This document shows positions 1 to 64,000 of a stretch of 64,000 bases of DNA, in pieces. The notes beneath the pieces are model-generated. The model made no database searches. It had not been told where the DNA came from and saw only the letters and a program-made list of their open reading frames with translations. Within the stretch, counting starts at the first letter, position 1, and every line of letters starts with the position of its first letter. The stretch comes from Polynucleobacter sp. IMCC 30228 (lineage in GTDB: Bacteria > Pseudomonadota > Gammaproteobacteria > Burkholderiales > Burkholderiaceae): NCBI RefSeq assembly GCF_021395205.1, contig NZ_JAJVCS010000002.1, forward strand, positions 248,001-312,000. The letters run 5' to 3'. The translations under genes were made by a program, and so were the position numbers.

Positions 1-503
1 CCGGTACGACCCAGCATTTAGCGGTTGAGGTCATGCTGCGCTCAGTCAATATTCCTTCAAGCTCTGCAGTTATGATTGGTTATAAGGGGGGTGGCGAGGC
101 AACTGCAGCCTTGCTGGGCGACCAAGTGCAATTTTTATGTAATAACCTAACTACCTTAGTAGGGCAAATTAAAGGGGGTGCAATGCGCGCCTTAGTATCT
201 TCTTCTGCCGAACGGCTAAAAGAATTCCCTGAAATTCCTTCCGCGCGTGAAATGGGTGTGGCCCCATTAGAGCAAGTAATGGGTTGGAGCGGCTTATATG
301 GTCCCCCCGGCTTACCTCCAGAGGTGGTCAATAAATGGGTTGAAGTGCTGAAAAAAGTGGCGCAAGATCCTGATTGGAGTAAAGGCAATAACACTGTGGC
401 TGCAATTCCGGCTATTCGCTCGCCAGCCGATACCGAAAAATTTGCTCGCGAGCAAGTTGAGTTATATGAAAAGTTAGGTACCGCGCTAAATTTACGTAAG
501 TAA
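1..503 (+). CDS. Bug/TctC family periplasmic substrate-binding protein (C-terminal part)
   Basis: The frame is already open at base 3 and runs off the left edge, so only the last 166 residues are visible. Family: extracytoplasmic solute receptors of the Bug/TctC type, which bind small carboxylates in the periplasm. Visible hallmarks are the GTTQHLA segment near the edge, a central VQFLCNN stretch where relatives have the dimer/ligand loop (V-Q-V-L-F-D-N), the LYGPPGLPPEVV motif, and a C-terminal helical tail ending around YEKLGTALNLRK. No TctA or TctB membrane partner is visible. It converges on the minus-strand enolase-superfamily gene, with 36 bases between the stop codons and no clear terminator. 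Confidence 0.9.
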   Translation, partial: GTTQHLAVEVMLRSVNIPSSSAVMIGYKGGGEATAALLGDQVQFLCNNLTTLVGQIKGGAMRALVSSSAERLKEFPEIPSAREMGVAPLEQVMGWSGLYGPPGLPPEVVNKWVEVLKKVAQDPDWSKGNNTVAAIPAIRSPADTEKFAREQVELYEKLGTALNLRK

Positions 504-539
504 TCAACAGCAAGCCACTGTTAATTCTGCCTAATTTAA

Positions 540-1682
540 TTAATAGTGGTGCGGCACTTGAAATTCTTTTAATGTGGCCAGGTCTGGAGTAATACCCAGT
601 CCTGGAAGCGCATTTAAGGTGATGCAACCCTGATCAAGTTTAGGTAGTTGGGGCGCTAAAAGTTCGCGTAGCGGGTTAGGATTAGCGTCGACCTCAACAA
701 AGCCAAAGGTATTTGCACTTGCTTTGAGATGCATCGAGGCTATTAAGCCAATGCCGCCGCCTAACCAATGGGGGCAAAACATATTTTTACTTTTCACAAT
801 CGCTTGGCCAAGTGCTACGCCAGCGCTAAAGCCGCCCCATTTACCCATATCGGGCTGCAGGATCGCAAAGGCCTTGCTCTCTATTGCATTGGTAAATTCG
901 AGCATGCCCCGCATATTTTCCCCAGCAGCTAATGGGATGGGCGAATGTTTAGCCAATTCTTGCCAGACGCTTAAAGCACTATCTGCTGCAATGGGCTCTT
1001 CTATCCAAAAAGGTTTGTAAGCGGCCAATTGCTGAATGCATTCACTCGCCTCTGCTGGTGTCCAAGCTTGATTGGCGTCGAGCATCAGCGGTGTATCGGC
1101 GCCTAGTAAGGCCCTTAAATTAGCTAAGTTAGCAAGGTCACTTTGCGGGTCAAAACCAATTTTTAATTTAAAAGCCCGATACCCCTCCGCCCATTTTTGG
1201 GCCGTAATTTTTTCAGGGTTACGTGGATTAATTCCTGAGGCATAGACCTGTACGGTAGGAGAGCCATTAAAAATTTGCCATAGGGGTTGCTGTAATTTTT
1301 TGCCGATTAAATCCCACAGGGCCATATCGATGCCAGCAATGACTTGGGCAATAGGGCCAGGCTCACCGCTTTGCAAGCTTAAGATATGCAAATCTGTAGT
1401 CAGCGAAGAAAAAACTTGCTCTGGCGACGCCCACGTTTTACTGAGTAAGAGCGGGGCAGCTGCGGCTTCAAAAAGCCGTGCGCGATGCTCAGCCCCAACG
1501 GTGGGGAAATTACACCAAATTTCACCCCAGCCTAAATTACCATCGCGATCCTCGAGCATAAGCACCAATGCGGGGCGATTATGCATGAGGCCAAAGGAAG
1601 TTTGCACGGGCTCGGCAATGGGCGCACGGTAAACGATTGCATGCGCTTTAACTAAATCAATTGGGGGCAGATTCTGCAGCAA
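540..1682 (-). CDS. Enolase-superfamily enzyme (mandelate racemase/muconate lactonizing type)
   Basis: 380 residues, the usual length for the MR/MLE group. These enzymes abstract an alpha-proton from a carboxylate substrate using a (beta/alpha)7-beta barrel and Mg2+. Visible: KLKIG (K172, K174; the KxK catalytic pair), DANQAW (D202 and N204; first metal ligand), WIEEP (E228/E229; second ligand), AAGEN (E255; third ligand), D278/K281, and H305 in CPHWLGGG, consistent with a base on the opposite face. The exact substrate (sugar acid, aromatic or dipeptide) cannot be read from sequence. It is the last gene of a minus-strand run after fccB (25-base gap), so it may be co-transcribed with unrelated genes. 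Confidence 0.85.
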   Translation of the reverse strand: MLQNLPPIDLVKAHAIVYRAPIAEPVQTSFGLMHNRPALVLMLEDRDGNLGWGEIWCNFPTVGAEHRARLFEAAAAPLLLSKTWASPEQVFSSLTTDLHILSLQSGEPGPIAQVIAGIDMALWDLIGKKLQQPLWQIFNGSPTVQVYASGINPRNPEKITAQKWAEGYRAFKLKIGFDPQSDLANLANLRALLGADTPLMLDANQAWTPAEASECIQQLAAYKPFWIEEPIAADSALSVWQELAKHSPIPLAAGENMRGMLEFTNAIESKAFAILQPDMGKWGGFSAGVALGQAIVKSKNMFCPHWLGGGIGLIASMHLKASANTFGFVEVDANPNPLRELLAPQLPKLDQGCITLNALPGLGITPDLATLKEFQVPHHY

Positions 1683-1707
1683 AGATCTCCCTTTACTGTA
1701 AGAGCAG

Positions 1708-2982
1708 TTAAGCTAAGCTATCAGCCCAGATATTTTTTGCCCAACCCCAAGCATAAATTCCTTCAAGCGTCGTTGGTTCGGGCGATAGACCGCCAGATCC
1801 AGGCACCGTTTTAAAGGTTTTTTCTGCTGCATTATATTGATGCACACTGGCTACGTGAACGACTTGAGTAGCATCGACAAAGCTATAACAAGTATTAGTC
1901 AATACTGGTGCAGAATTTACTTCTAAGTTACCCAGTTCGGCAACGATAGCTGCCGCAGCTACTTTGGCATGGGAGTTGGCCATGTGACCTGATTTAGGCA
2001 TGAGCGGCGCCACTTGAATTGAATCACCCAAGACATGAATATCTTTGGCTGCGGTAGCTTCAAAATTCAGATAGTTCACTTGCACCCAGCGACCGTTGGC
2101 ATTCGCAATACCACTTTTGACAGCAATATCGCCTGCGCGCATGAGGGGCAGAATATTTAAGACATCTGCCTTAACATCATCCTGCACTTCAAACTTGATC
2201 GTTTTAGTTTTTGCATCGACGCCCACAACATTATATTTTGGATGATATTCAATCATGCCTGGATATAAAGTAGCCCAAGCCTTTCTAAATAGACCTGCCT
2301 TAGAAACAATATCAGCATTAGCATCAAAAATTAAGACTTTGGATTTAGGTTTATTCTTTTTAAAGTAGCTTGCCACTTGACAGGCACGTTCGTATGGCCC
2401 AGGGGGGCAACGGAAGGGGGCTTCAGGAATGCTAATGGCATATACACCACCATCGCGCATGGCCGCAAGTTGCCGATGAAGCGCTATTGTTTCTGGGCCA
2501 GCCTTCCAAGCTTGAATGGTAACGCCGGCTTGATTCGCTTCGGCCAGACCTTTGATTTGATCCATCATCAGGTGTATACCTGGCGATACAACCAACTTGT
2601 CATACTTGATAGTCGAACCTGATGCGAGTTTGACGGTTTTTTGTTTTTGATCGATTGACTCAACCATATCTTTAATTAATTTCACCCCATGACGTTTTGA
2701 TAAGTTATCGTAAGGTGACGTAATTTCTGCCATAGTGCGCGAGCCACCAATAACCAGATTTGACATCGGACAAGAAATAAAATCGGCATTGGGTTCAATT
2801 AAAGTAACTTGAGCCGTATTGTTGGAGAACATGCGAATATATTTTGCTGCTGTTGCTCCGCCATAACCCCCTCCAATAACAACAACTTGTGCTTTACTAA
2901 TATTAATGGGGGCAGAAGAAGCGCATCCCGCCAGAAAGCCAGCAGAGGCAAGACTTTGACCTATAAAGTGACGTCGATTCAT
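1708..2982 (-). CDS. fccB: Flavocytochrome c sulfide dehydrogenase flavoprotein subunit (FccB/SoxF-like)
   Basis: 424 residues. Oxidises sulfide in the periplasm, passing electrons from FAD to a c-type cytochrome. The N-terminus has a twin-arginine motif (RRHFIG) and a hydrophobic stretch ending in LAGC (Cys20), so export by Tat and possibly lipid anchoring are expected. VVVIGGGYGGATAAKYIR (about 33-50) is the FAD dinucleotide fold; FISCPMSN (Cys71) is typical of the family. Cys192 (RCPPGPYERAC) and Cys365 (NTCYSF) sit where the redox-active disulfide of Allochromatium FccB is found. The monoheme cytochrome gene lies 13 bases upstream in the same direction, matching the FccAB pairing. Start ATG 2982 is preceded by AGGAGCC. 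Confidence 0.88.
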   Translation of the reverse strand: MNRRHFIGQSLASAGFLAGCASSAPINISKAQVVVIGGGYGGATAAKYIRMFSNNTAQVTLIEPNADFISCPMSNLVIGGSRTMAEITSPYDNLSKRHGVKLIKDMVESIDQKQKTVKLASGSTIKYDKLVVSPGIHLMMDQIKGLAEANQAGVTIQAWKAGPETIALHRQLAAMRDGGVYAISIPEAPFRCPPGPYERACQVASYFKKNKPKSKVLIFDANADIVSKAGLFRKAWATLYPGMIEYHPKYNVVGVDAKTKTIKFEVQDDVKADVLNILPLMRAGDIAVKSGIANANGRWVQVNYLNFEATAAKDIHVLGDSIQVAPLMPKSGHMANSHAKVAAAAIVAELGNLEVNSAPVLTNTCYSFVDATQVVHVASVHQYNAAEKTFKTVPGSGGLSPEPTTLEGIYAWGWAKNIWADSLA

Positions 2983-2995
2983 CTTGGCTCCTGAA

Positions 2996-3337
2996 TTATT
3001 TTTTGCCTAGAACGCTGGCAATGGTAGTGAGTTGTTCAGCGGTATAGCCTTTGGCTAATTGCGGCATGATAGTGCCTTGCTGCGCACCACTTTTATAAGC
3101 CATGAGTTTAGTTAGCATCTCGTCTTTAGTAAGCTGACCAATATTTGGCATACCACTATTGGGAACGATGACGGCATTAGTGCCATGGCAGTTAGCGCAG
3201 GTGGCCGCGAGTGAACGATTGTTAAGATTACTAGCCGATGTTTGTGCAATGCTCGGCAGGCTGAGTAGCGCCAACCCGAGAAGGCCTAAGCTAAAAACCC
3301 CACTTTTGATAAGCGGCTGAAAATGGATTAAAGGCAT
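2996..3337 (-). CDS. Monoheme class I c-type cytochrome (FccA-like partner)
   Basis: 113 residues from the ATG at 3337; a GTG at 3349 would add four. A hydrophobic signal sequence ends near SIAQT. The single heme site is CANCHG (Cys47, Cys50, His51) with a likely Met axial ligand in GTIMPQL (Met91). It is the size of monoheme FccA/c553-like cytochromes, not the diheme 21-kDa FccA of Allochromatium. Its position directly before fccB makes it the probable electron acceptor of the flavoprotein. The periplasmic role is known for the family; the pairing is inferred from gene order. Confidence 0.85.
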   Translation of the reverse strand: MPLIHFQPLIKSGVFSLGLLGLALLSLPSIAQTSASNLNNRSLAATCANCHGTNAVIVPNSGMPNIGQLTKDEMLTKLMAYKSGAQQGTIMPQLAKGYTAEQLTTIASVLGKK

Positions 3338-3400
3338 TGGCTCCCCCACCGATAAATTTTATATTTTATAAGACGGTTTATAACAATAATTTACTGCAAC

Positions 3401-4204
3401 TTATTGCCCTTGCCACTTAGGGTTTTCACCCGTTAAAAAAGCCGTTACCCCCACTTTAAAGTCAGCACTGCCATAGCATTCCCGAATTAAATCATCGCAA
3501 TTCGGTAAATTACTTTGTGAGAGCCGTAATAAACTGAGTTTTGTTACCTTTTGCGTAATCGGCGCTAGCGATTCAAGACGCTGAGCTAAGGCAAATGCGG
3601 CAGCACTTAACTCGGCTTGTGGGTAGGTGTGCAAAATAAATCCATGGCTAAGCAACTCTGGAGCACTAATTAATTCTGCTAAAAGCAACATACGCCTAAC
3701 AATGCTGGTGCCAAGTTGCGCAGTAAGCCAGGCTAGATTGCCAATCGACAGGCAATTACCGAGTGTTTTCGCAATGGGCACGCCAAACTTAGCTTCGGGC
3801 GTGGCAATACGAAAGTCGCAGCTGCTGGCAATGGCTAGGCCACCGCCAATCGCAAAGCCCTCAATCACTGCAATGGTTGGAATGCTGAGCTCTTGCAGGG
3901 GTTGCAAATAGGCTGCAATTGAAGCTTCATAACGCATCCCATCCTCACCATCTTGGTAAGTGGCGAATTGCGCAATATCACTTCCAGAGACAAATGATTT
4001 TTCGCCAACACCACGTAAAATGGCGACCCGAATCGCGGGGGTATTTTGAATTTCTTGGCAAATTGTTCGCAAACTTTCATACATTTCTTGGGTCATGGCA
4101 TTGCGAGCAGCAGGGTGTTCAAAATGAATATGCGCAATTGACCCCTCAACCGCTAAGAATACGCGGGCGATATTTTTCTGCTCTGCGTTCATTACGCGAC
4201 TCAT
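3401..4204 (-). CDS. Enoyl-CoA hydratase/isomerase-family (crotonase fold) protein lacking catalytic Glu pair
   Basis: 267 residues with a clear crotonase fold: oxyanion-hole regions SGSDIAQF (73-80) and FAIGGGLAIA (117-126), followed by CDFRIATPEAKFGVP. In true hydratases two glutamates lie in GGGCELAM and FGQPE; here they read Ala124 and Ile144, so ordinary hydratase chemistry is doubtful. Other crotonase members (isomerases, decarboxylases, thioesterases) use other residues. The ATG shares one base with the stop of the upstream Bug remnant (TAATG), so translation is probably coupled. The divergent CaiB/BaiF transferase fits a CoA-thioester pathway. An in-frame ATG at 4192 is an alternative start. 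Confidence 0.82.
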   Translation of the reverse strand: MSRVMNAEQKNIARVFLAVEGSIAHIHFEHPAARNAMTQEMYESLRTICQEIQNTPAIRVAILRGVGEKSFVSGSDIAQFATYQDGEDGMRYEASIAAYLQPLQELSIPTIAVIEGFAIGGGLAIASSCDFRIATPEAKFGVPIAKTLGNCLSIGNLAWLTAQLGTSIVRRMLLLAELISAPELLSHGFILHTYPQAELSAAAFALAQRLESLAPITQKVTKLSLLRLSQSNLPNCDDLIRECYGSADFKVGVTAFLTGENPKWQGQ

Positions 4205-4491
4205 TACTGCGCTTTAATACCAAGCGTTTTAACCAATTGGCGATATTTTGCAATTTCGGCAATTAAGAAAGCATTGAAAGCTGCTGGAGTTTTAGGCCCC
4301 TCGGTTTGTAAGCCCTGCGACTCACTCATTTTTGGTGCTAAGGCTCGAGCAACGATATCCGTACCGCCACCTGGCGCAAAGCCCACAATTAAGCGAATGG
4401 GCTTAGTGGGATAGCCTTGTGCGTTTGCAGGCAAAGTACCCAAACCAAGCAGAGCAATGGCTAAAAGAGCAGTCATGCGCAAGCTATTCAT
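4204..4491 (-). pseudogene. Bug/TctC substrate-binding protein remnant with large internal in-frame deletion
   Basis: 95 residues against about 320 for the family. The first ~57 residues are a normal Bug N-terminus: signal peptide ending PANAQG, then [20 protein letters not shown] and ALAPKMSES. The next residues, [11 protein letters not shown] to the end ([16 protein letters not shown]), are a normal Bug C-terminus. About 225 residues of ligand-binding core are missing, and the frame is kept across the junction near base 4320. It still has a good ribosome site (AAGGAAG) and its stop overlaps the crotonase start, so it may survive as a translated leader for that gene. It cannot bind a ligand as it stands. 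Confidence 0.8.
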
Positions 4492-4554
4492 CTTCTTCCT
4501 TGTAAATGATTTATATTAATCAGCTTATTCTATTCCCTCAAAGTAAAGCACTGC

Positions 4555-5772
4555 ATGATTAATTCAGGTGCCACCAATCCTCTTCCTTTAGCCGGGGTCC
4601 GTGTATTAGATGTAAGCCAAGTGATGGCTGGGCCATACAGCTGCATGTTATTGGCTGACTTAGGCGCCGATGTGATCAAAATTGAACCACCCGGTACTGG
4701 CGATCAAACGCGGGGCGCGATGGGCTTCAAAATGAAAGGCGCCGATAGCATGGGTTTTTTAAACATGAATCGGAATAAGCGCAGCGTTGCGCTGAATTTA
4801 AAAAGTTCAGCAGGGCGGGCAGTATTTTTACGTTTGGTAAAAACAGCAGATATCTTGGTTGAAAATTATCGGCCTGGTGTCATGAAAAGATTAGGTATTG
4901 ATTACGCGGTTTTGCATGAAGTGAATCCCGCATTAATTTACGCCAGTATTTCTGGGTTTGGTCAAACAGGTCCTTGGGCCGATCGCCCTGGATTTGATTT
5001 AATGGCTCAAGCCATGTCGGGCGTGATGAGTGTCACGGGGTATCCCGATGGACCACCAGTTAAAGCAGGGGTGCCGGTGGCTGATATTGGTTGCGCTTTG
5101 TTTGCGACGTATGCAATTTTGGCTGCTTATATTGGCCGCACAAAAAGTGGCGAAGGTCAATTTATTGATGCCTCGTTGTTTGATGCAGCACTGGCTTTTT
5201 CGATTTGGGATACTGCGCAATACTGGGGCACAGGAGTTGAGCCTTATAAACTAGGCACGGCAAATCATATGAGCGCACCTTATCAAGCGCTGAAATCGGC
5301 TGATGGTTATTTTGTGATGGGTGCAACGAACCAAAAATTATGGAGTTTGTTATGCGCCAAAATTGGCCGTCCTGAATTATGTGACGATGCCCGTTTTATG
5401 ACGAACCCTTTGCGTTTAGCTAATCGCCTAGAGCTCGTAGCTGAATTAGAAAAAACATTTATTACCCGTGCGAGTACTGAGTGGGTTGAGCTATTACTTG
5501 CCGAAGGGATTCCTGCGGGACCCATTAATACCTACCCCGAAGCGTTTGATAGCGCTCATGGTAAACACCGGCAAATGCGCATTGAAATCGACCATCCCAT
5601 AGAAGGCAAGGTACCGAATATTGGCTTTGCAGTGAAGTTATCGGCTACCCCACAACAAGTGAGAATGCCTCCGCCATTATTGGGCGAGCACACCGCGAGC
5701 ATTTTGGCCGAGTTAGGCGTGAACGAAGTTGAACTTGCAAGCTTAACTGCCGATGGTGCTTTTCAGCCTTAA
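4555..5772 (+). CDS. CaiB/BaiF family (class III) CoA-transferase
   Basis: 405 residues, typical for the family. These enzymes move CoA between acids through an aspartyl-CoA anhydride. The N-terminal segment LPLAGVRVLDVSQVMAGPY and DLGADVIKIEPPGTGD are hallmarks. Asp148 in RPGFDLMAQA is the expected catalytic aspartate, and DASLFDAALA belongs to the second domain. The substrate is unknown; the divergent crotonase-family gene suggests a shared CoA-ester pathway. No obvious Shine-Dalgarno precedes ATG 4555. It converges on hemW with only two bases between the stops. Confidence 0.9.
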   Translation: MINSGATNPLPLAGVRVLDVSQVMAGPYSCMLLADLGADVIKIEPPGTGDQTRGAMGFKMKGADSMGFLNMNRNKRSVALNLKSSAGRAVFLRLVKTADILVENYRPGVMKRLGIDYAVLHEVNPALIYASISGFGQTGPWADRPGFDLMAQAMSGVMSVTGYPDGPPVKAGVPVADIGCALFATYAILAAYIGRTKSGEGQFIDASLFDAALAFSIWDTAQYWGTGVEPYKLGTANHMSAPYQALKSADGYFVMGATNQKLWSLLCAKIGRPELCDDARFMTNPLRLANRLELVAELEKTFITRASTEWVELLLAEGIPAGPINTYPEAFDSAHGKHRQMRIEIDHPIEGKVPNIGFAVKLSATPQQVRMPPPLLGEHTASILAELGVNEVELASLTADGAFQP

Positions 5773-5774
5773 GT

Positions 5775-6938
5775 TTAAGGTGATTTTAAGAACAGTTCTT
5801 GCAAATCATTCAAGTACTGCAAACCCAGGGCAGTAGGTTTGATGGTGGTGGGGTGGCTATCAAGCAAACCCTTAGCAGTGGCTCGCTCTATTTCCTTGCC
5901 AATCGTTTGGAGCGATAAGCCGGTGCGTTCAGCAAAACTAGTGGTGGCGACACCAGCGGTTAAACGGAGTGCATTCAACATAAATTCAAATGGGATTTCA
6001 CTTGGAGTAAGTTCGCGGGTTTCAATCAGTGCATGGCCTTGGGTTTCCATAGCGTGCATATACGTTTCTGGATGTCGTTCGCGTACTTGACGCGTAATTG
6101 AATGGGGCAGCGAAATTTTGCCATGGGCACCAGCACCAATGCCAATATAGTCGCCAAATTGCCAATAATTGAGATTATGTTTACAGGCCTGCTGAGGTTT
6201 ACTGTAGGCTGAGACCTCATACCGTGCATAACCTGCATCGGTAAGCAGAGCAAGATTATTTTCAAAAATAGCGTCACTGTCATCTTCATTGGGTAGCACG
6301 GGAGGTTGGCTGGCGAATAAAGTATTCGGCTCTAAGGTAAGGTGGTAGAGCGAAAGATGAGTGGGGTTAAAGGCCAGTGCCGTGCGTAAATCTACAGTAG
6401 CATCGGCGCAGGTTTGTTGCGGCAAGGCATACATTAAGTCAAGATTAACGGCTTGAAAATGAGTCTGGGCAATTTCAATCGCGCGCCTAGCTTGGTTGCC
6501 ATTGTGAATACGGCCCAAAGCCTGAAGCTGAGCGTCATGAAAGCTCTGAATGCCCAGTGAGATGCGATTGATGCCAGTACCAGCAAAGGCCGCAAACTTA
6601 GCTGCTTCAACTGAGCCAGGGTTAGCTTCGAGGGTAATTTCAGCCGCAGGATCGAGCGGCACTAAGGCCCGAATGCTCGAGAGCAACCAGTCTATGCCAG
6701 CGGGAGAAATTAAACTAGGGGTGCCACCGCCAATAAAAATGGTTTGAACTTTACGACCCCAAATTCGGGGTAATTCGGTTTGTAGGTCTTGAATGAGCGC
6801 GCGGAGGTAGCGCGCTTCATCAAAACCTGTATCTTTAATCTGATGTGAATTGAAATCACAATAAGGACATTTTTTTTCACACCAGGGAAAATGAATATAG
6901 AGCGATAAGGGTGGAAGGGCGGCGAGTTTTATGGTCAT
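5775..6938 (-). CDS. hemW: Radical SAM protein HemW, heme chaperone (formerly annotated as HemN-like)
   Basis: 387 residues. HemW is a radical-SAM-fold protein that binds heme and delivers it to respiratory proteins; it was long misannotated as oxygen-independent coproporphyrinogen oxidase. Visible: SLYIHFPWCEKKCPYCDFN with the CX3CX2C cluster ligands Cys20, Cys24 and Cys27, then GGGTPSLI and the C-terminal HemN-type domain. The start ATG overlaps the rdgB stop by four bases (6935-6938), so the two are translationally coupled and form the end of an rph-rdgB-hemW run. Confidence 0.92.
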   Translation of the reverse strand: MTIKLAALPPLSLYIHFPWCEKKCPYCDFNSHQIKDTGFDEARYLRALIQDLQTELPRIWGRKVQTIFIGGGTPSLISPAGIDWLLSSIRALVPLDPAAEITLEANPGSVEAAKFAAFAGTGINRISLGIQSFHDAQLQALGRIHNGNQARRAIEIAQTHFQAVNLDLMYALPQQTCADATVDLRTALAFNPTHLSLYHLTLEPNTLFASQPPVLPNEDDSDAIFENNLALLTDAGYARYEVSAYSKPQQACKHNLNYWQFGDYIGIGAGAHGKISLPHSITRQVRERHPETYMHAMETQGHALIETRELTPSEIPFEFMLNALRLTAGVATTSFAERTGLSLQTIGKEIERATAKGLLDSHPTTIKPTALGLQYLNDLQELFLKSP

Positions 6939-7531
6939 GCCAAGTTGGCGAGTAATTGCTGTAAGGCTTGTCCGCGATGACTAAGGCGATTTTTTTCGGC
7001 TGGCAATAGTTCCGCAGCTGTTTTCCCTAAGTTTGGTAAATAAAAATAGGGATCGTAACCAAAGCCATTGGTACCACGTGGTTGATCAATGATTTCGCCA
7101 TCCCAGCGGCACTCGACAATGAGCGGCTTAGGGTCGGTGGCTGTGCGAACTAAAACTAGTGCACAGACATAATGAGCAGCGCGATTAACTTGATTTTTTA
7201 ATTCAGCCAAGAGCTTGGCATTGTTGCGCTCGTCATTGGCGGGCTCATATTTATTAGAAGCGTAACGCGCTGAGTGAACTCCAGGGCGGTTATTAAGGGC
7301 GCTGACACAAATTCCCGAGTCGTCTGCGAGCGTTGGCAAGCCACTGAGCTGGCTTGCATGCCGTGCTTTAGCAAGGGCATTTTCAGTAAAAGTAAAAAAA
7401 GGTTCTGCAGCAGCGGGTATTCCTAAGTCGGCTTGGGATTGCACGGTAATGTTCAGTGGCGCTAATAATTGGCGAAACTCGCGAACTTTACCAGTATTGT
7501 GAGACGCGATTAATAGTTGCGTAAGCTGCAT
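6935..7531 (-). CDS. rdgB: XTP/dITP diphosphatase (HAM1/RdgB family)
   Basis: 198 residues from ATG 7531; a TTG at 7537 would add two. It hydrolyses non-canonical purine triphosphates (XTP, dITP, ITP) to monophosphates, keeping deaminated bases out of DNA. The N-terminal phosphate-binding motif SHNTGK (residues 10-15), the LADDSG metal-binding segment, and the GTNGFGYDPYF substrate loop are all present, as is the C-terminal LSHRGQAL motif. It lies 66 bases downstream of rph and overlaps hemW by four bases. Confidence 0.95.
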   Translation of the reverse strand: MQLTQLLIASHNTGKVREFRQLLAPLNITVQSQADLGIPAAAEPFFTFTENALAKARHASQLSGLPTLADDSGICVSALNNRPGVHSARYASNKYEPANDERNNAKLLAELKNQVNRAAHYVCALVLVRTATDPKPLIVECRWDGEIIDQPRGTNGFGYDPYFYLPNLGKTAAELLPAEKNRLSHRGQALQQLLANLA

Positions 7532-7597
7532 CAACAATTTGTTTAGTGGAATGAATAAAATGGTTTATTGATCTTGTTACTCAGTTTTAATCCATAA

Positions 7598-8377
7598 TTA
7601 ATGCGGATTAAGCGGGTGGCTCAGGGCAATTTTTTGCTGCTCAATTAATAGTTGAATACCGTGTTGGGCTAAATCGAGCAAAGCATTTAACTCTTCTCGC
7701 GAAAATGCTGGGCCTTCTGCGGTGCCCTGGACTTCGATCATGCCCCCTTGCCCATTCATCACTACATTCATATCGGTATCGCAAGATGAGTCTTCGGCAT
7801 AATCCAAATCTAATACTGCTACACCTTGATAAATACCCACCGAAATAGCGGCGATACTATCCTGAATTGGATCTAGCTGAGGCTCAGGGCTAATTTTCCC
7901 ACTTTGAATTAATTGGTTGACGGCATCGCGGGCGGCAACATAGGCACCCGTAATAGCAGCAGTGCGGGTGCCCCCATCGGCTTGTAAGACATCACAATCT
8001 AAATGAATCGTGCGTTCGCCCAGTAGCTTTAAGTTAAATACACTACGCAATGCACGTCCAATTAGGCGCTGAATTTCTTGGGTACGACCACTTTGTTTGC
8101 CGCGCGCTGCCTCACGATCGCCGCGGGTATGGGTAGCCCGTGGCAGCATGCCATATTCTGCTGTAACCCAGCCTTCGCCAGAACCTTTTTTATGCGGGGG
8201 AACGCGTTCCAAAATACTGGCAGTACAGAGTACCTTGGTGTCACCAAATGCAACTAACACCGACCCTTCAGCGTGTTTAGTAAAGCCACGGGTAATTGTC
8301 ACTTGGCGCAGTTGATTCGGTTGCCGGTGGCTTGGACGCTGGCTAATTTGGCTTGGTTGGCTAGTGCTAGAGCTCAT
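7598..8377 (-). CDS. rph: Ribonuclease PH
   Basis: 259 residues, about 20 longer than usual because of a Ser/Gln-rich N-terminus before the conserved [19 protein letters not shown]. RNase PH is a phosphate-dependent 3'-5' exonuclease trimming tRNA precursors. Recognisable segments: [38 protein letters not shown] (catalytic/phosphate site region) and the C-terminal [19 protein letters not shown]. Start ATG 8377 is preceded by AAGGAATTAAAGCT. It is divergent from yicC; only 50 bases separate the two starts and hold the yicC promoter. Confidence 0.95.
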
Positions 8378-8393
8378 AGCTTTAATTCCTTAG

Positions 8394-8421
8394 TTGGAGA
8401 AGATAATTTAGTAATTACAAT
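8394..8421 (+). promoter_or_regulatory. Putative yicC promoter giving a leaderless transcript
   Basis: A -35-like TTGGAG (8394-8399), 16-base spacer and -10 TACAAT (8416-8421) are followed by exactly six bases and the yicC ATG at 8428. With normal initiation 6-7 bases after the -10, the mRNA would begin at or next to the start codon. No Shine-Dalgarno sequence is present, which agrees. The TTGGAGAAG also lies opposite the rph ribosome-binding region. Confidence 0.5.
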
Positions 8422-8427
8422 GCCTAC

Positions 8428-9369
8428 ATGATATCGAGCATGACAGGTTATGGTAGCGCTTCACGGCAAGTATCCCTTGGCGCAGGGATAGTAGCCGATT
8501 TGCAGCTAGAGGTGCGGGCGGTGAATAGCCGCTTTTTAGACCTCAGCTTTCGTTTGCCCGATGAGTGTCGCGCCGCCGAGCCTGCTTTGCGCGAGCTGGC
8601 AGTTCAGCAATTGACTCGCGGCAAAGTAGAGTTTAGGGCAGTTTGGCGTATTAATTCCAGCGGTAAGTCAACTACTGCAACTGCGGAAGTCAGCCAAAGC
8701 CTTAGTCAAGAACGCTGCAATGCCTTGCAAGTCCTTGCCGCTCAAGTACAGACCCAGTTTACGAATGCAGCCCCTTTGAGCGTTGCCGATGTATTACGTT
8801 GGCCTGGTATGGTTAGCGAGCCGCGAGGCGATGAAGAAGTATGGGTAGCAGCTACGTTAGCTGCAGGCACCGCAGCGTTGCAAGCTTTAGTGGAAACGCG
8901 AGCTGCCGAAGGCCAGGCACTAGCGGCAGTGTTACAGCAGATTACGACCCAAATGCGTTTGATTGTTGAACAAATCGAACCGCAAATTCCTGAGTTTGTG
9001 CAGCAATATCAACTGAAGCTAACCGCGCGCTTAACCGAAGCTCTAGCTAGCCAAGCAAGTTCAGGTCAACATGCGCCAGCTATTGCGGCCGAAGTATTGG
9101 AGCGTATTCGCCAAGAAGTAGTGCTCTACGCCGTGCGCATCGATGTAGCCGAGGAATTTGCGCGCTTAAAAACCCATTTTCAAGCAGTAGAGACCGCCTT
9201 AAAGGCCAAAGGGCCGGTTGGCAAACGCCTGGATTTTTTAATGCAAGAATTGAATCGCGAAGCCAATACCCTTAGTTCTAAATCTGCGGCAGTCGCCTGC
9301 ACTTCAGCTGCTTTAGAATTAAAGCTCCTCATTGAGCAAATGCGTGAACAAGTACAAAATTTAGAATAA
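8428..9369 (+). CDS. yicC: YicC family endoribonuclease
   Basis: 313 residues, slightly above the ~290 usual. The N-terminal signature ISSMTGYGSASRQ and REVNSRFLDL-like segment VRAVNSRFLDLSFR identify the YicC-like domain; the C-terminal DUF1732 region ends with GKRLDFLMQELNREANTL. E. coli YicC has been described as an endoribonuclease that acts on RNAs including the sRNA RyhB. No Shine-Dalgarno; the start lies six bases after a -10 box. gmk follows two bases after the stop, so yicC-gmk-rpoZ-spoT is probably one transcription unit. Confidence 0.92.
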   Translation: MISSMTGYGSASRQVSLGAGIVADLQLEVRAVNSRFLDLSFRLPDECRAAEPALRELAVQQLTRGKVEFRAVWRINSSGKSTTATAEVSQSLSQERCNALQVLAAQVQTQFTNAAPLSVADVLRWPGMVSEPRGDEEVWVAATLAAGTAALQALVETRAAEGQALAAVLQQITTQMRLIVEQIEPQIPEFVQQYQLKLTARLTEALASQASSGQHAPAIAAEVLERIRQEVVLYAVRIDVAEEFARLKTHFQAVETALKAKGPVGKRLDFLMQELNREANTLSSKSAAVACTSAALELKLLIEQMREQVQNLE

Positions 9370-9371
9370 TC

Positions 9372-9998
9372 ATGAATGCGAATACTTACCAAGGCAGCAT
9401 GCTAATGATTGTGGCTCCATCGGGCGCAGGAAAATCGTCGTTGGTACAGGCCTTATTACAAAGCGATGCCAGCGTCAAATTATCTTTGTCGACTACAACC
9501 CGAGCGCCGCGGGTAGGCGAAATAAATGGCCAGGATTATCACTTTGTTACTGAAACAGAATTTATGCAGCAGCGGGCAAATGAAGATTTTTTAGAATGGG
9601 CTGAAGTGCATGATCATTTTTACGGCACTTCCCGTTCCTGGCTTGCGGCGCAAATGCAGGCGGGTAGTGATGTGATTTTAGAAATTGACTGGCAGGGCGC
9701 TCAACAGATTCGGCAATTGATTCCCGCGGCGCAGTGGATTTTTATTTTCCCACCCTCATTTGAGGCCCTTGAAGCGCGTCTGCGAAAACGCGGCAAAGAT
9801 GATGAGCAGACTATTGAACGACGTTTAGCTGCGGCGCATCTCGAACTGCAACATGCAGCCGAGGCTGATTTCATTGTGATTAACGACTCTTTTGAGCAGG
9901 CTCTAGCTGATTTAAGGAGTATTTTGGCGGCTACTCGCCTGCGCACCACTGCGGTGATGGCGCGCAACCCAACCCTTTTGAGGCGCCTCGGGGTGTAA
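9372..9998 (+). CDS. gmk: Guanylate kinase
   Basis: 208 residues. Phosphorylates GMP to GDP with ATP in the cytosol. P-loop PSGAGKSS (16-23), the GMP-binding LSTTTRAPRVGEINGQDYHFV segment, EVHDHFYGTS and LEIDWQGAQQIR are all canonical. Starts two bases after the yicC stop. Its product feeds GTP to the downstream (p)ppGpp synthetase, a pairing (gmk-rpoZ-spoT) conserved across proteobacteria. Confidence 0.97.
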   Translation: MNANTYQGSMLMIVAPSGAGKSSLVQALLQSDASVKLSLSTTTRAPRVGEINGQDYHFVTETEFMQQRANEDFLEWAEVHDHFYGTSRSWLAAQMQAGSDVILEIDWQGAQQIRQLIPAAQWIFIFPPSFEALEARLRKRGKDDEQTIERRLAAAHLELQHAAEADFIVINDSFEQALADLRSILAATRLRTTAVMARNPTLLRRLGV

Positions 9999-10041
9999 TC
10001 AGGTATCCTATAGGCATTAACCCTAAATAAGTGAGTTCAGC

Positions 10042-10245
10042 ATGGCCCGAATTACCGTAGAAGATTGCATGAAAACCATTCCCAATCGTTTTGAACTCGT
10101 GTTGGCAGCAACCTATCGTGCGCGCCAATTAGTTCAAGGTCACTCTCCCCGAGTTGAGTCTAAAGATAAAGCCACCGTTGTAGCTTTGCGTGAAGTAGCT
10201 GCAGGCGTGACCGACCGGGATATGTTGACCAAAGTACCGCTGTAA
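10042..10245 (+). CDS. rpoZ: RNA polymerase omega subunit
   Basis: 67 residues. [30 protein letters not shown] is the standard omega N-terminus; the length matches short betaproteobacterial omegas. It assists beta' folding and forms part of the ppGpp binding site on RNA polymerase. It sits between gmk and the ppGpp synthetase/hydrolase gene, as in E. coli and relatives. The 43-base gap after gmk contains TATCCTATAGG, which could be a weak promoter element. Confidence 0.97.
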
Positions 10246-10260
10246 TTTGAAAGCCCCGCT

Positions 10261-12630
10261 GTGGCGCCTGCGCTAACCACAACGGGAGATCAGGGTAAGC
10301 GCTCGTCTAGCGAGATCGGCGACGTCTTACTTAGTAGCACGAGTGCCTCGCCTGAGGTAGTTGCTGAAACCAGTTCTAAAAAATCGATTATTGCTTCGCT
10401 GCTAACGCAGTCGAGTCGCTATCTGTTTGGCCCCACTTCACAACCCCAGTTGCCACCCAAGCAACAAGTGGTATCCATTGCGGCTCTCACCGACAAACTG
10501 AGTTATTTAAAACCGAATGAACGTGAGCTCATTAAAAAAGCCTTTCATTTTGCTGATGCAGCCCATTTAGGACAATATCGTCAAAGTGGCGAACCTTACA
10601 TTACCCATCCACTTGCTGTAGCTGAGTTATGTGCTATTTGGCGCTTGGATGCTTTATCGATCATGGCAGCTTTATTGCATGACGTGATTGAAGATACCGG
10701 TAGCACTCAAGCTGATTTAATTACAACCTTTGGATCTAAGGTAGCTGAACTAGTTGAAGGTCTGACCAAATTAGATAAATTAGAATTTCAAAGTCATGCT
10801 GAAGCGCAGGCTGAAAGTTTCCGCAAAATGTTTATGGCAATGGCGCGCGACGTACGTGTAATCTTGGTGAAGCTGGCCGATCGTACGCACAACATGCGTA
10901 CCTTAGACGCGATGCCTTTAGAAAAACGCCATCGCGCTGCTTTAGAAACGATGGAAATTTATGCCCCCATTGCCCATCGTCTAGGCCTCAATTTAATTTA
11001 TCGCGATTTACAAGACTTAGGTTTTCAATATTCGATGCCGCTACGTTTTCGAGTAATTGAAAAGGCAGTGAAGAAGGCGCGCGGTAATCGCAAGGAAATG
11101 GTTGAGAAGATTTTGGATACTACGCGCAGAACATTTGCTAAAGCAAAAATTGAAGTTGACTTACATGGGCGCGAAAAAACCCTCTTTAGTATTTACAGCA
11201 AAATGAAATCAAAGCACTTGAATTTTTCCCAAGTGCTTGATGTTTATGCATTTCGGGTGACTGTGCAATCGATTGATGACTGTTATCGGGCTTTAGGGGT
11301 TTTGCATGCTTTATATAAGCCCATGCCTGGTAAATTTAAAGACTACATTGCTATTCCAAAGCTCAATGGCTATCAATCGATTCATACTACTTTAGTAGGG
11401 CCGTCGGGCGTTCCGGTGGAGTTTCAAATTCGCACGATAGATATGCATGCCATTGCTGAGGCAGGAGTAGCGGCACATTGGGCTTATAAAGATGGCTCGC
11501 CTGAACTGAGTGAGGTACAAAATCGAGCACACCAATGGTTGCAATCACTAATCGATATTCAAGACAGTACTGGTGATTCGCAAGAATTTTTAGAACACGT
11601 TAAGATTGATTTATTTCCTGATGCAGTTTATGTTTTTACGCCAAAAGGTCAAATTCGTGCGCTGCCACGGGGCGCCACCGCACTCGATTTTGCTTATTCA
11701 ATTCACAGTGAATTAGGTAACACCTGTGTTGCAGTAAAAATTAATAGTATGCAATTACCCTTGCGTAGTGAGTTACGTAATGGCGATATTGTTGAGGTTA
11801 TTACCTCACCGCAGTCACAACCTAATCCAGGTTGGTTAAGTTTTGTGCGCACCGGTAAAGCGCGCGCAGCCTTACGTCATGCCCTTAAAACCAAGCATTA
11901 CGCTGAGTCTTTGCAATTGGGTGAGCGCCTATTAGCCAATGCACTTAGACAACAAGAGGTGGATGTGGGTCTTCTTACTGAAGCGATATGGACCCGCTTA
12001 TTGCACTGGACTGGCGATAGAAATCGTAATGAGGTGTGTGTCAATATTGCTTTGGGTCGACGCTCGCCACAAGAATTAGCGATGCGTTTGAAAATTTTAT
12101 TGGCTGAAGACTCGGGCGCTGAGCAAATGGTTTTAGGGGTTAGTAATTTTGTTTTGCCGCAACCAGAAATTCGTCATCATGCAATTTTGGTGGATGGGCG
12201 CGAGGGGATGTCGACTAGTTTTCAATCGTGTTGTCACCCCATCCCTGGCGATAACATTATTGGCTATCTTGGTAAGGGTGAGGGTTTGCAAATTCATATT
12301 AGCGATTGTCAACATGCTTTACGTATGCTGTCTAAAGATCCTGATAAGTGGGTTGAAGTGGAGTGGAGTAAAGATGTGCATCGTGAGTTTGAAGTGGATT
12401 TAGTGCTAGATACACGCCAAGGAAAGGGTGTTCTAGCTCGGGTTGCTAGTAGTATTACCGCAGCTGACGCTAACATTATGAATGTATCGATGGAAGATCC
12501 GTACAAAGAAGATGCTGTATCGATGCGCTTCACCATTCAAGTATCTGATCGCTTGCACTTATCGCGGGTGATGCGCAGCTTACACAATAATGCAGATGTC
12601 ATGCGCGTTATACGCAGTCGGCAAACCTAA
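10261..12630 (+). CDS. spoT: Bifunctional (p)ppGpp synthetase/hydrolase (RelA/SpoT family)
   Basis: 789 residues from GTG 10261, 15 bases after rpoZ. It makes and degrades the alarmone (p)ppGpp. A ~75-residue low-complexity N-terminus precedes the HD hydrolase domain with intact HD-x2-ED (H140 D141, E144 D145), indicating active hydrolysis. The synthetase domain carries GREKTLFSIYSKMKSK and the SpoT-type GKFKDYIAIPKLNGYQS (near 355-370). TGS (about 449-510) and a C-terminal ACT domain (from about 706) follow. The intact HD box supports a SpoT/Rel rather than monofunctional RelA. Converges on greB. Confidence 0.95.
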   Translation: MAPALTTTGDQGKRSSSEIGDVLLSSTSASPEVVAETSSKKSIIASLLTQSSRYLFGPTSQPQLPPKQQVVSIAALTDKLSYLKPNERELIKKAFHFADAAHLGQYRQSGEPYITHPLAVAELCAIWRLDALSIMAALLHDVIEDTGSTQADLITTFGSKVAELVEGLTKLDKLEFQSHAEAQAESFRKMFMAMARDVRVILVKLADRTHNMRTLDAMPLEKRHRAALETMEIYAPIAHRLGLNLIYRDLQDLGFQYSMPLRFRVIEKAVKKARGNRKEMVEKILDTTRRTFAKAKIEVDLHGREKTLFSIYSKMKSKHLNFSQVLDVYAFRVTVQSIDDCYRALGVLHALYKPMPGKFKDYIAIPKLNGYQSIHTTLVGPSGVPVEFQIRTIDMHAIAEAGVAAHWAYKDGSPELSEVQNRAHQWLQSLIDIQDSTGDSQEFLEHVKIDLFPDAVYVFTPKGQIRALPRGATALDFAYSIHSELGNTCVAVKINSMQLPLRSELRNGDIVEVITSPQSQPNPGWLSFVRTGKARAALRHALKTKHYAESLQLGERLLANALRQQEVDVGLLTEAIWTRLLHWTGDRNRNEVCVNIALGRRSPQELAMRLKILLAEDSGAEQMVLGVSNFVLPQPEIRHHAILVDGREGMSTSFQSCCHPIPGDNIIGYLGKGEGLQIHISDCQHALRMLSKDPDKWVEVEWSKDVHREFEVDLVLDTRQGKGVLARVASSITAADANIMNVSMEDPYKEDAVSMRFTIQVSDRLHLSRVMRSLHNNADVMRVIRSRQT

Positions 12631-12653
12631 GTAGATCAAGATTCGATGGTGGA

Positions 12654-13151
12654 CTAATAGTTCACTTCAATAATTTCAATGGTTCTTGGCCCCGTTGGCG
12701 TTTGGATGACTACTTCATCGCCCACCCTCGCTTTAATTAAGGCCTTGGCAATAGGGGAAACCCAACTCACATGACCTTGTTCTAAATTTACTTCATCCAC
12801 CCCGACAATTTTAATGGTGGTTTCGTCGATTCCTTGTTTTGGGTCACTTTCTAGATAAGTAACGGTAGCACCGAAAAATACCTGAGCATCATTAGTTTCA
12901 CCCAATTTTCGTGCGGCATTATCAATGACTAAGGCACATTCAAGGCGCTGATTAAGAAAGCGAATACGTCGATCAATTTCCCGTAAGCGTTTTTTGCCAT
13001 AAATATAGTCTCCATTTTCGGAGCGATCGCCATTCGAAGCTGCCCAATGCACAATTTGCACAATTTCTGGCCGCGCCTGATTTAATAGGTGTAAGAGCTC
13101 AGTTTTGAGGCGCTCATGACCGTCTGGCGTAATGTAGTTCTTTTCTTCCAT
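12654..13151 (-). CDS. greB: Transcription elongation factor GreB
   Basis: 165 residues from ATG 13151 (MEEKNYITPDGHERLKTEL). The open frame continues 38 codons upstream, but that part is only the antisense of tRNA-Arg, so the start is firm. N-terminal coiled-coil (HLLNQARPEIVQIV, SNGDRSENGDYIYGKKRLREIDRRIRFL) and C-terminal FKBP-like domain ending GPRTIEI. GRSENGDY carries the acidic tip that stimulates transcript cleavage in backtracked RNA polymerase; YGKKR marks GreB over GreA. No Shine-Dalgarno; a CACAAT hexamer lies six bases before the ATG. Confidence 0.95.
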   Translation of the reverse strand: MEEKNYITPDGHERLKTELLHLLNQARPEIVQIVHWAASNGDRSENGDYIYGKKRLREIDRRIRFLNQRLECALVIDNAARKLGETNDAQVFFGATVTYLESDPKQGIDETTIKIVGVDEVNLEQGHVSWVSPIAKALIKARVGDEVVIQTPTGPRTIEIIEVNY

Positions 13152-13165
13152 GGCATAATTGTGCC
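13152..13165. promoter_or_regulatory. Near-palindromic shared -10 element between greB and tRNA-Arg
   Basis: GGCATAATTGTGCC reads GGCACAATTATGCC on the other strand, so 12 of 14 positions are symmetric. Forward, CATAAT (13154-13159) would start transcription about 4 bases before the tRNA 5' end at 13170. Reverse, CACAAT (13158-13163) lies six bases before the greB ATG, giving a leaderless greB mRNA. Neither side has a good -35. Symmetric -10 elements driving divergent transcription are a described phenomenon; use here is inference. Confidence 0.4.
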
Positions 13166-13169
13166 TGTT

Positions 13170-13246
13170 GCGGCTGTAGCTCAGTTGGATAGAGTACTTG
13201 GCTACGAACCAAGGGGTCGTGGGTTCAATTCCTGCCAGCCGCACCA
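13170..13246 (+). tRNA. tRNA-Arg (anticodon ACG)
   Basis: 77 bases with an encoded CCA end. Acceptor GCGGCTG pairs with CAGCCGC; D-arm GCTC...GAGT; anticodon stem CTTGG/CCAAG with loop CTACGAA, anticodon ACG (read as ICG after deamination, decoding CGU/CGC/CGA); T-loop TTCAATT. It stands alone between greB and the lipid-transport operon. Confidence 0.97.
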
Positions 13247-13286
13247 TTCTGATTCGTAGCACCATGGGGTAGGGGGCGTGATCCCT

Positions 13287-13292
13287 TATAGT
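13287..13292 (+). promoter_or_regulatory. Putative -10 element of the lipid-transport operon (leaderless start)
   Basis: TATAGT (13287-13292) is followed by six bases and ATG 13299. No Shine-Dalgarno serves that ATG. The same TATAGT-N6-ATG spacing recurs at the leu leader. No convincing -35 is seen, and a GTG at 13278 with a G-rich stretch upstream is a competing start. Confidence 0.35.
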
Positions 13293-13298
13293 TGCACT

Positions 13299-14474
13299 AT
13301 GAGCAAGATTGCCATCGATGCAGGCCAGCCACCGCTAGCCTCCCCAGCGGTTTTAACCATTGTGAATGACTCACGCGCCAGCTTGGTTTTGAGTGGCACC
13401 TTGAATATTTACGCCTTAGGGGCAGTTTGGTCGCCTATTCGCGCTGCTCAAAACGCCTGGTTGACCACCGGCGCTAGCCAGCAAAAAACACTGGAAGTGG
13501 ATGCTAGTCAAATTGAGTCACTCGACGGGGCAGGAATTGCTTTTTTAATAGACGTGCAAGAGGCGCAAATGAATGCCAAGGCGGTCTTTACGATGCCGAA
13601 CTTAGCAGCACGCTATCTACCTTTATTAAAACAGTTTGATCCTATTGGCAAACTATTTCCAGCGCCACAAGTTGTTCCAGCACAAAGCCCAATTGAAGCA
13701 ACCGGTAAGGCTGCTTATTCGCTTTGGCAAGATACGGTGGCTTTAATTACTTTTGCTGGACACGTTGTAGCCGATTTAGTTTGGTCATTACGCTACCCAC
13801 GTCAAGTACGTTGGGGCGATTTTATTAATGCCGCTGTGCAAGCGGGCTTAGCGGCATTGCCGATTGTAGGATTGGTAGCTTTTTTAATTGGGGTGATTTT
13901 GTCTTTTCAATCGGCTATTGGCATGCAAAAGTTCGGTGCAGTGACTTTTGTCGGCCCCCTAGTGGCTTTAGGCGTTTTTCGTGAATTAGGCCCCCTCATT
14001 ACTGCCATCTTATTAGCGGGACGGTCATCGGCAGCATTTGCCGCTGAAATTGGTACGATGACGGTCAATAGCGAGGTAGATGCATTGGTCAGCGGCGGTC
14101 TTAGTCCAGTGCGATTTTTGGTTATACCGCGGGTGCTAGCGGGTATTTTAGTGGCGCCGATTCTGACCCTCTATGCTGATATTGTGGCGATCTTGGCATC
14201 GGCCATAACCATGACTGCCTATGGCGTGCCCTTTATTAATTTTTACAACGGTACACTGACTATGGTCGGCACTGAAGATATCTTATCGGGCCTACTGAAG
14301 TCCCTGTTATTTGGGACTGTAGTTTCGAGTGTGGGCTGCTTACGTGGTATGCAAACTGGCAACGGTGCCGCAGCGGTAGGAATTTCTGCCACATCAGCTG
14401 TAGTTAGCAGTATTGTTTTAATTGTGTTAGTTGATGGGGTTTTTGCCTACATCTCCTATCGGACGGGATTCTAA
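13299..14474 (+). CDS. MlaE-family lipid ABC transporter permease with N-terminal STAS domain
   Basis: 391 residues from ATG 13299 (GTG 13278 would add seven). The first ~110 residues form a STAS-like domain (ASLVLSGTLNIY, DASQIESLDGAGIAFLIDV), comparable to MlaB, which in E. coli is a separate protein. The rest is an MlaE permease: GLAALPIVGLVAFLIGVILSFQSAIGMQKFGA, then FRELGPLITAILLAGRSSAAFAAEIGTM, the conserved coupling segment, and four to five membrane helices. It belongs to MCE-type systems that move phospholipids between inner and outer membranes. Its stop overlaps the ATPase start by one base, and MCE and lipoprotein genes follow. Confidence 0.9.
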   Translation: MSKIAIDAGQPPLASPAVLTIVNDSRASLVLSGTLNIYALGAVWSPIRAAQNAWLTTGASQQKTLEVDASQIESLDGAGIAFLIDVQEAQMNAKAVFTMPNLAARYLPLLKQFDPIGKLFPAPQVVPAQSPIEATGKAAYSLWQDTVALITFAGHVVADLVWSLRYPRQVRWGDFINAAVQAGLAALPIVGLVAFLIGVILSFQSAIGMQKFGAVTFVGPLVALGVFRELGPLITAILLAGRSSAAFAAEIGTMTVNSEVDALVSGGLSPVRFLVIPRVLAGILVAPILTLYADIVAILASAITMTAYGVPFINFYNGTLTMVGTEDILSGLLKSLLFGTVVSSVGCLRGMQTGNGAAAVGISATSAVVSSIVLIVLVDGVFAYISYRTGF

Positions 14475-15229
14475 TGTTAGCCCTCGAAGCAAAAAATCTC
14501 ACCATTGGCTATGGCACAAGAGTGCTTTTGCAAAATCTCAACTTCAGCGTTAATTTCGGTGAAATTTTTATTATTTTGGGTGGTTCGGGGTGCGGTAAGT
14601 CAAGCTTACTTAAAAATCTATTTGGTTTATATCGCCCGATGGGGGGTGATGTCTTAATTGAGGGGCAGGACATTACGCATGCTTATGGTGCAGAGTTGCA
14701 GCGCATCATGACGAGTTTTGGGGTGATGTATCAGCAAGGCGCCTTATTTGGCTCCATGAATTTATTGGATAACGTCAAACTCTTTATGGAGGAGTACACC
14801 AGCCTAGATGATAGACAAATGGATTTATTGGCCCGCTGCAAACTCGATTTAGTGGGTTTACTACCGTTTGCAAACTATATGCCCAGTGAAATTAGTGGCG
14901 GCATGCAAAAAAGAGCGGCGATTGCTCGCGCGATGGCATTAGACCCTAAAATACTCTTTTTAGATGAACCTTCGGCTGGTTTGGATCCTATTACCTCTGC
15001 TGACTTAGATCGGACGATTTTAGATTTATCGAAAAATCTCGGCATCACCTTTGTGATTGTGTCGCATGAGCTAGCTAGTATTTATGCGATTGCTGATCGG
15101 GTCATTATGTTAGATGGAGCCACTAAAAGTATCATTGCGGAAGGCGACCCCAAGCTATTACGGGATCAAAGTTCCGATCCCCGTGTGCATCAATTCTTTA
15201 ATCGAATCATGAGCAAGGAAGCGGTATGA
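14474..15229 (+). CDS. ABC transporter ATP-binding protein, MlaF-like
   Basis: 251 residues. Walker A GGSGCGKSS (36-44), signature SGGMQKRAAIARAM (141-154), Walker B ILFLDEPSAGLDP (160-172), and an H-loop in VIVSHELASI. The SGGMQ form of the signature is typical of MlaF/Ttg2A ATPases that power MCE lipid transport. It is cytoplasmic and partners with the preceding MlaE-type permease (one-base overlap) and the following MCE protein (four-base overlap). Confidence 0.94.
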   Translation: MLALEAKNLTIGYGTRVLLQNLNFSVNFGEIFIILGGSGCGKSSLLKNLFGLYRPMGGDVLIEGQDITHAYGAELQRIMTSFGVMYQQGALFGSMNLLDNVKLFMEEYTSLDDRQMDLLARCKLDLVGLLPFANYMPSEISGGMQKRAAIARAMALDPKILFLDEPSAGLDPITSADLDRTILDLSKNLGITFVIVSHELASIYAIADRVIMLDGATKSIIAEGDPKLLRDQSSDPRVHQFFNRIMSKEAV

Positions 15230-16176
15230 GTAATTCCAACCCCAATTATTTTCGTTTAGGCCTATTTGTTTTTGGCGGTTTAGCGGCTCTTGTGGCAGTT
15301 ATTCTAATTTTTGGCTCGGGTCAGTTCTTTAAAAAATCTTTTATTGTAGAAACCTATGTCGAGAAATCGGTAACGGGTTTAGATGTGGGCGCCGATGTGC
15401 GTTTTCGCGGCGTGAAACTAGGGCAAGTAACGGCAATTTTATTATCTGGCAGAGTTTATGAAAATGAAATTAAATTAGATGATCGCAAAGAATATGTGAT
15501 CGTGCGGATGCGCATTTTGGGAGACCCTAACGAATTACTGAATAACGTCAATAGCTTGGTAGCCATTGATTTGCGCGCGCGGATAAAAAGCATGGGCATT
15601 ACTGGCGTAAATTATGTTGAGTTTGATTATTATCCAGACTATAAAAATTATCCAACACTGCCCTATACCTGGACACCAGAATATGCTGTTATTCCATCCT
15701 TACCAAGTCAAACGGAGCAATTATTAGCAGGCTTGCAAGGGTTAATGCTGAAGCTCGATCAGACTGACTTTGCTTCAACCCAGCGTAAGTTTGATGCTTT
15801 ACTAACGAACTTAAACTCCATTTTGACGGGCGATGGTAAAGCGAATGCCGGTATTGTGCAATCGGTTCAAGATTTAAATATCTTGCTTACTAAAGTTAAT
15901 CAAGTGACTAACAGCGAAGAGCTGCAAGTCTTAATGCGGGAAATTATTGCTTCAGCAATTACCCTACGGCAAATGCTCGGCTCGGTTCAAGGCGATACAG
16001 CATTGTCAGTCGAAAATATTAAACAAGCTAGCACGCAATTGAACGACCTCACTCGAATTATTAGTCAAAGCCCCAGTTCTTTAATTTGGTCTGAGCCGCC
16101 CGCAAAAATTATTTTGCCGACAAATGGCACGCAAGGTGGTACGCCAGGCGCAATCACGGCAGGAGGTCAGAAATGA
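15226..16176 (+). CDS. MlaD family (MCE domain) protein
   Basis: 316 residues, longer than E. coli MlaD (183) and closer to the Mce/PqiB-like extended type. One N-terminal membrane helix (LGLFVFGGLAALVAVILIFG) anchors it in the inner membrane. The MCE domain covers roughly 40-130 (YVEKSVTGLDVGADVRFRGV, ITGVNYVEFD). A helical C-terminal tail (about 160-290) may extend into the periplasm. MCE proteins form hexameric rings with a lipid tunnel attached to the MlaE-MlaF complex. Overlaps both neighbours by four bases. Confidence 0.92.
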   Translation: MSNSNPNYFRLGLFVFGGLAALVAVILIFGSGQFFKKSFIVETYVEKSVTGLDVGADVRFRGVKLGQVTAILLSGRVYENEIKLDDRKEYVIVRMRILGDPNELLNNVNSLVAIDLRARIKSMGITGVNYVEFDYYPDYKNYPTLPYTWTPEYAVIPSLPSQTEQLLAGLQGLMLKLDQTDFASTQRKFDALLTNLNSILTGDGKANAGIVQSVQDLNILLTKVNQVTNSEELQVLMREIIASAITLRQMLGSVQGDTALSVENIKQASTQLNDLTRIISQSPSSLIWSEPPAKIILPTNGTQGGTPGAITAGGQK

Positions 16177-16856
16177 TTTTTACACCACTGCAACAATTTC
16201 CTTGGCAAGGTCGACGATCACTGCGAAGTGCTGGCTTAGTACTCATTGCCAGTGCCTGTGTAGTTTTGTTTAATGCGTGCGCTCCAACTAAGCCGGCTGA
16301 GCAAACCTCCGATTGGCTCGTATCAGTTAAGCGAAGTGGCGAGCCTCGTAAACCCATCTCACCAGTTTGGTTGAAGGTGGGAACGATTAGTGTGACAGCA
16401 CCCTTTGACGGTAAGTCACTAGTTTACCGACTGAGTGAGGGGCGCTACGATAAAGATTTTTATAATGCCTATATTGCCTTGCCCAATGAAATGTTTGCTA
16501 ACGCTACACGTACTTGGTTAAACGATGCGGGTGTATTTCGTTTAACCGTTGATCAAAGTAATAGTTTTTTCCCGTATTACACATTACAAGCTCACGTTGA
16601 AGAATTTTATGGTGATTACCGAACAAAGCCTGAAGCAGTTGTGACCATTCAATATTTTTTAAGCGCTGCAAGTACTTCAAAAGCAGCTAATCCAGTTATT
16701 TTTACGCCACGCTACAGCCAACGCATTGCCTTGGCTGATAATAGTCGGGCGGCGTTAATACAGGGTTACCAACAAGCGCTGACGGCAATTTTGCAGCAAC
16801 TAGAAGCCGATTTTTATCAAAAAAATCTGCAGCTACCCACCCCTTTAGGAAAGTAA
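16173..16856 (+). CDS. PqiC/ABC-type transport auxiliary lipoprotein
   Basis: 227 residues. Hydrophobic N-terminal stretch ending LFNAC, with Cys36 as the probable lipidated residue; RR earlier in the sequence is a positively charged n-region. The mature part matches the ABC-transport auxiliary lipoprotein family (PqiC/DUF330): [39 protein letters not shown] and the later [10 protein letters not shown]. Members sit at the outer membrane and are thought to dock MCE tubes. Its place as fourth gene suggests it is the outer-membrane end of this transporter. Confidence 0.85.
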
Positions 16857-16858
16857 AT

Positions 16859-17830
16859 ATGAATTTTAGTTACCGCTTTTTTTTGGCGTTTGCCTTAGCC
16901 GTAATTTTGAGTGCACCAAGTTTTGCTGATACTTATCCTAGTCGCCCGATTCGTTTAATTGTGCCATTTGCGCCTGGAGGTACAACCGACATTATTGCGC
17001 GCAGTATTGCTGATCCCCTTGGACGACAATTGGGTCAACCTGTGATTGTGGAAAATCGGGCAGGCGGCGGCGGTAGTATTGGTGCGCTTGAGGTTGCTCG
17101 GGCGCCAAAAGAAGGCTACATCATTGGAGTGGCAACGGTGTCTACTACTGCGGCTAACCCGGCCATTAACCCCAAAATTGGCTATGATCCTACTAAAGAT
17201 TTTTCACCTATTACGAATATTGCGGCTACCCCAAACATCATTGCGGTAAACCCCAATTTTCCAGCAAAAGATTTCAAAACTTTTTTAGAAGTGTTGAAGA
17301 AAAATCCAGGTAAATATTCTTATGCTAGTTCGGGTACTGGTGGTATTGGTCATTTACAAACGGAATTATTCAAAAGTTTGACTGGTGTTTATATTGTGCA
17401 TATTCCTTACCGTGGCGCAGGTCCAGCATTAACGGACACCGTTGCAGGGCAAGTGCCGATCATTTTTGATAACTTACCTTCGGCCTTGCCGTTTATTCGG
17501 GATGGTAAGTTAGTACCGATTGTGGTTGCCGCCCCGAAGCGTTTAGCGCAGCTACCTAATGTACCAACTTTTGCTGAAGTGGGTTTAGCTCCCGTGAATC
17601 GGATGGCCTACTATGGGCTTTATGGTCCAGTTGGACTTCCCCGTGATATTGTTGAGAAAATTTACGTAGCGACACAAAAAGCAGTCACTGAGCCTGCAGT
17701 TCGCAAGCGTATTGAAGATACTGGATCAATCATTAATGTGAATGGACCCGAGGAGTTTGCCAAAGAAATTAAAGCCGAGTACACCGTATATAAAGAAGTA
17801 GTAGCAAAACAAAAACTGCAAATTGACTAA
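16859..17830 (+). CDS. Bug/TctC family periplasmic substrate-binding protein
   Basis: 323 residues, full family length. Signal peptide with cleavage near [10 protein letters not shown]. Family motifs: [111 protein letters not shown]. It is translated two bases after the PqiC-like gene, so transcription may be shared with the lipid-transport operon, yet its function is unrelated. The bound carboxylate cannot be predicted. No TctAB membrane genes are nearby. Confidence 0.93.
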
Positions 17831-17862
17831 TGCAGATCAATGAATAACAGCAAAGGAAAGAT

Positions 17863-18648
17863 ATGGATTACGGAATTCAAGGTAAGGTAGCCTTAGTCTT
17901 GGCCTCTAGTCGGGGCTTGGGTCAGGCGATGGCAGTATCTTTAGCGCGTGAAGGTGTCAAAGTCGCCGTTACGGGGCGTAATCCCGAGGGTTTAAATACT
18001 ACCGTTGAGATGATTAAAGCATTCGGTGGCACAGCGTTGCCAATCCCTTGGGATTTATCTGAGTTAGGCGCAATTGATCCTAATGTGAGTCTGGTCGAGC
18101 AGCAATTGGGGTCGATAGATATTTTGATTAATAACACTGGTGGCCCACCGCCGACGCCTGCAGCTGGCCAAGACCCAAAATTATGGGAAAAAAGTTTTCA
18201 TGATATGGTCCTATCCTTAATTAGTATTACTGATCGTGTTTTGCCTGGTATGCGCGAACGCCGTTGGGGTCGCATTATTACTAGCACGACGTCGGGAGCA
18301 ATTGCACCGATTCGTAATTTAGCGATTTCAAATACGCTGCGGGCAGGCTTATCGGCTTGGTCCAAAACCTTAGCGAATGAAGTTGCAGGCGAAGGTATTA
18401 CTGCTAACATTATCATGCCAGGGCGGGTTGCGACAGATCGATTAAGGCAGCTTGATGAGGCGCGCTCGAAGCGCGAAAATATGACTTATGAAGCTGTTGT
18501 TGAGGCAAGCCTTAAGCTGATTCCCGCCGGACGTTATGGCGACCCTAAAGAATACGGTGATACAGCTGCATTTTTAGCTAGTATGAGCGCTGCATACATT
18601 ACTGGCTCAGTTATTCGGGTTGATGGTGGACAAGTTCAGGGCATTTGA
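17863..18648 (+). CDS. SDR-family oxidoreductase with non-canonical active site
   Basis: 261 residues. The Rossmann signature is changed slightly (ASSRGLGQAMA, 14-24), and INNTGG (90-94) replaces NNAG. The usual YxxxK catalytic pair is absent: where YSASKAA is expected the protein has SNTLRAG (156-162), with Ser in place of Tyr and Arg160 in place of Lys. The same arrangement occurs in a subgroup annotated as FabG-like SDRs. C-terminal IMPGRVATDRL and GSVIRVDGG are typical. It follows the Bug gene by 32 bases and has a good GGAAAG ribosome site, suggesting a Bug-SDR catabolic pair. Confidence 0.87.
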   Translation: MDYGIQGKVALVLASSRGLGQAMAVSLAREGVKVAVTGRNPEGLNTTVEMIKAFGGTALPIPWDLSELGAIDPNVSLVEQQLGSIDILINNTGGPPPTPAAGQDPKLWEKSFHDMVLSLISITDRVLPGMRERRWGRIITSTTSGAIAPIRNLAISNTLRAGLSAWSKTLANEVAGEGITANIIMPGRVATDRLRQLDEARSKRENMTYEAVVEASLKLIPAGRYGDPKEYGDTAAFLASMSAAYITGSVIRVDGGQVQGI

Positions 18649-21179
18649 TTTATTACGCTAAAGGTCTGGTCTTTTTGTTTAATTCAGTTGTGCTCAGCCA
18701 CCTTCGGCGTGATCTACGTTCTACTGAGCTGCTCTATTTATTAGTAGCGCTCATTATTTCGGTTACGGCATTATCCAGCGTGGGGTTTTTAGCCGATCGC
18801 TTACAACGGGCATTTCAATTTGATGCACGGCAATTAATCGCTGGCGATTTATTAATTGTTTCTGATCGACCCATTACCGAGACTTTTCTTGCTGAAGCCA
18901 AGCGACGAGATATTCGTGTTGCCACTACAGTTGTATTTCCTAGTATGGCTAATTCAGCCAAGCAAGCCAAGTTAGTATCTTTAAAGGCGGTGAGTGATAC
19001 CTATCCTTTACGTGGTAATTTACAACTAGCTGAAAGTACTACTGAGCTAATCGGCGGCCCAAAAGTAGGTACAGTGTGGATCGATGCAGCCGCTGCTATT
19101 GCCCTCAATACCCAAGTAGGTGAGCAGCTTAAGCTAGGTGAGCGGCAATTTTTAATTAGCGGGGTGTTGGTTCGAGAATTAGATCGGGGTGCAGGTTTTA
19201 TGAATTTTGCGCCACGGGTCATGATGCCTTTAATCGATTTAAATTCAACGGGCTTAATTGGCTTAGGCAGCAGGGTTACGTATCGAGCCCTATTTGCTGG
19301 TAGCGATGCAGCAATTCAAGCCTATGAAGCTTGGGTGCGACAACAAATAGCGTCCAACGGCCTGCGGGGTATTCAAGTCGAAAATTTGGAAACAGCGCAA
19401 CCGACGATGCGTAAAACTTTAGAGCGGGCCGAGCAATTTCTCACTCTCATGGCTTTATTAACTGCATTGATTGCAGCAGTAGCAATAGCCTTAGCAGCTC
19501 GCCGTTATGTATTAAAGCAGGCTGATGCTTATGCCATTTTGAAATGTTTTGGTGCGACTCAGCGTGATTTAATCTGGCGTCAATTACATCTTCTACTGTA
19601 TTTAGTTGGTGGCGCTTGTTTTATTGGTGCGGGCTTAGCGTGGTTAGTGCAAGAAGGTTTGGTGTGGTTTTTAGGTGGTCTACTATTAGCCAGCCTGCCT
19701 GCACCATCAATTTGGCCAGTGGTGTGGAGTATTTTGTGGGCTGTATTACTGCTCTTTGGTTTTGCCGCTTATCCATTACTTACGCTGACAGCGGTCTCGC
19801 CAATTCGGTTAATTCGCCGTGAATTAGGTGCGCTACCGATTGCCGCACGTTGGTCGACCATCATCAGTATCGCAACTTGTTTAGCAATGATTTTTTGGGC
19901 AGCGCGTGATTGGAAGCTGGCAGGGTGGGTGAGCCTCAGTTTTGCTGGTGCCATTCTCATTTTTGTAGTGCTTATTTGGCTAATATTGCGCGGTTTAAAA
20001 AAATGGAGTGATTCCAAGCAATTTTCGCTGCGTGGTAGCTCGGCCTTTGCATTACGCTTTGCTTTAGCTGCCTTAACTCGGCGGAGTAGTTTTACGATTA
20101 TGCAAATTTGCGCCTTAGCGATTGCGTTAATGGCAATGCTCTTAATTATTGTTTTACGGCAAGATTTGTTGCCTGCATGGCAGGGATCGGTGCCAGCCAA
20201 TTCGCCCAACCGCTTTGTGATTAACATTCAAAATGATCAACGCCTTGCGGTTGCTGAAGATTTATCGTTGGCTGGTATTCGTGCTGCGCCGCTATATCCA
20301 ATGGTGCGTGGTCGCTTAATTGATATCAATGGGAAGTCGGTAATCCCAAGTGATTACAAAGATGAAAATGCAAAGCGTTTAGTTGATCGTGAATTTAATC
20401 TTTCTTATACTGATACCTTGCCCCTTGGCAATCGCTTAATCGCAGGCGAATGGTTTAGTTCGGATGCAGCCCAAATCTCCCTCGAGAGTGGCATTGCTAA
20501 AACCCTAGGCCTAAAGTTAGGTGACGTACTTAGCTTTGAAATTGCCGGTCAAATTGTTTCGGCCAAAATTACTTCATTACGTAAACTAGACTGGAGCTCA
20601 ATGCGGGTGAATTTCTTTGTCCTTATGCCGCCTCGGACTTTACAAAATTTACCCCAGTCGTGGATTACCTCATTTTATCAGCCTCCGACACAAGCAAACC
20701 TCGATTTGCAGTTAAGTCAAAAATATCCAAACCTGACTGTCGTTGATGTAGGCTTGTCACTTAAACAAATTCAAGATGTCATCGAGCGTTTAACTTCAGC
20801 CCTAAGCATTCTCTTTTTGTTTGCTATCGTTGCGGCTATTTTGGTCTTGTTTGCTGCCATTGCAGCGACACAAGAAGAGCGTTTTCGCGATGCCGCTCTG
20901 TTAAAAGCATTAGGTACTTCGCGGGGCTTGCTAGCGCAAATTGCTGCGCTAGAGTTAGTCGTGATTGGCGGCTTGGCAGGATTATTAGGTGGTTTGGCGG
21001 CTTCTGCTGCAGCTTGGGCCTTAGGGCGCTATGTGATGGAGCTTGAGTTTTATGCTTTTTTTCAACCCCTCATCTTTGGTTTGCTGATGGGTTTAGTAGC
21101 TTGTGCTTTGGCGGGCTATCGTTTTTATCGCAAAATTCAAGTAACCACTGCAGTCAATTGCCTGAGAGAGGCAATGTAA
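18645..21179 (+). CDS. FtsX-like ABC transporter permease (YbbP-type)
   Basis: 844 residues from TTG 18645, which overlaps the SDR stop (TTGA); a GTG at 18690 is an alternative. Architecture: one N-terminal helix, a periplasmic domain (RQLIAGDLLIVSDRP...), then two FtsX modules: helices around 265-365 and the C-terminal set around 710-840, with a second periplasmic domain between. It resembles E. coli YbbP, the permease of YbbAP-type transporters implicated in export or release of envelope material. No cognate ATPase lies next to it in this window. Converges on the RDD gene. Confidence 0.85.
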   Translation: MIYYAKGLVFLFNSVVLSHLRRDLRSTELLYLLVALIISVTALSSVGFLADRLQRAFQFDARQLIAGDLLIVSDRPITETFLAEAKRRDIRVATTVVFPSMANSAKQAKLVSLKAVSDTYPLRGNLQLAESTTELIGGPKVGTVWIDAAAAIALNTQVGEQLKLGERQFLISGVLVRELDRGAGFMNFAPRVMMPLIDLNSTGLIGLGSRVTYRALFAGSDAAIQAYEAWVRQQIASNGLRGIQVENLETAQPTMRKTLERAEQFLTLMALLTALIAAVAIALAARRYVLKQADAYAILKCFGATQRDLIWRQLHLLLYLVGGACFIGAGLAWLVQEGLVWFLGGLLLASLPAPSIWPVVWSILWAVLLLFGFAAYPLLTLTAVSPIRLIRRELGALPIAARWSTIISIATCLAMIFWAARDWKLAGWVSLSFAGAILIFVVLIWLILRGLKKWSDSKQFSLRGSSAFALRFALAALTRRSSFTIMQICALAIALMAMLLIIVLRQDLLPAWQGSVPANSPNRFVINIQNDQRLAVAEDLSLAGIRAAPLYPMVRGRLIDINGKSVIPSDYKDENAKRLVDREFNLSYTDTLPLGNRLIAGEWFSSDAAQISLESGIAKTLGLKLGDVLSFEIAGQIVSAKITSLRKLDWSSMRVNFFVLMPPRTLQNLPQSWITSFYQPPTQANLDLQLSQKYPNLTVVDVGLSLKQIQDVIERLTSALSILFLFAIVAAILVLFAAIAATQEERFRDAALLKALGTSRGLLAQIAALELVVIGGLAGLLGGLAASAAAWALGRYVMELEFYAFFQPLIFGLLMGLVACALAGYRFYRKIQVTTAVNCLREAM

Positions 21180-21206
21180 GATAAAGGTAGTGAAACTCGA
21201 TAATGT

Positions 21207-21734
21207 TTAGCGCTTTTGGCGTGGCAATTGCACCAGCTTAGTTTGAGCAAAGCGATCTGGCCAGCTTTGGCGACTTGTGTCTGAACGGCGATCGAGAAAA
21301 ATACTCAGCGGTGAAAATAGTAGCGCCACCACAAATAATAATTCAATAATTTGCCATTGTTGAAAGTGAAAGATGCCCTGTAAGACTATGCAGGGAAGCA
21401 ACCACAGAGAGCCATAAATATAGCGCGAGATTGCCCGCCGCCGAGAAAGGATTTGGTCTGAATTAGAAAGCAATTGAATTTGCCAAGTTTGCATGGCTAG
21501 CGTTTGACCAGTTCGGGTCCAGTACCAAACAAAATACAGACCTAATACACCATATAAATAAAAAAAAGTAAGCCAACTGGGTAGTGTAATTTGAAAGAGC
21601 ATGCCTAAAGCTAAATTGGGCAGTAAAAATGTTAGTGCAACGACCCCGAGCAAGACTAATTGCTCGTAGAGATTGCAGGCTACACGGCGCCAAAAACCGG
21701 GCGCGGGTAAGCGGTTAATTGCTGCTTGACTCAT
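21207..21734 (-). CDS. RDD family membrane protein
   Basis: 175 residues with four predicted membrane segments. The RDD family hallmark Arg near the first helix (PGFWRRVACNLYEQLVLLGVVAL) and Asp near the last (FLDRRSDTSRQSWPDRFAQTKLV) are visible; the family is named for these residues. Function is not established; transport or stress roles have been proposed for relatives. It is the last gene of the minus-strand sigma/DUF3619/DUF3106/RDD cluster, with eight bases after the DUF3106 stop. Confidence 0.88.
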   Translation of the reverse strand: MSQAAINRLPAPGFWRRVACNLYEQLVLLGVVALTFLLPNLALGMLFQITLPSWLTFFYLYGVLGLYFVWYWTRTGQTLAMQTWQIQLLSNSDQILSRRRAISRYIYGSLWLLPCIVLQGIFHFQQWQIIELLFVVALLFSPLSIFLDRRSDTSRQSWPDRFAQTKLVQLPRQKR

Positions 21735-21742
21735 CGCAGAAC

Positions 21743-22354
21743 TTATTTATTAGCTGGATAAGTTTGCAAGCTGGGGGAGGTAGCCGTGCTAGGTTTTTTT
21801 TGGCTATTTTCGCGTGCTGCGAGTTTTTGTTTTTCTTCATCAGGTAATTGTTGATACGCTTGCCAGGCCTCATTTTTTTTATCGTTAGGAAACTTGAGAC
21901 TACTTAAATAATTTTCACGGGCTAAGCGACGATCTTTTTGAGATAACTTGGCCCACTCGAGCATTCGGGCTTGTAATCGCTCTTGTTCTGCAGCACCTAT
22001 TTTAGGATATAGGTTGGCTAACTTAGCCCATTTTTGCCGACTTTCGTTGGTCATTGAGGGCCAGTCACCCTCTAAGGGCGCAAGAATTTGTTGTTGCGCA
22101 GGATTTAAGCTCGCCCAATTACTAATGGGTTTTTTATCACCAGTATTCGCGCTGGTTTTGCCATGGGGTGCAATTGGCGTAACTAGCGGAGGTGTTAAGG
22201 CATTCGTTACTGGTTGGTTAGTGGTTTCAGTCGGCACCTCATTGCTCACGGCAGATTGTGCCCATACTTGCGGGGCGAGTAGACCAAGAACTAGATTGGC
22301 GTTCATGAGTAAGCCAATACTAAAGATCAAGCTGAGGCGCTGCGGATTCAACAT
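21743..22354 (-). CDS. DUF3106 domain protein (exported)
   Basis: 203 residues. Signal peptide ending near QVWAQS, a proline/threonine-rich linker, then the DUF3106 repeats NWASLNPAQQQILAPLEGDWP, RQKWAKLANLYPK and ERLQARMLEWAKLS. The Trp-spaced helices recall periplasmic sensor or chaperone proteins such as CpxP/RsrA-linked helical proteins, but the biochemical role is unknown. Its conserved place behind an ECF sigma factor and DUF3619 suggests a part in that regulatory unit. The tail is rich in Lys and Ser. Confidence 0.85.
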   Translation of the reverse strand: MLNPQRLSLIFSIGLLMNANLVLGLLAPQVWAQSAVSNEVPTETTNQPVTNALTPPLVTPIAPHGKTSANTGDKKPISNWASLNPAQQQILAPLEGDWPSMTNESRQKWAKLANLYPKIGAAEQERLQARMLEWAKLSQKDRRLARENYLSSLKFPNDKKNEAWQAYQQLPDEEKQKLAARENSQKKPSTATSPSLQTYPANK

Positions 22355-22380
22355 CGCTATGGGTGGATTGAAGTATCGAT

Positions 22381-22935
22381 TCAGGAGGGAGAGGCAGCGT
22401 TTGCTGCGGCGGGCTCAAGACTATCGGGACTCAGTTCGTGACTCAGGTCACGATGCGCTTTTAAAAACGCTAAAAAACCGCTATCGGCATAAGCGTTGGG
22501 GGGCACATCATCGGTGAGAATTGCTGCATCTAGAACAGCAAGGTCTTGCAAGCGCGATTCTTGTTGCCAATCGGTAATCGCCATCAAACCAAAAATAACC
22601 GCTGCGCTAGCGGCAAGCCACATCAGCATGTTAAATATGGGGCCGTGCTTAGCATCGCCACTGAGTTGGCTTCCCGTTTGACCGCCAAAAGCAGGTGCAA
22701 AGCTACGCTGCCAGAAAAACGGCGTAGGGGTTTTTTGCGCGCGTAGCGCGTGCAGTCTTGCCTCGTCTAGACGATGACGAATTTTTGGCACAAGTTGTTG
22801 CGCACCTTGCTGCAAAAGAGCCATTGCGCTCTGGGCAAATTGTGCCTCTTCGGTCGGTGTAAGGCCCGCGGTTTGGCTTTGCCCGCCTGATTGAGTGGGT
22901 CGAGAAGATTGGGTTGGTGCGGTAGGGCGGTTCAC
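22381..22935 (-). CDS. DUF3619 domain protein, possible anti-sigma factor
   Basis: 184 residues. A Gln/Thr/Pro-rich N-terminus, then a helical region LLQQGAQQLVPKIRHRLDEARLHALRAQK, one membrane helix (MLMWLAASAAVIFGLMAI, about 111-128), and a periplasmic C-terminus with FLAFLKAHRDLSHELSPD. The start overlaps the sigma-factor stop by four bases. Membrane topology and coupling to an ECF sigma gene are what is expected of an anti-sigma factor, though no classical zinc motif (HxxxCxxC) is visible, so that role is inference. Confidence 0.82.
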   Translation of the reverse strand: MNRPTAPTQSSRPTQSGGQSQTAGLTPTEEAQFAQSAMALLQQGAQQLVPKIRHRLDEARLHALRAQKTPTPFFWQRSFAPAFGGQTGSQLSGDAKHGPIFNMLMWLAASAAVIFGLMAITDWQQESRLQDLAVLDAAILTDDVPPNAYADSGFLAFLKAHRDLSHELSPDSLEPAAANAASPS

Positions 22936-23501
22936 AGCGAGATTCCTTTGGCTTTTAATGCCTTAGCTAATGCTTGGGTAGCGCGGGAGCAGTGAGTTTT
23001 TACACTACCCTCACTGCATCCCATTGCTAAGGCGGTATCGGTAATACTGAACTCCTCCCAATAACGCATTAGGAAGGCTTCTTGTTGACGACTTGGTAAT
23101 TTTGATATTTCTGCTTCAAGAATAGCAATTAACTGAATTTTCTCGAGTTGCTGTGCACCATCTTGATGAATACTGCTTTCATCGGGCGCAATTAAGTGCT
23201 CTAGCGGGTCGTAATCCTCGTTTTCAAGCTGTTTTTTACCTAAAGCCGAAAACAAGGTAACCCAGGTATTGCGAACCTTTTGGCGTCGAAACCAATCATG
23301 AATGCGGTTCTGTAGAATCCGCGTAAAGATGAGGGGTAGCTCATTAGCGGGGCGGTCGCCATATTTTTCAGCCAGCTTAATCATGGCATCTTGGACAATA
23401 TCTAGGGCTGCATCATCGTCTCGCACGGCATATACCGCCTGCTTAAAGGCGCGTTTATCGATACCACTGAGAAAGTCGGCTAACTGTTGGGGGCTTGCCA
23501 T
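22932..23501 (-). CDS. RNA polymerase ECF-type sigma-70 factor
   Basis: 189 residues. Region 2 includes AVYAVRDDDAALDIVQDAMIKLAEKYGDRPANELPLIFTRILQNRIHDWFRRQ (core binding and -10 recognition), followed by a linker with an acidic EDYDPLEHL, and region 4 with LPSRQQEAFLMRYWEEFSITDTALAMGCSEGSVKTHCSRATQAL, the -35 helix-turn-helix. First gene of the cluster with DUF3619, DUF3106 and RDD. Only 221 bases separate it from the divergent ilvB; TATATC about eight bases before the ATG could be its -10. Confidence 0.92.
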   Translation of the reverse strand: MASPQQLADFLSGIDKRAFKQAVYAVRDDDAALDIVQDAMIKLAEKYGDRPANELPLIFTRILQNRIHDWFRRQKVRNTWVTLFSALGKKQLENEDYDPLEHLIAPDESSIHQDGAQQLEKIQLIAILEAEISKLPSRQQEAFLMRYWEEFSITDTALAMGCSEGSVKTHCSRATQALAKALKAKGISL

Positions 23502-23689
23502 AATGGCTAGATATAAAAGGACGAATTCACGGTTAAATAAGGGTTTTCACCCCCATTCTAGGGTATTGCTTTACAATCTAAGGCTCAGTATTTAAAAACC
23601 ATTCAAGAAGTGGCTTTTATTTTTGCTTTAATTTTAAGCAGCAGCGCCGCCCGAACCAGGTCCAAAAGTCTAGGAAAGGGCTGACTAAA

Positions 23690-23709
23690 CAATTTTTTGC
23701 CGAAAATTG
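23690..23709 (+). promoter_or_regulatory. AT-rich hairpin before the ilvB ribosome site
   Basis: CAATTTT (23690-23696) and AAAATTG (23703-23709) form a perfect 7-bp stem with a TTGCCG loop directly before the ilvB Shine-Dalgarno (AAAGGA). The 221-base gap between the sigma gene and ilvB also holds TACAAT (23572-23577) as a possible -10. Whether the hairpin acts on translation is unknown. Confidence 0.3.
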
Positions 23710-23722
23710 CAAAGGAAATGAA

Positions 23723-25500
23723 ATGAATACCAGCAGCGCAGAATTCTTGGCCTCAAAGGCTAATACCCCCACCGTTTCTCAAAATACTGGCCCCGAAATG
23801 ATTGGCGCCGAAATGCTCGTTCATGCTTTGCATGCTGAGGGCGTTGAGTATGTTTGGGGTTATCCCGGTGGTGCGGTCCTCTTTATTTATGATGAAATCT
23901 TTAAACAAGATAAGTTTGAACACATTTTGGTGCGCCATGAGCAAGCAGCAGTGCATGCTGCCGATGGCTATGCGCGTGCGACTGGTAAGGTTGGTGTTGC
24001 CTTAGTTACTTCGGGCCCTGGCGTAACTAATGCTGTTACCGGTATTGCTACAGCGTATACCGATTCAATTCCCATGGTGATTATTTCTGGCAACGTACCT
24101 ACTTATGCGATTGGTGAAGATGCGTTTCAAGAGGCGGATACCGTTGGTATTACGCGGCCAATCGTTAAGCATAATTTTTTAGTTAAGGACGTTAAGGATT
24201 TAGCTTTAACCTTGAAAAAAGCCTTTCATATCGCTCAAACTGGGCGTCCTGGTCCTGTTTTGGTTGATATACCCAAAGACGTTTCGGCAGCGAAGGCCCC
24301 GTTTTACTATCCTGCTGAGTTAACAATGCGGTCTTATAACCCAGTGGTAAAGGGTCATAGCGGGCAAATTCGTAAGGCTGTAGCCTTGCTGCAGCAAGCT
24401 GAACGTCCTTATATTTATACTGGCGGCGGCATCATTTTAGGCAATGCAGCGCCGGAATTAAAAGCCTTTGCTGATTTATTAGGTTACCCCGTCACTAATA
24501 CATTGATGGGTTTGGGCGGCTTTCCTGGTACGAGCCCCCAATTTTTGGGCATGCTCGGTATGCATGGAACGTATGAAGCGAATATGGCCATGCAACATAG
24601 CGATGTCTTAATTGCGATTGGTGCACGCTTTGACGACCGCGTTATTGGTAATCCCGAACATTTTGCCAGTCATCCGCGCAAAATTATTCATATTGATATT
24701 GATCCATCCGTCATTTCGAAGCGGGTTAAGGTAGATGTACCCATTGTTGGCGATCTCAAAGAGGTATTGGTCGAGATGACCGCGCAATTGCAGGCCGCTG
24801 GCCCATTAAAAAATGATACTAAGCTCGCCGCATGGTGGCAACAAATTAATGAGTGGCGTAAGAAAGATTGTCTTAAATATGATCGCGACTCACAAATTGT
24901 TAAGCCACAGTATGTCGTTGAGAAGTTATTTGAATTGACTGGAGGCGATGCCTTTATTTGCTCCGACGTTGGCCAGCATCAAATGTGGGCAGCACAGTTT
25001 TATAAATTTGATCAACCCCGACGCTGGATCAATTCAGGAGGCCTAGGCACGATGGGGGTTGGTTTGCCTTATGCCATGGGGATTAAAAAAGCCTTTCCTG
25101 ATAAAGATGTCTTCACTATTACGGGTGAGGGCTCGATTCAAATGTGTATTCAAGAATTGTCGACTTGCAAGCAATACAACACACCAGTCAAAATTGTTTC
25201 ATTAAACAATCGCTACTTGGGTATGGTACGGCAGTGGCAAGAACTCACCTATAACCGCCGCTATTCCAGTTCTTACATGGATTCCTTGCCAGACTTTGTG
25301 AAGTTAGCGGAAGCCTTTGGTCACGTCGGCATGTTAATTGAAAAGAAAGCCGATGTTGAGCCTGCTTTAAAAGAAGCTATTCGCCTTAAAGATCGCACAG
25401 TTTTTATGGATTTTCAAACCGATCCAGAAGAAAACGTCTGGCCGATGGTGCAGTCGGGCAAAGGCATTACTGAAATGCTGTTAGGTAGCGAGGAGTTGTA

Positions 25501-25501
<1 letters not shown>
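23723..25501 (+). CDS. ilvB: Acetolactate synthase, biosynthetic large subunit
   Basis: 592 residues. Condenses two pyruvates, or pyruvate with 2-oxobutyrate, using thiamine diphosphate: first common step of valine, leucine and isoleucine synthesis. The catalytic Glu lies in VRHEQAAVHAADGYARATG; the TPP/Mg site is TGEGSIQMCIQELSTC...SLNN. A ~25-residue N-terminal tail precedes the enzyme. Good ribosome site AAAGGAA. The stop and the ilvH start share one base (TAATG). First gene of ilvB-ilvH-ilvC-psd-pssA. Confidence 0.97.
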
Positions 25502-27062
<1,561 letters not shown>

Positions 27063-27082
27063 GTGGATATAGGCCAGTTTCG

Positions 27083-27733
27083 ATGATGTATCCCCATCCC
27101 CTTATTGCTAAAGAAGGCTGGCCTTATTTAATTGGTTTGGCGATCGTTATTTTGATCGTGCAGCATTTTGGCGGTTTATTGTGGTCGTGGCCGCTGTGGC
27201 TCATTTTCTTTTTTGTCTTGCAGTTTTTTCGTGACCCACAGCGTATTGCTCCATTAGGTCGCGATTTAGTAGTGTCGCCTGCTGACGGCCGAATTGTTGC
27301 GGTTGAGGTGTGTAATGACCCCTATGCTGATCGCGAGGCATTAAAAATGAGTGTCTTTATGAATGTTTTTAATGTGCACTCGAACCGAATTGCAGTGACG
27401 GGGCATATACGTAGCATTCAATATTTTCCGGGCTCGTTTGTGAATGCCGATTTGGACAAAGCCTCTACGCAGAATGAACGCAATGCTGTAGTAATTGAGG
27501 CTAACAGCCAAATCATTACTTTAGTGCAGGTAGCAGGGCTCATTGCACGGCGCATTTTATGTTATGTGCATGTTGGCGACCGCGTAAAAAGGGGTGAGCG
27601 CTATGGTTTCATTCGCTTTGGTTCGCGGGTTGATGTGTACTTACCTCTAACCGCTGAGCCATTAGTGAGTGTGGGCGATATTGTTTTTGCGACTAAAACT
27701 GCGCTAGCGCGTTTACCGGGTTTAGATACGTAA
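27083..27733 (+). CDS. psd: Phosphatidylserine decarboxylase (short, PSD-B-like type)
   Basis: 216 residues, the short form found in many betaproteobacteria. Decarboxylates phosphatidylserine to phosphatidylethanolamine. One or two N-terminal membrane segments ([32 protein letters not shown]), then [11 protein letters not shown] and [19 protein letters not shown]. Self-cleavage between Gly180 and Ser181 in [12 protein letters not shown] would make the pyruvoyl cofactor. Its stop overlaps the pssA start by one base, so consecutive steps of the same lipid pathway are coupled. It sits between ilvC and leuA, a conserved Burkholderiales arrangement. Confidence 0.95.
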
Positions 27734-28602
27734 TGCCATTTCGTCGCCGTTTACGATTCGATCGTAGCCGTTTAAAGCGCCAGCGTACTTTAGGTCGCGA
27801 AGGCGATGCTTGGAATGGAGATACGCATAGCGCGGCCGACGATCATCCTGATTTTGAGGTTGAGCAAGAAATTGAATTGAAGCCTCGCCTGCGTAGCAAG
27901 GGAATTTATTTGTTACCTAATGCGTTTACAACCGCTGCTTTATTTTGTGGTTTCTTTGCGATCGTGAATGGCATGAACCACCAATTTGAAACTGCGGCAA
28001 TTGCAATTTTCGCAGCCTTAGTTTTAGATGGCATGGACGGTCGGGTAGCAAGGATGACCAATACCCAAAGCGCTTTTGGTGAGCAATATGATTCTTTATC
28101 TGACATGGTTTCATTTGGCGTTGCGCCGGCTTTGGTGGCGTACGAGTGGGTTTTAAAAGATTTAGGTAAATGGGGCTGGTTAGCTGCCTTTACTTATTGT
28201 GCTGGTGCAGCCTTACGACTAGCACGTTTCAATATTAATACCGGCGTCGTTGATAAGAAATTTTTTCAAGGCCTGCCAAGCCCAGCCGCCGCCGCTTTAT
28301 TAGCAGGCTTTATTTGGTTGGCTGATGACAATAAGTTGCCCGTTAAAGATTACGCCATTCCTTGGGTGACTTTCTTTATAACGGTTTATGCTGGTTTAAC
28401 GATGGTTTCTAATGGCTACTTTTATAGCGGCAAAGCCTTAGATGTGCGCTACCGCGTGCCATTTTGGGTTATGGTCTTGCTAATTCTGGGTTTTGTGCTG
28501 ATTTCATCAAACCCCCCGGTGACCTTATTTGCTGTTTTTGTTGCCTATTCAGTCTCAGGATATGTCATTTGGGCTTGGCGTCGCTTTGCCGCTAAAGGCT
28601 AA
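27733..28602 (+). CDS. pssA: CDP-diacylglycerol-serine O-phosphatidyltransferase
   Basis: 289 residues. Makes phosphatidylserine from CDP-diacylglycerol and serine at the inner membrane. The CDP-alcohol transferase motif D-G-x2-A-R-x8-G-x3-D-x3-D is fully present (Asp102, Gly103, Ala106, Arg107, Gly116, Asp120, Asp124). About eight membrane segments follow. The first ~55 residues form a charged extension (Arg-rich start, then acidic) absent from minimal homologues. Ends 28 bases before the leu leader ORF. Confidence 0.95.
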   Translation: MPFRRRLRFDRSRLKRQRTLGREGDAWNGDTHSAADDHPDFEVEQEIELKPRLRSKGIYLLPNAFTTAALFCGFFAIVNGMNHQFETAAIAIFAALVLDGMDGRVARMTNTQSAFGEQYDSLSDMVSFGVAPALVAYEWVLKDLGKWGWLAAFTYCAGAALRLARFNINTGVVDKKFFQGLPSPAAAALLAGFIWLADDNKLPVKDYAIPWVTFFITVYAGLTMVSNGYFYSGKALDVRYRVPFWVMVLLILGFVLISSNPPVTLFAVFVAYSVSGYVIWAWRRFAAKG

Positions 28603-28618
28603 GTAAACTAATTTGATG

Positions 28619-28624
28619 TATAGT
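28619..28624 (+). promoter_or_regulatory. Putative -10 element for the leuA leader
   Basis: TATAGT followed by six bases and the leader ATG at 28631, the same spacing as at the STAS-mlaE gene. No clear -35 and no Shine-Dalgarno. Read-through from pssA is an alternative way to transcribe the leader. Confidence 0.35.
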
Positions 28625-28630
28625 TTATCT

Positions 28631-28708
28631 ATGTTGATGAATTTAACCCCTAATTTAGCCCTGCTTCTATTAGCACTAAGCCTAGCGCTTGGGGCGGGTA
28701 AGCCTTGA
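28631..28708 (+). CDS. leuL: Leucine-rich leader peptide upstream of leuA
   Basis: 25 codons: MLMNLTPNLALLLLALSLAL followed by GAGKP and TGA. Ten of 25 residues are Leu, including four in a row (CTG CTT CTA TTA, 28661-28672) and rare-looking CTA codons. It lies in the pssA-leuA gap, ends before a Rho-independent terminator, and immediately precedes a leucine biosynthesis gene, as do leuL peptides of enterobacteria. Translation rate over the Leu run would sense charged tRNA-Leu. No ribosome site is visible; a -10 hexamer six bases before the ATG suggests a leaderless start. Sequence evidence is strong, function is inferred. Confidence 0.7.
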   Translation: MLMNLTPNLALLLLALSLALGAGKP

Positions 28709-28778
28709 GTTAATGAAACCAGATTGATTCATTAATCCAAACATACCGGCCCCAGCAAATTGCTGGGGTTTTTGTTTT
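28687..28778 (+). promoter_or_regulatory. Candidate leucine attenuator (competing RNA pairings)
   Basis: Three elements follow the Leu codons. GCTTGGGG (28687-28694, still inside the leader ORF) can pair with CCCCAGC (28750-28756) with one bulged T, an antiterminator. TTAATGAA (28710-28717) and TTCATTAA (28728-28735) form an 8-bp hairpin that would bring those arms together. The terminator stem (28750-28768) uses the same CCCCAGC. A ribosome stalled at the Leu run leaves GCTTGGGG free; one that reaches the stop at 28706 covers it and lets the terminator form. Confidence 0.6.
28750..28778 (+). terminator. Rho-independent terminator in the leuA leader
   Basis: CCCCAGCAA pairs with TTGCTGGGG around a single A (or an 8-bp stem with loop AAT), followed by TTTTTGTTTT. 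It lies 55 bases before the leuA start, between leader peptide and gene, the position of an attenuator. Confidence 0.85.
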
Positions 28779-28833
28779 GTAGTTTGCGTAATGCAGTGCA
28801 GATCGATGAGTAGCGATTTATTGGAGAGTAACC

Positions 28834-30381
28834 ATGACAGACAAATTAATTATTTTTGATACCACCTTGCGCGATGGCGAGCAGTCGCCTGGCGCCTCGA
28901 TGACTAAAGACGAAAAAGTCCGCATTGCGCGACAACTTGAGCGCCTTAAGGTGGATGTGATCGAAGCAGGCTTTGCGGCTAGCTCAGAAGGTGATTTTGA
29001 CGCGATTTCGGCAGTTGCTGCAGTCGTGAAAGATTCCACTGTTTGTTCTTTAGCGCGTGCCAATGATCGTGATATTACGCGGGCTGCCGATGCATTAAAG
29101 GCCGCTAATTCAAAGCGGATTCATACTTTTATTGCCACTAGCCCATTGCACATGGAAGTGAAATTGCGGATGACACCCGACCAAGTCTTAGATCAAGCGA
29201 TACGCTCAGTTCGCTTCGCACGTAACTTAGCTAATGATGTGGAATTTTCAGCTGAAGACGGGTATCGCTCAGAAATGGATTTTTTGTGTCGCGTATTTGA
29301 AGCCGTTATCGATGCTGGAGCAACAACCATTAATGTTCCCGATACCGTTGGCTATGCCATTCCTGAGTTATATGGCGAGTTTATTAAAACTTTGCGTACC
29401 CGCGTGCCTAATTCGGATAAAGCGGTTTGGTCGGTACATTGTCATAACGATTTAGGTATGGCGGTGGCTAATTCTTTGGCTGGGGTGAAGATTGGCGGGG
29501 CTCGACAAGTTGAGTGCACGATTAATGGTTTAGGTGAGCGCGCTGGTAATACTTCATTGGAAGAAATTGTGATGGCTTTGCGCACCCGTAAAGACTACTT
29601 CAATTTAGTTTCAACAATTGATGCCACTCAAATTGTGCCGGCTTCAAAATTGGTTTCCCACATTACGGGCTTTGTCGTGCAGCCCAATAAAGCCGTGGTT
29701 GGAGCTAATGCGTTTTCACATGCCTCTGGTATTCATCAAGATGGTATTTTGAAAGCCCGCGAAACCTATGAAATTATGCGGGCTGAAGATGTAGGTTGGT
29801 CAGCAAATAAAATAGTCTTGGGTAAGTTATCTGGTCGAAATGCATTTAAACAACGCTTAGATGATTTGGGCTTAACTTTAGAGTCGGAGGCCGACTTTAA
29901 TGAAGCATTTGTGCGCTTTAAAACCTTGGCAGATCAAAAAGCGGAAATCTTCGACGAAGACATTATTTCGATTATGTCGGAGGCTGCTCATGCTGAAGAA
30001 CACGATTTTTATCATTTTATTGGCATTAGCCAGCACTCTAAAACCGGTGAAAGACCAATGGCTCGAGTGAGTTTTCGCATGGGTGATACCGACGTCAGTG
30101 CAGAGGCTGAAGGCAATGGGCCGGTTGATGCGAGCTTAAACGCAATTGAGACTTTAGCTAAAAGTGGTGCTGAACAGCTTTTGTACTCGGTTAATGCGAT
30201 TACTTCTGGCACCCAATCGCAGGGTGAAGTGACTGTGCGCTTGGCAAAAGGAGGACGTATTGTGAATGGGGTGGGTACCGATCCTGACATCATTGCAGCT
30301 TCAGCTAAAGCCTATTTATCTGCCTTAAACAAGCTTTACGATCCACGGCATGTGAAGTTAAACGCCCAAATGACCCCATAA
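28834..30381 (+). CDS. leuA: 2-isopropylmalate synthase
   Basis: 515 residues. Condenses acetyl-CoA with 2-oxoisovalerate, the committed leucine step. N-terminal barrel: [32 protein letters not shown] (HxH metal ligands), and the [14 protein letters not shown] segment. C-terminal regulatory domain from about 390 would bind leucine for feedback. Ribosome site GGAGAGTAACC. It appears to be controlled also by the upstream leader. Followed by rpsO after 136 bases holding the rpsO promoter. Confidence 0.97.
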
Positions 30382-30401
30382 GCTGCCTTATATCAAGCAG
30401 A

Positions 30402-30430
30402 TTGCCCTCTATTTTGAATTCTGCTACAAT
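30402..30430 (+). promoter_or_regulatory. Putative rpsO promoter
   Basis: TTGCCC (30402-30407), 17-base spacer, TACAAT (30425-30430). The -10 matches consensus in five of six positions. A ~85-base 5' UTR to rpsO would follow, leaving room for S15 autoregulation, though I cannot fold a clear pseudoknot by eye. Confidence 0.55.
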
Positions 30431-30517
30431 TCGATGGCTTTGATTTATAAAGCTTTTTTTAATCGCACGACACTAAAAGGGTGAAAGCTCGGGTGTTCGC
30501 AAGTAAGGAGTAATACG

Positions 30518-30787
30518 ATGTCAGTAGTTCATAGTCAAACGGCGGAAATCGTCAAAGAAAACGCGCGTAGCGCAAATGATACGGGTAGCCCTGAAGTTCA
30601 AGTGGCCTTATTAACCGCTCGTATCAACGACCTTACACCCCATTTCAAGGCAAACGCCAAAGATCATCACAGCCGTCGTGGTTTGTTGAAGATGGTTTCG
30701 CGTCGTCGTCGTCTCTTGGATTATCTCAAGGGTAAAGATCTGGATCGTTATCGCGCGTTGATTGAGAAGTTAGGCCTCCGTAAGTAA
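30518..30787 (+). CDS. rpsO: 30S ribosomal protein S15
   Basis: 89 residues, the standard length. Binds 16S rRNA in the central domain. Typical segments: [50 protein letters not shown] and the end [10 protein letters not shown]. Ribosome site AAGGAGTAATACG. Next to pnp, as in most proteobacteria. Confidence 0.98.
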
Positions 30788-30836
30788 TTGGCTGGCATTT
30801 AGTAGCAGTTTGAGTGCTTCTAGATTACCTGTTTAG

Positions 30837-30909
30837 GGGATCGTGTCATTCCAATGCGTCTCTCAGCCCCCATTGCCCTGCGCTGAGTGCCTCACTGGAA
30901 TGGCATCCC
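30837..30909 (+). promoter_or_regulatory. Long hairpin in the rpsO-pnp intergenic region (candidate RNase III/PNPase control site)
   Basis: GGGAT (30837-30841) pairs with ATCCC (30905-30909); after a 3-base bulge GTCATTCCA (30845-30853) pairs with TGGAATGGC (30896-30904, one G-U); an interior loop leads to CTCAGC (30862-30867) with GCTGAG (30882-30887). A second hairpin, GTCGAGG (30936-30942) with CCTCGGC (30953-30959), follows. No T-tract, so not a terminator. In E. coli an RNase III-cleaved duplex in the pnp leader mediates PNPase autoregulation; the same location suggests the same role. Confidence 0.6.
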
Positions 30910-31024
30910 TTGTAATCTCGAATTGCTCCAGCGTAGTCGAGGCGCTGCATTTCCTCGGCGAGCGTTAAGTAGCTTGTTTTAGCATCCATTTGGAATGCAC
31001 AAGCACAATTTGGAGAATGAAAAA

Positions 31025-33208
31025 ATGACCATGTTTAATAAAGTAGTAAAGACCTTTCAATGGGGCCAACAGCAAGTAACAATGGAAACGGGTGAAATCG
31101 CGCGTCAATCTGGCGGTGCGGTTATGGTAGATATAGGCGATACGGTGGTATTAGCCACTGTTGTAGCTTCAAAATCAGCAAAACCCGGGCAAGATTTTTT
31201 CCCTCTTACGGTTGATTATTTAGAAAAAACCTATGCCGCAGGCAAAATTCCTGGTGGCTTTTTCCGCCGTGAAGGACGTCCATCAGAAGGCGAAACCTTA
31301 ATTTCGCGTTTAATCGATCGCCCAATTCGCCCGCTATTTCCTGAAGGTTTTTATAATGAAGTGCAAGTGGTCATTCATGTTTTATCGATTAACCCCGACA
31401 TTCCTTCAGACATTCCTGCCTTAATTGCTGCATCAGCGGCTTTATCGATTTCAGGAATTCCGTTTAATGGCCCCATTGGTGCGGCCCGCGTGGGTTATCG
31501 TGATGGTCAGTATTTACTTAATCCAACCCGTGCTGAGCAAGCAACCAGCAATCTCGATTTAATTGTGGCTGGTACGCAGGCCGCAGTGTTAATGGTTGAG
31601 TCTGAAGCACAACAATTACCAGAAGATGTGATGTTGGGTGCAGTCGTTTATGGCCACGATCAAATGCAAATTGCGATTAACGCCATTCAAGAAATGGTCC
31701 GCGAAGCTGGTAAACCCGAATGGGATTGGCAAGCCGCACCGAAGGATGAGCCATTAATTGCCAAGGTGACAGCCCTTGCTGAGGCGCCTTTACGTGAGGC
31801 CTATCAAATGCGCCAGAAACAAGCGCGCTCAACCAAGCTCAAAGAAATTAATAAAGAAGTGTTGGCTAAGTTAGCGCTTGACGGTGATATAGATGAAGTT
31901 GCTGTGGGTAATATTTTGTTTGAGATTGAAGGCAAAATTGTGCGTAGTCAGATTTTGAATGGTGAACCCCGGATTGACGGGCGCGATACTCGCACTGTTC
32001 GCCCAATTGAAATTCGTAGTGGTGTTTTGCCTCGTACCCATGGTTCAGCGCTCTTTACCCGTGGTGAAACCCAGGCTTTGGTAGTTGCTACCTTGGGCAC
32101 CGCACGCGACGAACAAATTATCGATGCACTTGAAGGCGAGCACCGTGATCGTTTCATGTTCCACTACAACATGCCTCCATTCGCTACTGGTGAAACCGGT
32201 CGGGTTGGTAGCCCGAAGCGTCGCGAAATTGGCCATGGTCGTTTAGCGAAGCGCGCACTCATTCCTGTGTTACCAAACCCAGAAGATTTTGCTTATAGCA
32301 TTCGAGTTGTTTCTGAAATTACTGAATCAAATGGTTCTTCATCGATGGCTTCAGTCTGCGGTGGTTGTTTAGCCTTAATGGATGCAGGTGTCCCTGTTAA
32401 AGCACACGTTGCTGGCGTAGCAATGGGCCTCATTTTAGATGGCAACCGATTTGCTGTCTTAACTGATATTTTGGGTGATGAAGATCATTTAGGCGATATG
32501 GACTTCAAGGTAGCCGGCACAGCAAATGGCATTACCGCTTTGCAAATGGATATCAAAGTACAAGGCATTACCAAGGAAATTATGCAAGTGGCTTTAGCGC
32601 AAGCTAAAGAAGGTCGTCTACATATTCTGAGCAAAATGCAAGAAGCGATGGGCTCGGTTCGTACCGAGTTATCAGAGCATGCTCCCAGAATGGTGTCCTT
32701 CAAAATTCATCCCGATAAAATTCGTGAAGTAATCGGTAAGGGTGGCGCTACCATTCAAGCCTTAACTAAAGAAACGGGTTGCAGCATCAATATTGAAGAT
32801 GATGGTACGGTTACCATTGCCTCTACCAGCGCTGATGGCTTAGCTGAAGCAAAGAGCCGAATTGAGGGCATTACCGCTGAAGCTGAGGTAGGCAAGATTT
32901 ATGAAGGCCCTGTAGTGAAGTTGCTTGAATTTGGCGCCTTAATTAATATTCTGCCCGGCAAAGATGGTCTTTTGCATATTTCCGAAATTGCTAATGAGCG
33001 CGTGAAAGAAGTCAAAGATTATTTGCAGGAAGGTCAAATTGTGCGAGTGAAGCTATTGGCTGCCGATGAACGTGGTCGTTTACGCCTGTCATTAAAAGCA
33101 GCAATGGCTGAAGAGGGTGGCACAATTGCACCCTTAGCGGCTGGTGCTAGTAGCTCGCCTACTGCTGAATCTGCTGAAAGTTCACCTGCGAATGGTGAAA
33201 CGGTCTAA
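31025..33208 (+). CDS. pnp: Polyribonucleotide nucleotidyltransferase (PNPase)
   Basis: 727 residues from ATG 31025, chosen because GGAG at 31012-31015 is nine bases upstream; an upstream frame extension to 30995 lacks such a site. Phosphorolytic 3'-5' exoribonuclease. Two RNase PH-like domains (first with [29 protein letters not shown]; second with [17 protein letters not shown] and [10 protein letters not shown]), KH domain ([17 protein letters not shown]), S1 domain ([32 protein letters not shown]). The Ser/Ala/Glu-rich tail is short. Its leader carries strong hairpins. Confidence 0.97.
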
Positions 33209-33260
33209 GTAAAAGAGTTTTTACTTAGACAAATGATCTGATTGTGAACGGAGATGACCG

Positions 33261-34259
33261 ATGCGCGTGATTGAAATTCGTGAACACGGTGCGCCTGAAG
33301 TCTTAGTTTCAAGCACTCGTCCTGATCCTGCTGTACCAGCGGCGGGTTCTGGCGAAGTGTTAATTCGGGTTTTAGCTGCTGGTATTAATCGCCCCGATGT
33401 ATTGCAACGCAAGGGTCATTACCCCGTTCCTGCTGGCGCCTCTGATATCCCCGGCCTTGAAGTCGCTGGCGAGATTATCGGTGGCGATTTAGCGCATGCC
33501 GACAATACTTTTGGCCTTAAGTTAGGCGATAAAGTCTGTGCCTTGGTGCAGGGCGGTGGTTACGCTGATTTATGTTTGGCTCCCATTGCGCAATGTTTGC
33601 CTTATCCAATTGGTTTTAGCGACCTAGAAGCGGCAGCCTTACCCGAAACCTTTTTTACCGTATGGAGCAATGTCTTCATGCGCGGTGCGCTGGCTAAGGG
33701 CGAAACTTTATTAGTGCAGGGCGGGTCTAGCGGTATCGGGGTTACTGCGATATTAATTGCCAAGGCTCTAGGTCATCGTGTTTTAGTTACTGCAGGTAGC
33801 GATGAAAAATGCGCTGCTTGTATAAAGTTAGGCGCCGATGTTGCCATTAATTATAAAACCCAAGATTTTGTTGTAGAAGTTAAAAAGGCGACTAATGACA
33901 AAGGCGTGAATGTAATTTTAGATATGGTTACAGGTGCCTACGTACAGCGCGAAATTGATTGCTTGGCCGATGATGGCCGCATTGTGATTATTGCAATTCA
34001 AGGTGGCTCGAAGGCAGAAGTCAATACGGGTCAAATTTTACGGCGGCGCCTAACGATTACCGGCTCTACTTTACGACCGAGACCAGTTGCTTTTAAAAAG
34101 CAAATTGCGCAAGCTTTGTATTCACAAATTTGGCCTTTACTAAATGCTGGTCAATTAAAGCCTGTAATTTATAAAACCTTCAGCATGAATGACGCTGCCG
34201 CTGCGCATCGCTTAATGGAATCGAGCGAGCATGTGGGCAAAATTATTCTCTCGGCTTAA
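33261..34259 (+). CDS. NAD(P)H:quinone oxidoreductase, zinc-independent MDR (PIG3/QOR type)
   Basis: 332 residues. Medium-chain dehydrogenase/reductase fold without the zinc-binding cysteines. N-terminal GroES-like domain (AAGINRPDVLQRKGHYPVPAGASDIPGLEVAGEI); Rossmann motif LVQGGSSGIGVTAILIAKALGHRV (about 151-174); TGSTLRPRPVAFK is typical of the PIG3-like group (reduction of quinones or enones with NADPH). Located between pnp and tpiA, conserved in this group of bacteria. Alternative: crotonyl-CoA-like reductase, less likely. Confidence 0.9.
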   Translation: MRVIEIREHGAPEVLVSSTRPDPAVPAAGSGEVLIRVLAAGINRPDVLQRKGHYPVPAGASDIPGLEVAGEIIGGDLAHADNTFGLKLGDKVCALVQGGGYADLCLAPIAQCLPYPIGFSDLEAAALPETFFTVWSNVFMRGALAKGETLLVQGGSSGIGVTAILIAKALGHRVLVTAGSDEKCAACIKLGADVAINYKTQDFVVEVKKATNDKGVNVILDMVTGAYVQREIDCLADDGRIVIIAIQGGSKAEVNTGQILRRRLTITGSTLRPRPVAFKKQIAQALYSQIWPLLNAGQLKPVIYKTFSMNDAAAAHRLMESSEHVGKIILSA

Positions 34260-34267
34260 TTCAGCAT

Positions 34268-35026
34268 ATGCGCCCACTCATTATTATTGCTAATTGGAAA
34301 ATGCACGGCAGCTTTAGCCGTAATCAAACTTGGTTTCAAGAGGTATGTCGCACAATGGAGCAGGGCATGCCTTCGGGTCGACGGTATGCGGTATGTGCAC
34401 CATTTCCTTATTTAGCTCAATGTGCAGAGTTAATTCGCGCCGGCGGAATTGCCACCCTCAGCTTAGGCGCACAAGACGTATCAGCTCATCTTGATGGCCC
34501 CTATACCGGTGAAGTATCTGCTCCCATGTTAGCTGAGCTTGCCTGTTCTTATGTCATTGTTGGCCATTCCGAGCGGCGTGAGTTACACCACGAAACTGAT
34601 GAACATATTGCCGAGAAAGCATTACTTGCTTTAGACCATGGCTTAACTCCCATAATTTGTGTGGGTGAAACTGCCGATCAGCGTAATTCAGGTCGAGCAG
34701 AAGAAGTGGTGCGCTCACAAATTGCACGTCAAGTTGCAGTTTTGCAAGATCGCTTGGTCGACTCTTTAATTGCTTACGAGCCTGTATGGGCTATAGGCAC
34801 CGGTAAAGTAGCTACAGCCCAAGTAGCTCAAGATATGCACCGCGCTATTCGCTACCAATTGGCTGAATTTAATGAAGAAGTCGCTTCACATATAGCTATT
34901 TTATATGGTGGTAGTGTTAAACCTGAGAATGCTGCGGAATTATTTGTCATGCCTGATATTGATGGCGCTTTAGTGGGCGGCGCTTCGTTAATAGCACACG
35001 ATTTTCTTGCGATTTGCAGAGCGTAA
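34268..35026 (+). CDS. tpiA: Triose-phosphate isomerase
   Basis: 252 residues. Interconverts dihydroxyacetone phosphate and glyceraldehyde 3-phosphate. Catalytic Lys11 (NWKMHG), His100 (VGHSERR) and Glu171 (AYEPVWAIGTG) are all present; the phosphate loop YGGSVKPENA and DGALVGGASL complete the site. Eight bases after the quinone oxidoreductase stop; secG follows by 21 bases. The tpiA-secG-tRNA-Leu order is classical. Confidence 0.97.
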   Translation: MRPLIIIANWKMHGSFSRNQTWFQEVCRTMEQGMPSGRRYAVCAPFPYLAQCAELIRAGGIATLSLGAQDVSAHLDGPYTGEVSAPMLAELACSYVIVGHSERRELHHETDEHIAEKALLALDHGLTPIICVGETADQRNSGRAEEVVRSQIARQVAVLQDRLVDSLIAYEPVWAIGTGKVATAQVAQDMHRAIRYQLAEFNEEVASHIAILYGGSVKPENAAELFVMPDIDGALVGGASLIAHDFLAICRA

Positions 35027-35047
35027 ATATTTTATTGGAGATTGAGT

Positions 35048-35470
35048 ATGGAATGGTTTTTAACCCTATTAACTGTATTGCAGATAGTTTCTGCCTTAAG
35101 CGTAATTGGCTTAGTTTTATTGCAGCAAGGTAAGGGTGCTGATATGGGTGCTGCATTTGGCTCTGGCGCTTCCGGTAGTGTCTTTGGTGCCAGTGGCTCG
35201 GCTAATTTTCTTTCACATGCCACTGCTATTTTTGCCACCGTATTTTTCTTAAGTACTTTGGGGCTTACTTGGGTGGGCAATAAAAAAACTACCGTGCCTG
35301 GCGTACTCTCAGGGTCTACGCTACCTGCGACTGGTGATGTGCCAGTGCCAGTAGCGCCTGTTGCGCCAAATGCACCTCCAGCTAGCCCAGCAAAAAATGC
35401 TGCCGCACCAGCTTCAGCAACAGAGCCTGCCGCAGCTAAAGATGTCGGTAAGCCAGTAGTACCAAAGTAA
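35048..35470 (+). CDS. secG: Preprotein translocase subunit SecG
   Basis: 140 residues from ATG 35048, seven bases after GGAG; a TTG at 35042 would be too close. Two membrane helices (TVLQIVSALSVIGLVLLQ; LSHATAIFATVFFLSTLGLTW) flank the conserved GKGADMGAAFGSGASGSVFGASGSANF loop. A Pro/Ala-rich cytoplasmic tail (about 95-140) is longer than in E. coli but common in betaproteobacteria. Associates with SecYE. Confidence 0.95.
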   Translation: MEWFLTLLTVLQIVSALSVIGLVLLQQGKGADMGAAFGSGASGSVFGASGSANFLSHATAIFATVFFLSTLGLTWVGNKKTTVPGVLSGSTLPATGDVPVPVAPVAPNAPPASPAKNAAAPASATEPAAAKDVGKPVVPK

Positions 35471-35525
35471 TTCCTATTTTGACAGGAAGTTGTAAAATTT
35501 TAGATGTTCAGTCATTTTGTAATAT

Positions 35526-35610
35526 GCCGACGTGGTGAAATTGGTAGACACGCTATCTTGAGGGGGTAGTGGCTTAGGCTGTGCGAGTTCGAGTCTCGCC
35601 GTCGGCACCA
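35526..35610 (+). tRNA. tRNA-Leu (anticodon GAG)
   Basis: 85 bases with encoded CCA. Acceptor GCCGACG/CGTCGGC; anticodon stem CTATC/GGTAG with loop TTGAGGG, anticodon GAG (decodes CUC/CUU); long variable arm TGGCTTAGGCTGTG typical of class II; T-arm GCGAG/CTCGC. It marks the boundary between the conserved secG block and a ~10-kb accessory block. Confidence 0.97.
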
Positions 35611-35767
35611 AATGATTTTTAAATGCTATTTGGCAGGATTCAGTATTATTGTTATCGAGCTCCCCCGATAAGTAGACTTGACCTTCATATTTTGCATCAT
35701 CTACTGTAAAATATTTGTTACTATTATTAGGCGTGTAATAAATTAACATATTTATGCGGAGTAGCGA

Positions 35768-37432
35768 ATGAATACAAAACTTTCTTTGTTCCTAGTTTCT
35801 TTAAGTACAGTATTTATCGTGTCCGCTTGTGGTGGTGAAGGCAGCATATCAAGTACTACACCTGCAAATAATGCAGCCTCAGCCATTCCTATGGCCGCCG
35901 CAGTAGATACTATAGGAAATAATAATTCAGGGTATCCAGCGGGACCTAACCTAGGTGGGTACTATTCTAGCGCCGCACCAACTTGCGGTTCTTCGCCTAC
36001 TGTAGAGTGTCTCGAGCGAGTTTATGAATCAAATTTTTGCCAGCTTGATCAAGGAGGCAGTCTTGCATCGGCCCAGTGCCAAGCAAATATTGCATATATT
36101 GCCAGTCAACCTGAAACTGGAAATTTTGATTTAAACAAAAAACCAATTCTGAATAATAGCGTAGGAGTAACAGGAGTTAATTTTTCTTCTATAAATTACG
36201 CCACTACTGTACCTCTACCGAATGGCAACCAAACATTTACAGTTTCTGGTGGGTTGGCTATGCCAACGGGAATTGAAAAGTCGAAAATCAAGGGGGTTAT
36301 CACCTATTTTCATGGGACTCAACTAGATAATCAAGATGTTGGATCAAATATTTCAAGTCCTAACACTTTACTGGCTTTATCTGTGTTCACCTCGCAAGGT
36401 TATATTGTGGTGCTACCCGACTATATTGGTCAGGGAGCTAATTATGGGGATGTACACCCATATGTTATCTATCCACAAGCAACTGCTAAAACAGCAATTG
36501 ATATGCTAAGCGCAGTCAAGCAAAGCATTCAAAGTCAATACGGTTATGTTGCCACCGATAAGTTAAAATTATTTTCAATCGGTTATTCTGAAGGTGGGGC
36601 ATATTCTCTGTGGTTCAATGCTTATATAAACGATAACCCAAAAGTGTTAGACGCCTTCTATACCTTAACCCATTCGGTTGGCGCCGAGGGTGCATACAGC
36701 ACATCCGATGTAACAAAAAGTTTTTTATTTGCAGATGTGAGTAAGTCTCCAAACTTATTTAATATTCAAAATCAATGGCTAACTAATGGAGTTAAACCCG
36801 CATTATTTGCTGATGCGATGTTGTCTTTTGCTACCTATTCACTGAATGCTGATTTCAGCTTATTTAATCCTGCCTTTTATGCTCTGACTTGTGGTAATTC
36901 ATTACTAGCTGATCAAGCTAAATGCAAATTTGGTGCGACAAAATATAATTTGGCCCAATCTTTTAGATTGAGTGCTACCTCTCCTGCATCTCAAGTGCTT
37001 AATAGTGCCTTTGGCAAAACTATGGGTAACTATACCTTTATAGAAAATGAATTAATGCTTTTTATATCGTCGCATAATAGCGCCTTCTCTTTACTGAGTT
37101 CGGAGGATCTTGCTAATGGCAGCACTGCAATTGGCGCTAAACTCAATGCTGCGCTAGTAGCAGCAGATGTAAATTTAAGTAACATACCGAATCGGAGTGT
37201 ATCTATCATTACGCTCGACCAAGACTCCGTAGTAAGTCCTAATAATTATGATGTTTTATTGGGAAAATATGCGGCAAAAATTAAAACGGCTATTAAAATT
37301 CCGGCTGAAATGATTCAAGTTGTTTCTCCCCTCTCAACCAATAAATCAGCTTTAAAATACATGCCAACGGATCATATTGAGGGGAACGCATATACATTTT
37401 TATATGCCCTCAATATTTTTAATCAGTTTTAA
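35768..37432 (+). CDS. Secreted lipoprotein with alpha/beta-hydrolase domain, function unknown
   Basis: 554 residues. Signal peptide with lipobox VSAC (Cys21) followed by Gly-Gly-Glu, then a Ser/Asn-rich linker and several cysteines (72-104). The hydrolase domain starts near 145: YFHGTQ oxyanion region (180-185), nucleophile elbow GYSEGG (Ser274), Asp in TLDQDS (484/486) and His536 in PTDHIEG. This is a plausible Ser-Asp-His triad, so an esterase or lipase at the cell surface is likely. I do not recognise the family. The gene is visibly more AT-rich than its neighbours, suggesting recent acquisition. Confidence 0.75.
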   Translation: MNTKLSLFLVSLSTVFIVSACGGEGSISSTTPANNAASAIPMAAAVDTIGNNNSGYPAGPNLGGYYSSAAPTCGSSPTVECLERVYESNFCQLDQGGSLASAQCQANIAYIASQPETGNFDLNKKPILNNSVGVTGVNFSSINYATTVPLPNGNQTFTVSGGLAMPTGIEKSKIKGVITYFHGTQLDNQDVGSNISSPNTLLALSVFTSQGYIVVLPDYIGQGANYGDVHPYVIYPQATAKTAIDMLSAVKQSIQSQYGYVATDKLKLFSIGYSEGGAYSLWFNAYINDNPKVLDAFYTLTHSVGAEGAYSTSDVTKSFLFADVSKSPNLFNIQNQWLTNGVKPALFADAMLSFATYSLNADFSLFNPAFYALTCGNSLLADQAKCKFGATKYNLAQSFRLSATSPASQVLNSAFGKTMGNYTFIENELMLFISSHNSAFSLLSSEDLANGSTAIGAKLNAALVAADVNLSNIPNRSVSIITLDQDSVVSPNNYDVLLGKYAAKIKTAIKIPAEMIQVVSPLSTNKSALKYMPTDHIEGNAYTFLYALNIFNQF

Positions 37433-37466
37433 AATACACTATACCTCTCTGTATCAAGGGCTTCCA

Positions 37467-38009
37467 TTATTTACCCAACACGCTCATATAGCCCGTCAGA
37501 TAAGAGATGGAAAAGAAGAGGGTATTAGTAATACCTTTTTTAGAGCTGACATTAATTTCAAAGCCGGTTTTCTTTTTTTGAACCAAAAAGTCTTCGCTAA
37601 GCTCGATTGAAATTTCCTCACCAAATTCGCAACCCATAGAACCGCATGGGCCGGCCATTCGATTAAGCGATTTAAATGGCACAGTTGCACCATTCACGAT
37701 TTGAGCCGATTGATATTCACGCATTCCATTCAAGTAAATGAGTTTTCCCACTGCGCGATAGGTCACATGCCCATGTGAATTTTTAGTAGCTACTAAACCA
37801 AACTGCTCACTAGTATTATCTGCGCCGATAGTAAAAATTTCTGGCCCAATATAAGTCACACTTTGATCAGTAGTCGAAGTTTTAATTTGAGTCGCTTTTG
37901 CTACCGAGGCAACTTCATCCGAGCTAATAACAATTTCATGGCTTGCGCAGGCAGTGAGCAAAATCCCAACCGTGAAGAGGGATAGAATTTTAAATAGCTT
38001 GGCGGGCAT
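37467..38009 (-). CDS. Putative lipoprotein, function unknown
   Basis: 180 residues from ATG 38009 (MPAKLFKILSLFTVGILLTACAS), chosen because it gives a clean lipoprotein signal with LTAC; the open frame extends 23 codons further up. The mature part has alternating strand-like segments (SDQSVTYIGPEIFTIGAD-like, TYRAVGKLIYLNG) and a CGSMGC motif. No family recognised. Converges on the AT-rich hydrolase gene; it may share origin with it. Confidence 0.6.
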   Translation of the reverse strand: MPAKLFKILSLFTVGILLTACASHEIVISSDEVASVAKATQIKTSTTDQSVTYIGPEIFTIGADNTSEQFGLVATKNSHGHVTYRAVGKLIYLNGMREYQSAQIVNGATVPFKSLNRMAGPCGSMGCEFGEEISIELSEDFLVQKKKTGFEINVSSKKGITNTLFFSISYLTGYMSVLGK

Positions 38010-38061
38010 GGGCAGCTTTAATGAGAAGGGATGCGTGATTCTAGCCTGAATTTTTGATAGG

Positions 38062-39030
38062 CTAATCGACTGACGCACCAGAGGCTTTCACCACCTTTTC
38101 CCATTTTTGAGTTTCAGCTGCAATAATTTTGCCAAAATCTTCTGGCGTACCAGGAATGGGTACTCCACCTAGCTCTGCAAGTTTTTCTCGCATTTTTGGT
38201 TCTGCCAAAATGCGATTTACTTCGGCGTTTACTCGATCAATTGCAGCGCGTGGTGAACCCTTTGGCATACCAATGCCAAACCAAGCAGTAGCTTCATAGC
38301 CAGGAACAGTTTCTGCGATCGTGGGTACATTGGGCAAAGAAGGGTCACGCGCCGCAGAGGTAACCGCTAAGGCACGCAGACTGCCAGACTTAATATGGCC
38401 TGCAGATGAAGGCAAGTTATCAAATAAGACTTGTACTTGACCAGCCATCAGGTCTACTAAAGCTGGGCCTGCGCCTTTATAGGGAACATGCAACATATTA
38501 CAACCCGTCATCGATTTAAATAGTTCGCCTGATAAATGCACTGAAGTGCCACTACCCGAGGATGCCATATTGACTTTGCCGGGATTAGCTTTGCAGTAAG
38601 CAATAAATTCAGCCACTGTTTTAATGGGCAATGAGGGTGGAATGACCATTACATTCGGGGTACGCACAATGCCAGCTACGGGAGCGATATCACGTATAAA
38701 GTTGTAATTCAGATTTTTGTAAAGCGAGGCATTAATACCATTAGCTGGATTGACGAGCAACATCGTGTAACCATCGGGCGCCGACTTAATGACAAATTCA
38801 GTGCCAATATTATTACCGCCACCAGGCTTATTTTCAACAATAACACTTTGCCCTAATAGTTGTGTTAATGGTTGAGCCATAATGCGAGCAAGGACATCTG
38901 TAGTGCCAGCAGGGGGATAAGGTACGACCCATTTAATTGGTCGCTCGGGATAGTCGGCTGCCGCAACTGGATTGATTAAAATAATAAAGGTGCAAATGCC
39001 CGTTAAAACAATTTTGCTAAGGGATGTCAT
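38062..39030 (-). CDS. Bug/TctC family periplasmic substrate-binding protein
   Basis: 322 residues. Signal peptide ending NPVAAADYPERP. Motifs: PIKWVVPYPPAGTTDVLAR, VIVENKPGGGNNIGTEFVIKSAPDGYTML, NPGKVNMASSGSGTSVHLSGELFKS, HVPYKGAGPALVDLMAGQVQVLFDNLPSS. Ribosome site AGGAGACCAT. The amidase gene lies 26 bases upstream in the same direction, so the pair may take up and hydrolyse the same amide, or a product of it. No TctAB genes nearby. Confidence 0.93.
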   Translation of the reverse strand: MTSLSKIVLTGICTFIILINPVAAADYPERPIKWVVPYPPAGTTDVLARIMAQPLTQLLGQSVIVENKPGGGNNIGTEFVIKSAPDGYTMLLVNPANGINASLYKNLNYNFIRDIAPVAGIVRTPNVMVIPPSLPIKTVAEFIAYCKANPGKVNMASSGSGTSVHLSGELFKSMTGCNMLHVPYKGAGPALVDLMAGQVQVLFDNLPSSAGHIKSGSLRALAVTSAARDPSLPNVPTIAETVPGYEATAWFGIGMPKGSPRAAIDRVNAEVNRILAEPKMREKLAELGGVPIPGTPEDFGKIIAAETQKWEKVVKASGASVD

Positions 39031-39056
39031 ATGGTCTCCTGATTATTTTTTCTATA

Positions 39057-40478
39057 TTACAAGCAAATTGGAGGTCGTGTTAGACCAAATTGGGTGCTTT
39101 GTTCAAAAGCATACGCTAATTGCAAAACGTCAAAGTCGGCGCGGTGGCGCCCGACAATTTGGACGCCTACTGGCAGCCCAGTAGCAGTAAACCCGCCCGG
39201 CACTGAAATAGCCGGATTGCCTAAAGCGCTAATTAAATAGAGTGATTTCTGCCAGTCGATATAGGTCTGCATCGGCACCCCATTGATATCGCGTGGATAG
39301 TCGAGATCAAGCGAAAAGGGCAGAACTTGATTAACGGGCAAGATTAAAAACTCATATTGAGCCATAAATTCGCGCATGCGGTGGTAGAGCTCGGTGCGTT
39401 TAGCTTCAGCACGAGCCAACTGGGGCCCAGTGATGGGTATGCCTTGTTCGGCATTCCAAATGACCGTATCTTTGAATTTTTTACCATGTTCTGCCATCAA
39501 AGGGGTGATGCGCAGCTCAGTACGCCATGCGCGCCACAACATAAAGATCTCATCTGCTTCGGCAATATCGGGTTCGGCGTTGACTACTTCACAGCCCAAT
39601 GCCTCAAAGACCGAGCGTGAAGCTTCTAAAACGGTAGCGACTGCAGGCTCGACGGGTAGTCCACCCAAGTTTGCGCTAAAGGCGATTTTGACGCCACGGA
39701 AATCTCGGCTTAGTGGCTGGTTAAAAATAGTGCCAGGGGCCTCAAGTGCAATCGGTGAGCGATCATCAGGCCCCGCCATGGCTGACATCGCTAAGGCTAA
39801 ATCAGGCACATTGCGGGCCATGGGTCCCGCTACACTCATGGTGTACCAGCCTAACTGATCGGGCCAATTGGGCACGCGACCAACTGAGGGGCGTAAACCC
39901 ACCACATTGCAAAAATTGGCTGGATTGCGCAGCGAGCCACCTAAATCGGTGCCATCGGCTAAAGCAATCATGCCAGTAGCTAAAGCAACGGCACCCCCAC
40001 CAGAAGAGCCACCACAGGTTTTACTCAAATCGTAAGGGTTTGGGGTAGCGCCAAATACAGCATTAAAAGTTTGACTACCAGCCCCAAACTCAGGCGTATT
40101 AGTTTTGCCTAAACTAATAGCGCCAGCTTTTTTAAGCCGTTCAACTGGCAATGAATCTACTTCTGGTACGTAGTCTTTGAAGGCTAGCGAGCCAAAGGTG
40201 GTTCTCACCCCTTTAGTGAGAAATAAATCTTTGTGGGCCACTGGTAAGCCATGTAAGACCCCAATAGGTGCGCCAGTTGCGATTTGTAAGTCGGCCCTGT
40301 GAGCCTCTTGCATGGCTGAATCTGCAGTGAGGGTAACGATAGCATTTAGGGTAGGATTGAAGCGTTCAATTTGATCTAAGTGTGCTTGAATTACTTGTGT
40401 GGCTGATAGTTTTTTGGTACGCATGAGCATTGCTAGTTGCGTAGCCGGAAGGAAACAGAGATCAGAATTGAAGGACAT
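39057..40478 (-). CDS. Amidase (amidase-signature family)
   Basis: 473 residues, full length. Amidase-signature enzymes use a Ser-cisSer-Lys triad: Lys83 (LPVAHKDLF), cis-Ser in CGGSSGGGAVALATGM (158/159) and nucleophile Ser182 in GTDLGGSLRNPA are all visible. Cytosolic (no signal). Substrate unknown; the group includes indoleacetamide hydrolases, glutamyl-tRNA amidotransferase A and carbamate hydrolases, and a stand-alone gene argues against GatA. Probably co-transcribed with the downstream Bug gene. Confidence 0.9.
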   Translation of the reverse strand: MSFNSDLCFLPATQLAMLMRTKKLSATQVIQAHLDQIERFNPTLNAIVTLTADSAMQEAHRADLQIATGAPIGVLHGLPVAHKDLFLTKGVRTTFGSLAFKDYVPEVDSLPVERLKKAGAISLGKTNTPEFGAGSQTFNAVFGATPNPYDLSKTCGGSSGGGAVALATGMIALADGTDLGGSLRNPANFCNVVGLRPSVGRVPNWPDQLGWYTMSVAGPMARNVPDLALAMSAMAGPDDRSPIALEAPGTIFNQPLSRDFRGVKIAFSANLGGLPVEPAVATVLEASRSVFEALGCEVVNAEPDIAEADEIFMLWRAWRTELRITPLMAEHGKKFKDTVIWNAEQGIPITGPQLARAEAKRTELYHRMREFMAQYEFLILPVNQVLPFSLDLDYPRDINGVPMQTYIDWQKSLYLISALGNPAISVPGGFTATGLPVGVQIVGRHRADFDVLQLAYAFEQSTQFGLTRPPICL

Positions 40479-40603
40479 ATTTTGCTATTTTTAGCCGGTT
40501 AGGGTTTTACTTTAGCTCGCAGAAAATGGGTAGAATGGGCAAGCATAATACTATTTATAAATTCGCTTATAAAACTTGATTAATCCACGAATAGGGGATA
40601 GCT

Positions 40604-42433
40604 TTGCAAGCTACTAATATTAATAATCCTGCTTATTTTCATAAAGTAGTCGATTGTCAGTGGGCATGCCCAGCTCACACCCCTGTTCCTGAATATATCC
40701 GCCTCATTGCACAGGGTCAATATACCGATGCCTATATGGTTAATTGGGTATCGAACGTCTTTCCTGGAATTCTCGGCCGCACCTGTGACCGCCCGTGCGA
40801 GCCCGCCTGTCGTCGCGGTAGAGTGGAAGAGAATAATGGCGCTGATCCTGAACCAGTAGCCATTTGTCGTTTAAAACGCGTTGCCGCTGATTTTAAAGAC
40901 GATGTGAAGGCACGGATGCCTAAGATAGCAAAAAAAAATGGTAAACGCATTGCTTGTGTGGGCGCTGGTCCATCATCGTTAACGGTAGCCCGCGATTTAG
41001 CACCTTTAGGTTATGAAGTAACAGTGTTCGATGGCGAGCAGCGAGCTGGGGGATTTATTCGTTCACAAATACCGCGTTTTCGTTTGCCCGAATCGGTAAT
41101 TGATGAGGAGACTGGATATATCCTCGATTTGGGGGTTCACTTTAAAGGTGGTGAGCGCATTACTTCAATGAGTGCTTTGTTAGCCGCTGGTTTCGATGCA
41201 GTTTATGTGGGCTCTGGGGCTCCCCGTGGCAGAGATCTAGATCTGCCTGGACGCCAAGCAGCAGCCGAGCAAATTTATATTGGAATTGATTGGTTGGCTT
41301 CTGTTTCTTTCGGGCATATTACGAGCATTGGCAAAAAAGTGATTGTGTTAGGCGGTGGGAATACCGCAATGGATTGTTGCCGTTCGGCTAGACGGTTAGG
41401 CAGCACGGATATTAAAGTCATTGTGCGCAGCGGCTTTGATGAAATGAAAGCCTCGCCTTGGGAAAAAGAGGATGCGATTCATGAAGGGATTCCAATTATT
41501 AACTTTCATGTGCCAAAAACTTTCGAGGTGCAAAACGGTAAATTAATTGGCATGACGTTTGCGGTAGTCGAGGCGGTTTATAACGAACAGGGCGAACGGA
41601 AATTAATCTCTAATGGCGAGGCCGATATCTTTATTGAATGCGATACGGTGTTATTAGCTGTGGGACAAGAAAATGCCTTTCCTTGGATTGAGGCAAATAG
41701 CGGTATTCAGTTTAATCGCCATGGCCTGCCAGAGCTAGATGCGATTTCTTTTCAATCAACCAATCCGCTGGTGTTCTTTGGTGGCGATGCCGCATTTGGC
41801 CCCAAAAATATTATTACTGCAGTAGCGCATGGTCATGAAGTAGCGGTCTCAATCGATCGTTTTCTACATCATGAATCGCCAGACCTTAGACCGCCTCCCC
41901 GCACCAATTTAATGTCACAAAAAATGGGGATTCATGAGTGGAGCTATCACAATGATGTGTCTGTAGATTTACGCTTTCCAGTGCCATGGGCTGAAGCAGC
42001 AAAGGCATTAGCCAATATTCGGGTTGAGGTTGAATTAGGCTTTGACGCCGCTACTGCATTTAAAGAGGCCAATCGTTGTTTAAATTGCGATGTCGAAACT
42101 GTCTTTACTCGTGAAACTTGCATTGAGTGCGATGCCTGTGTGGATATCTGCCCAATGGACTGTATTACCTTCACTGAAAACGGTGATGAGCCTGATTTGC
42201 GTTTACGTTTAAAAGCACCCGCTACTAATCTCACCCAAGCGCTTTATGTCTCAGCGAATCTGAAATCGGGGCGAGTGATGGTGAAAGATGAGGACGTCTG
42301 CTTACACTGCGGCTTATGTGCCGAGCGGTGCCCAACTGGCGCATGGGATATGCAGAAATTTTTGTTAGAAACGACGCAGGCTGGCCCAGCATGCCGAGAC
42401 CAAAAATTGCACCTCCCGGTGGAGTTGGTATGA
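40604..42433 (+). CDS. FAD-dependent oxidoreductase fused to a 2[4Fe-4S] ferredoxin domain (GltD/PreT-like; Kor third subunit candidate)
   Basis: 609 residues from TTG 40604 behind AGGGGAT. N-terminal Cys-rich segment (CQWACPAHTPVPEYIRL, RTCDRPCEPACRRGRVEE) as in glutamate synthase small subunit; FAD fold CVGAGPSSLTVARDL (from about 117); NAD(P) fold IVLGGGNTAMDCCRSAR (from about 246); C-terminal ferredoxin with CIECDACVDICPMDC (from about 506) and CLHCGLCAERCPTG (from about 566). It could pass electrons between NAD(P) and ferredoxin clusters. Its stop overlaps the korA start by four bases, so it is very probably a subunit or dedicated partner. Confidence 0.85.
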   Translation: MQATNINNPAYFHKVVDCQWACPAHTPVPEYIRLIAQGQYTDAYMVNWVSNVFPGILGRTCDRPCEPACRRGRVEENNGADPEPVAICRLKRVAADFKDDVKARMPKIAKKNGKRIACVGAGPSSLTVARDLAPLGYEVTVFDGEQRAGGFIRSQIPRFRLPESVIDEETGYILDLGVHFKGGERITSMSALLAAGFDAVYVGSGAPRGRDLDLPGRQAAAEQIYIGIDWLASVSFGHITSIGKKVIVLGGGNTAMDCCRSARRLGSTDIKVIVRSGFDEMKASPWEKEDAIHEGIPIINFHVPKTFEVQNGKLIGMTFAVVEAVYNEQGERKLISNGEADIFIECDTVLLAVGQENAFPWIEANSGIQFNRHGLPELDAISFQSTNPLVFFGGDAAFGPKNIITAVAHGHEVAVSIDRFLHHESPDLRPPPRTNLMSQKMGIHEWSYHNDVSVDLRFPVPWAEAAKALANIRVEVELGFDAATAFKEANRCLNCDVETVFTRETCIECDACVDICPMDCITFTENGDEPDLRLRLKAPATNLTQALYVSANLKSGRVMVKDEDVCLHCGLCAERCPTGAWDMQKFLLETTQAGPACRDQKLHLPVELV

Positions 42434-44280
42434 AGCGTATTGAAGCGATTAATGATTTCGTAATTAAGTTTGCTAATGTCAACGGCTCTGGATCTGCTTC
42501 TGCCAATGAGCTCTTTGCTAAAGCTATTCTACGGATGGGTGTGCCAGTTAGCCCGCGAAATATTTTTCCGAGCAATATTCAGGGTATGCCAACTTGGTAT
42601 GAGGCGCGCGTTTGCTCTAAAGGATATTTAGGGCGCCGAGGAGGGGTTGACATCATGGTAGCGATGAATCCCCAAACTTGGGATGCCGATGTCGCCGAAA
42701 TTGAGCCCAATGGTTATCTTTTTTATGATTCAACTCGCTCGATACCTGAGACTCAATTTCGCCAAGACGTGCATACCATTGGCGTACCTCTAACTGAAAT
42801 TAGTAATGCTAATTATCCCGATGCCCGCCAACGTCAATTATTTAAAAATATTATTTATGTTGGCGCTTTATCGGCTTTGTTAAAGGTCGATACTGCGGTT
42901 TTTGAAAAATTGTTTGCTGAGCAATATAAAGGCAAGGAAATTTTGCTTGATTCTAATATTAAAGCTTTTCATTTAGGCTATAACTACATTCAAAAGCATT
43001 TTAAAGATGCCTTGGGTATTCAAGTGCGCCGTGAAGATCAAGTCGGGGAGAAAATTTTTATTGATGGCAATAGCGCCATTGCGTTGGGCTGTGTTTATGG
43101 TGGCGCGACCGTGGCAGCTTGGTATCCAATTACACCGTCATCTTCGGTTCCAGAAGCCTTCCAAAAATATTGTGAACGTTTTCGAGTCGACAAAAAAACT
43201 GGGCATGATCGTTTTGCCATCATTCAAGCTGAAGATGAGTTAGCTTCAATTGGTATTATTATTGGCGCTGCTTGGAATGGGGCGCGGGCATTCACTGCGA
43301 CCTCAGGCCCAGGTATTTCGCTGATGACAGAATTTATTGGCTTGGCTTACTTTGCTGAAATTCCGGTTGTCATTATTGATGTACAGCGGGGTGGGCCTTC
43401 CACGGGAATGCCGACTAGAACTCAGCAATCAGATTTGCTGGCCTGTGCTTATGCCTCGCATGGCGATACTAAACATGTTTTACTTTTTCCTGAAGATCCC
43501 TATGAATGCTTCGAGCAATCAGCCGCGGCGCTAGATTTAGCTGAGTTATTACAGACCCCTATATTTTTAATGACCGATTTAGATATTGGCATGAATCAGC
43601 GTTTAAGCAAACCATTTTCGTGGGATGAACGGGAAGCATATTACCGAGGCAAGGTGATGTCATTCGCAGACCTAGAAGCGGGGAAAGATTTTGGCCGCTA
43701 TAAAGATGTTGATGGCGATGGTATTCCTTGGCGTACTTTACCGGGTACTCATCCCACTAAGGGTAGTTTTTTTACCCGCGGCACAACCCGTGACCCCTAT
43801 GCTCGTTATTCTGAGCGAGGGCCTGACTATATTTACAACATGGAGCGCTTAATACAGAAATTTAAAGTGGCAGCGGATTTAGTGCCGCAGCCAATAATTG
43901 AGCAAGGCAAAACCCCCAGCCAATTTGGAGTAATTTATTTCGGCTCAACCAGCCCAGCAATGCAAGAAACGCTCGATGTGCTGCGGGCTGATAACATCGT
44001 GCTTGATGCGATGCGAATTCGGGCTTTTCCTTTTTCTAAGGTGGTTAGTGATTTTATTGCCCAGCATGAGAAAGTTTTTGTGGTCGAGCAGAATCGCGAT
44101 GCCCAAATGCATACCTTGCTAACGACTGAATTAGCCATTGATCCAGCTCATCTCATCAAAATATTGCATTATGACGGGACGCCTATTACCGCACGTTTTA
44201 TAGTGGCGGCGATCAATCAATATTTGAAAGCAGAGGCCTCCACCAAATCGAATGCACGCCTAGAGAAGGAATCATCATGA
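42430..44280 (+). CDS. korA: 2-oxoacid:acceptor oxidoreductase, fused gamma-alpha subunit (KorA-like)
   Basis: 616 residues from ATG 42430, which overlaps the upstream stop (ATGA); the longer frame to 42316 is only upstream coding in another frame. N-terminal gamma domain (NVNGSGSASANELFAKAILRMG ... SKGYLGRRGGVD), then the alpha domain from about 215 (WYPITPSSSVPEAF, SGPGISLMTEFIGLAYFAEIPVV, QRGGPSTGMPTRTQQSDL). With KorB it oxidatively decarboxylates a 2-oxoacid to acyl-CoA. Similar fused subunits belong to 2-oxoglutarate enzymes in aerobic and denitrifying betaproteobacteria; the exact oxoacid is uncertain. Confidence 0.83.
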   Translation: MKRIEAINDFVIKFANVNGSGSASANELFAKAILRMGVPVSPRNIFPSNIQGMPTWYEARVCSKGYLGRRGGVDIMVAMNPQTWDADVAEIEPNGYLFYDSTRSIPETQFRQDVHTIGVPLTEISNANYPDARQRQLFKNIIYVGALSALLKVDTAVFEKLFAEQYKGKEILLDSNIKAFHLGYNYIQKHFKDALGIQVRREDQVGEKIFIDGNSAIALGCVYGGATVAAWYPITPSSSVPEAFQKYCERFRVDKKTGHDRFAIIQAEDELASIGIIIGAAWNGARAFTATSGPGISLMTEFIGLAYFAEIPVVIIDVQRGGPSTGMPTRTQQSDLLACAYASHGDTKHVLLFPEDPYECFEQSAAALDLAELLQTPIFLMTDLDIGMNQRLSKPFSWDEREAYYRGKVMSFADLEAGKDFGRYKDVDGDGIPWRTLPGTHPTKGSFFTRGTTRDPYARYSERGPDYIYNMERLIQKFKVAADLVPQPIIEQGKTPSQFGVIYFGSTSPAMQETLDVLRADNIVLDAMRIRAFPFSKVVSDFIAQHEKVFVVEQNRDAQMHTLLTTELAIDPAHLIKILHYDGTPITARFIVAAINQYLKAEASTKSNARLEKESS

Positions 44281-44293
44281 AGAAAGAATCAGC

Positions 44294-45349
44294 ATGACGT
44301 ACATTGCTAAGCCGAGCATGCATCACCCGAGTTTAAGTACCAATAAGGTGGGCTATACCAGACGTGATTATGAGGGGCGTATTTCTACCTTATGTGCAGG
44401 TTGCGGGCATGACTCAATTTCTGCAGCAATTGTGCAGGCTTGCTGGGAAATGGATATTGAACCGCATCGAGTCGCTAAATTATCAGGTATTGGATGCAGC
44501 TCTAAAACTCCTGACTATTTTCTGGGCGCTTCCCATGGGTTTAATACCGTGCATGGCAGAATGCCCTCAGTATTAACTGGCGCTAATTTAGCGAATCGTG
44601 ACCTTTTATATTTAGGCGTTTCGGGCGATGGTGATTCTGCTTCAATTGGTTTAGGTCAATTTGCCAACGCCATGCGGCGGAGTGTAAGAATGACTTACAT
44701 CGTTGAAAATAACGGTGTCTATGGCCTCACTAAAGGGCAATTTTCTGCCACTGCCGATCGTGGTTCGAAAAGCAAGAAGGGGATTGTTAATAACGATAGC
44801 CCAATTGATTTAGTGGGCTTAGCTTTACAGTTGGGCGCGACCTATGTAGCGCGCAGTTTTTCTGGTGATAAAGAACAATTAGTGCCTTTGATTAAAGGCG
44901 CGATTGGTCATGGTGGCGCAGCTTTTATTGACGTAATTAGCCCCTGCGTCACTTTTAATAATCATGGCGGTAGTACTAAAAGTTACGATTATGTAAGGCA
45001 ACATAATGAAGCAGTTAGTCGTATTGATTTTATCTCCCAGCACTCGGAAATTACCACTGCGTATGCCCCTGGCGAAGTGGTTGAAGTACTACAGCATGAT
45101 GGTAGTTATTTAAGGTTGCGTAAATTGGATGATAATTATGATCCCACTAATCGCTATGCAGCCTTAAGCTACATCAATGAACATCAAGAACGCGGCGAAG
45201 TGGTGACGGGTTTGCTGTATTTAGATCCGCTTGCCAGCGATTTACATGAAGCGTTAAATACGTGTGTAGAACCGTTGAATTCTTTGGGTGTAGCTGAGCT
45301 ATGTCCAGGGTCTGAGGCTTTGGCAAAAATAAACGCCTCCTTACGATAA
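44294..45349 (+). CDS. korB: 2-oxoacid:acceptor oxidoreductase, beta subunit (KorB-like)
   Basis: 351 residues. Thiamine diphosphate and one Fe-S cluster subunit. TPP site: GVSGDGDSASIGLGQF and VENNGVYGLTKGQ. Cluster cysteines: TLCAGCGHDSI and SGIGCSSKTPDY, with a further Cys in ISPCVTFNNHGGSTKSYDY, the latter block typical of 2-oxoglutarate and related KorB proteins. It starts 13 bases after korA. Together the three proteins (about 66, 67 and 38 kDa by length) would form a complete complex. Confidence 0.85.
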   Translation: MTYIAKPSMHHPSLSTNKVGYTRRDYEGRISTLCAGCGHDSISAAIVQACWEMDIEPHRVAKLSGIGCSSKTPDYFLGASHGFNTVHGRMPSVLTGANLANRDLLYLGVSGDGDSASIGLGQFANAMRRSVRMTYIVENNGVYGLTKGQFSATADRGSKSKKGIVNNDSPIDLVGLALQLGATYVARSFSGDKEQLVPLIKGAIGHGGAAFIDVISPCVTFNNHGGSTKSYDYVRQHNEAVSRIDFISQHSEITTAYAPGEVVEVLQHDGSYLRLRKLDDNYDPTNRYAALSYINEHQERGEVVTGLLYLDPLASDLHEALNTCVEPLNSLGVAELCPGSEALAKINASLR

Positions 45350-45375
45350 AACATTTATTTTTTTAGGTGCGAATG

Positions 45376-45816
45376 ATGACTGAACGATCTGTCTCCAAAT
45401 CTATTGTGCATAGTAACTTAGTGCGTTTGCCGCCGAGCGCGACCATTCTAGATGCAGCGCGCACGATGACCAAGGCAAACTGTGGCAGCGTCCTAATTAT
45501 TTCACCAAATGGCGTCTTAGAGGGTATTGTGACCGAGCGCGATTTAATGACGCGGGTATTAGCTAAGGGCTTGATTCCAGAAAAAACGCTTGTATCTCAG
45601 GTGATGACTCCTAATCCCCATTGTGTGCCCCCTGAAATGATTGTGTCACATGCAGTAATGATCATGATTGAACGCGGTTTTAGGCATTTACCCATTGTTG
45701 CTGATGATGGAAAAATATTAGGGGTTTTTTCTGCACGCGATGCCTTGCCGAGAGAAATTAGTGATGCCCTTAGTTTGGCTGAATTTCATGATCAGATGAA
45801 TGATCCGTTGGTTTAA
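45376..45816 (+). CDS. CBS-domain pair protein
   Basis: 146 residues from ATG 45376, six bases after a perfect AGGTG; ATG 45373 and GTG 45367 are alternatives. Two tandem CBS motifs (VRLPPSATILDAARTMTKANCGSVLII ... GIVTERDLMTRVL; MTPNPHCVPPEMIVSHAVMIMIERGFRHLPIV ... GVFSARDAL), a Bateman module that binds adenine nucleotides. No effector domain. Next to the Kor cluster it may be an energy-state sensor, but this is only suggested by position. Confidence 0.88.
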   Translation: MTERSVSKSIVHSNLVRLPPSATILDAARTMTKANCGSVLIISPNGVLEGIVTERDLMTRVLAKGLIPEKTLVSQVMTPNPHCVPPEMIVSHAVMIMIERGFRHLPIVADDGKILGVFSARDALPREISDALSLAEFHDQMNDPLV

Positions 45817-45833
45817 TTGAATAGGGGCATGCA

Positions 45834-46070
45834 ATGGAAAGAAAAATCGCCAAGAATGAGCCATATCCTGTAGAGGTTCAGGCTGGCAAAACGTATGCGT
45901 GGTGTTCCTGCGGGCTCAGCAAAACTCAGCCTTTTTGTGATGACTCGCATCAAATCACCGACTGTATGCCCTTTGAATTTACGGCTACTGAAAGTAAGGT
46001 CATGTATTTCTGCGGGTGCAAACAAACCGTCTCTCCCCCCCTTTGTGATGGGTGCCACCGAGCACTATAG
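45834..46070 (+). CDS. Double-CDGSH iron-sulfur domain protein
   Basis: 78 residues. Two CxCx8CDx2H motifs: Cys24, Cys26, Cys35, His39 (CSCGLSKTQPFCDDSH) and Cys60, Cys62, Cys71, His75 (CGCKQTVSPPLCDGCH). Each binds a [2Fe-2S] cluster with three Cys and one His, as in mitoNEET-type proteins; the tandem form resembles the MiNT/CISD3 group. Likely cytosolic and redox-active. Good ribosome site AGGGG. It sits between the Kor cluster and complex I. Confidence 0.93.
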   Translation: MERKIAKNEPYPVEVQAGKTYAWCSCGLSKTQPFCDDSHQITDCMPFEFTATESKVMYFCGCKQTVSPPLCDGCHRAL

Positions 46071-46176
46071 GGGGTCAGTGAGAAGGGCATTGGCTAGGTG
46101 CGGTTTAAGCCGCATATTCAGGCCCCAAGAATAGGCTTATTTCCCCCGAATTTCAGCTAGTCTAGAGGAAAACCCT

Positions 46177-46182
46177 TATAAT
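46177..46182 (+). promoter_or_regulatory. Consensus -10 hexamer upstream of nuoA
   Basis: A perfect TATAAT within the 171-base gap between the CDGSH gene and nuoA. No good -35 at 16-18 bases. A small hairpin (TGCGG 46099-46103 / CCGCA 46110-46114) precedes it but has no T-run. Confidence 0.45.
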
Positions 46183-46241
46183 CTTGTCTGTATTTCAGAA
46201 GAGCAATCTAGGCTTCGCTTGATAACTGATTTAGGCTAAAT

Positions 46242-46601
46242 TTGAACCTCGCAAACTACTTTCCGGTTTTGCTTTTTATCCTTGTGGGCATTGCCGTTGG
46301 TTTAGTGCCTATGTTGCTAGGCAAGTTAGTCGCCCCCTCTAGCCCTAACGCAGAAAAACTCTCTCCTTACGAATGCGGCTTCGAGGCATTTGAAGATGCG
46401 CGGATGAAATTTGATGTGCGCTATTACCTCATTGCCATTCTCTTTATTTTGTTCGACCTTGAAACGGCTTTTCTATTTCCTTGGGGGGTAGCTTTACGAG
46501 ATATTGGTTGGGCAGGCTATGCCTCGATGCTTGTCTTCCTCTTGGAATTCGTGGTTGGCTTTGTTTACATCTGGAAAAAGGGCGCCCTCGACTGGGAGTA
46601 A
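46242..46601 (+). CDS. nuoA: NADH-quinone oxidoreductase subunit A
   Basis: 119 residues from TTG 46242; [12 protein letters not shown] is the family N-terminus and no ATG serves. Three membrane helices and the conserved [38 protein letters not shown] loop at the Q-site. First gene of the 14-gene complex I operon; nuoB starts five bases after the stop. Confidence 0.95.
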
Positions 46602-46606
46602 ATGTT

Positions 46607-47089
46607 ATGGCCTTAGAAGGTGTACTGAAGGAAGGTTTCATCACGACCTCAGCCGATCAGCTGATTAACTGGACTCGTACCGGTTCTCTGTGGCCTATGA
46701 CTTTTGGTTTAGCTTGTTGCGCAGTAGAGATGATGCATGCGGGCGCTGCGCGTTACGATTTAGATCGCTTCGGCGTAGTGTTTCGTCCTTCACCGCGGCA
46801 ATCTGATTTGATGATTGTGGCTGGCACGCTTTGTAACAAAATGGCCCCTGCCTTACGTAAAGTATATGACCAAATGCCTGAGCCACGCTGGGTCATTTCA
46901 ATGGGTTCATGTGCTAACGGCGGTGGTTATTACCATTACTCTTATTCCGTTGTGCGGGGATGCGATCGAATTGTGCCCGTTGATATTTATGTTCCCGGGT
47001 GTCCCCCGACAGCAGAAGCCTTAATTTACGGCATTATTCAATTGCAGGCCAAGATTGGTCGCACCAGCACCATTGCACGTAAGGCGTAA
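46607..47089 (+). CDS. nuoB: NADH-quinone oxidoreductase subunit B
   Basis: 160 residues from ATG 46607 ([11 protein letters not shown]), eight bases after GGGAG; the longer open frame overlaps nuoA and is spurious. It holds cluster N2, the last electron donor to quinone: tandem Cys in [11 protein letters not shown], Cys in [13 protein letters not shown] and [14 protein letters not shown]. Confidence 0.97.
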
Positions 47090-47100
47090 ATCGAGCCACT

Positions 47101-47700
47101 ATGTCTGCGCGCTTACATCATCTTGCTGAAACCATTCAAAAGGTCTTAGGTTCACGGGTTAAATCGGTAGAGGTGGCCCTTAACGAGGTGACCTTAGTGG
47201 TTGGTGCCGACGATTATTTAGCGGCTGCCTTGATGTTACGTGATGATCCGACATTGGCTTTTGCGCAACTAATTGATTTGTGTGGCGTAGATTACCAAGA
47301 TTATGGCGATGGTACGTGGACTGGCTTACGTTTTGGCGTCGTTACGCATTTACTTTCCCTGCAACATAATCAACGCTTACGTTTACGCGTATATGCACCC
47401 GATGATAGCTATCCAGTAGTCGCATCGCTGGTGCCCGTGTGGAACTCAGCTAATTGGTTCGAGCGCGAAGCCTTTGATTTATTCGGCATTTTGTTCGACG
47501 GTCATGAGGATTTACGCCGCATTCTGACCGACTATGGTTTTATTGGCCACCCATTTCGTAAAGACTTTCCTATTTCGGGAACAGTTGAAATGCGATACGA
47601 CCCCGAGTTGAAGCGGGTGGTTTATCAGCCCGTGACGATTGAACCGCGTGAAGTAATTCCCCGCATTGTTCGTGAAGAATCCTATGGAGGGCCAGCCTAA
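47101..47700 (+). CDS. nuoC: NADH-quinone oxidoreductase subunit C
   Basis: 199 residues, separate from NuoD as in most bacteria. Conserved signature: [29 protein letters not shown] and [12 protein letters not shown]. Hydrophilic arm subunit supporting the N2/quinone module. Confidence 0.96.
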
Positions 47701-47711
47701 GGGTCTTCATC

Positions 47712-48965
47712 ATGGCAGAAATTAAAAACTACACCCTCAACTTTGGCCCCCAGCATCCCGCGGCGCATGGCGTTTTGCGTTTAGTGCTTGAGTTAGATGG
47801 CGAAGTGATACAACGCGCTGATCCGCATATCGGTTTATTACACCGCGCTACTGAAAAATTAGCTGAGACGCGTACTTGGATTCAAAACGTGCCGTATATG
47901 GATCGCCTCGATTATGTGTCGATGATGGTGAATGAGCACGCCTACGTGATGTCAATTGAAAAATTAATTGGCGTAGATGTACCCTTGCGGGCACAATATA
48001 TTCGCGTGATGTTTGATGAATTAACACGCTTGTTAAATCACTTACTCTGGATTGGCTGTCATGGTTTAGACGTAGGGGCAATGGCTGTGTTTTTATATGC
48101 TTTTCGCGATCGTGAAGAAATCTTCGATATGTATGAAGCGGTATCTGGCGCACGAATGCATGCAGCTTACTATCGACCTGGTGGGGTTTATCGTGATTTG
48201 CCCAGCGAGATGCCTCAGTTTACAAAATCAAAAATGCGTAGTGAGTCAGCAATTCAGCGTTTGAATGAAACTCGTACTGGTTCTTTGCTCGATTTCATTG
48301 AAGCTTTTAGTCAACGCTTTCCAGCTAATGTTGATGAATACTGCAACCTTCTCACCGATAACCGTATTTGGAAGCAGCGTTTAGTGGGCATTGGTGTGGT
48401 TACCCCTGAGCGAGCTCTACAGCTTGGTTTTACAGGGCCTATGTTGCGTGGCTCTGGTATTGAATGGGATTTACGCAAAAAGCAACCCTATGAAGTATAT
48501 GACCGTCTAGACTTTGATATTCCAGTAGGGGTCAATGGCGATTCTTATGATCGGTATTTAGTGCGCATGGAAGAGATGCGGCAATCAAACCGCATCATTA
48601 CTCAGTGTGTTGCCTGGTTAAAAGCGAATCCGGGTTCGGTGATGAGCGATAACCATAAAGTTGCTCCACCATCACGTTTAGATATGAAAACGAATATGGA
48701 AGAGCTGATTCATCATTTCAAATTATTTACCGAAGGTATTCATGTGCCTCAAGGAGAGGCTTATGCCGCAGTCGAGCACCCGAAAGGGGAGTTTGGCGTC
48801 TATTTAATTTCGGATGGCGCTAACAAACCCTATCGGATGAAGATTCGCGCGCCTGGCTTTGTCCATTTAGCGGCCCTCGATGAAATGGCGCGGGGCCATA
48901 TGATTGCCGATGCCGTGACGATTATTGGCACCCAAGATATTGTCTTTGGGGAGATCGACCGCTAA
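47712..48965 (+). CDS. nuoD: NADH-quinone oxidoreductase subunit D
   Basis: 417 residues. Forms the quinone-binding pocket with Nuo[23 protein letters not shown] near the N-terminus carries the quinone-facing His, and [38 protein letters not shown] and the terminal DIVFGEIDR are canonical. Stop overlaps the nuoE start by one base. Confidence 0.97.
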
Positions 48966-49483
48966 TGGCCACTTTATTTTCTGCCGCCTGCCGTGCTGAA
49001 ATTGAGCGCAATATTGCGAAGTATCCACCTGAGCAAAAGCAATCAGCAGTGATGGCGGCTTTAATTGCTGCGCAAACCGAGTTAGGCTGGATTTCGCCCG
49101 CCGTGATTGAAGAAGTGGCACAGATCTTAGGTATGCCTACCATTGCGGTGGATGAAGTAGCTACTTTTTATAATATGTACAACACTAAGCCTATCGGCGC
49201 ATACAAAATTGTGGTGTGCACAAATTTGCCTTGCCAATTAAGTCATGGCGCTGATGCTGCTGAATATTTGAAACAAACACTGGGTATTGGTTTTAATGAA
49301 ACTACGCCTTGCGGTACTTTTACACTTAAAGAAGGCGAGTGTATGGGTGCTTGCGGCGACTCTCCTGTGATGTTGGTAAACGATAAGCGCATGTGTAGTT
49401 TTATGAGTCATGAAAAAATTGATGCCTTATTAGCTGAGTTACGTATTGCCAAGACAAATTATGCAGAAGGATCGGCAGCATGA
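48965..49483 (+). CDS. nuoE: NADH-quinone oxidoreductase subunit E
   Basis: 172 residues. Carries the [2Fe-2S] cluster N1a: Cys in CTNLPCQL and [11 protein letters not shown]. Starts on the last base of nuoD (TAATG) and overlaps nuoF by four bases. Confidence 0.96.
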
Positions 49484-50820
49484 CTAGCTTGCATAAAAAT
49501 CATGTGAAGCCGCTAATTTTAGCTGGCTTAACTGGCGATAATTGGCATTTAGAAGATTACGTGAAGCGCGGCGGTTATGGACAATTGCGGCGCATCTTAA
49601 GCGAACCTGTTGCACCTGAGGCGATCATTGCTGAGTTGAAGTTATCGGCATTGCGCGGGCGTGGGGGTGCGGGCTTTCCTACTGGCTTGAAGTGGAGCTT
49701 TATGCCACGCCAATTTCCGGGGCAAAAATATTTAGTATGTAACAGTGATGAAGGCGAGCCAGGCACTTTTAAAGACCGCGACATCATGCGCTATAACCCC
49801 CATGCCTTAATTGAGGGCATGATTATTGGTGCGTACACGATGGGCATAAGTGTGGGCTATAACTATATTCATGGTGAAATCTGGGATGTTTATAAACGCT
49901 TTGAAGCCGCGTTAGACGAAGCACGAGCCGCAGGTTATTTAGGTAATCAGATTTTAGGTAGTCAGTTTAGTTTTGAATTGCATGCTTCGCCAGGTTGGGG
50001 GGCTTATATTTGTGGTGAAGAAACGGCCTTACTCGAATCTTTAGAAGGTAAGAAAGGTCAGCCTCGTTTTAAGCCGCCATTTCCAGCTAGTTTTGGTTTA
50101 TATGGCAAGCCGACCACCATAAACAACACCGAGACATTTGCGGCCGTGCCATTCATTTTGGCAATGGGTGGCGAGGCGTACTTAAAATTGGGCAAGCCAA
50201 ACAATGGTGGCACCAAAATATTTTCGGTTTCAGGTGATGTTAATCGGCCTGGCAATTATGAAATACCCATGGGCTTACCATTCGCAGAATTATTGCAATT
50301 GGCCGGCGGCATGCGCAATGGCTCTACCTTAAAAGCAGTTATTCCCGGGGGTTCTTCGGCGCCCGTTATTCCAGCTGCTGAGATGATGGATTTAACGATG
50401 GATTACGACAGCATTGCTAAAGCGGGCTCGATGTTAGGCTCGGGAGCTGTAATCGTGATGAATGACACGCGCTGCATGGTGCAGGCCTTATTACGGCTCT
50501 CGTATTTTTATCACGAAGAATCCTGCGGGCAATGCACACCTTGTCGCGAAGGCACTGGGTGGTTATGGCGAATTGTTAATCGCATAGAACATGGTAAGGG
50601 ACGCATAGAAGATTTAGATTTATTGAACGATGTCGCCAACAACATCCAAGGCCGCACAATTTGTGCATTAGGCGATGCTGCAGCGATGCCAGTACGCGGT
50701 ATGTTGAAGCATTTCCGTGATGAGTTTGCTTATCACATCGAGCATGGGCGTTGCCTTGTATCCAAGGGCGTGAGTCATCCTCTAGAAACTGCTGAAGTGG
50801 TTGGGAGTTCAAGTATATGA
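49480..50820 (+). CDS. nuoF: NADH-quinone oxidoreductase subunit F
   Basis: 446 residues. NADH dehydrogenase subunit with FMN and cluster N3. NADH site [18 protein letters not shown] region [14 protein letters not shown] and [19 protein letters not shown]; cluster motif [15 protein letters not shown]. Overlaps nuoE and nuoG by four bases each. Confidence 0.97.
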
Positions 50821-53213
50821 GCATGGTCGAACTTGAAGTTGATGGTAAGCCAGTAGTAGTTCCACAGGGTTCGATGGTGATGCATGCAGCGAATAGCTTG
50901 GGTACCTATGTGCCCCATTTTTGTTACCACAAAAAATTATCGATTGCGGCGAATTGCCGGATGTGTTTAGTCGAGGTTGAAAAAGCTCCCAAGCCTTTAC
51001 CTGCTTGTGCCACACCAGTGACGCAAGGCATGAAAGTATTTACGCATTCAGCTAAAGCCCTTGAGGCGCAACGTTCAGTGATGGAGTTTTTACTAATTAA
51101 CCATCCACTGGATTGCCCGATTTGTGACCAGGGTGGCGAATGTCAGCTTCAAGATTTAGCAGTGGGCTACGGCAAATCGAGTTCACGTTATACCGAAGAG
51201 AAGCGGGTGGTATTTCATAAAAATGTTGGCCCTTTAATTTCTATGGAAGAAATGTCCCGCTGTATCCATTGCACGCGCTGCGTGCGCTTTGGTCAAGAGG
51301 TTGCGGGTGTAATGGAATTGGGGATGGTTAACCGTGGTGAACATTCTGAAATAACCACCTTCTTGGGACGTACGATCGACTCTGAGTTGTCGGGCAATAT
51401 GATCGATATTTGCCCAGTTGGCGCTTTAACTAGCAAGCCATTTCGTTATGCCGCGCGAACGTGGGAGTTAGCGCGTAAGCGTTCACTAAGCCCGCACGAT
51501 AGCTTAGGCAGTAATACGACGGTGCAAACCAAGTCTAATCGCGTGATGCGTGTAGTCGCTTTAGAAAACGAAGCAATCAATGAATGTTGGATTAGTGATC
51601 GTGACCGTTTTGCCTACGAGGGGCTAAATAGTACCGATCGGCTAACAAAGCCGATGGTGAAGCAAGATGGCAAGTGGTTAGAAACCGATTGGCAGTCGGC
51701 GCTAGATTATGTTGCCCATTCTTTACAAACGATTGGTAATTTACATGGCGCTGAATCAATTGCCGCCATTGCCCATCCTATTTCGAGTATTGAAGAGTTG
51801 TATCTATTACAAAAATTAATTCGTGGTTTAGGCTCCAGTCAAATTGAAACGCGTTTACGCCAAGTTGATACCCGTGGCGCTGCTACTGTGCCTTATTTGG
51901 GAATGGCTATCAATGAATTAAGCGGGTTAAAACGCGCGCTCATCATTGGCAGTAATTTTCGTAAAGACCAGCCACTTCTTGCCGCGCGTTTGCGCACTGC
52001 TACTAAGCTAGGCTTACAAATGCATCGCTTGGATGCAGGCGGTAGCGATTGGCTGATGCCATTAGCAAGTAGCTTAACGATGCGACCGAGTGCTTGGGTC
52101 ACGGGGCTTAGTGAAATTGCTTTAGCAGTTGCGCAGGCAAAAGGGGTATCAGCCCCCACAGGAATTCGCAGCCAAACCGTTTCACCTGAAGCAATGCAGA
52201 TTGCGCAAGCACTATTAGAGACACCAGCGCTTAACCCATCAACAGGCTCAGACGCTCGCCCAACCCAAGCAATATTTTTAGGTGCAAGTGCTATCGCACA
52301 TCCACAAGCGGCTGATTTACATGGATTAGCGCAATTTATTGCCGAACAGACTGGTGCACGCTTTGGTTTCCTGCAGGAGGGTGGTAATAGTGTTGGTGCG
52401 CATCTAGTGAATGCAGTGCAGGGCAATGAGGGTAGTATCAACTCCTTGCTCGACGGAGAGCGTCATGCTTATCTATTGATGCATGTTGAGCCTTTGGCAG
52501 ACTTGCCTAACCCACAGCAAACTCGCGCAGCCTTAACTAAGGCTGATACCGTGATTGCCTTAACCGCATTCACCAGCCCCGACTTACTCGAGTTGGCTGA
52601 TGTACTTTTGCCCATTACGCCCTTTACAGAAACCATGGCTAGCTATGTGAATACCGCTGGCACAATTCAAACCATTCAGCCTGCTGTAAAACCGCTCGGC
52701 GATTCGCGACCCGCATGGAAAGTGATACGCACCCTCGGAACGCTGGTAAAGCTCGATGGCTTTTTATATAACCTACCTGAAGAAGTGCGTGCAGAAGCTT
52801 TACCTGAGATGCACGATAGCGCTGTGTCTCGCGCTAATAATCAATTTACAGGACTATTTAGTTTGAGCACAACAGTGCCAGCACAGCCCGCGAGTTTAGA
52901 GCGCTTAGGAGAGGTGCCGTTGTATGGAGTTGATGCTATTGTCCGTCGTTCGAGCGCATTGCAACTAACTGCCGATGCAAAATTAGCTTCAAAGGTAGGC
53001 TTAGGGCCAGATACTTTTGCTGAACTGGGTTTGGTAGAGGGCGAAATAGTGCAAGTGACACAAGCAGGCATGAGCGTCAATATGACTGCCACGCAAATAC
53101 CTAATTTAGCTGCCGGTGTCGTTCGCTTGGCGAGCACTACTCTAGCCAGTATGCAGCTGGGGCCGATGTTTGGCCCAATTACGGTAACGCGGATTGCCGG
53201 AGAAGTGGGCTAA
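50817..53213 (+). CDS. nuoG: NADH-quinone oxidoreductase subunit G
   Basis: 798 residues. Iron-sulfur subunit: [2Fe-2S] site with [20 protein letters not shown], His/Cys cluster in [18 protein letters not shown], [4Fe-4S] site in [16 protein letters not shown], then a molybdopterin-oxidoreductase-like C-terminal domain that no longer binds cofactor. An internal ATG at 50823 is an alternative start. Confidence 0.95.
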
Positions 53214-53216
53214 GCG

Positions 53217-54290
53217 ATGGCTAATTTTCTCAACCTGATCGAAATGCAAGGCATCGCTATCTTTGGCTCATTTTGGCCTTTGGTCTGGACCTTAATCAAA
53301 ATCGTCATCATTGTTTTGCCGATGTTTGGCGCAGTTGCCTACCTCACCTTGTGGGAGCGCAAACTGATCGGTTGGATGCACATTCGCTTAGGCCCTAATC
53401 GGGTCGGGCCATTAGGCTTATTTCAGCCTATTGCCGACGCGCTTAAACTTTTATTAAAAGAAATTATTGCGCCCACACGGGCTAGTAAAGCCTTATACGT
53501 GATTGCGCCAGTGATGGTAATTGCGCCCGCATTTGCTGCATGGGCTGTCATTCCATTTCAGGCAGAAATGGTGTTAGCGAATGTAAATGCTGGGCTGCTG
53601 TATGTCATGGCAATTACTTCGGTTGGCGTCTACGGCATTATTTTGGCCGGCTGGGCCTCTAACTCGAAATATCCGTTCTTAGGCGCGATGCGCGCTGCTG
53701 CACAAATGATTTCTTATGAAATTGCGATGGGCTTTGCTTTAGTCACCGTGCTGATGGTGTCGGGCTCTTTAAATTTAAGCACTATCGTCATTAGTCAAGG
53801 TACGGGTCTTTTTGCTAGTTATGGCTTGAATTTCTTGTCATGGAATTGGTTGCCCCTCTTGCCAATGTTTTTAATTTACTTTATTTCAGGCATTGCTGAG
53901 ACGAATCGACATCCATTTGACGTTGTCGAAGGCGAGTCGGAAATTGTTGCTGGCCACATGGTGGAATATTCGGGCATGGCTTTTGCGATGTTTTTTTTAG
54001 CCGAGTATGCCAACATGATTTTGATAGCGGCAATGGCTTCTGTCTTATTCTTAGGCGGTTGGCTGCCTATTCTTGATTTACCGATGCTGCGCGATATTCC
54101 GGGCTTCTTCTGGCTATTTGCTAAAACATTTTTCTTGTTATCTTGCTTCATTTGGTTGCGCGCCACCTTACCGCGTTATCGCTATGACCAAATTATGCGC
54201 TTAGGCTGGAAAATTTTTATCCCCCTCGCGGTTTTTTGGGTGGTGGTCGTTGGCGCCTGGATTGTTTCGCCTTGGAATATTTGGAATTAA
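53217..54290 (+). CDS. nuoH: NADH-quinone oxidoreductase subunit H
   Basis: 357 residues with about eight membrane helices. Joins the quinone chamber to the membrane arm: [36 protein letters not shown] and [20 protein letters not shown] are the conserved Q-site loops. Three bases after nuoG. Confidence 0.97.
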
Positions 54291-54298
54291 TTGAAGCC

Positions 54299-54802
54299 AT
54301 GATCAAAAAATCATTCAAACGGATTAGTCAATTTTTCGATAGCCTCATGCTCAGAGATATTTTGACGGGAATGTCGATTACGGGACGTTATCTCTTTAAA
54401 CCAAAGTTTACGATTCAGTACCCCGAAGAAAAGACACCTTTGTCACCCCGTTTTCGTGGCCTCCATGCTTTACGGCGTTATCCAAATGGGGAAGAGCGGT
54501 GCATTGCTTGTAAATTATGTGAAGCCGTTTGCCCTGCTTTAGCAATTTCAATTGAATCAGATCAGCGTGAGGATGGTACCCGCCGTACGACCCGTTACGA
54601 CATTGATTTAACTAAATGTATTTTTTGTGGCTTCTGTGAAGAAGCATGTCCGGTTGATGCTATTGTGGAAACCAATATTTTTGAATACTTTGGTGATAAA
54701 CGCGGCGACCTGTATATGACTAAAGAAATGTTATTAGCTGTTGGCGACGAGTATGAAAAAGAAATTGCTGCTAATCGTGCTGCCGACGCCCCTTATCGTT
54801 AA
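54299..54802 (+). CDS. nuoI: NADH-quinone oxidoreductase subunit I
   Basis: 167 residues from ATG 54299; the frame upstream lies inside nuoH. Two [4Fe-4S] clusters (N6a/N6b): [12 protein letters not shown] and [12 protein letters not shown]. The preceding segment [27 protein letters not shown] is typical. An internal ATG (MLRDILTG) is a possible shorter start. Confidence 0.95.
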
Positions 54803-54823
54803 TGCTGAATAATTAAAGAACCC

Positions 54824-55483
54824 GTGGCCCTCGAACCCTCAACTATCTTCGCAATTTTCTTTTATGCCTTTGCGGGCTTATTGATTATTTCTGCTTTGCG
54901 GGTGGTAACGGCAGCCAACCCAGTGCATGCCGCACTCTTTTTGGTGCTGGCATTTTTCTGTGCCTCAGGAATTTGGATGCTATTACAAGCAGAATTTTTA
55001 AGTCTAGCGCTAATTTTGGTTTATGTTGGGGCGGTGATGGTGTTATTTCTATTCGTGGTGATGATGCTAGATTTAGATTTAGCCCATTTGCGCCGCGATT
55101 TTAAAAAATACCTCCCAGTGGCATTTTTAATGGGGATTGTGATTGTTTTAGAATTAGCAGTCGTATTAATTCGCAGTTTTATTGGAACTCGTGCACCAGT
55201 TCAAGTGATGAGTGAGGAGCTAGCGAGCAACAATACCCAAGCGCTCGGTAAATTAATTTTTGTTGATTATGTTTATGCCTTTGAAGTAGCTGGCGTTATT
55301 CTATTGGTTGCCATTATTGCAGCTGTAGCGCTCACTTTACGACATCGTAAAGATTCGAAGACCCAAAATATTGCTGATCAAGTTGCTGTTAAGGCTAGCG
55401 AGCGCCTGCGTATTGTGACGATGCCAAGCGAGATGGATGCCAAACAAGATGCTGAGCAAAATCGTCGCGGGAGGCAAGAATGA
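54824..55483 (+). CDS. nuoJ: NADH-quinone oxidoreductase subunit J
   Basis: 219 residues from GTG 54824. Five membrane helices with [21 protein letters not shown] and the [23 protein letters not shown] helix that contains the pi-bulge region. A charged C-terminal tail (about 180-219) is longer than in E. coli. Overlaps nuoK by four bases. Confidence 0.94.
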
Positions 55484-55788
55484 CTATTACTTTGGCTCAT
55501 TATTTGGTGTTGAGTGCCATTCTGTTTGCAACCAGTGTGGTGGGGATTTTCTTGAATCGTCGCAACTTAATCGTATTGCTAATGGCAATTGAATTAATGC
55601 TACTTTCAGTCAATATTAACTTTATTGCCTTCTCTCATTTTCTGGGTGATATGGCTGGGCAAGTTTTCGTTTTTTTTATTTTGACGGTGGCTGCTGCTGA
55701 AGCTGCTATTGGTTTGGCAATTTTGATCGTGCTCTTTCGTAAACTCGATACGATTAATGCTGAAGATCTTGATCGGCTTAAGGGTTAA
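55480..55788 (+). CDS. nuoK: NADH-quinone oxidoreductase subunit K
   Basis: 102 residues, three helices. The buried Glu residues of the proton pathway are present in [16 protein letters not shown] and [18 protein letters not shown]. Followed two bases later by nuoL. Confidence 0.97.
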
Positions 55789-55790
55789 TA

Positions 55791-57848
55791 ATGCAAACGA
55801 ATTTAACCCTACCACTCTTATGTGCCATTCCGCTTGCTCCATTAATCGGTGCAATCATTACTGGTTTTTTTGGTACGGCGCTATTCGGCAATCGTTTAAG
55901 TAAAGTAGGCTCTCAGTCGCTCGCTATTATGGGCGTCATTATTGCTTTTGCCTTGTCCTGCCAAGTTTTCTTTTACGTGCAGGCAGGTGATTATTTCAAT
56001 GGCGAGGTTTATACCTGGATGCAATTGGGCGAGCTTAATTTGGGTATTGGTTTTTTAATTGACTCACTCACCGCTACCATGATGGTAGTAGTGACCTTTG
56101 TGTCATTAATGGTCCACATTTATACGATTGGCTATATGCATGGCGAGGAGGGTTATAACCGCTTCTTTTCATATATCTCTTTGTTTACTTTTGCGATGTT
56201 AATGTTGGTGATGAGCAATAACCTCTTGCAACTCTTTTTTGGTTGGGAGGCAGTGGGGGTGGTGTCTTACTTGCTAATCGGCTTTTATTTTGAACGTCAA
56301 ACTGCCGTGTTTGCCAATATGAAGGCCTTTTTAGTGAATCGGGTAGGTGACTTTGGTTTCATCTTGGGCATTGGTTTAATTTTGGCTTACACCGGCTCGA
56401 TGAACTATGACGCAATTTTTGCTCAAAATACCGCGCTTGCTGCTCAAACACTTCCTGGTACCAGTTGGAATCTAATGACAGTAATTTGTATTTGCTTGTT
56501 CATTGGTGCGATGGGTAAGTCGGCTCAATTTCCATTGCATGTTTGGTTACCAGACTCAATGGAAGGGCCAACACCAATTTCTGCCTTGATTCATGCGGCT
56601 ACTATGGTGACAGCGGGTATTTTTATGGTCTCACGGATGTCGCCCTTATTTGAATTATCCACGACAGCCCTCAGCTTTATTTTGGTCATTGGTTCGATTA
56701 CCGCATTGTTTATGGGCTTCTTAGGCATTGTGCAAAACGATATCAAACGTGTAGTGGCTTATTCCACGCTATCACAGTTGGGCTTCATGACCATTGCCTT
56801 GGGTGTATCGGCTTATCCAGTCGCTATTTTTCATTTAATGACCCATGCTTTCTTTAAGGCCTTATTGTTTTTAGCGGCGGGTAGTGTGATTATGGGTATG
56901 CACCATGAGCAAGACATGCGCAAAATGGGCGGCCTGTGGAAATATATGCCCATTACTTGCCTGATGATGTTGATTGGCAGTTTATCGTTGATTGGAACGC
57001 CATTCTTTTCCGGCTTTTACTCGAAAGATTCGATCATAGAAGCCGTTGCTGCCAGCGATATACCTGGCTCAGGGTTTGCCTATTTTGCCGTCATGGTAAG
57101 TGTGTTTATTACCGCTTTGTACTCATTCCGTTTGTACTTTTATGTTTTTCATGGCAAAGAGCGGTTTCATCAACCCAGTCATGCTGCGCACCAGGCCGAA
57201 CATCATGATGAACACGCAGACATTGCTGATCATCACGGTTTAGCCGCTGGTGAAGTGCCGCATGAGTCACCTTGGGTGGTAACGGTGCCATTAATTCTAT
57301 TGGCCATTCCGTCCGTCATCATTGGTTTTTATGCCATTGAGCCGATGTTGTTTGGGGATTTTTTTGGTGACTCGATGTTCATTGATCTGAGCCAGCATCC
57401 CGTAATGGAAGAGTTAGCGAATGAATTTCATGGCCCCATTGCGATGGCCCTTCATGCGCTGACCTCTTCGGTAACAATCTTAGTGGCCCTAGGGGTGTTA
57501 ACTGCAGCGCTAGGCTATTTATGGGTGCCTAGCTTACCAAGCAAAATTGCCCACACCTTTGCGCCATTGAAAAAATTACTTGATCATAAATATTACTTAG
57601 ACGAACTCAATCAATTGATCTTTGCTAAGGGTTCTATTATGTTAGGTCGCGGCTTATGGCATCGCGGTGATCAACGGCTAATTGATGGTTTACTGGTTAA
57701 TGGCAGTGCGCATTTAGTTAGTCGCATGGCTGGAGTAATGCGGCATTTGCAGTCGGGTTATTTATATCACTATGCATTTGCGATGATTTTAGGCCTAGCC
57801 GTTTTATTGGCTTGGGTTTTATATGCTTACTTACCTTATGTGCGCTAG
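55791..57848 (+). CDS. nuoL: NADH-quinone oxidoreductase subunit L
   Basis: 685 residues, an antiporter-like proton-pumping subunit. Key features: FFGWEAVGVVSYLLIGF with the pumping Glu, MGKSAQFPLHVWLPDSMEGPTPISALIHAATMVTAG, and a long C-terminal lateral helix. Between helices, residues 460-491 form a His-rich loop with nine histidines, as in other Burkholderiales NuoL proteins. Confidence 0.97.
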   Translation: MQTNLTLPLLCAIPLAPLIGAIITGFFGTALFGNRLSKVGSQSLAIMGVIIAFALSCQVFFYVQAGDYFNGEVYTWMQLGELNLGIGFLIDSLTATMMVVVTFVSLMVHIYTIGYMHGEEGYNRFFSYISLFTFAMLMLVMSNNLLQLFFGWEAVGVVSYLLIGFYFERQTAVFANMKAFLVNRVGDFGFILGIGLILAYTGSMNYDAIFAQNTALAAQTLPGTSWNLMTVICICLFIGAMGKSAQFPLHVWLPDSMEGPTPISALIHAATMVTAGIFMVSRMSPLFELSTTALSFILVIGSITALFMGFLGIVQNDIKRVVAYSTLSQLGFMTIALGVSAYPVAIFHLMTHAFFKALLFLAAGSVIMGMHHEQDMRKMGGLWKYMPITCLMMLIGSLSLIGTPFFSGFYSKDSIIEAVAASDIPGSGFAYFAVMVSVFITALYSFRLYFYVFHGKERFHQPSHAAHQAEHHDEHADIADHHGLAAGEVPHESPWVVTVPLILLAIPSVIIGFYAIEPMLFGDFFGDSMFIDLSQHPVMEELANEFHGPIAMALHALTSSVTILVALGVLTAALGYLWVPSLPSKIAHTFAPLKKLLDHKYYLDELNQLIFAKGSIMLGRGLWHRGDQRLIDGLLVNGSAHLVSRMAGVMRHLQSGYLYHYAFAMILGLAVLLAWVLYAYLPYVR

Positions 57849-57859
57849 GTATTAATTTC

Positions 57860-59326
57860 ATGACACTTTCATTCGCAATCTGGACACCAATCTTCTTCGG
57901 CCTTGTGCTGTTGATGTTTGGTTCAGATAAATCCACTGTTGGTTTGCGCTATCTAGCGCTCTTTGGTGCAGTTATTAGTTTTATTGCCACCTTACCTTTA
58001 ATTTTAAATTTTGATCTTGCCAATGCTGGCATGCAATTTGTGGAAAAGGTCAGTTGGATTCCGCGCTACGATATTAATTACTATTTAGGAGTTGATGGGA
58101 TTTCAGTATGGTTTATCGTACTTACTGCATTCATCAATATCTTCATAGTGATTGCCGCTTGGGATGTAATTCAAGTCAAGGTTTCTCAGTATCTAGCTGC
58201 CTTCATGATTTTGTCGGGCTTAATGATTGGCGTATTTGCAGCGCTTGACGCTTTATTGTTTTATGTGTTCTTTGAGGCAACCTTAATTCCGATGTATGTA
58301 ATTATTGGGGTATGGGGTGGGCACAACCGTATTTATGCAGCCTTTAAGTTCTTCTTGTATACCTTGCTGGGCTCGTTACTGACTTTAGTGGCCTTGCTCT
58401 ATCTATATAACGTCAGTAATAGTTTTGACATTCTGGTTTGGCAAAAGACGCGCTTAGATATTGTTGAACAAGTCTTTTTGTTTGCGGCGTTTTTCATGGC
58501 CTTTGCAGTTAAGGTGCCCATGTGGCCACTACATACCTGGCTTCCCGATGTGCACGTTGAGGCTCCCACGGGCGGTTCTGTAGTGCTAGCAGCCATTATG
58601 TTGAAGTTAGGCGCGTATGGTTTCTTGCGCTTCTCTTTGCCAATAGCACCTGATGCTAGCCAATATCTGGGCCCTTTTATTATTTTCTTATCTTTGGTGG
58701 CAGTGATTTATGTTGGTCTGGTTGCCTTAGTGCAGCAGGATATGAAGAAGTTGGTAGCGTACTCGTCGGTAGCGCACATGGGTTTTGTAACCCTGGGATT
58801 TTTTCTATTTAGCCCGCTTGGTATTGAGGGTGGAATTGTGCAAATGATTTCACATGGCTTTATTTCGGGTGCCATGTTCTTATCGATTGGTGTTTTATAT
58901 GAGCGGATGCATACTCGGCAAATTGCGGATTATGGCGGTGTAGCACATACGATGCCTAAATTTGCAGTGTTTGCTGTCTTTATGGCAATGGCTAATTGCG
59001 GTTTACCTGCAACCTCAGGCTTTGTGGGTGAGTTTATGGTGATTCTGGCGGCAGTAGATTACGACTTCTTAATTGGGGTCTTAGCAGCCACAGCTTTAGT
59101 TCTTGGCGCCGCTTATTCTTTATGGATGGTGAAGCGGGTCTTTTTTGGTCCGATTGCCAACCCCCAGGTAGCCGCGCTGAAAGATATTAATGGGCGTGAG
59201 TTTTTCATGATGGGCGCATTATCGATCTGTGTGTTGTGGATGGGGGTATATCCCAAACCTTTTACCGATATCATCCATCCCGCCGTAATTAATCTGCTGC
59301 AACATGTTGCCGTAAGTAAATTGTAG
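57860..59326 (+). CDS. nuoM: NADH-quinone oxidoreductase subunit M
   Basis: 488 residues from ATG 57860 ([14 protein letters not shown]); the longer frame lies within nuoL. Antiporter-like subunit: [21 protein letters not shown] with the conserved Glu, and [39 protein letters not shown] with the conserved Lys. Confidence 0.96.
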
Positions 59327-59336
59327 GATAGAACAG

Positions 59337-60854
59337 ATGCAAGCACTTGACCTTATTGCCATTTTCCCCGAATTACTGTTACTGGTAACCGCCTGCTTTT
59401 TATTGGTAGCTAGTGTTTTTGTGCGTGAGCGCCCAGTAATAATCAGCAATGCTTTTGCTGCTAGCGAAGAACCGGATATTTTTCATACGCCCCGTGGGGT
59501 TGGGTTTGTTTATTTCTTCACCATAATTTTATTAGCTGTTCTTGCCATTGCATTTATTGGCCGCTTTGATGATGTATCACTATTGGCAATGAATGGCTTG
59601 TTTCAGTCTGATCCAATGGCTAATTTACTCAAAGCAGGGTGCTGTTTAGCTTTGCTAATTAGCTTGATTTACTCTAAACAGTATTTACAAGATCGGGGCT
59701 TATTTCGTCCCGACTTTATTGTTTTATGTTTATTTGCTTTGCTCGGGCAATTGGTACTTATTTCTGGGGCAAATTTACTGAGCTTATATTTGGGCTTGGA
59801 ATTAATGGCTTTATCAACCTATGCATTAGTTGCAATGCGCCATAGCAGTGCTAAGAGTGCTGAGGCAGCAATGAAATATTTTATTTTGGGAGCTTTGGCT
59901 TCTGGTTTTCTTTTATATGGCATGTCGATGCTGTATGGCGTAACGGGCTCATTAGATTTGCTCGAAATTTTTCAGGCGGTTGCTGACCCGCGCATTAATC
60001 ATTTAGTCTTGGCTTTTGGAGTGGTTTTTATTGTCGCTGGCTTAGCTTTTAAAATGGGCGTAGTACCATTTCATATGTGGGTACCCGATGTGTATCAAGG
60101 TGCTCCTACCGCTGTAACACTGCTTATTGCGGCAGCCCCTAAATTAGCCGCTTTTGCTTTGCTCTTCCGTTTACTGGTAAATGCTTTATTACCTTTAATG
60201 GGTGATTGGCAGCCGATGTTAATTCTGCTAGCGATCTTGTCACTAGTTTTAGGTAATGTCACCGCAATTGCCCAAACTAATCTCAAGCGGATGCTAGCTT
60301 ATTCAGCGATTGCGCAAATGGGTTTTGTTTTATTAGGGATGCTGGCCGTATTTGATGAGCATGCTTATAGTTCCGCCTTTTTTTATGCCTTAACCTATGT
60401 CATAACTACTTTAGGCAGCTTCGGCTTATTAATGCTGCTTTCGCGCAAAGGCTATGACTGCGAAACGCTAGATGGTCTAAAGGGCTTAAATCAACAACAT
60501 CCTTGGTATGCTTTTATCGGCTTAATTTTGATGTTTTCGCTTGCTGGGGTTCCGCCTACTGTTGGCTTTGCGGCAAAGCTAGCCGTTCTTGAAGCCTTGG
60601 TGGATGCACAATATACTGGTTTGGCAGTACTTGCGGTATTGGCGTCTTTGGTGGGCGCTTTTTATTATTTGCGGGTAGTTAAGGTCATGTACTTCGACGA
60701 GCCAATCCATGAGTTACATGCAGTGAGCGGCTCTAGATTTGCACGGAGTATATTAAGTCTGAACGGCATTTTAGTTTTAGTCTTAGGTATTTTCCCCGCT
60801 GGCTTATTAACATTGTGTTTAGATGCTATGCGTCGCACTTTGTTAGGCGTTTAA
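59337..60854 (+). CDS. nuoN: NADH-quinone oxidoreductase subunit N
   Basis: 505 residues. Third antiporter-like subunit: [19 protein letters not shown] with the conserved Glu, [35 protein letters not shown], and [18 protein letters not shown]. Stop overlaps the Nudix start by one base. Confidence 0.96.
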
Positions 60855-61450
60855 TGACTGAAAAATCACTCAGTGATTTAGCCATTGGCGATGCCCATTT
60901 GCGTGAAGAGCGCGTTTCGGGTGAGGCCATCTACGATGGTATTTTTTTGCAGATGAAACGCGATGTTGTACGCCTGCCTGATGGGGCAGAGGCAATGCGT
61001 GAATATTTAACTCATCCGGGCGCCGTAGCCATTTTGGCTATATTGGATGATGGCCGGGTGCTCATGGAGCGACAGTATCGTTACCCCATTGCTAAAGCTT
61101 GCTTAGAAATTCCAGCGGGTAAGTTAGAAATTGGTGAAGACCCTTTACTTTGCGCACAACGTGAGCTTCTAGAAGAGACCGGCTATACCGCAAGTACATG
61201 GTCTTTTATTCGCCGCATTAATCCGGTGATTTCCTATTCAACAGAATTTATCGATATTTACTTGGCACAAGGGCTTATAGAGGGTAAAAGTCAGCTTGAT
61301 GCAGAAGAGTTTTTAGACGTATTTGCTGCGCCTCTAGAAGATTTACTGCAGTGGGTTGAACGTGGCGAAATTACCGATGTGAAGACGATTATTTCGAGTT
61401 ACTGGTTAGAGCGTTATCGGCGCGGCTTAGTTTTACCAAAATCTTTATAA
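60854..61450 (+). CDS. Nudix hydrolase, ADP-ribose pyrophosphatase-like
   Basis: 198 residues from ATG 60854, sharing one base with the nuoN stop (TAATG). The Nudix box is intact (GKLEIGEDPLLCAQRELLEETGYT, about 101-125), preceded by the ADP-ribose-type MERQYRYP and LEIPAGK. It would cleave ADP-ribose or related nucleotide sugars. Coupling to the complex I operon fits a role in pyridine-nucleotide housekeeping; that link is inference. Confidence 0.9.
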   Translation: MTEKSLSDLAIGDAHLREERVSGEAIYDGIFLQMKRDVVRLPDGAEAMREYLTHPGAVAILAILDDGRVLMERQYRYPIAKACLEIPAGKLEIGEDPLLCAQRELLEETGYTASTWSFIRRINPVISYSTEFIDIYLAQGLIEGKSQLDAEEFLDVFAAPLEDLLQWVERGEITDVKTIISSYWLERYRRGLVLPKSL

Positions 61451-61507
61451 TTAGATATTTATTTATAGCCCTTGAATTTATGCAAATAATCCTTATCTAT
61501 TATTGGT

Positions 61508-61942
61508 ATGAAAGTCTATAACCTTTCTTGTGCACTGACCCATTCTTTTGAAGGCTGGTTTGCTTCGGAGGCAGATTGCCTATCACAACAGGCGAATGGT
61601 CTATTAACTTGTCCAATATGTAATAGCAATGAGGTTATTCGGCTACCTTCTGCACCCCATATTGGTGATCGGCTTGGCGAGCGCAATGCAGTGCAAACAC
61701 AGACTCAGCTTGGACCACAAATGCAGGAGGCCTTTTTAAAGGGCGTGCGCCAATTAATTAATGGTGCAGAAGATGTTGGCACTGCATTTGCTGAAGAGGC
61801 GCGGCGCATTCATTACCATGAAGCCCCCGAACGCAATATTCGCGGCCAAACAACGCAAGACGAAGCAGAATCATTACGAGAAGAGGGCATTCAGGTATTA
61901 GCTTTGCCCGCGCTTCCAATCCTTAAAAATACCCTGCAGTAA
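61508..61942 (+). CDS. DUF1178 family protein
   Basis: 144 residues. MKVYNLSCALTHSFEGWFAS and a zinc-ribbon-like CPICNSNEVIRLPSAP (two Cys, with Cys8 nearby) identify DUF1178; the tail EEGIQVLALPALP is also conserved. Function unknown. No Shine-Dalgarno. TTGAAT and TATCTA with a 16-base spacer lie just upstream, with only eight bases to the ATG, so a leaderless or near-leaderless transcript is possible. Confidence 0.85.
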   Translation: MKVYNLSCALTHSFEGWFASEADCLSQQANGLLTCPICNSNEVIRLPSAPHIGDRLGERNAVQTQTQLGPQMQEAFLKGVRQLINGAEDVGTAFAEEARRIHYHEAPERNIRGQTTQDEAESLREEGIQVLALPALPILKNTLQ

Positions 61943-61979
61943 GCCGCTTAATTTCTATTAAGTTGTTAATGATTTGCAG

Positions 61980-63500
61980 TTACTTTGAGGTTGGCATAAC
62001 GAATTCTGCGCCTTTGCTAATACTTTCTGGCCAGCGCTGCATCACACTTTTTTGCTTAGTATAAAAACGGACACTTTCTTTGCCGTAGGCGTGGGTATCG
62101 CCAAAGATGGAGCGCTTCCAGCCACCAAAGCCATGCCAGGCCATGGGCACAGGAATCGGTACATTAATCCCCACCATGCCGACTTGGACACGGCGGGCAA
62201 ATTCGCGCGCAATATTACCATCGCTGGTAAAGCAGGCAACGCCATTCCCAAATTCATGGGCATTGACTAAATTCAAAGCGTCGGCAAAGTTAGCCACCCG
62301 CACGCAAGAAAGTACTGGGCCAAAAATTTCTTCACGATAAATTTTCATCTCGGGAGTGACATGATCAAAGAGGGTGCCACCAATCCAGAAGCCTTGCGCA
62401 AACTGTGGAGATTTAAATGGGCGTCCATCAACCAATAATGTGGCGCCACTAGCTACGCCACTTTCTATATACCCAGTAATGCGCTCAAGGGCTGCGCGAC
62501 TTACTATCGGCCCCATCTCGGCATCGAGCTCCATCCCGTTTTTAATTTTCAGGGACCGTGTCCGTTCAATCAGCTTTGGCATGACTTTATCGGCTGCATC
62601 GCCAACCAGAACCGCAACTGAAATAGCCATACAGCGTTCGCCAGCGGAGCCATAAGCAGCTCCAACTAAGGCGTCAACCGCTTTGTCGATATCGGCATCG
62701 GGCATGATGACCATGTGATTTTTAGCTCCCCCGAGGGCTTGAACGCGTTTGCCAAAATGGGCGCCACGCTCATAAATATAGTTGGCAATTGGGGTTGAGC
62801 CAACAAAGCTTAGGGCCTTGACGTGAGGATTTTCAAGCAAGGCATCAACTGCTTCTTTATCGCCTTGTACGACGTTAAAGACACCGTCAGGCAAACCCGC
62901 TTCTTTGAGTAAGCGCGCCATGAATAAAGAAGCCGATGGGTCGGTAGGGCTCGGCTTGAGGATGAAAGTGTTGCCGCAGGCTATTGCCATTGGAAACATC
63001 CACATTGGCACCATGACCGGAAAGTTAAATGGAGTAATTCCAGCAACTACTCCTAAAGGCTGGCGCATGACCCAATTGTCGATGCCTGTCGAGACTTGCT
63101 CGGTGTAGTCGCCTTTGAGTAGCTCGGGAATACCTGTGGCGAATTCGACAATCTCTATTCCGCGAGTGACTTCGCCTTGGGCATCTGTAAAGACTTTGCC
63201 GTGCTCAGCAGTAATAATGGCGGCCAATTCATCGCTATGGCGATTTAGCAGCTCGAGGTATTTAAAAAGAATGCGCGCGCGCCGTAGGGGCGAGGTATCC
63301 GACCATGCAGGAAAAGCAGCTTGTGCAAGCTCAACAGCCGCATCAACCTCGGCACGGTTAGCCAAGGCAACTCGCCTGGCAATTGCGCCAGTAGCGGGGT
63401 TATACACATCTGCAAAGCGACCCGTTCCAGGTTGAAGGATTTTACCGCCAACAAAATGGCCAATATCTTCTTTAATTTCAAAGGCTTGCGGTGCATTCAT
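61980..63500 (-). CDS. mmsA: CoA-acylating methylmalonate-semialdehyde dehydrogenase
   Basis: 506 residues from ATG 63500 (a TTG at 63503 is immediately before). Aldehyde dehydrogenase fold: [45 protein letters not shown], and catalytic Cys290 in [17 protein letters not shown]. In this subfamily CoA releases the acyl group: (methyl)malonate semialdehyde to propionyl- or acetyl-CoA, in valine or beta-alanine breakdown. Final segment [28 protein letters not shown] is typical. No mmsB is adjacent. Confidence 0.93.
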
Positions 63501-63628
63501 CAAGTTTTACCCTAGTTATTGTATGGAGTTGAAATGAAGGGTTTACAGGCAAAAACCTGCGAAAATAAGAACCCTCATGGGGATCTCGTTATTCTATCGG
63601 TTTGGCCAATTTTTTGTTGAAAGTGCAT

Positions 63629-64000
63629 ATGAGTTTGTTATTTTCTAAATACACCTTAGGCTCGCCCAAGGGCGGATTAGAGCTAAGTAATCGGATTGTT
63701 GTGGCACCGATGTGCCAGTATTCCTCCGCTGATGGTGCGGCCACCGACTGGCATCTCATGCACTGGGGTAATTTATTAAATAGTGGTGCAGGCCTTTTTA
63801 TTATTGAGGCTACCGGCGTTTTACCCGAAGCGCGTATTACACCAGTGTGCTTAGGTTTATGGGATGAGCGTACCGAAGCCGCGCTGAAAGATAAGCTTAC
63901 GCGGGCCAGGGCGTTAGCACCAGCAGTACCCGTTTTTATTCAGCTCTCGCACGCTGGCCGCAAAGGTTCTAGCGCCTCGCCATGGCACGGTGGCCAATTA
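63629..64000 (+). CDS. NADH:flavin oxidoreductase, old yellow enzyme family (N-terminal part)
   Basis: Starts at ATG 63629 and is open to the right edge; 124 residues are visible. It is an FMN-binding ene-reductase of the YqjM/NamA-like class: NRIVVAPMCQYSS with Cys29 (flavin-tuning Cys) and Tyr31, TDWHLMHWGN, IEATGVLPEARITP and QLSHAGRKGS with His108. Reduces activated C=C bonds with NAD(P)H. Divergent from mmsA with 128 bases between starts. Confidence 0.9.
   Translation, partial: MSLLFSKYTLGSPKGGLELSNRIVVAPMCQYSSADGAATDWHLMHWGNLLNSGAGLFIIEATGVLPEARITPVCLGLWDERTEAALKDKLTRARALAPAVPVFIQLSHAGRKGSSASPWHGGQL

Follow-up and report, generated by a model that had tools for sequence, protein, structure and literature searches.

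Organization of the kor locus

Three genes of a putative 2-oxoacid oxidoreductase are located in tandem on the forward strand of the window, the whole stretch of 64,000 nucleotides analysed here. The korC-like gene (40604..42433, TTG start) encodes a protein of 609 residues, with Fe-S cysteines at the N terminus, a GltD-like FAD/NAD(P) module, and a 2[4Fe-4S] ferredoxin at the C terminus. The korA-like gene (42430..44280, 616 residues) encodes a fused γ-α subunit of a 2-oxoacid:acceptor oxidoreductase, and the korB-like gene (44294..45349, 351 residues) encodes the β subunit, which contains a thiamine-diphosphate domain. The ORF finder places korA at 42316–44280; we prefer a start at position 42430, where the ATG and the stop codon of korC share bases (ATGA). 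The computed masses of KorC, KorA and KorB are 66.8, 68.6 and 37.8 kDa, respectively. These three reading frames and their overlapped or tight spacing had been described in an earlier, sequence-only reading of this DNA, and both are confirmed here.

Two additional genes follow on the same strand. A gene for a small CBS-domain protein (45373..45816, 147 residues) starts 23 bp after korB, and its product scores 94.7 bits against PF00571 (gathering score 24 bits) over two stretches. The last gene encodes a CDGSH iron-sulfur protein (45834..46070, 78 residues), with 55.9 bits against PF09360 (gathering score 29.5 bits) and two CDGSH-like motifs, read by eye. The five genes form one operon, ending at 46070, and all five frames are intact. 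The three-gene extent proposed earlier is thus correct for the trio and not for the limit of the unit, as the CBS and CDGSH genes carry it to 46070. Neither of these genes, nor the insertion site (see below), was mentioned in that reading.

With korC, a fused korA and korB clustered, the locus has the architecture of the KorABC type, and the trio is recurrent. Neighbourhoods were scored by direct tblastn, as high-GC loci contain spurious long ORFs. Among the 58 loci (drawn from 80 retained loci) with at least 6 kb to the end of korB, korA is found upstream of korB in all 58 and korC in 57. Therefore, the trio is not a chance neighbourhood.

Insertion site and distribution in the genus

The kor module lies within a 10.6 kb stretch (35611..46241) between tRNA-Leu(gag) and nuoA. 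The spacing of the tRNA and nuoA is 70–133 bp in 19 of the 20 relatives inspected, and 0.8 kb in the remaining one. The module therefore sits in inserted DNA beside the complex I genes. No exact match of at least 10 bases, on either strand, was found between 35481–35700 and 45701–46300 as a tRNA attachment-site repeat. A search with Rfam finds two tRNAs and nothing else.

Within the genus, the module is an accessory feature, present in 16 of 151 genomes. It adjoins nuo in three of these 16 (the window, G061 and G001), and also in the named record L032; the kor stretches of the other 13, some of them short, have no nuoA match. A general functional link between kor and nuo was rejected on these counts. 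The CDGSH gene adjoins kor in all 16 kor-positive genomes. The CBS gene (E 1e-20) is found in 10 of the 16 and in none of the 135 kor-negative genomes. In the CBS count across loci, two from the upper half by identity, which have less than 500 bp after korB, are excluded. The kor and CDGSH genes, joined by CBS in 10 of the 16 genomes, stay together at differing genomic sites. There is no constant pathway-gene neighbour: besides kor, CBS and one cluster found at 29 loci, each neighbour cluster occurs in at most 20 of the 99 stretches compared. The 29-locus cluster resembles a shadow frame.

The patchy distribution in the genus and the location in an insertion would be expected if the module were an island gained by horizontal transfer, now silent or in decay and without a function today. 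The intact frames, the clade-wide conservation of the catalytic motifs (see below) and the retention of the module as a set at different sites make this highly improbable.

KorA and KorB

KorA matches the Pfam families POR (109.9 bits) and POR_N (164.8 bits), and its score of 577.7 bits against TIGR03710, the OAFO α subfamily, is over the cut-off of 482.75 bits. KorB is over the cut-offs for TPP_enzyme_C and PFO_beta_C. It stays below those of TIGR02177 (PorB/KorB β; 199.6 versus 261.9 bits, with the best stretch at residues 33–223) and NF008820 (203.4 versus 402 bits). Scores against the models for other 2-oxoacids are far below their cut-offs (PorA_Arch, 60 versus 550 bits; VorB (PRK07119), 132.5 versus 399; IOR_alpha, 42.6 versus 650.9; PadG, 48.3 versus 700). 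The top scores of both subunits come from OAFO/Kor-type models, ahead of the pyruvate, isovalerate, indolepyruvate and phenylglyoxylate models. The placement relative to Kor, Por, Vor and Ior, for which the sequence-only reading suggested a phylogeny, was assessed here by model scores, which favour Kor.

In Sulfolobus OFOR, 2-oxoglutarate is bound or admitted by α Thr256 (in the YPITP motif), Arg344 and Thr349, and by β Lys49 and Leu123 (PMC5020499). All of them are present in KorA and KorB. In the clade, the α Arg and Thr are conserved in 88 of 88 sequences and the β Lys and Leu in 99 of 99. These counts cover 77 korC, 88 korA and 99 korB genes, with cut or broken genes excluded from the 99 stretches; the latter comprise 98 loci and the window, and at least one pair (L028 and L037) is from the same contig.

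One position differs. The position equivalent to α Asp468 is Thr in all 88 clade sequences, followed by Thr/Ser and Arg/Lys. In the same study, Asp468 is required for 2-oxoglutarate use in StOFOR1, and the Hydrogenobacter Kor has Leu at this position (PMC5020499). Because of the latter, Thr here is no clean veto of 2-oxoglutarate.

This segment, which differs from that in the aligned solved relatives, could also indicate an enzyme of the same architecture for another substrate, which would use NAD(P)+ to oxidise a 2-oxoacid of amino-acid or aromatic breakdown (such as 2-oxoadipate or a branched-chain or aromatic 2-oxoacid) and form the corresponding CoA ester. In addition, 2-oxoglutarate is already covered by sucAB in this genome, and acyl-CoA dehydrogenase genes are near kor on a plasmid of Aromatoleum (see below). 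However, the remaining substrate-determining residues that were compared are those of 2-oxoglutarate users, the Ior, Vor, Por and PadG scores are far below cut-off, and no pathway gene constantly adjoins kor in the 99 stretches. Another substrate is possible but rather unlikely.

Among solved structures, 6n2n/6n2o, which we take to be the 2-oxoglutarate:ferredoxin oxidoreductase of Magnetococcus marinus, matches the fused KorA over nearly its full length (E 1.2e-62). Unlike KorB, it has Arg at the β Lys49 position, and it presumably has no GltD-like subunit.

KorC, the flavin/ferredoxin subunit

KorC is over the Pfam cut-offs for Fer4_20, Pyr_redox_2 and Fer4_7. It carries both CxxCxxCxxxCP ferredoxin motifs, the FAD motif and a second dinucleotide motif. 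The Fer4_20 and Pyr_redox_2 matches, together with a fold match to solved members, place it among the GltD-like, NAD(P)-linked Fe-S flavoproteins. It is below the cut-offs for the small subunit of glutamate synthase (TIGR01316, 254.3 versus 471.75 bits; TIGR01317, 150.6 versus 447.7; TIGR01318, 198.4 versus 482.95).

Among solved proteins, KorC is closest to the large subunits of NfnABC, StnABC and NfnI (9bov, 9n5u, 8oh5 and 5jca), which have the GltD-like FAD/NAD(P) module in common with it. The first three of these entries also have a cysteine pair after this module, matching Cys492 and Cys495 of KorC. The earlier label "GltD/PreT-like" is therefore apt in its first half and loose in its second. 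These relatives belong to electron-bifurcating transhydrogenases with other partner subunits, whereas the partner of KorC is a thiamine-diphosphate enzyme. The predicted structure of KorC has a mean pLDDT of 68.3 and values below 50 in the cysteine regions, and as a result the cluster geometry is not readable from it.

The loop that follows the second Rossmann strand contains Arg275 and Lys282, both kept in 77 of 77 KorC sequences. Between them, Ser276 presumably occupies the position of a basic NADPH-contacting residue of dihydropyrimidine dehydrogenase, and NAD+ may therefore be the acceptor instead. From the residues in the three subunits, we infer 2-oxoglutarate as the substrate and a preference for NADP.

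Comparison with known three-subunit enzymes

A three-subunit 2-oxoglutarate:NADP+ oxidoreductase (KorABC/KGOR) was reportedly described from Azoarcus (Aromatoleum) evansii by Ebenau-Jehle, Boll and Fuchs in 2003. It is likened here by description, not by sequence: it too has three subunits, including a GltD-like flavin subunit. The domains, the motifs and the OAFO/Kor-type model scores bear out the earlier suggestion that the operon encodes an enzyme of this kind. In two other papers, the flavin subunit of the A. evansii enzyme is grouped with GltD-like proteins (PMC10134865) and its role is given as ferredoxin regeneration (PMC8163825).

Plasmid 2 of Aromatoleum aromaticum EbN1 (NC_006824.1, locus L014) has the same korC-korA-korB order as the window, with matches of 65, 65 and 74 percent for KorC, KorA and KorB, respectively. 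A CBS gene adjoins kor there as well, but it is upstream and only 26 percent alike to that in the window, and no CDGSH match is present within the 18.6 kb examined. This plasmid is typed as conjugative, and acyl-CoA dehydrogenase genes are found near its kor genes.

Same-clade korB is common in the order, occurring in 82 of 399 genomes. Of the 13 genomes that carry a benzoyl-CoA-reductase-type gene pair, 11 have it, compared with 71 of the 386 others, an association that is not phylogenetically independent, with six of the 11 in one family. Of the seven pairs that were checked, out of the 13, five are accompanied by korB (p = 0.005). G188 was rejected as a benzoyl-CoA-reductase genome, as its gene is another member of the superfamily and is below all cut-offs. 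The association fits the known Azoarcus partnership.

The association, and the ferredoxin regeneration ascribed to the A. evansii enzyme (PMC8163825), would suit an enzyme driven by NAD(P)H or 2-oxoglutarate that supplies a dedicated reductase with reduced low-potential ferredoxin. However, unlike A. evansii, the genome of the window has no match to PF06050 (benzoyl-CoA reductase), and 71 of the 82 kor-positive genomes of the order do not have the gene pair. We consider such a function quite unlikely, and the Azoarcus role in ring reduction was rejected for this genome on the PF06050 result.

Proposed function in the host

The genome of the window carries sucA and an adjoining sucB, both over cut-off. 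The check for sucAB proposed with the earlier idea of an alternative TCA route thus speaks against a replacement of a missing 2-oxoglutarate dehydrogenase, which was rejected; with sucA-sucB present, kor would be a bypass. The genome also has narG and narJ, and the description of it as aerobe-like needs qualification, a strict aerobe being not clear. In the genus, narG is over cut-off in five of 16 kor-positive and 12 of 135 kor-negative genomes (p = 0.02); it is absent at this cut-off from the other 11 kor-positive genomes, some of which are incomplete.

The operon probably encodes (with a probability of roughly 0.6) a KorABC-type, CoA-succinylating 2-oxoglutarate:NADP+ oxidoreductase, which would yield NADPH while bypassing 2-oxoglutarate dehydrogenase under certain conditions. 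KorA and KorB, with thiamine diphosphate, CoA and one 4Fe-4S cluster bound, would release CO2 from 2-oxoglutarate and form succinyl-CoA. From the β cluster, both electrons would travel singly to the two C-terminal ferredoxin clusters of KorC, then to its N-terminal clusters and FAD, from which a hydride would be transferred to NADP+. The bypass may bring the greatest benefit under oxygen limitation with high NADH. The CBS protein may sense nucleotides for the module, and the small CDGSH protein may assist it in redox reactions or in the maintenance of clusters.

Of the direct, reversible coupling to NAD(P) proposed earlier, the coupling is supported, NAD(P) being the most likely destination of the electrons; reversibility is unsupported, as oxidation with NADP+ is steeply downhill by the redox potentials. 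Two-subunit relatives of the enzyme operate in the reverse TCA cycle, and a reductive 2-oxoglutarate synthase, carboxylating succinyl-CoA with NADPH for assimilation, is conceivable by analogy. However, NADPH falls short as the donor by about 0.15 V unless the reaction is coupled, and the operon encodes neither another flavin subunit nor an electron-bifurcating partner. Such a synthase is extremely unlikely here.

The kor core of the proposed bypass belongs to a known, if little-studied, kind of enzyme, and the linkage to CBS and CDGSH appears to be an undescribed addition. No publication combining any two of a 2-oxoacid ferredoxin oxidoreductase, CDGSH and a CBS domain was found in a narrow open-access search, which makes this a weak claim. 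More speculatively, all five genes could encode a single electron-splitting complex gated by nucleotides, in which CBS and CDGSH have working roles. Oxidation of 2-oxoglutarate would reduce the KorC flavin, from which some electrons would go to NADP+ (or ferredoxin) and others to the [2Fe-2S] CDGSH protein, an additional acceptor of higher potential. CBS would switch the complex on by the level of adenylate or pyridine nucleotides. We regard this as very unlikely; if true, oxygen-using bacteria would have a regulated 2-oxoglutarate dehydrogenase bypass of a new kind. The tight linkage is a concrete lead to the control of kor.

If the KorABC-type bypass is the right reading, enzymes of a class generally associated with anaerobic ring reduction would be common accessories across this order, chiefly where no benzoyl-CoA-reductase-type pair is present, and would offer a second, NADPH-yielding route from 2-oxoglutarate. 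Finding a "ferredoxin-type oxidoreductase" in a genome would then not suffice to prove strict anaerobiosis or a reverse TCA cycle.

Organization and location of the kor module

The three genes of the kor module are all intact open reading frames, in agreement with the sequence-only reading of a three-gene 2-oxoacid oxidoreductase. korC (40604-42433, plus strand) begins with a TTG codon, just upstream of which a GGGGAT stretch can be read in the sequence, and its product has Fer4_20, Pyr_redox_2 and C-terminal Fer4_7 domains. The start of korA (plus strand, ending at 44280) was set at 42430, as compared to 42316 by the ORF finder. The tight spacing that had also been proposed is confirmed, as korC and korA share an ATGA overlap and korB (44294-45349) follows 13 bp after korA. 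Downstream on the same strand are the genes for a protein with two CBS repeats (45373-45816) and for a 78-residue CDGSH protein (45834-46070; PF09360, 55.9 bits against a cut-off of 29.5). nuoA begins at 46242.

The gap between tRNA-Leu(gag) and nuoA is 10.6 kb in the window. A nuoA match was present in 57 of 61 genomes, and 20 of these relatives were hand-picked, 17 of them lacking kor and three carrying it elsewhere. The tRNA gene is located upstream of nuoA in all 20, with a gap of 70-133 bp in 19 and 823 bp in one. The module adjoins nuoA, as in the window, also in two comparison genomes (G061 and G001; loci L017 and L018) and in the named record L032. A search for a repeat of the tRNA at the far end of the insertion gave no match. 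A gene at 35768-37432 has weak lipase/peptidase-type Pfam matches and lies in a region of low G+C (0.387 for 36001-38000). No match to it was found in L018, although the island there is otherwise the same.

The KorA and KorB subunits

KorA scores above the TIGR03710 cut-off (577.7 against 482.75 bits). The Kor/Por beta models are nearest to KorB, yet it remains below their cut-offs, and scores with the models for enzymes of pyruvate, isovalerate, indolepyruvate and phenylglyoxylate fall well short of the cut-offs. The top solved relative of KorA is 6n2n (E 1.2e-62), and those of KorB are 5b48 and 6n2n.

As described in an excerpt on Sulfolobus OFOR (PMC5020499), the carboxylate is bound by Thr256 and Arg344 of the alpha subunit, and 2-oxoglutarate use is shaped by Lys49 and Leu123 of beta and Asp468 of alpha. 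Going by the residues named in that excerpt, equivalents of Thr256, Arg344, Lys49 and Leu123 are present in KorA and KorB of the window, and Asp468 is missing. Arg344 and Thr349 of alpha are conserved in 88/88 clade sequences, and Lys49 and Leu123 of beta in 99/99. The Asp468 position is Thr in all 88 KorA sequences, followed by Thr/Ser and then Arg/Lys. This pattern favours 2-oxoglutarate as the substrate, without proving it.

The KorC subunit

KorC is similar in sequence to the large subunits of NfnABC/StnABC and NfnI. Its predicted fold, from a mediocre model (mean pLDDT 68.3), is also similar to these (best E 5.5e-36). An RCxxC cysteine pair (Cys492, Cys495) follows the flavin module, as in 9bov, 9n5u and 8oh5, whereas in NfnI the pair precedes this module. 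Cysteines 18, 22, 61, 65, 69, 492, 495, 506, 509, 512, 516, 566, 569, 572 and 576 are invariant in 36 sequences, which would fit N-terminal clusters and a 2[4Fe-4S] ferredoxin.

In the loop behind the second Rossmann motif, Arg275, Ser276 and Lys282 are kept in 77/77 sequences. The equivalent residues of dihydropyrimidine dehydrogenase are Arg, Lys and Arg, for NADPH. Based on this comparison, the acceptor of KorC is likely NADP+, but may instead be NAD+.

Distribution and phylogeny

korB of this clade is present in 16 of the 151 Polynucleobacter genomes (11/117 when only good genomes are taken), and in 82 of the 399 Burkholderiales genomes (36/158 genera). korA is frequent in one family (72/98 genomes, 24/26 genera) and in another (9/11). 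The named-genome scan gave at least 591 relatives, and the best 80, which were kept, include Rhodoferax, Polaromonas, Ramlibacter, Variovorax, Roseateles, Accumulibacter, Lysobacter and Brevundimonas. In a tree of KorA and KorB (88 rows, quick method), the 15 genus rows cluster together within a Rhodoferax-type group, and the sole break in this cluster is a record identical to one genus row.

One locus (L106:6152-9053) has korA and korB on a long branch of this tree, with no korC match in the upstream sequence examined. A second, distant 2-oxoacid oxidoreductase alpha is located near kor in three loci (L034:8051-10953, L038:10617-12985 and L041:12176-14092), accompanied by a beta in L034 and L038; the alpha of L034 is likewise above the TIGR03710 cut-off.

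CBS and CDGSH partners

Among the best 80 of at least 591 loci, the CBS gene directly follows korB in 31 of the 38 with beta identity of at least 80% and enough sequence, as compared to 2/40 with lower identity. Within the genus, the CBS gene (E 1e-20) is found in 10/16 kor-positive and 0/135 kor-negative genomes. In the plasmid of Aromatoleum aromaticum EbN1, a CBS gene is instead positioned upstream of korC.

The CDGSH gene is near kor on the same contig in all 16 kor-positive genus genomes, after the CBS gene, after korB or before korC. A homologue is also present in 22/135 kor-negative ones. Only L032 and L037, among the best 80 of at least 591 loci, have CDGSH within 7 kb of kor. L037 is a contig of the comparison genome G139 and L032 is similar to the locus of the window, and both are therefore assigned to the genus. 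The core enzyme is a further member of an already known kind, and its linkage to CBS and CDGSH appears to be what is new about the module.

In a kor-negative relative (L153:619-3146), the CDGSH gene follows a catalase-peroxidase KatG-like gene (by eye), which hints at a redox-stress setting. Near kor, 15 loci carry an RnfB-like ferredoxin gene (Pfam FeS, Fer4_21; L059:9563-10219 and similar loci) and 19 carry a PhaZ-like gene (by eye), nearly always on the opposite strand. This neighborhood is probably an old gene order.

Metabolic setting

The window's own genome carries sucA, sucB, narG and narJ. The presence of both sucA and sucB speaks against the proposed alternative TCA route in the sense of a replacement. 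The description of the genome as aerobe-like holds only in part, as narG with narJ close by (G000:C11:65747-71515) makes nitrate respiration likely in this supposed aerobe. Within the genus, narG is over cut-off in 5/16 kor-positive and 12/135 kor-negative genomes (p = 0.02).

No PF06050 match, and hence no benzoyl-CoA reductase by this model, was found in this genome. An adjacent PF06050 gene pair scoring like benzoyl-CoA reductase subunits is present in 14 genomes of the order. Eight were checked with NCBIfam, and seven pass the subunit C model (G160, G231, G251, G447, G464, G502 and G526), G160 passing subunit B as well; G188 fails subunit C and was dropped. korB is found in 11 of the remaining 13 pair-bearing genomes and 71 of the 386 others (p = 8.5e-7), although the genomes are not independent and a single family accounts for six of the 11. 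For the seven checked genomes alone the count is 5/7 (p = 0.005), and it is 12/19 when every genome with PF06050 is counted regardless of type.

The 2-oxoglutarate:NADP+ oxidoreductase of Azoarcus evansii is cited in PMC8163825 and PMC10134865, and its Thauera counterpart is ferredoxin-dependent according to PMC2984482. Judging from sucAB, narG/narJ and the PF06050 pair and narG counts, the kor family is probably this known 2-oxoglutarate:NADP+ oxidoreductase. Where a ring-reduction pathway exists, kor would serve ring reduction. Elsewhere, including in the window's own genome, it may provide a bypass that yields NADPH when oxygen is low or nitrate is respired.
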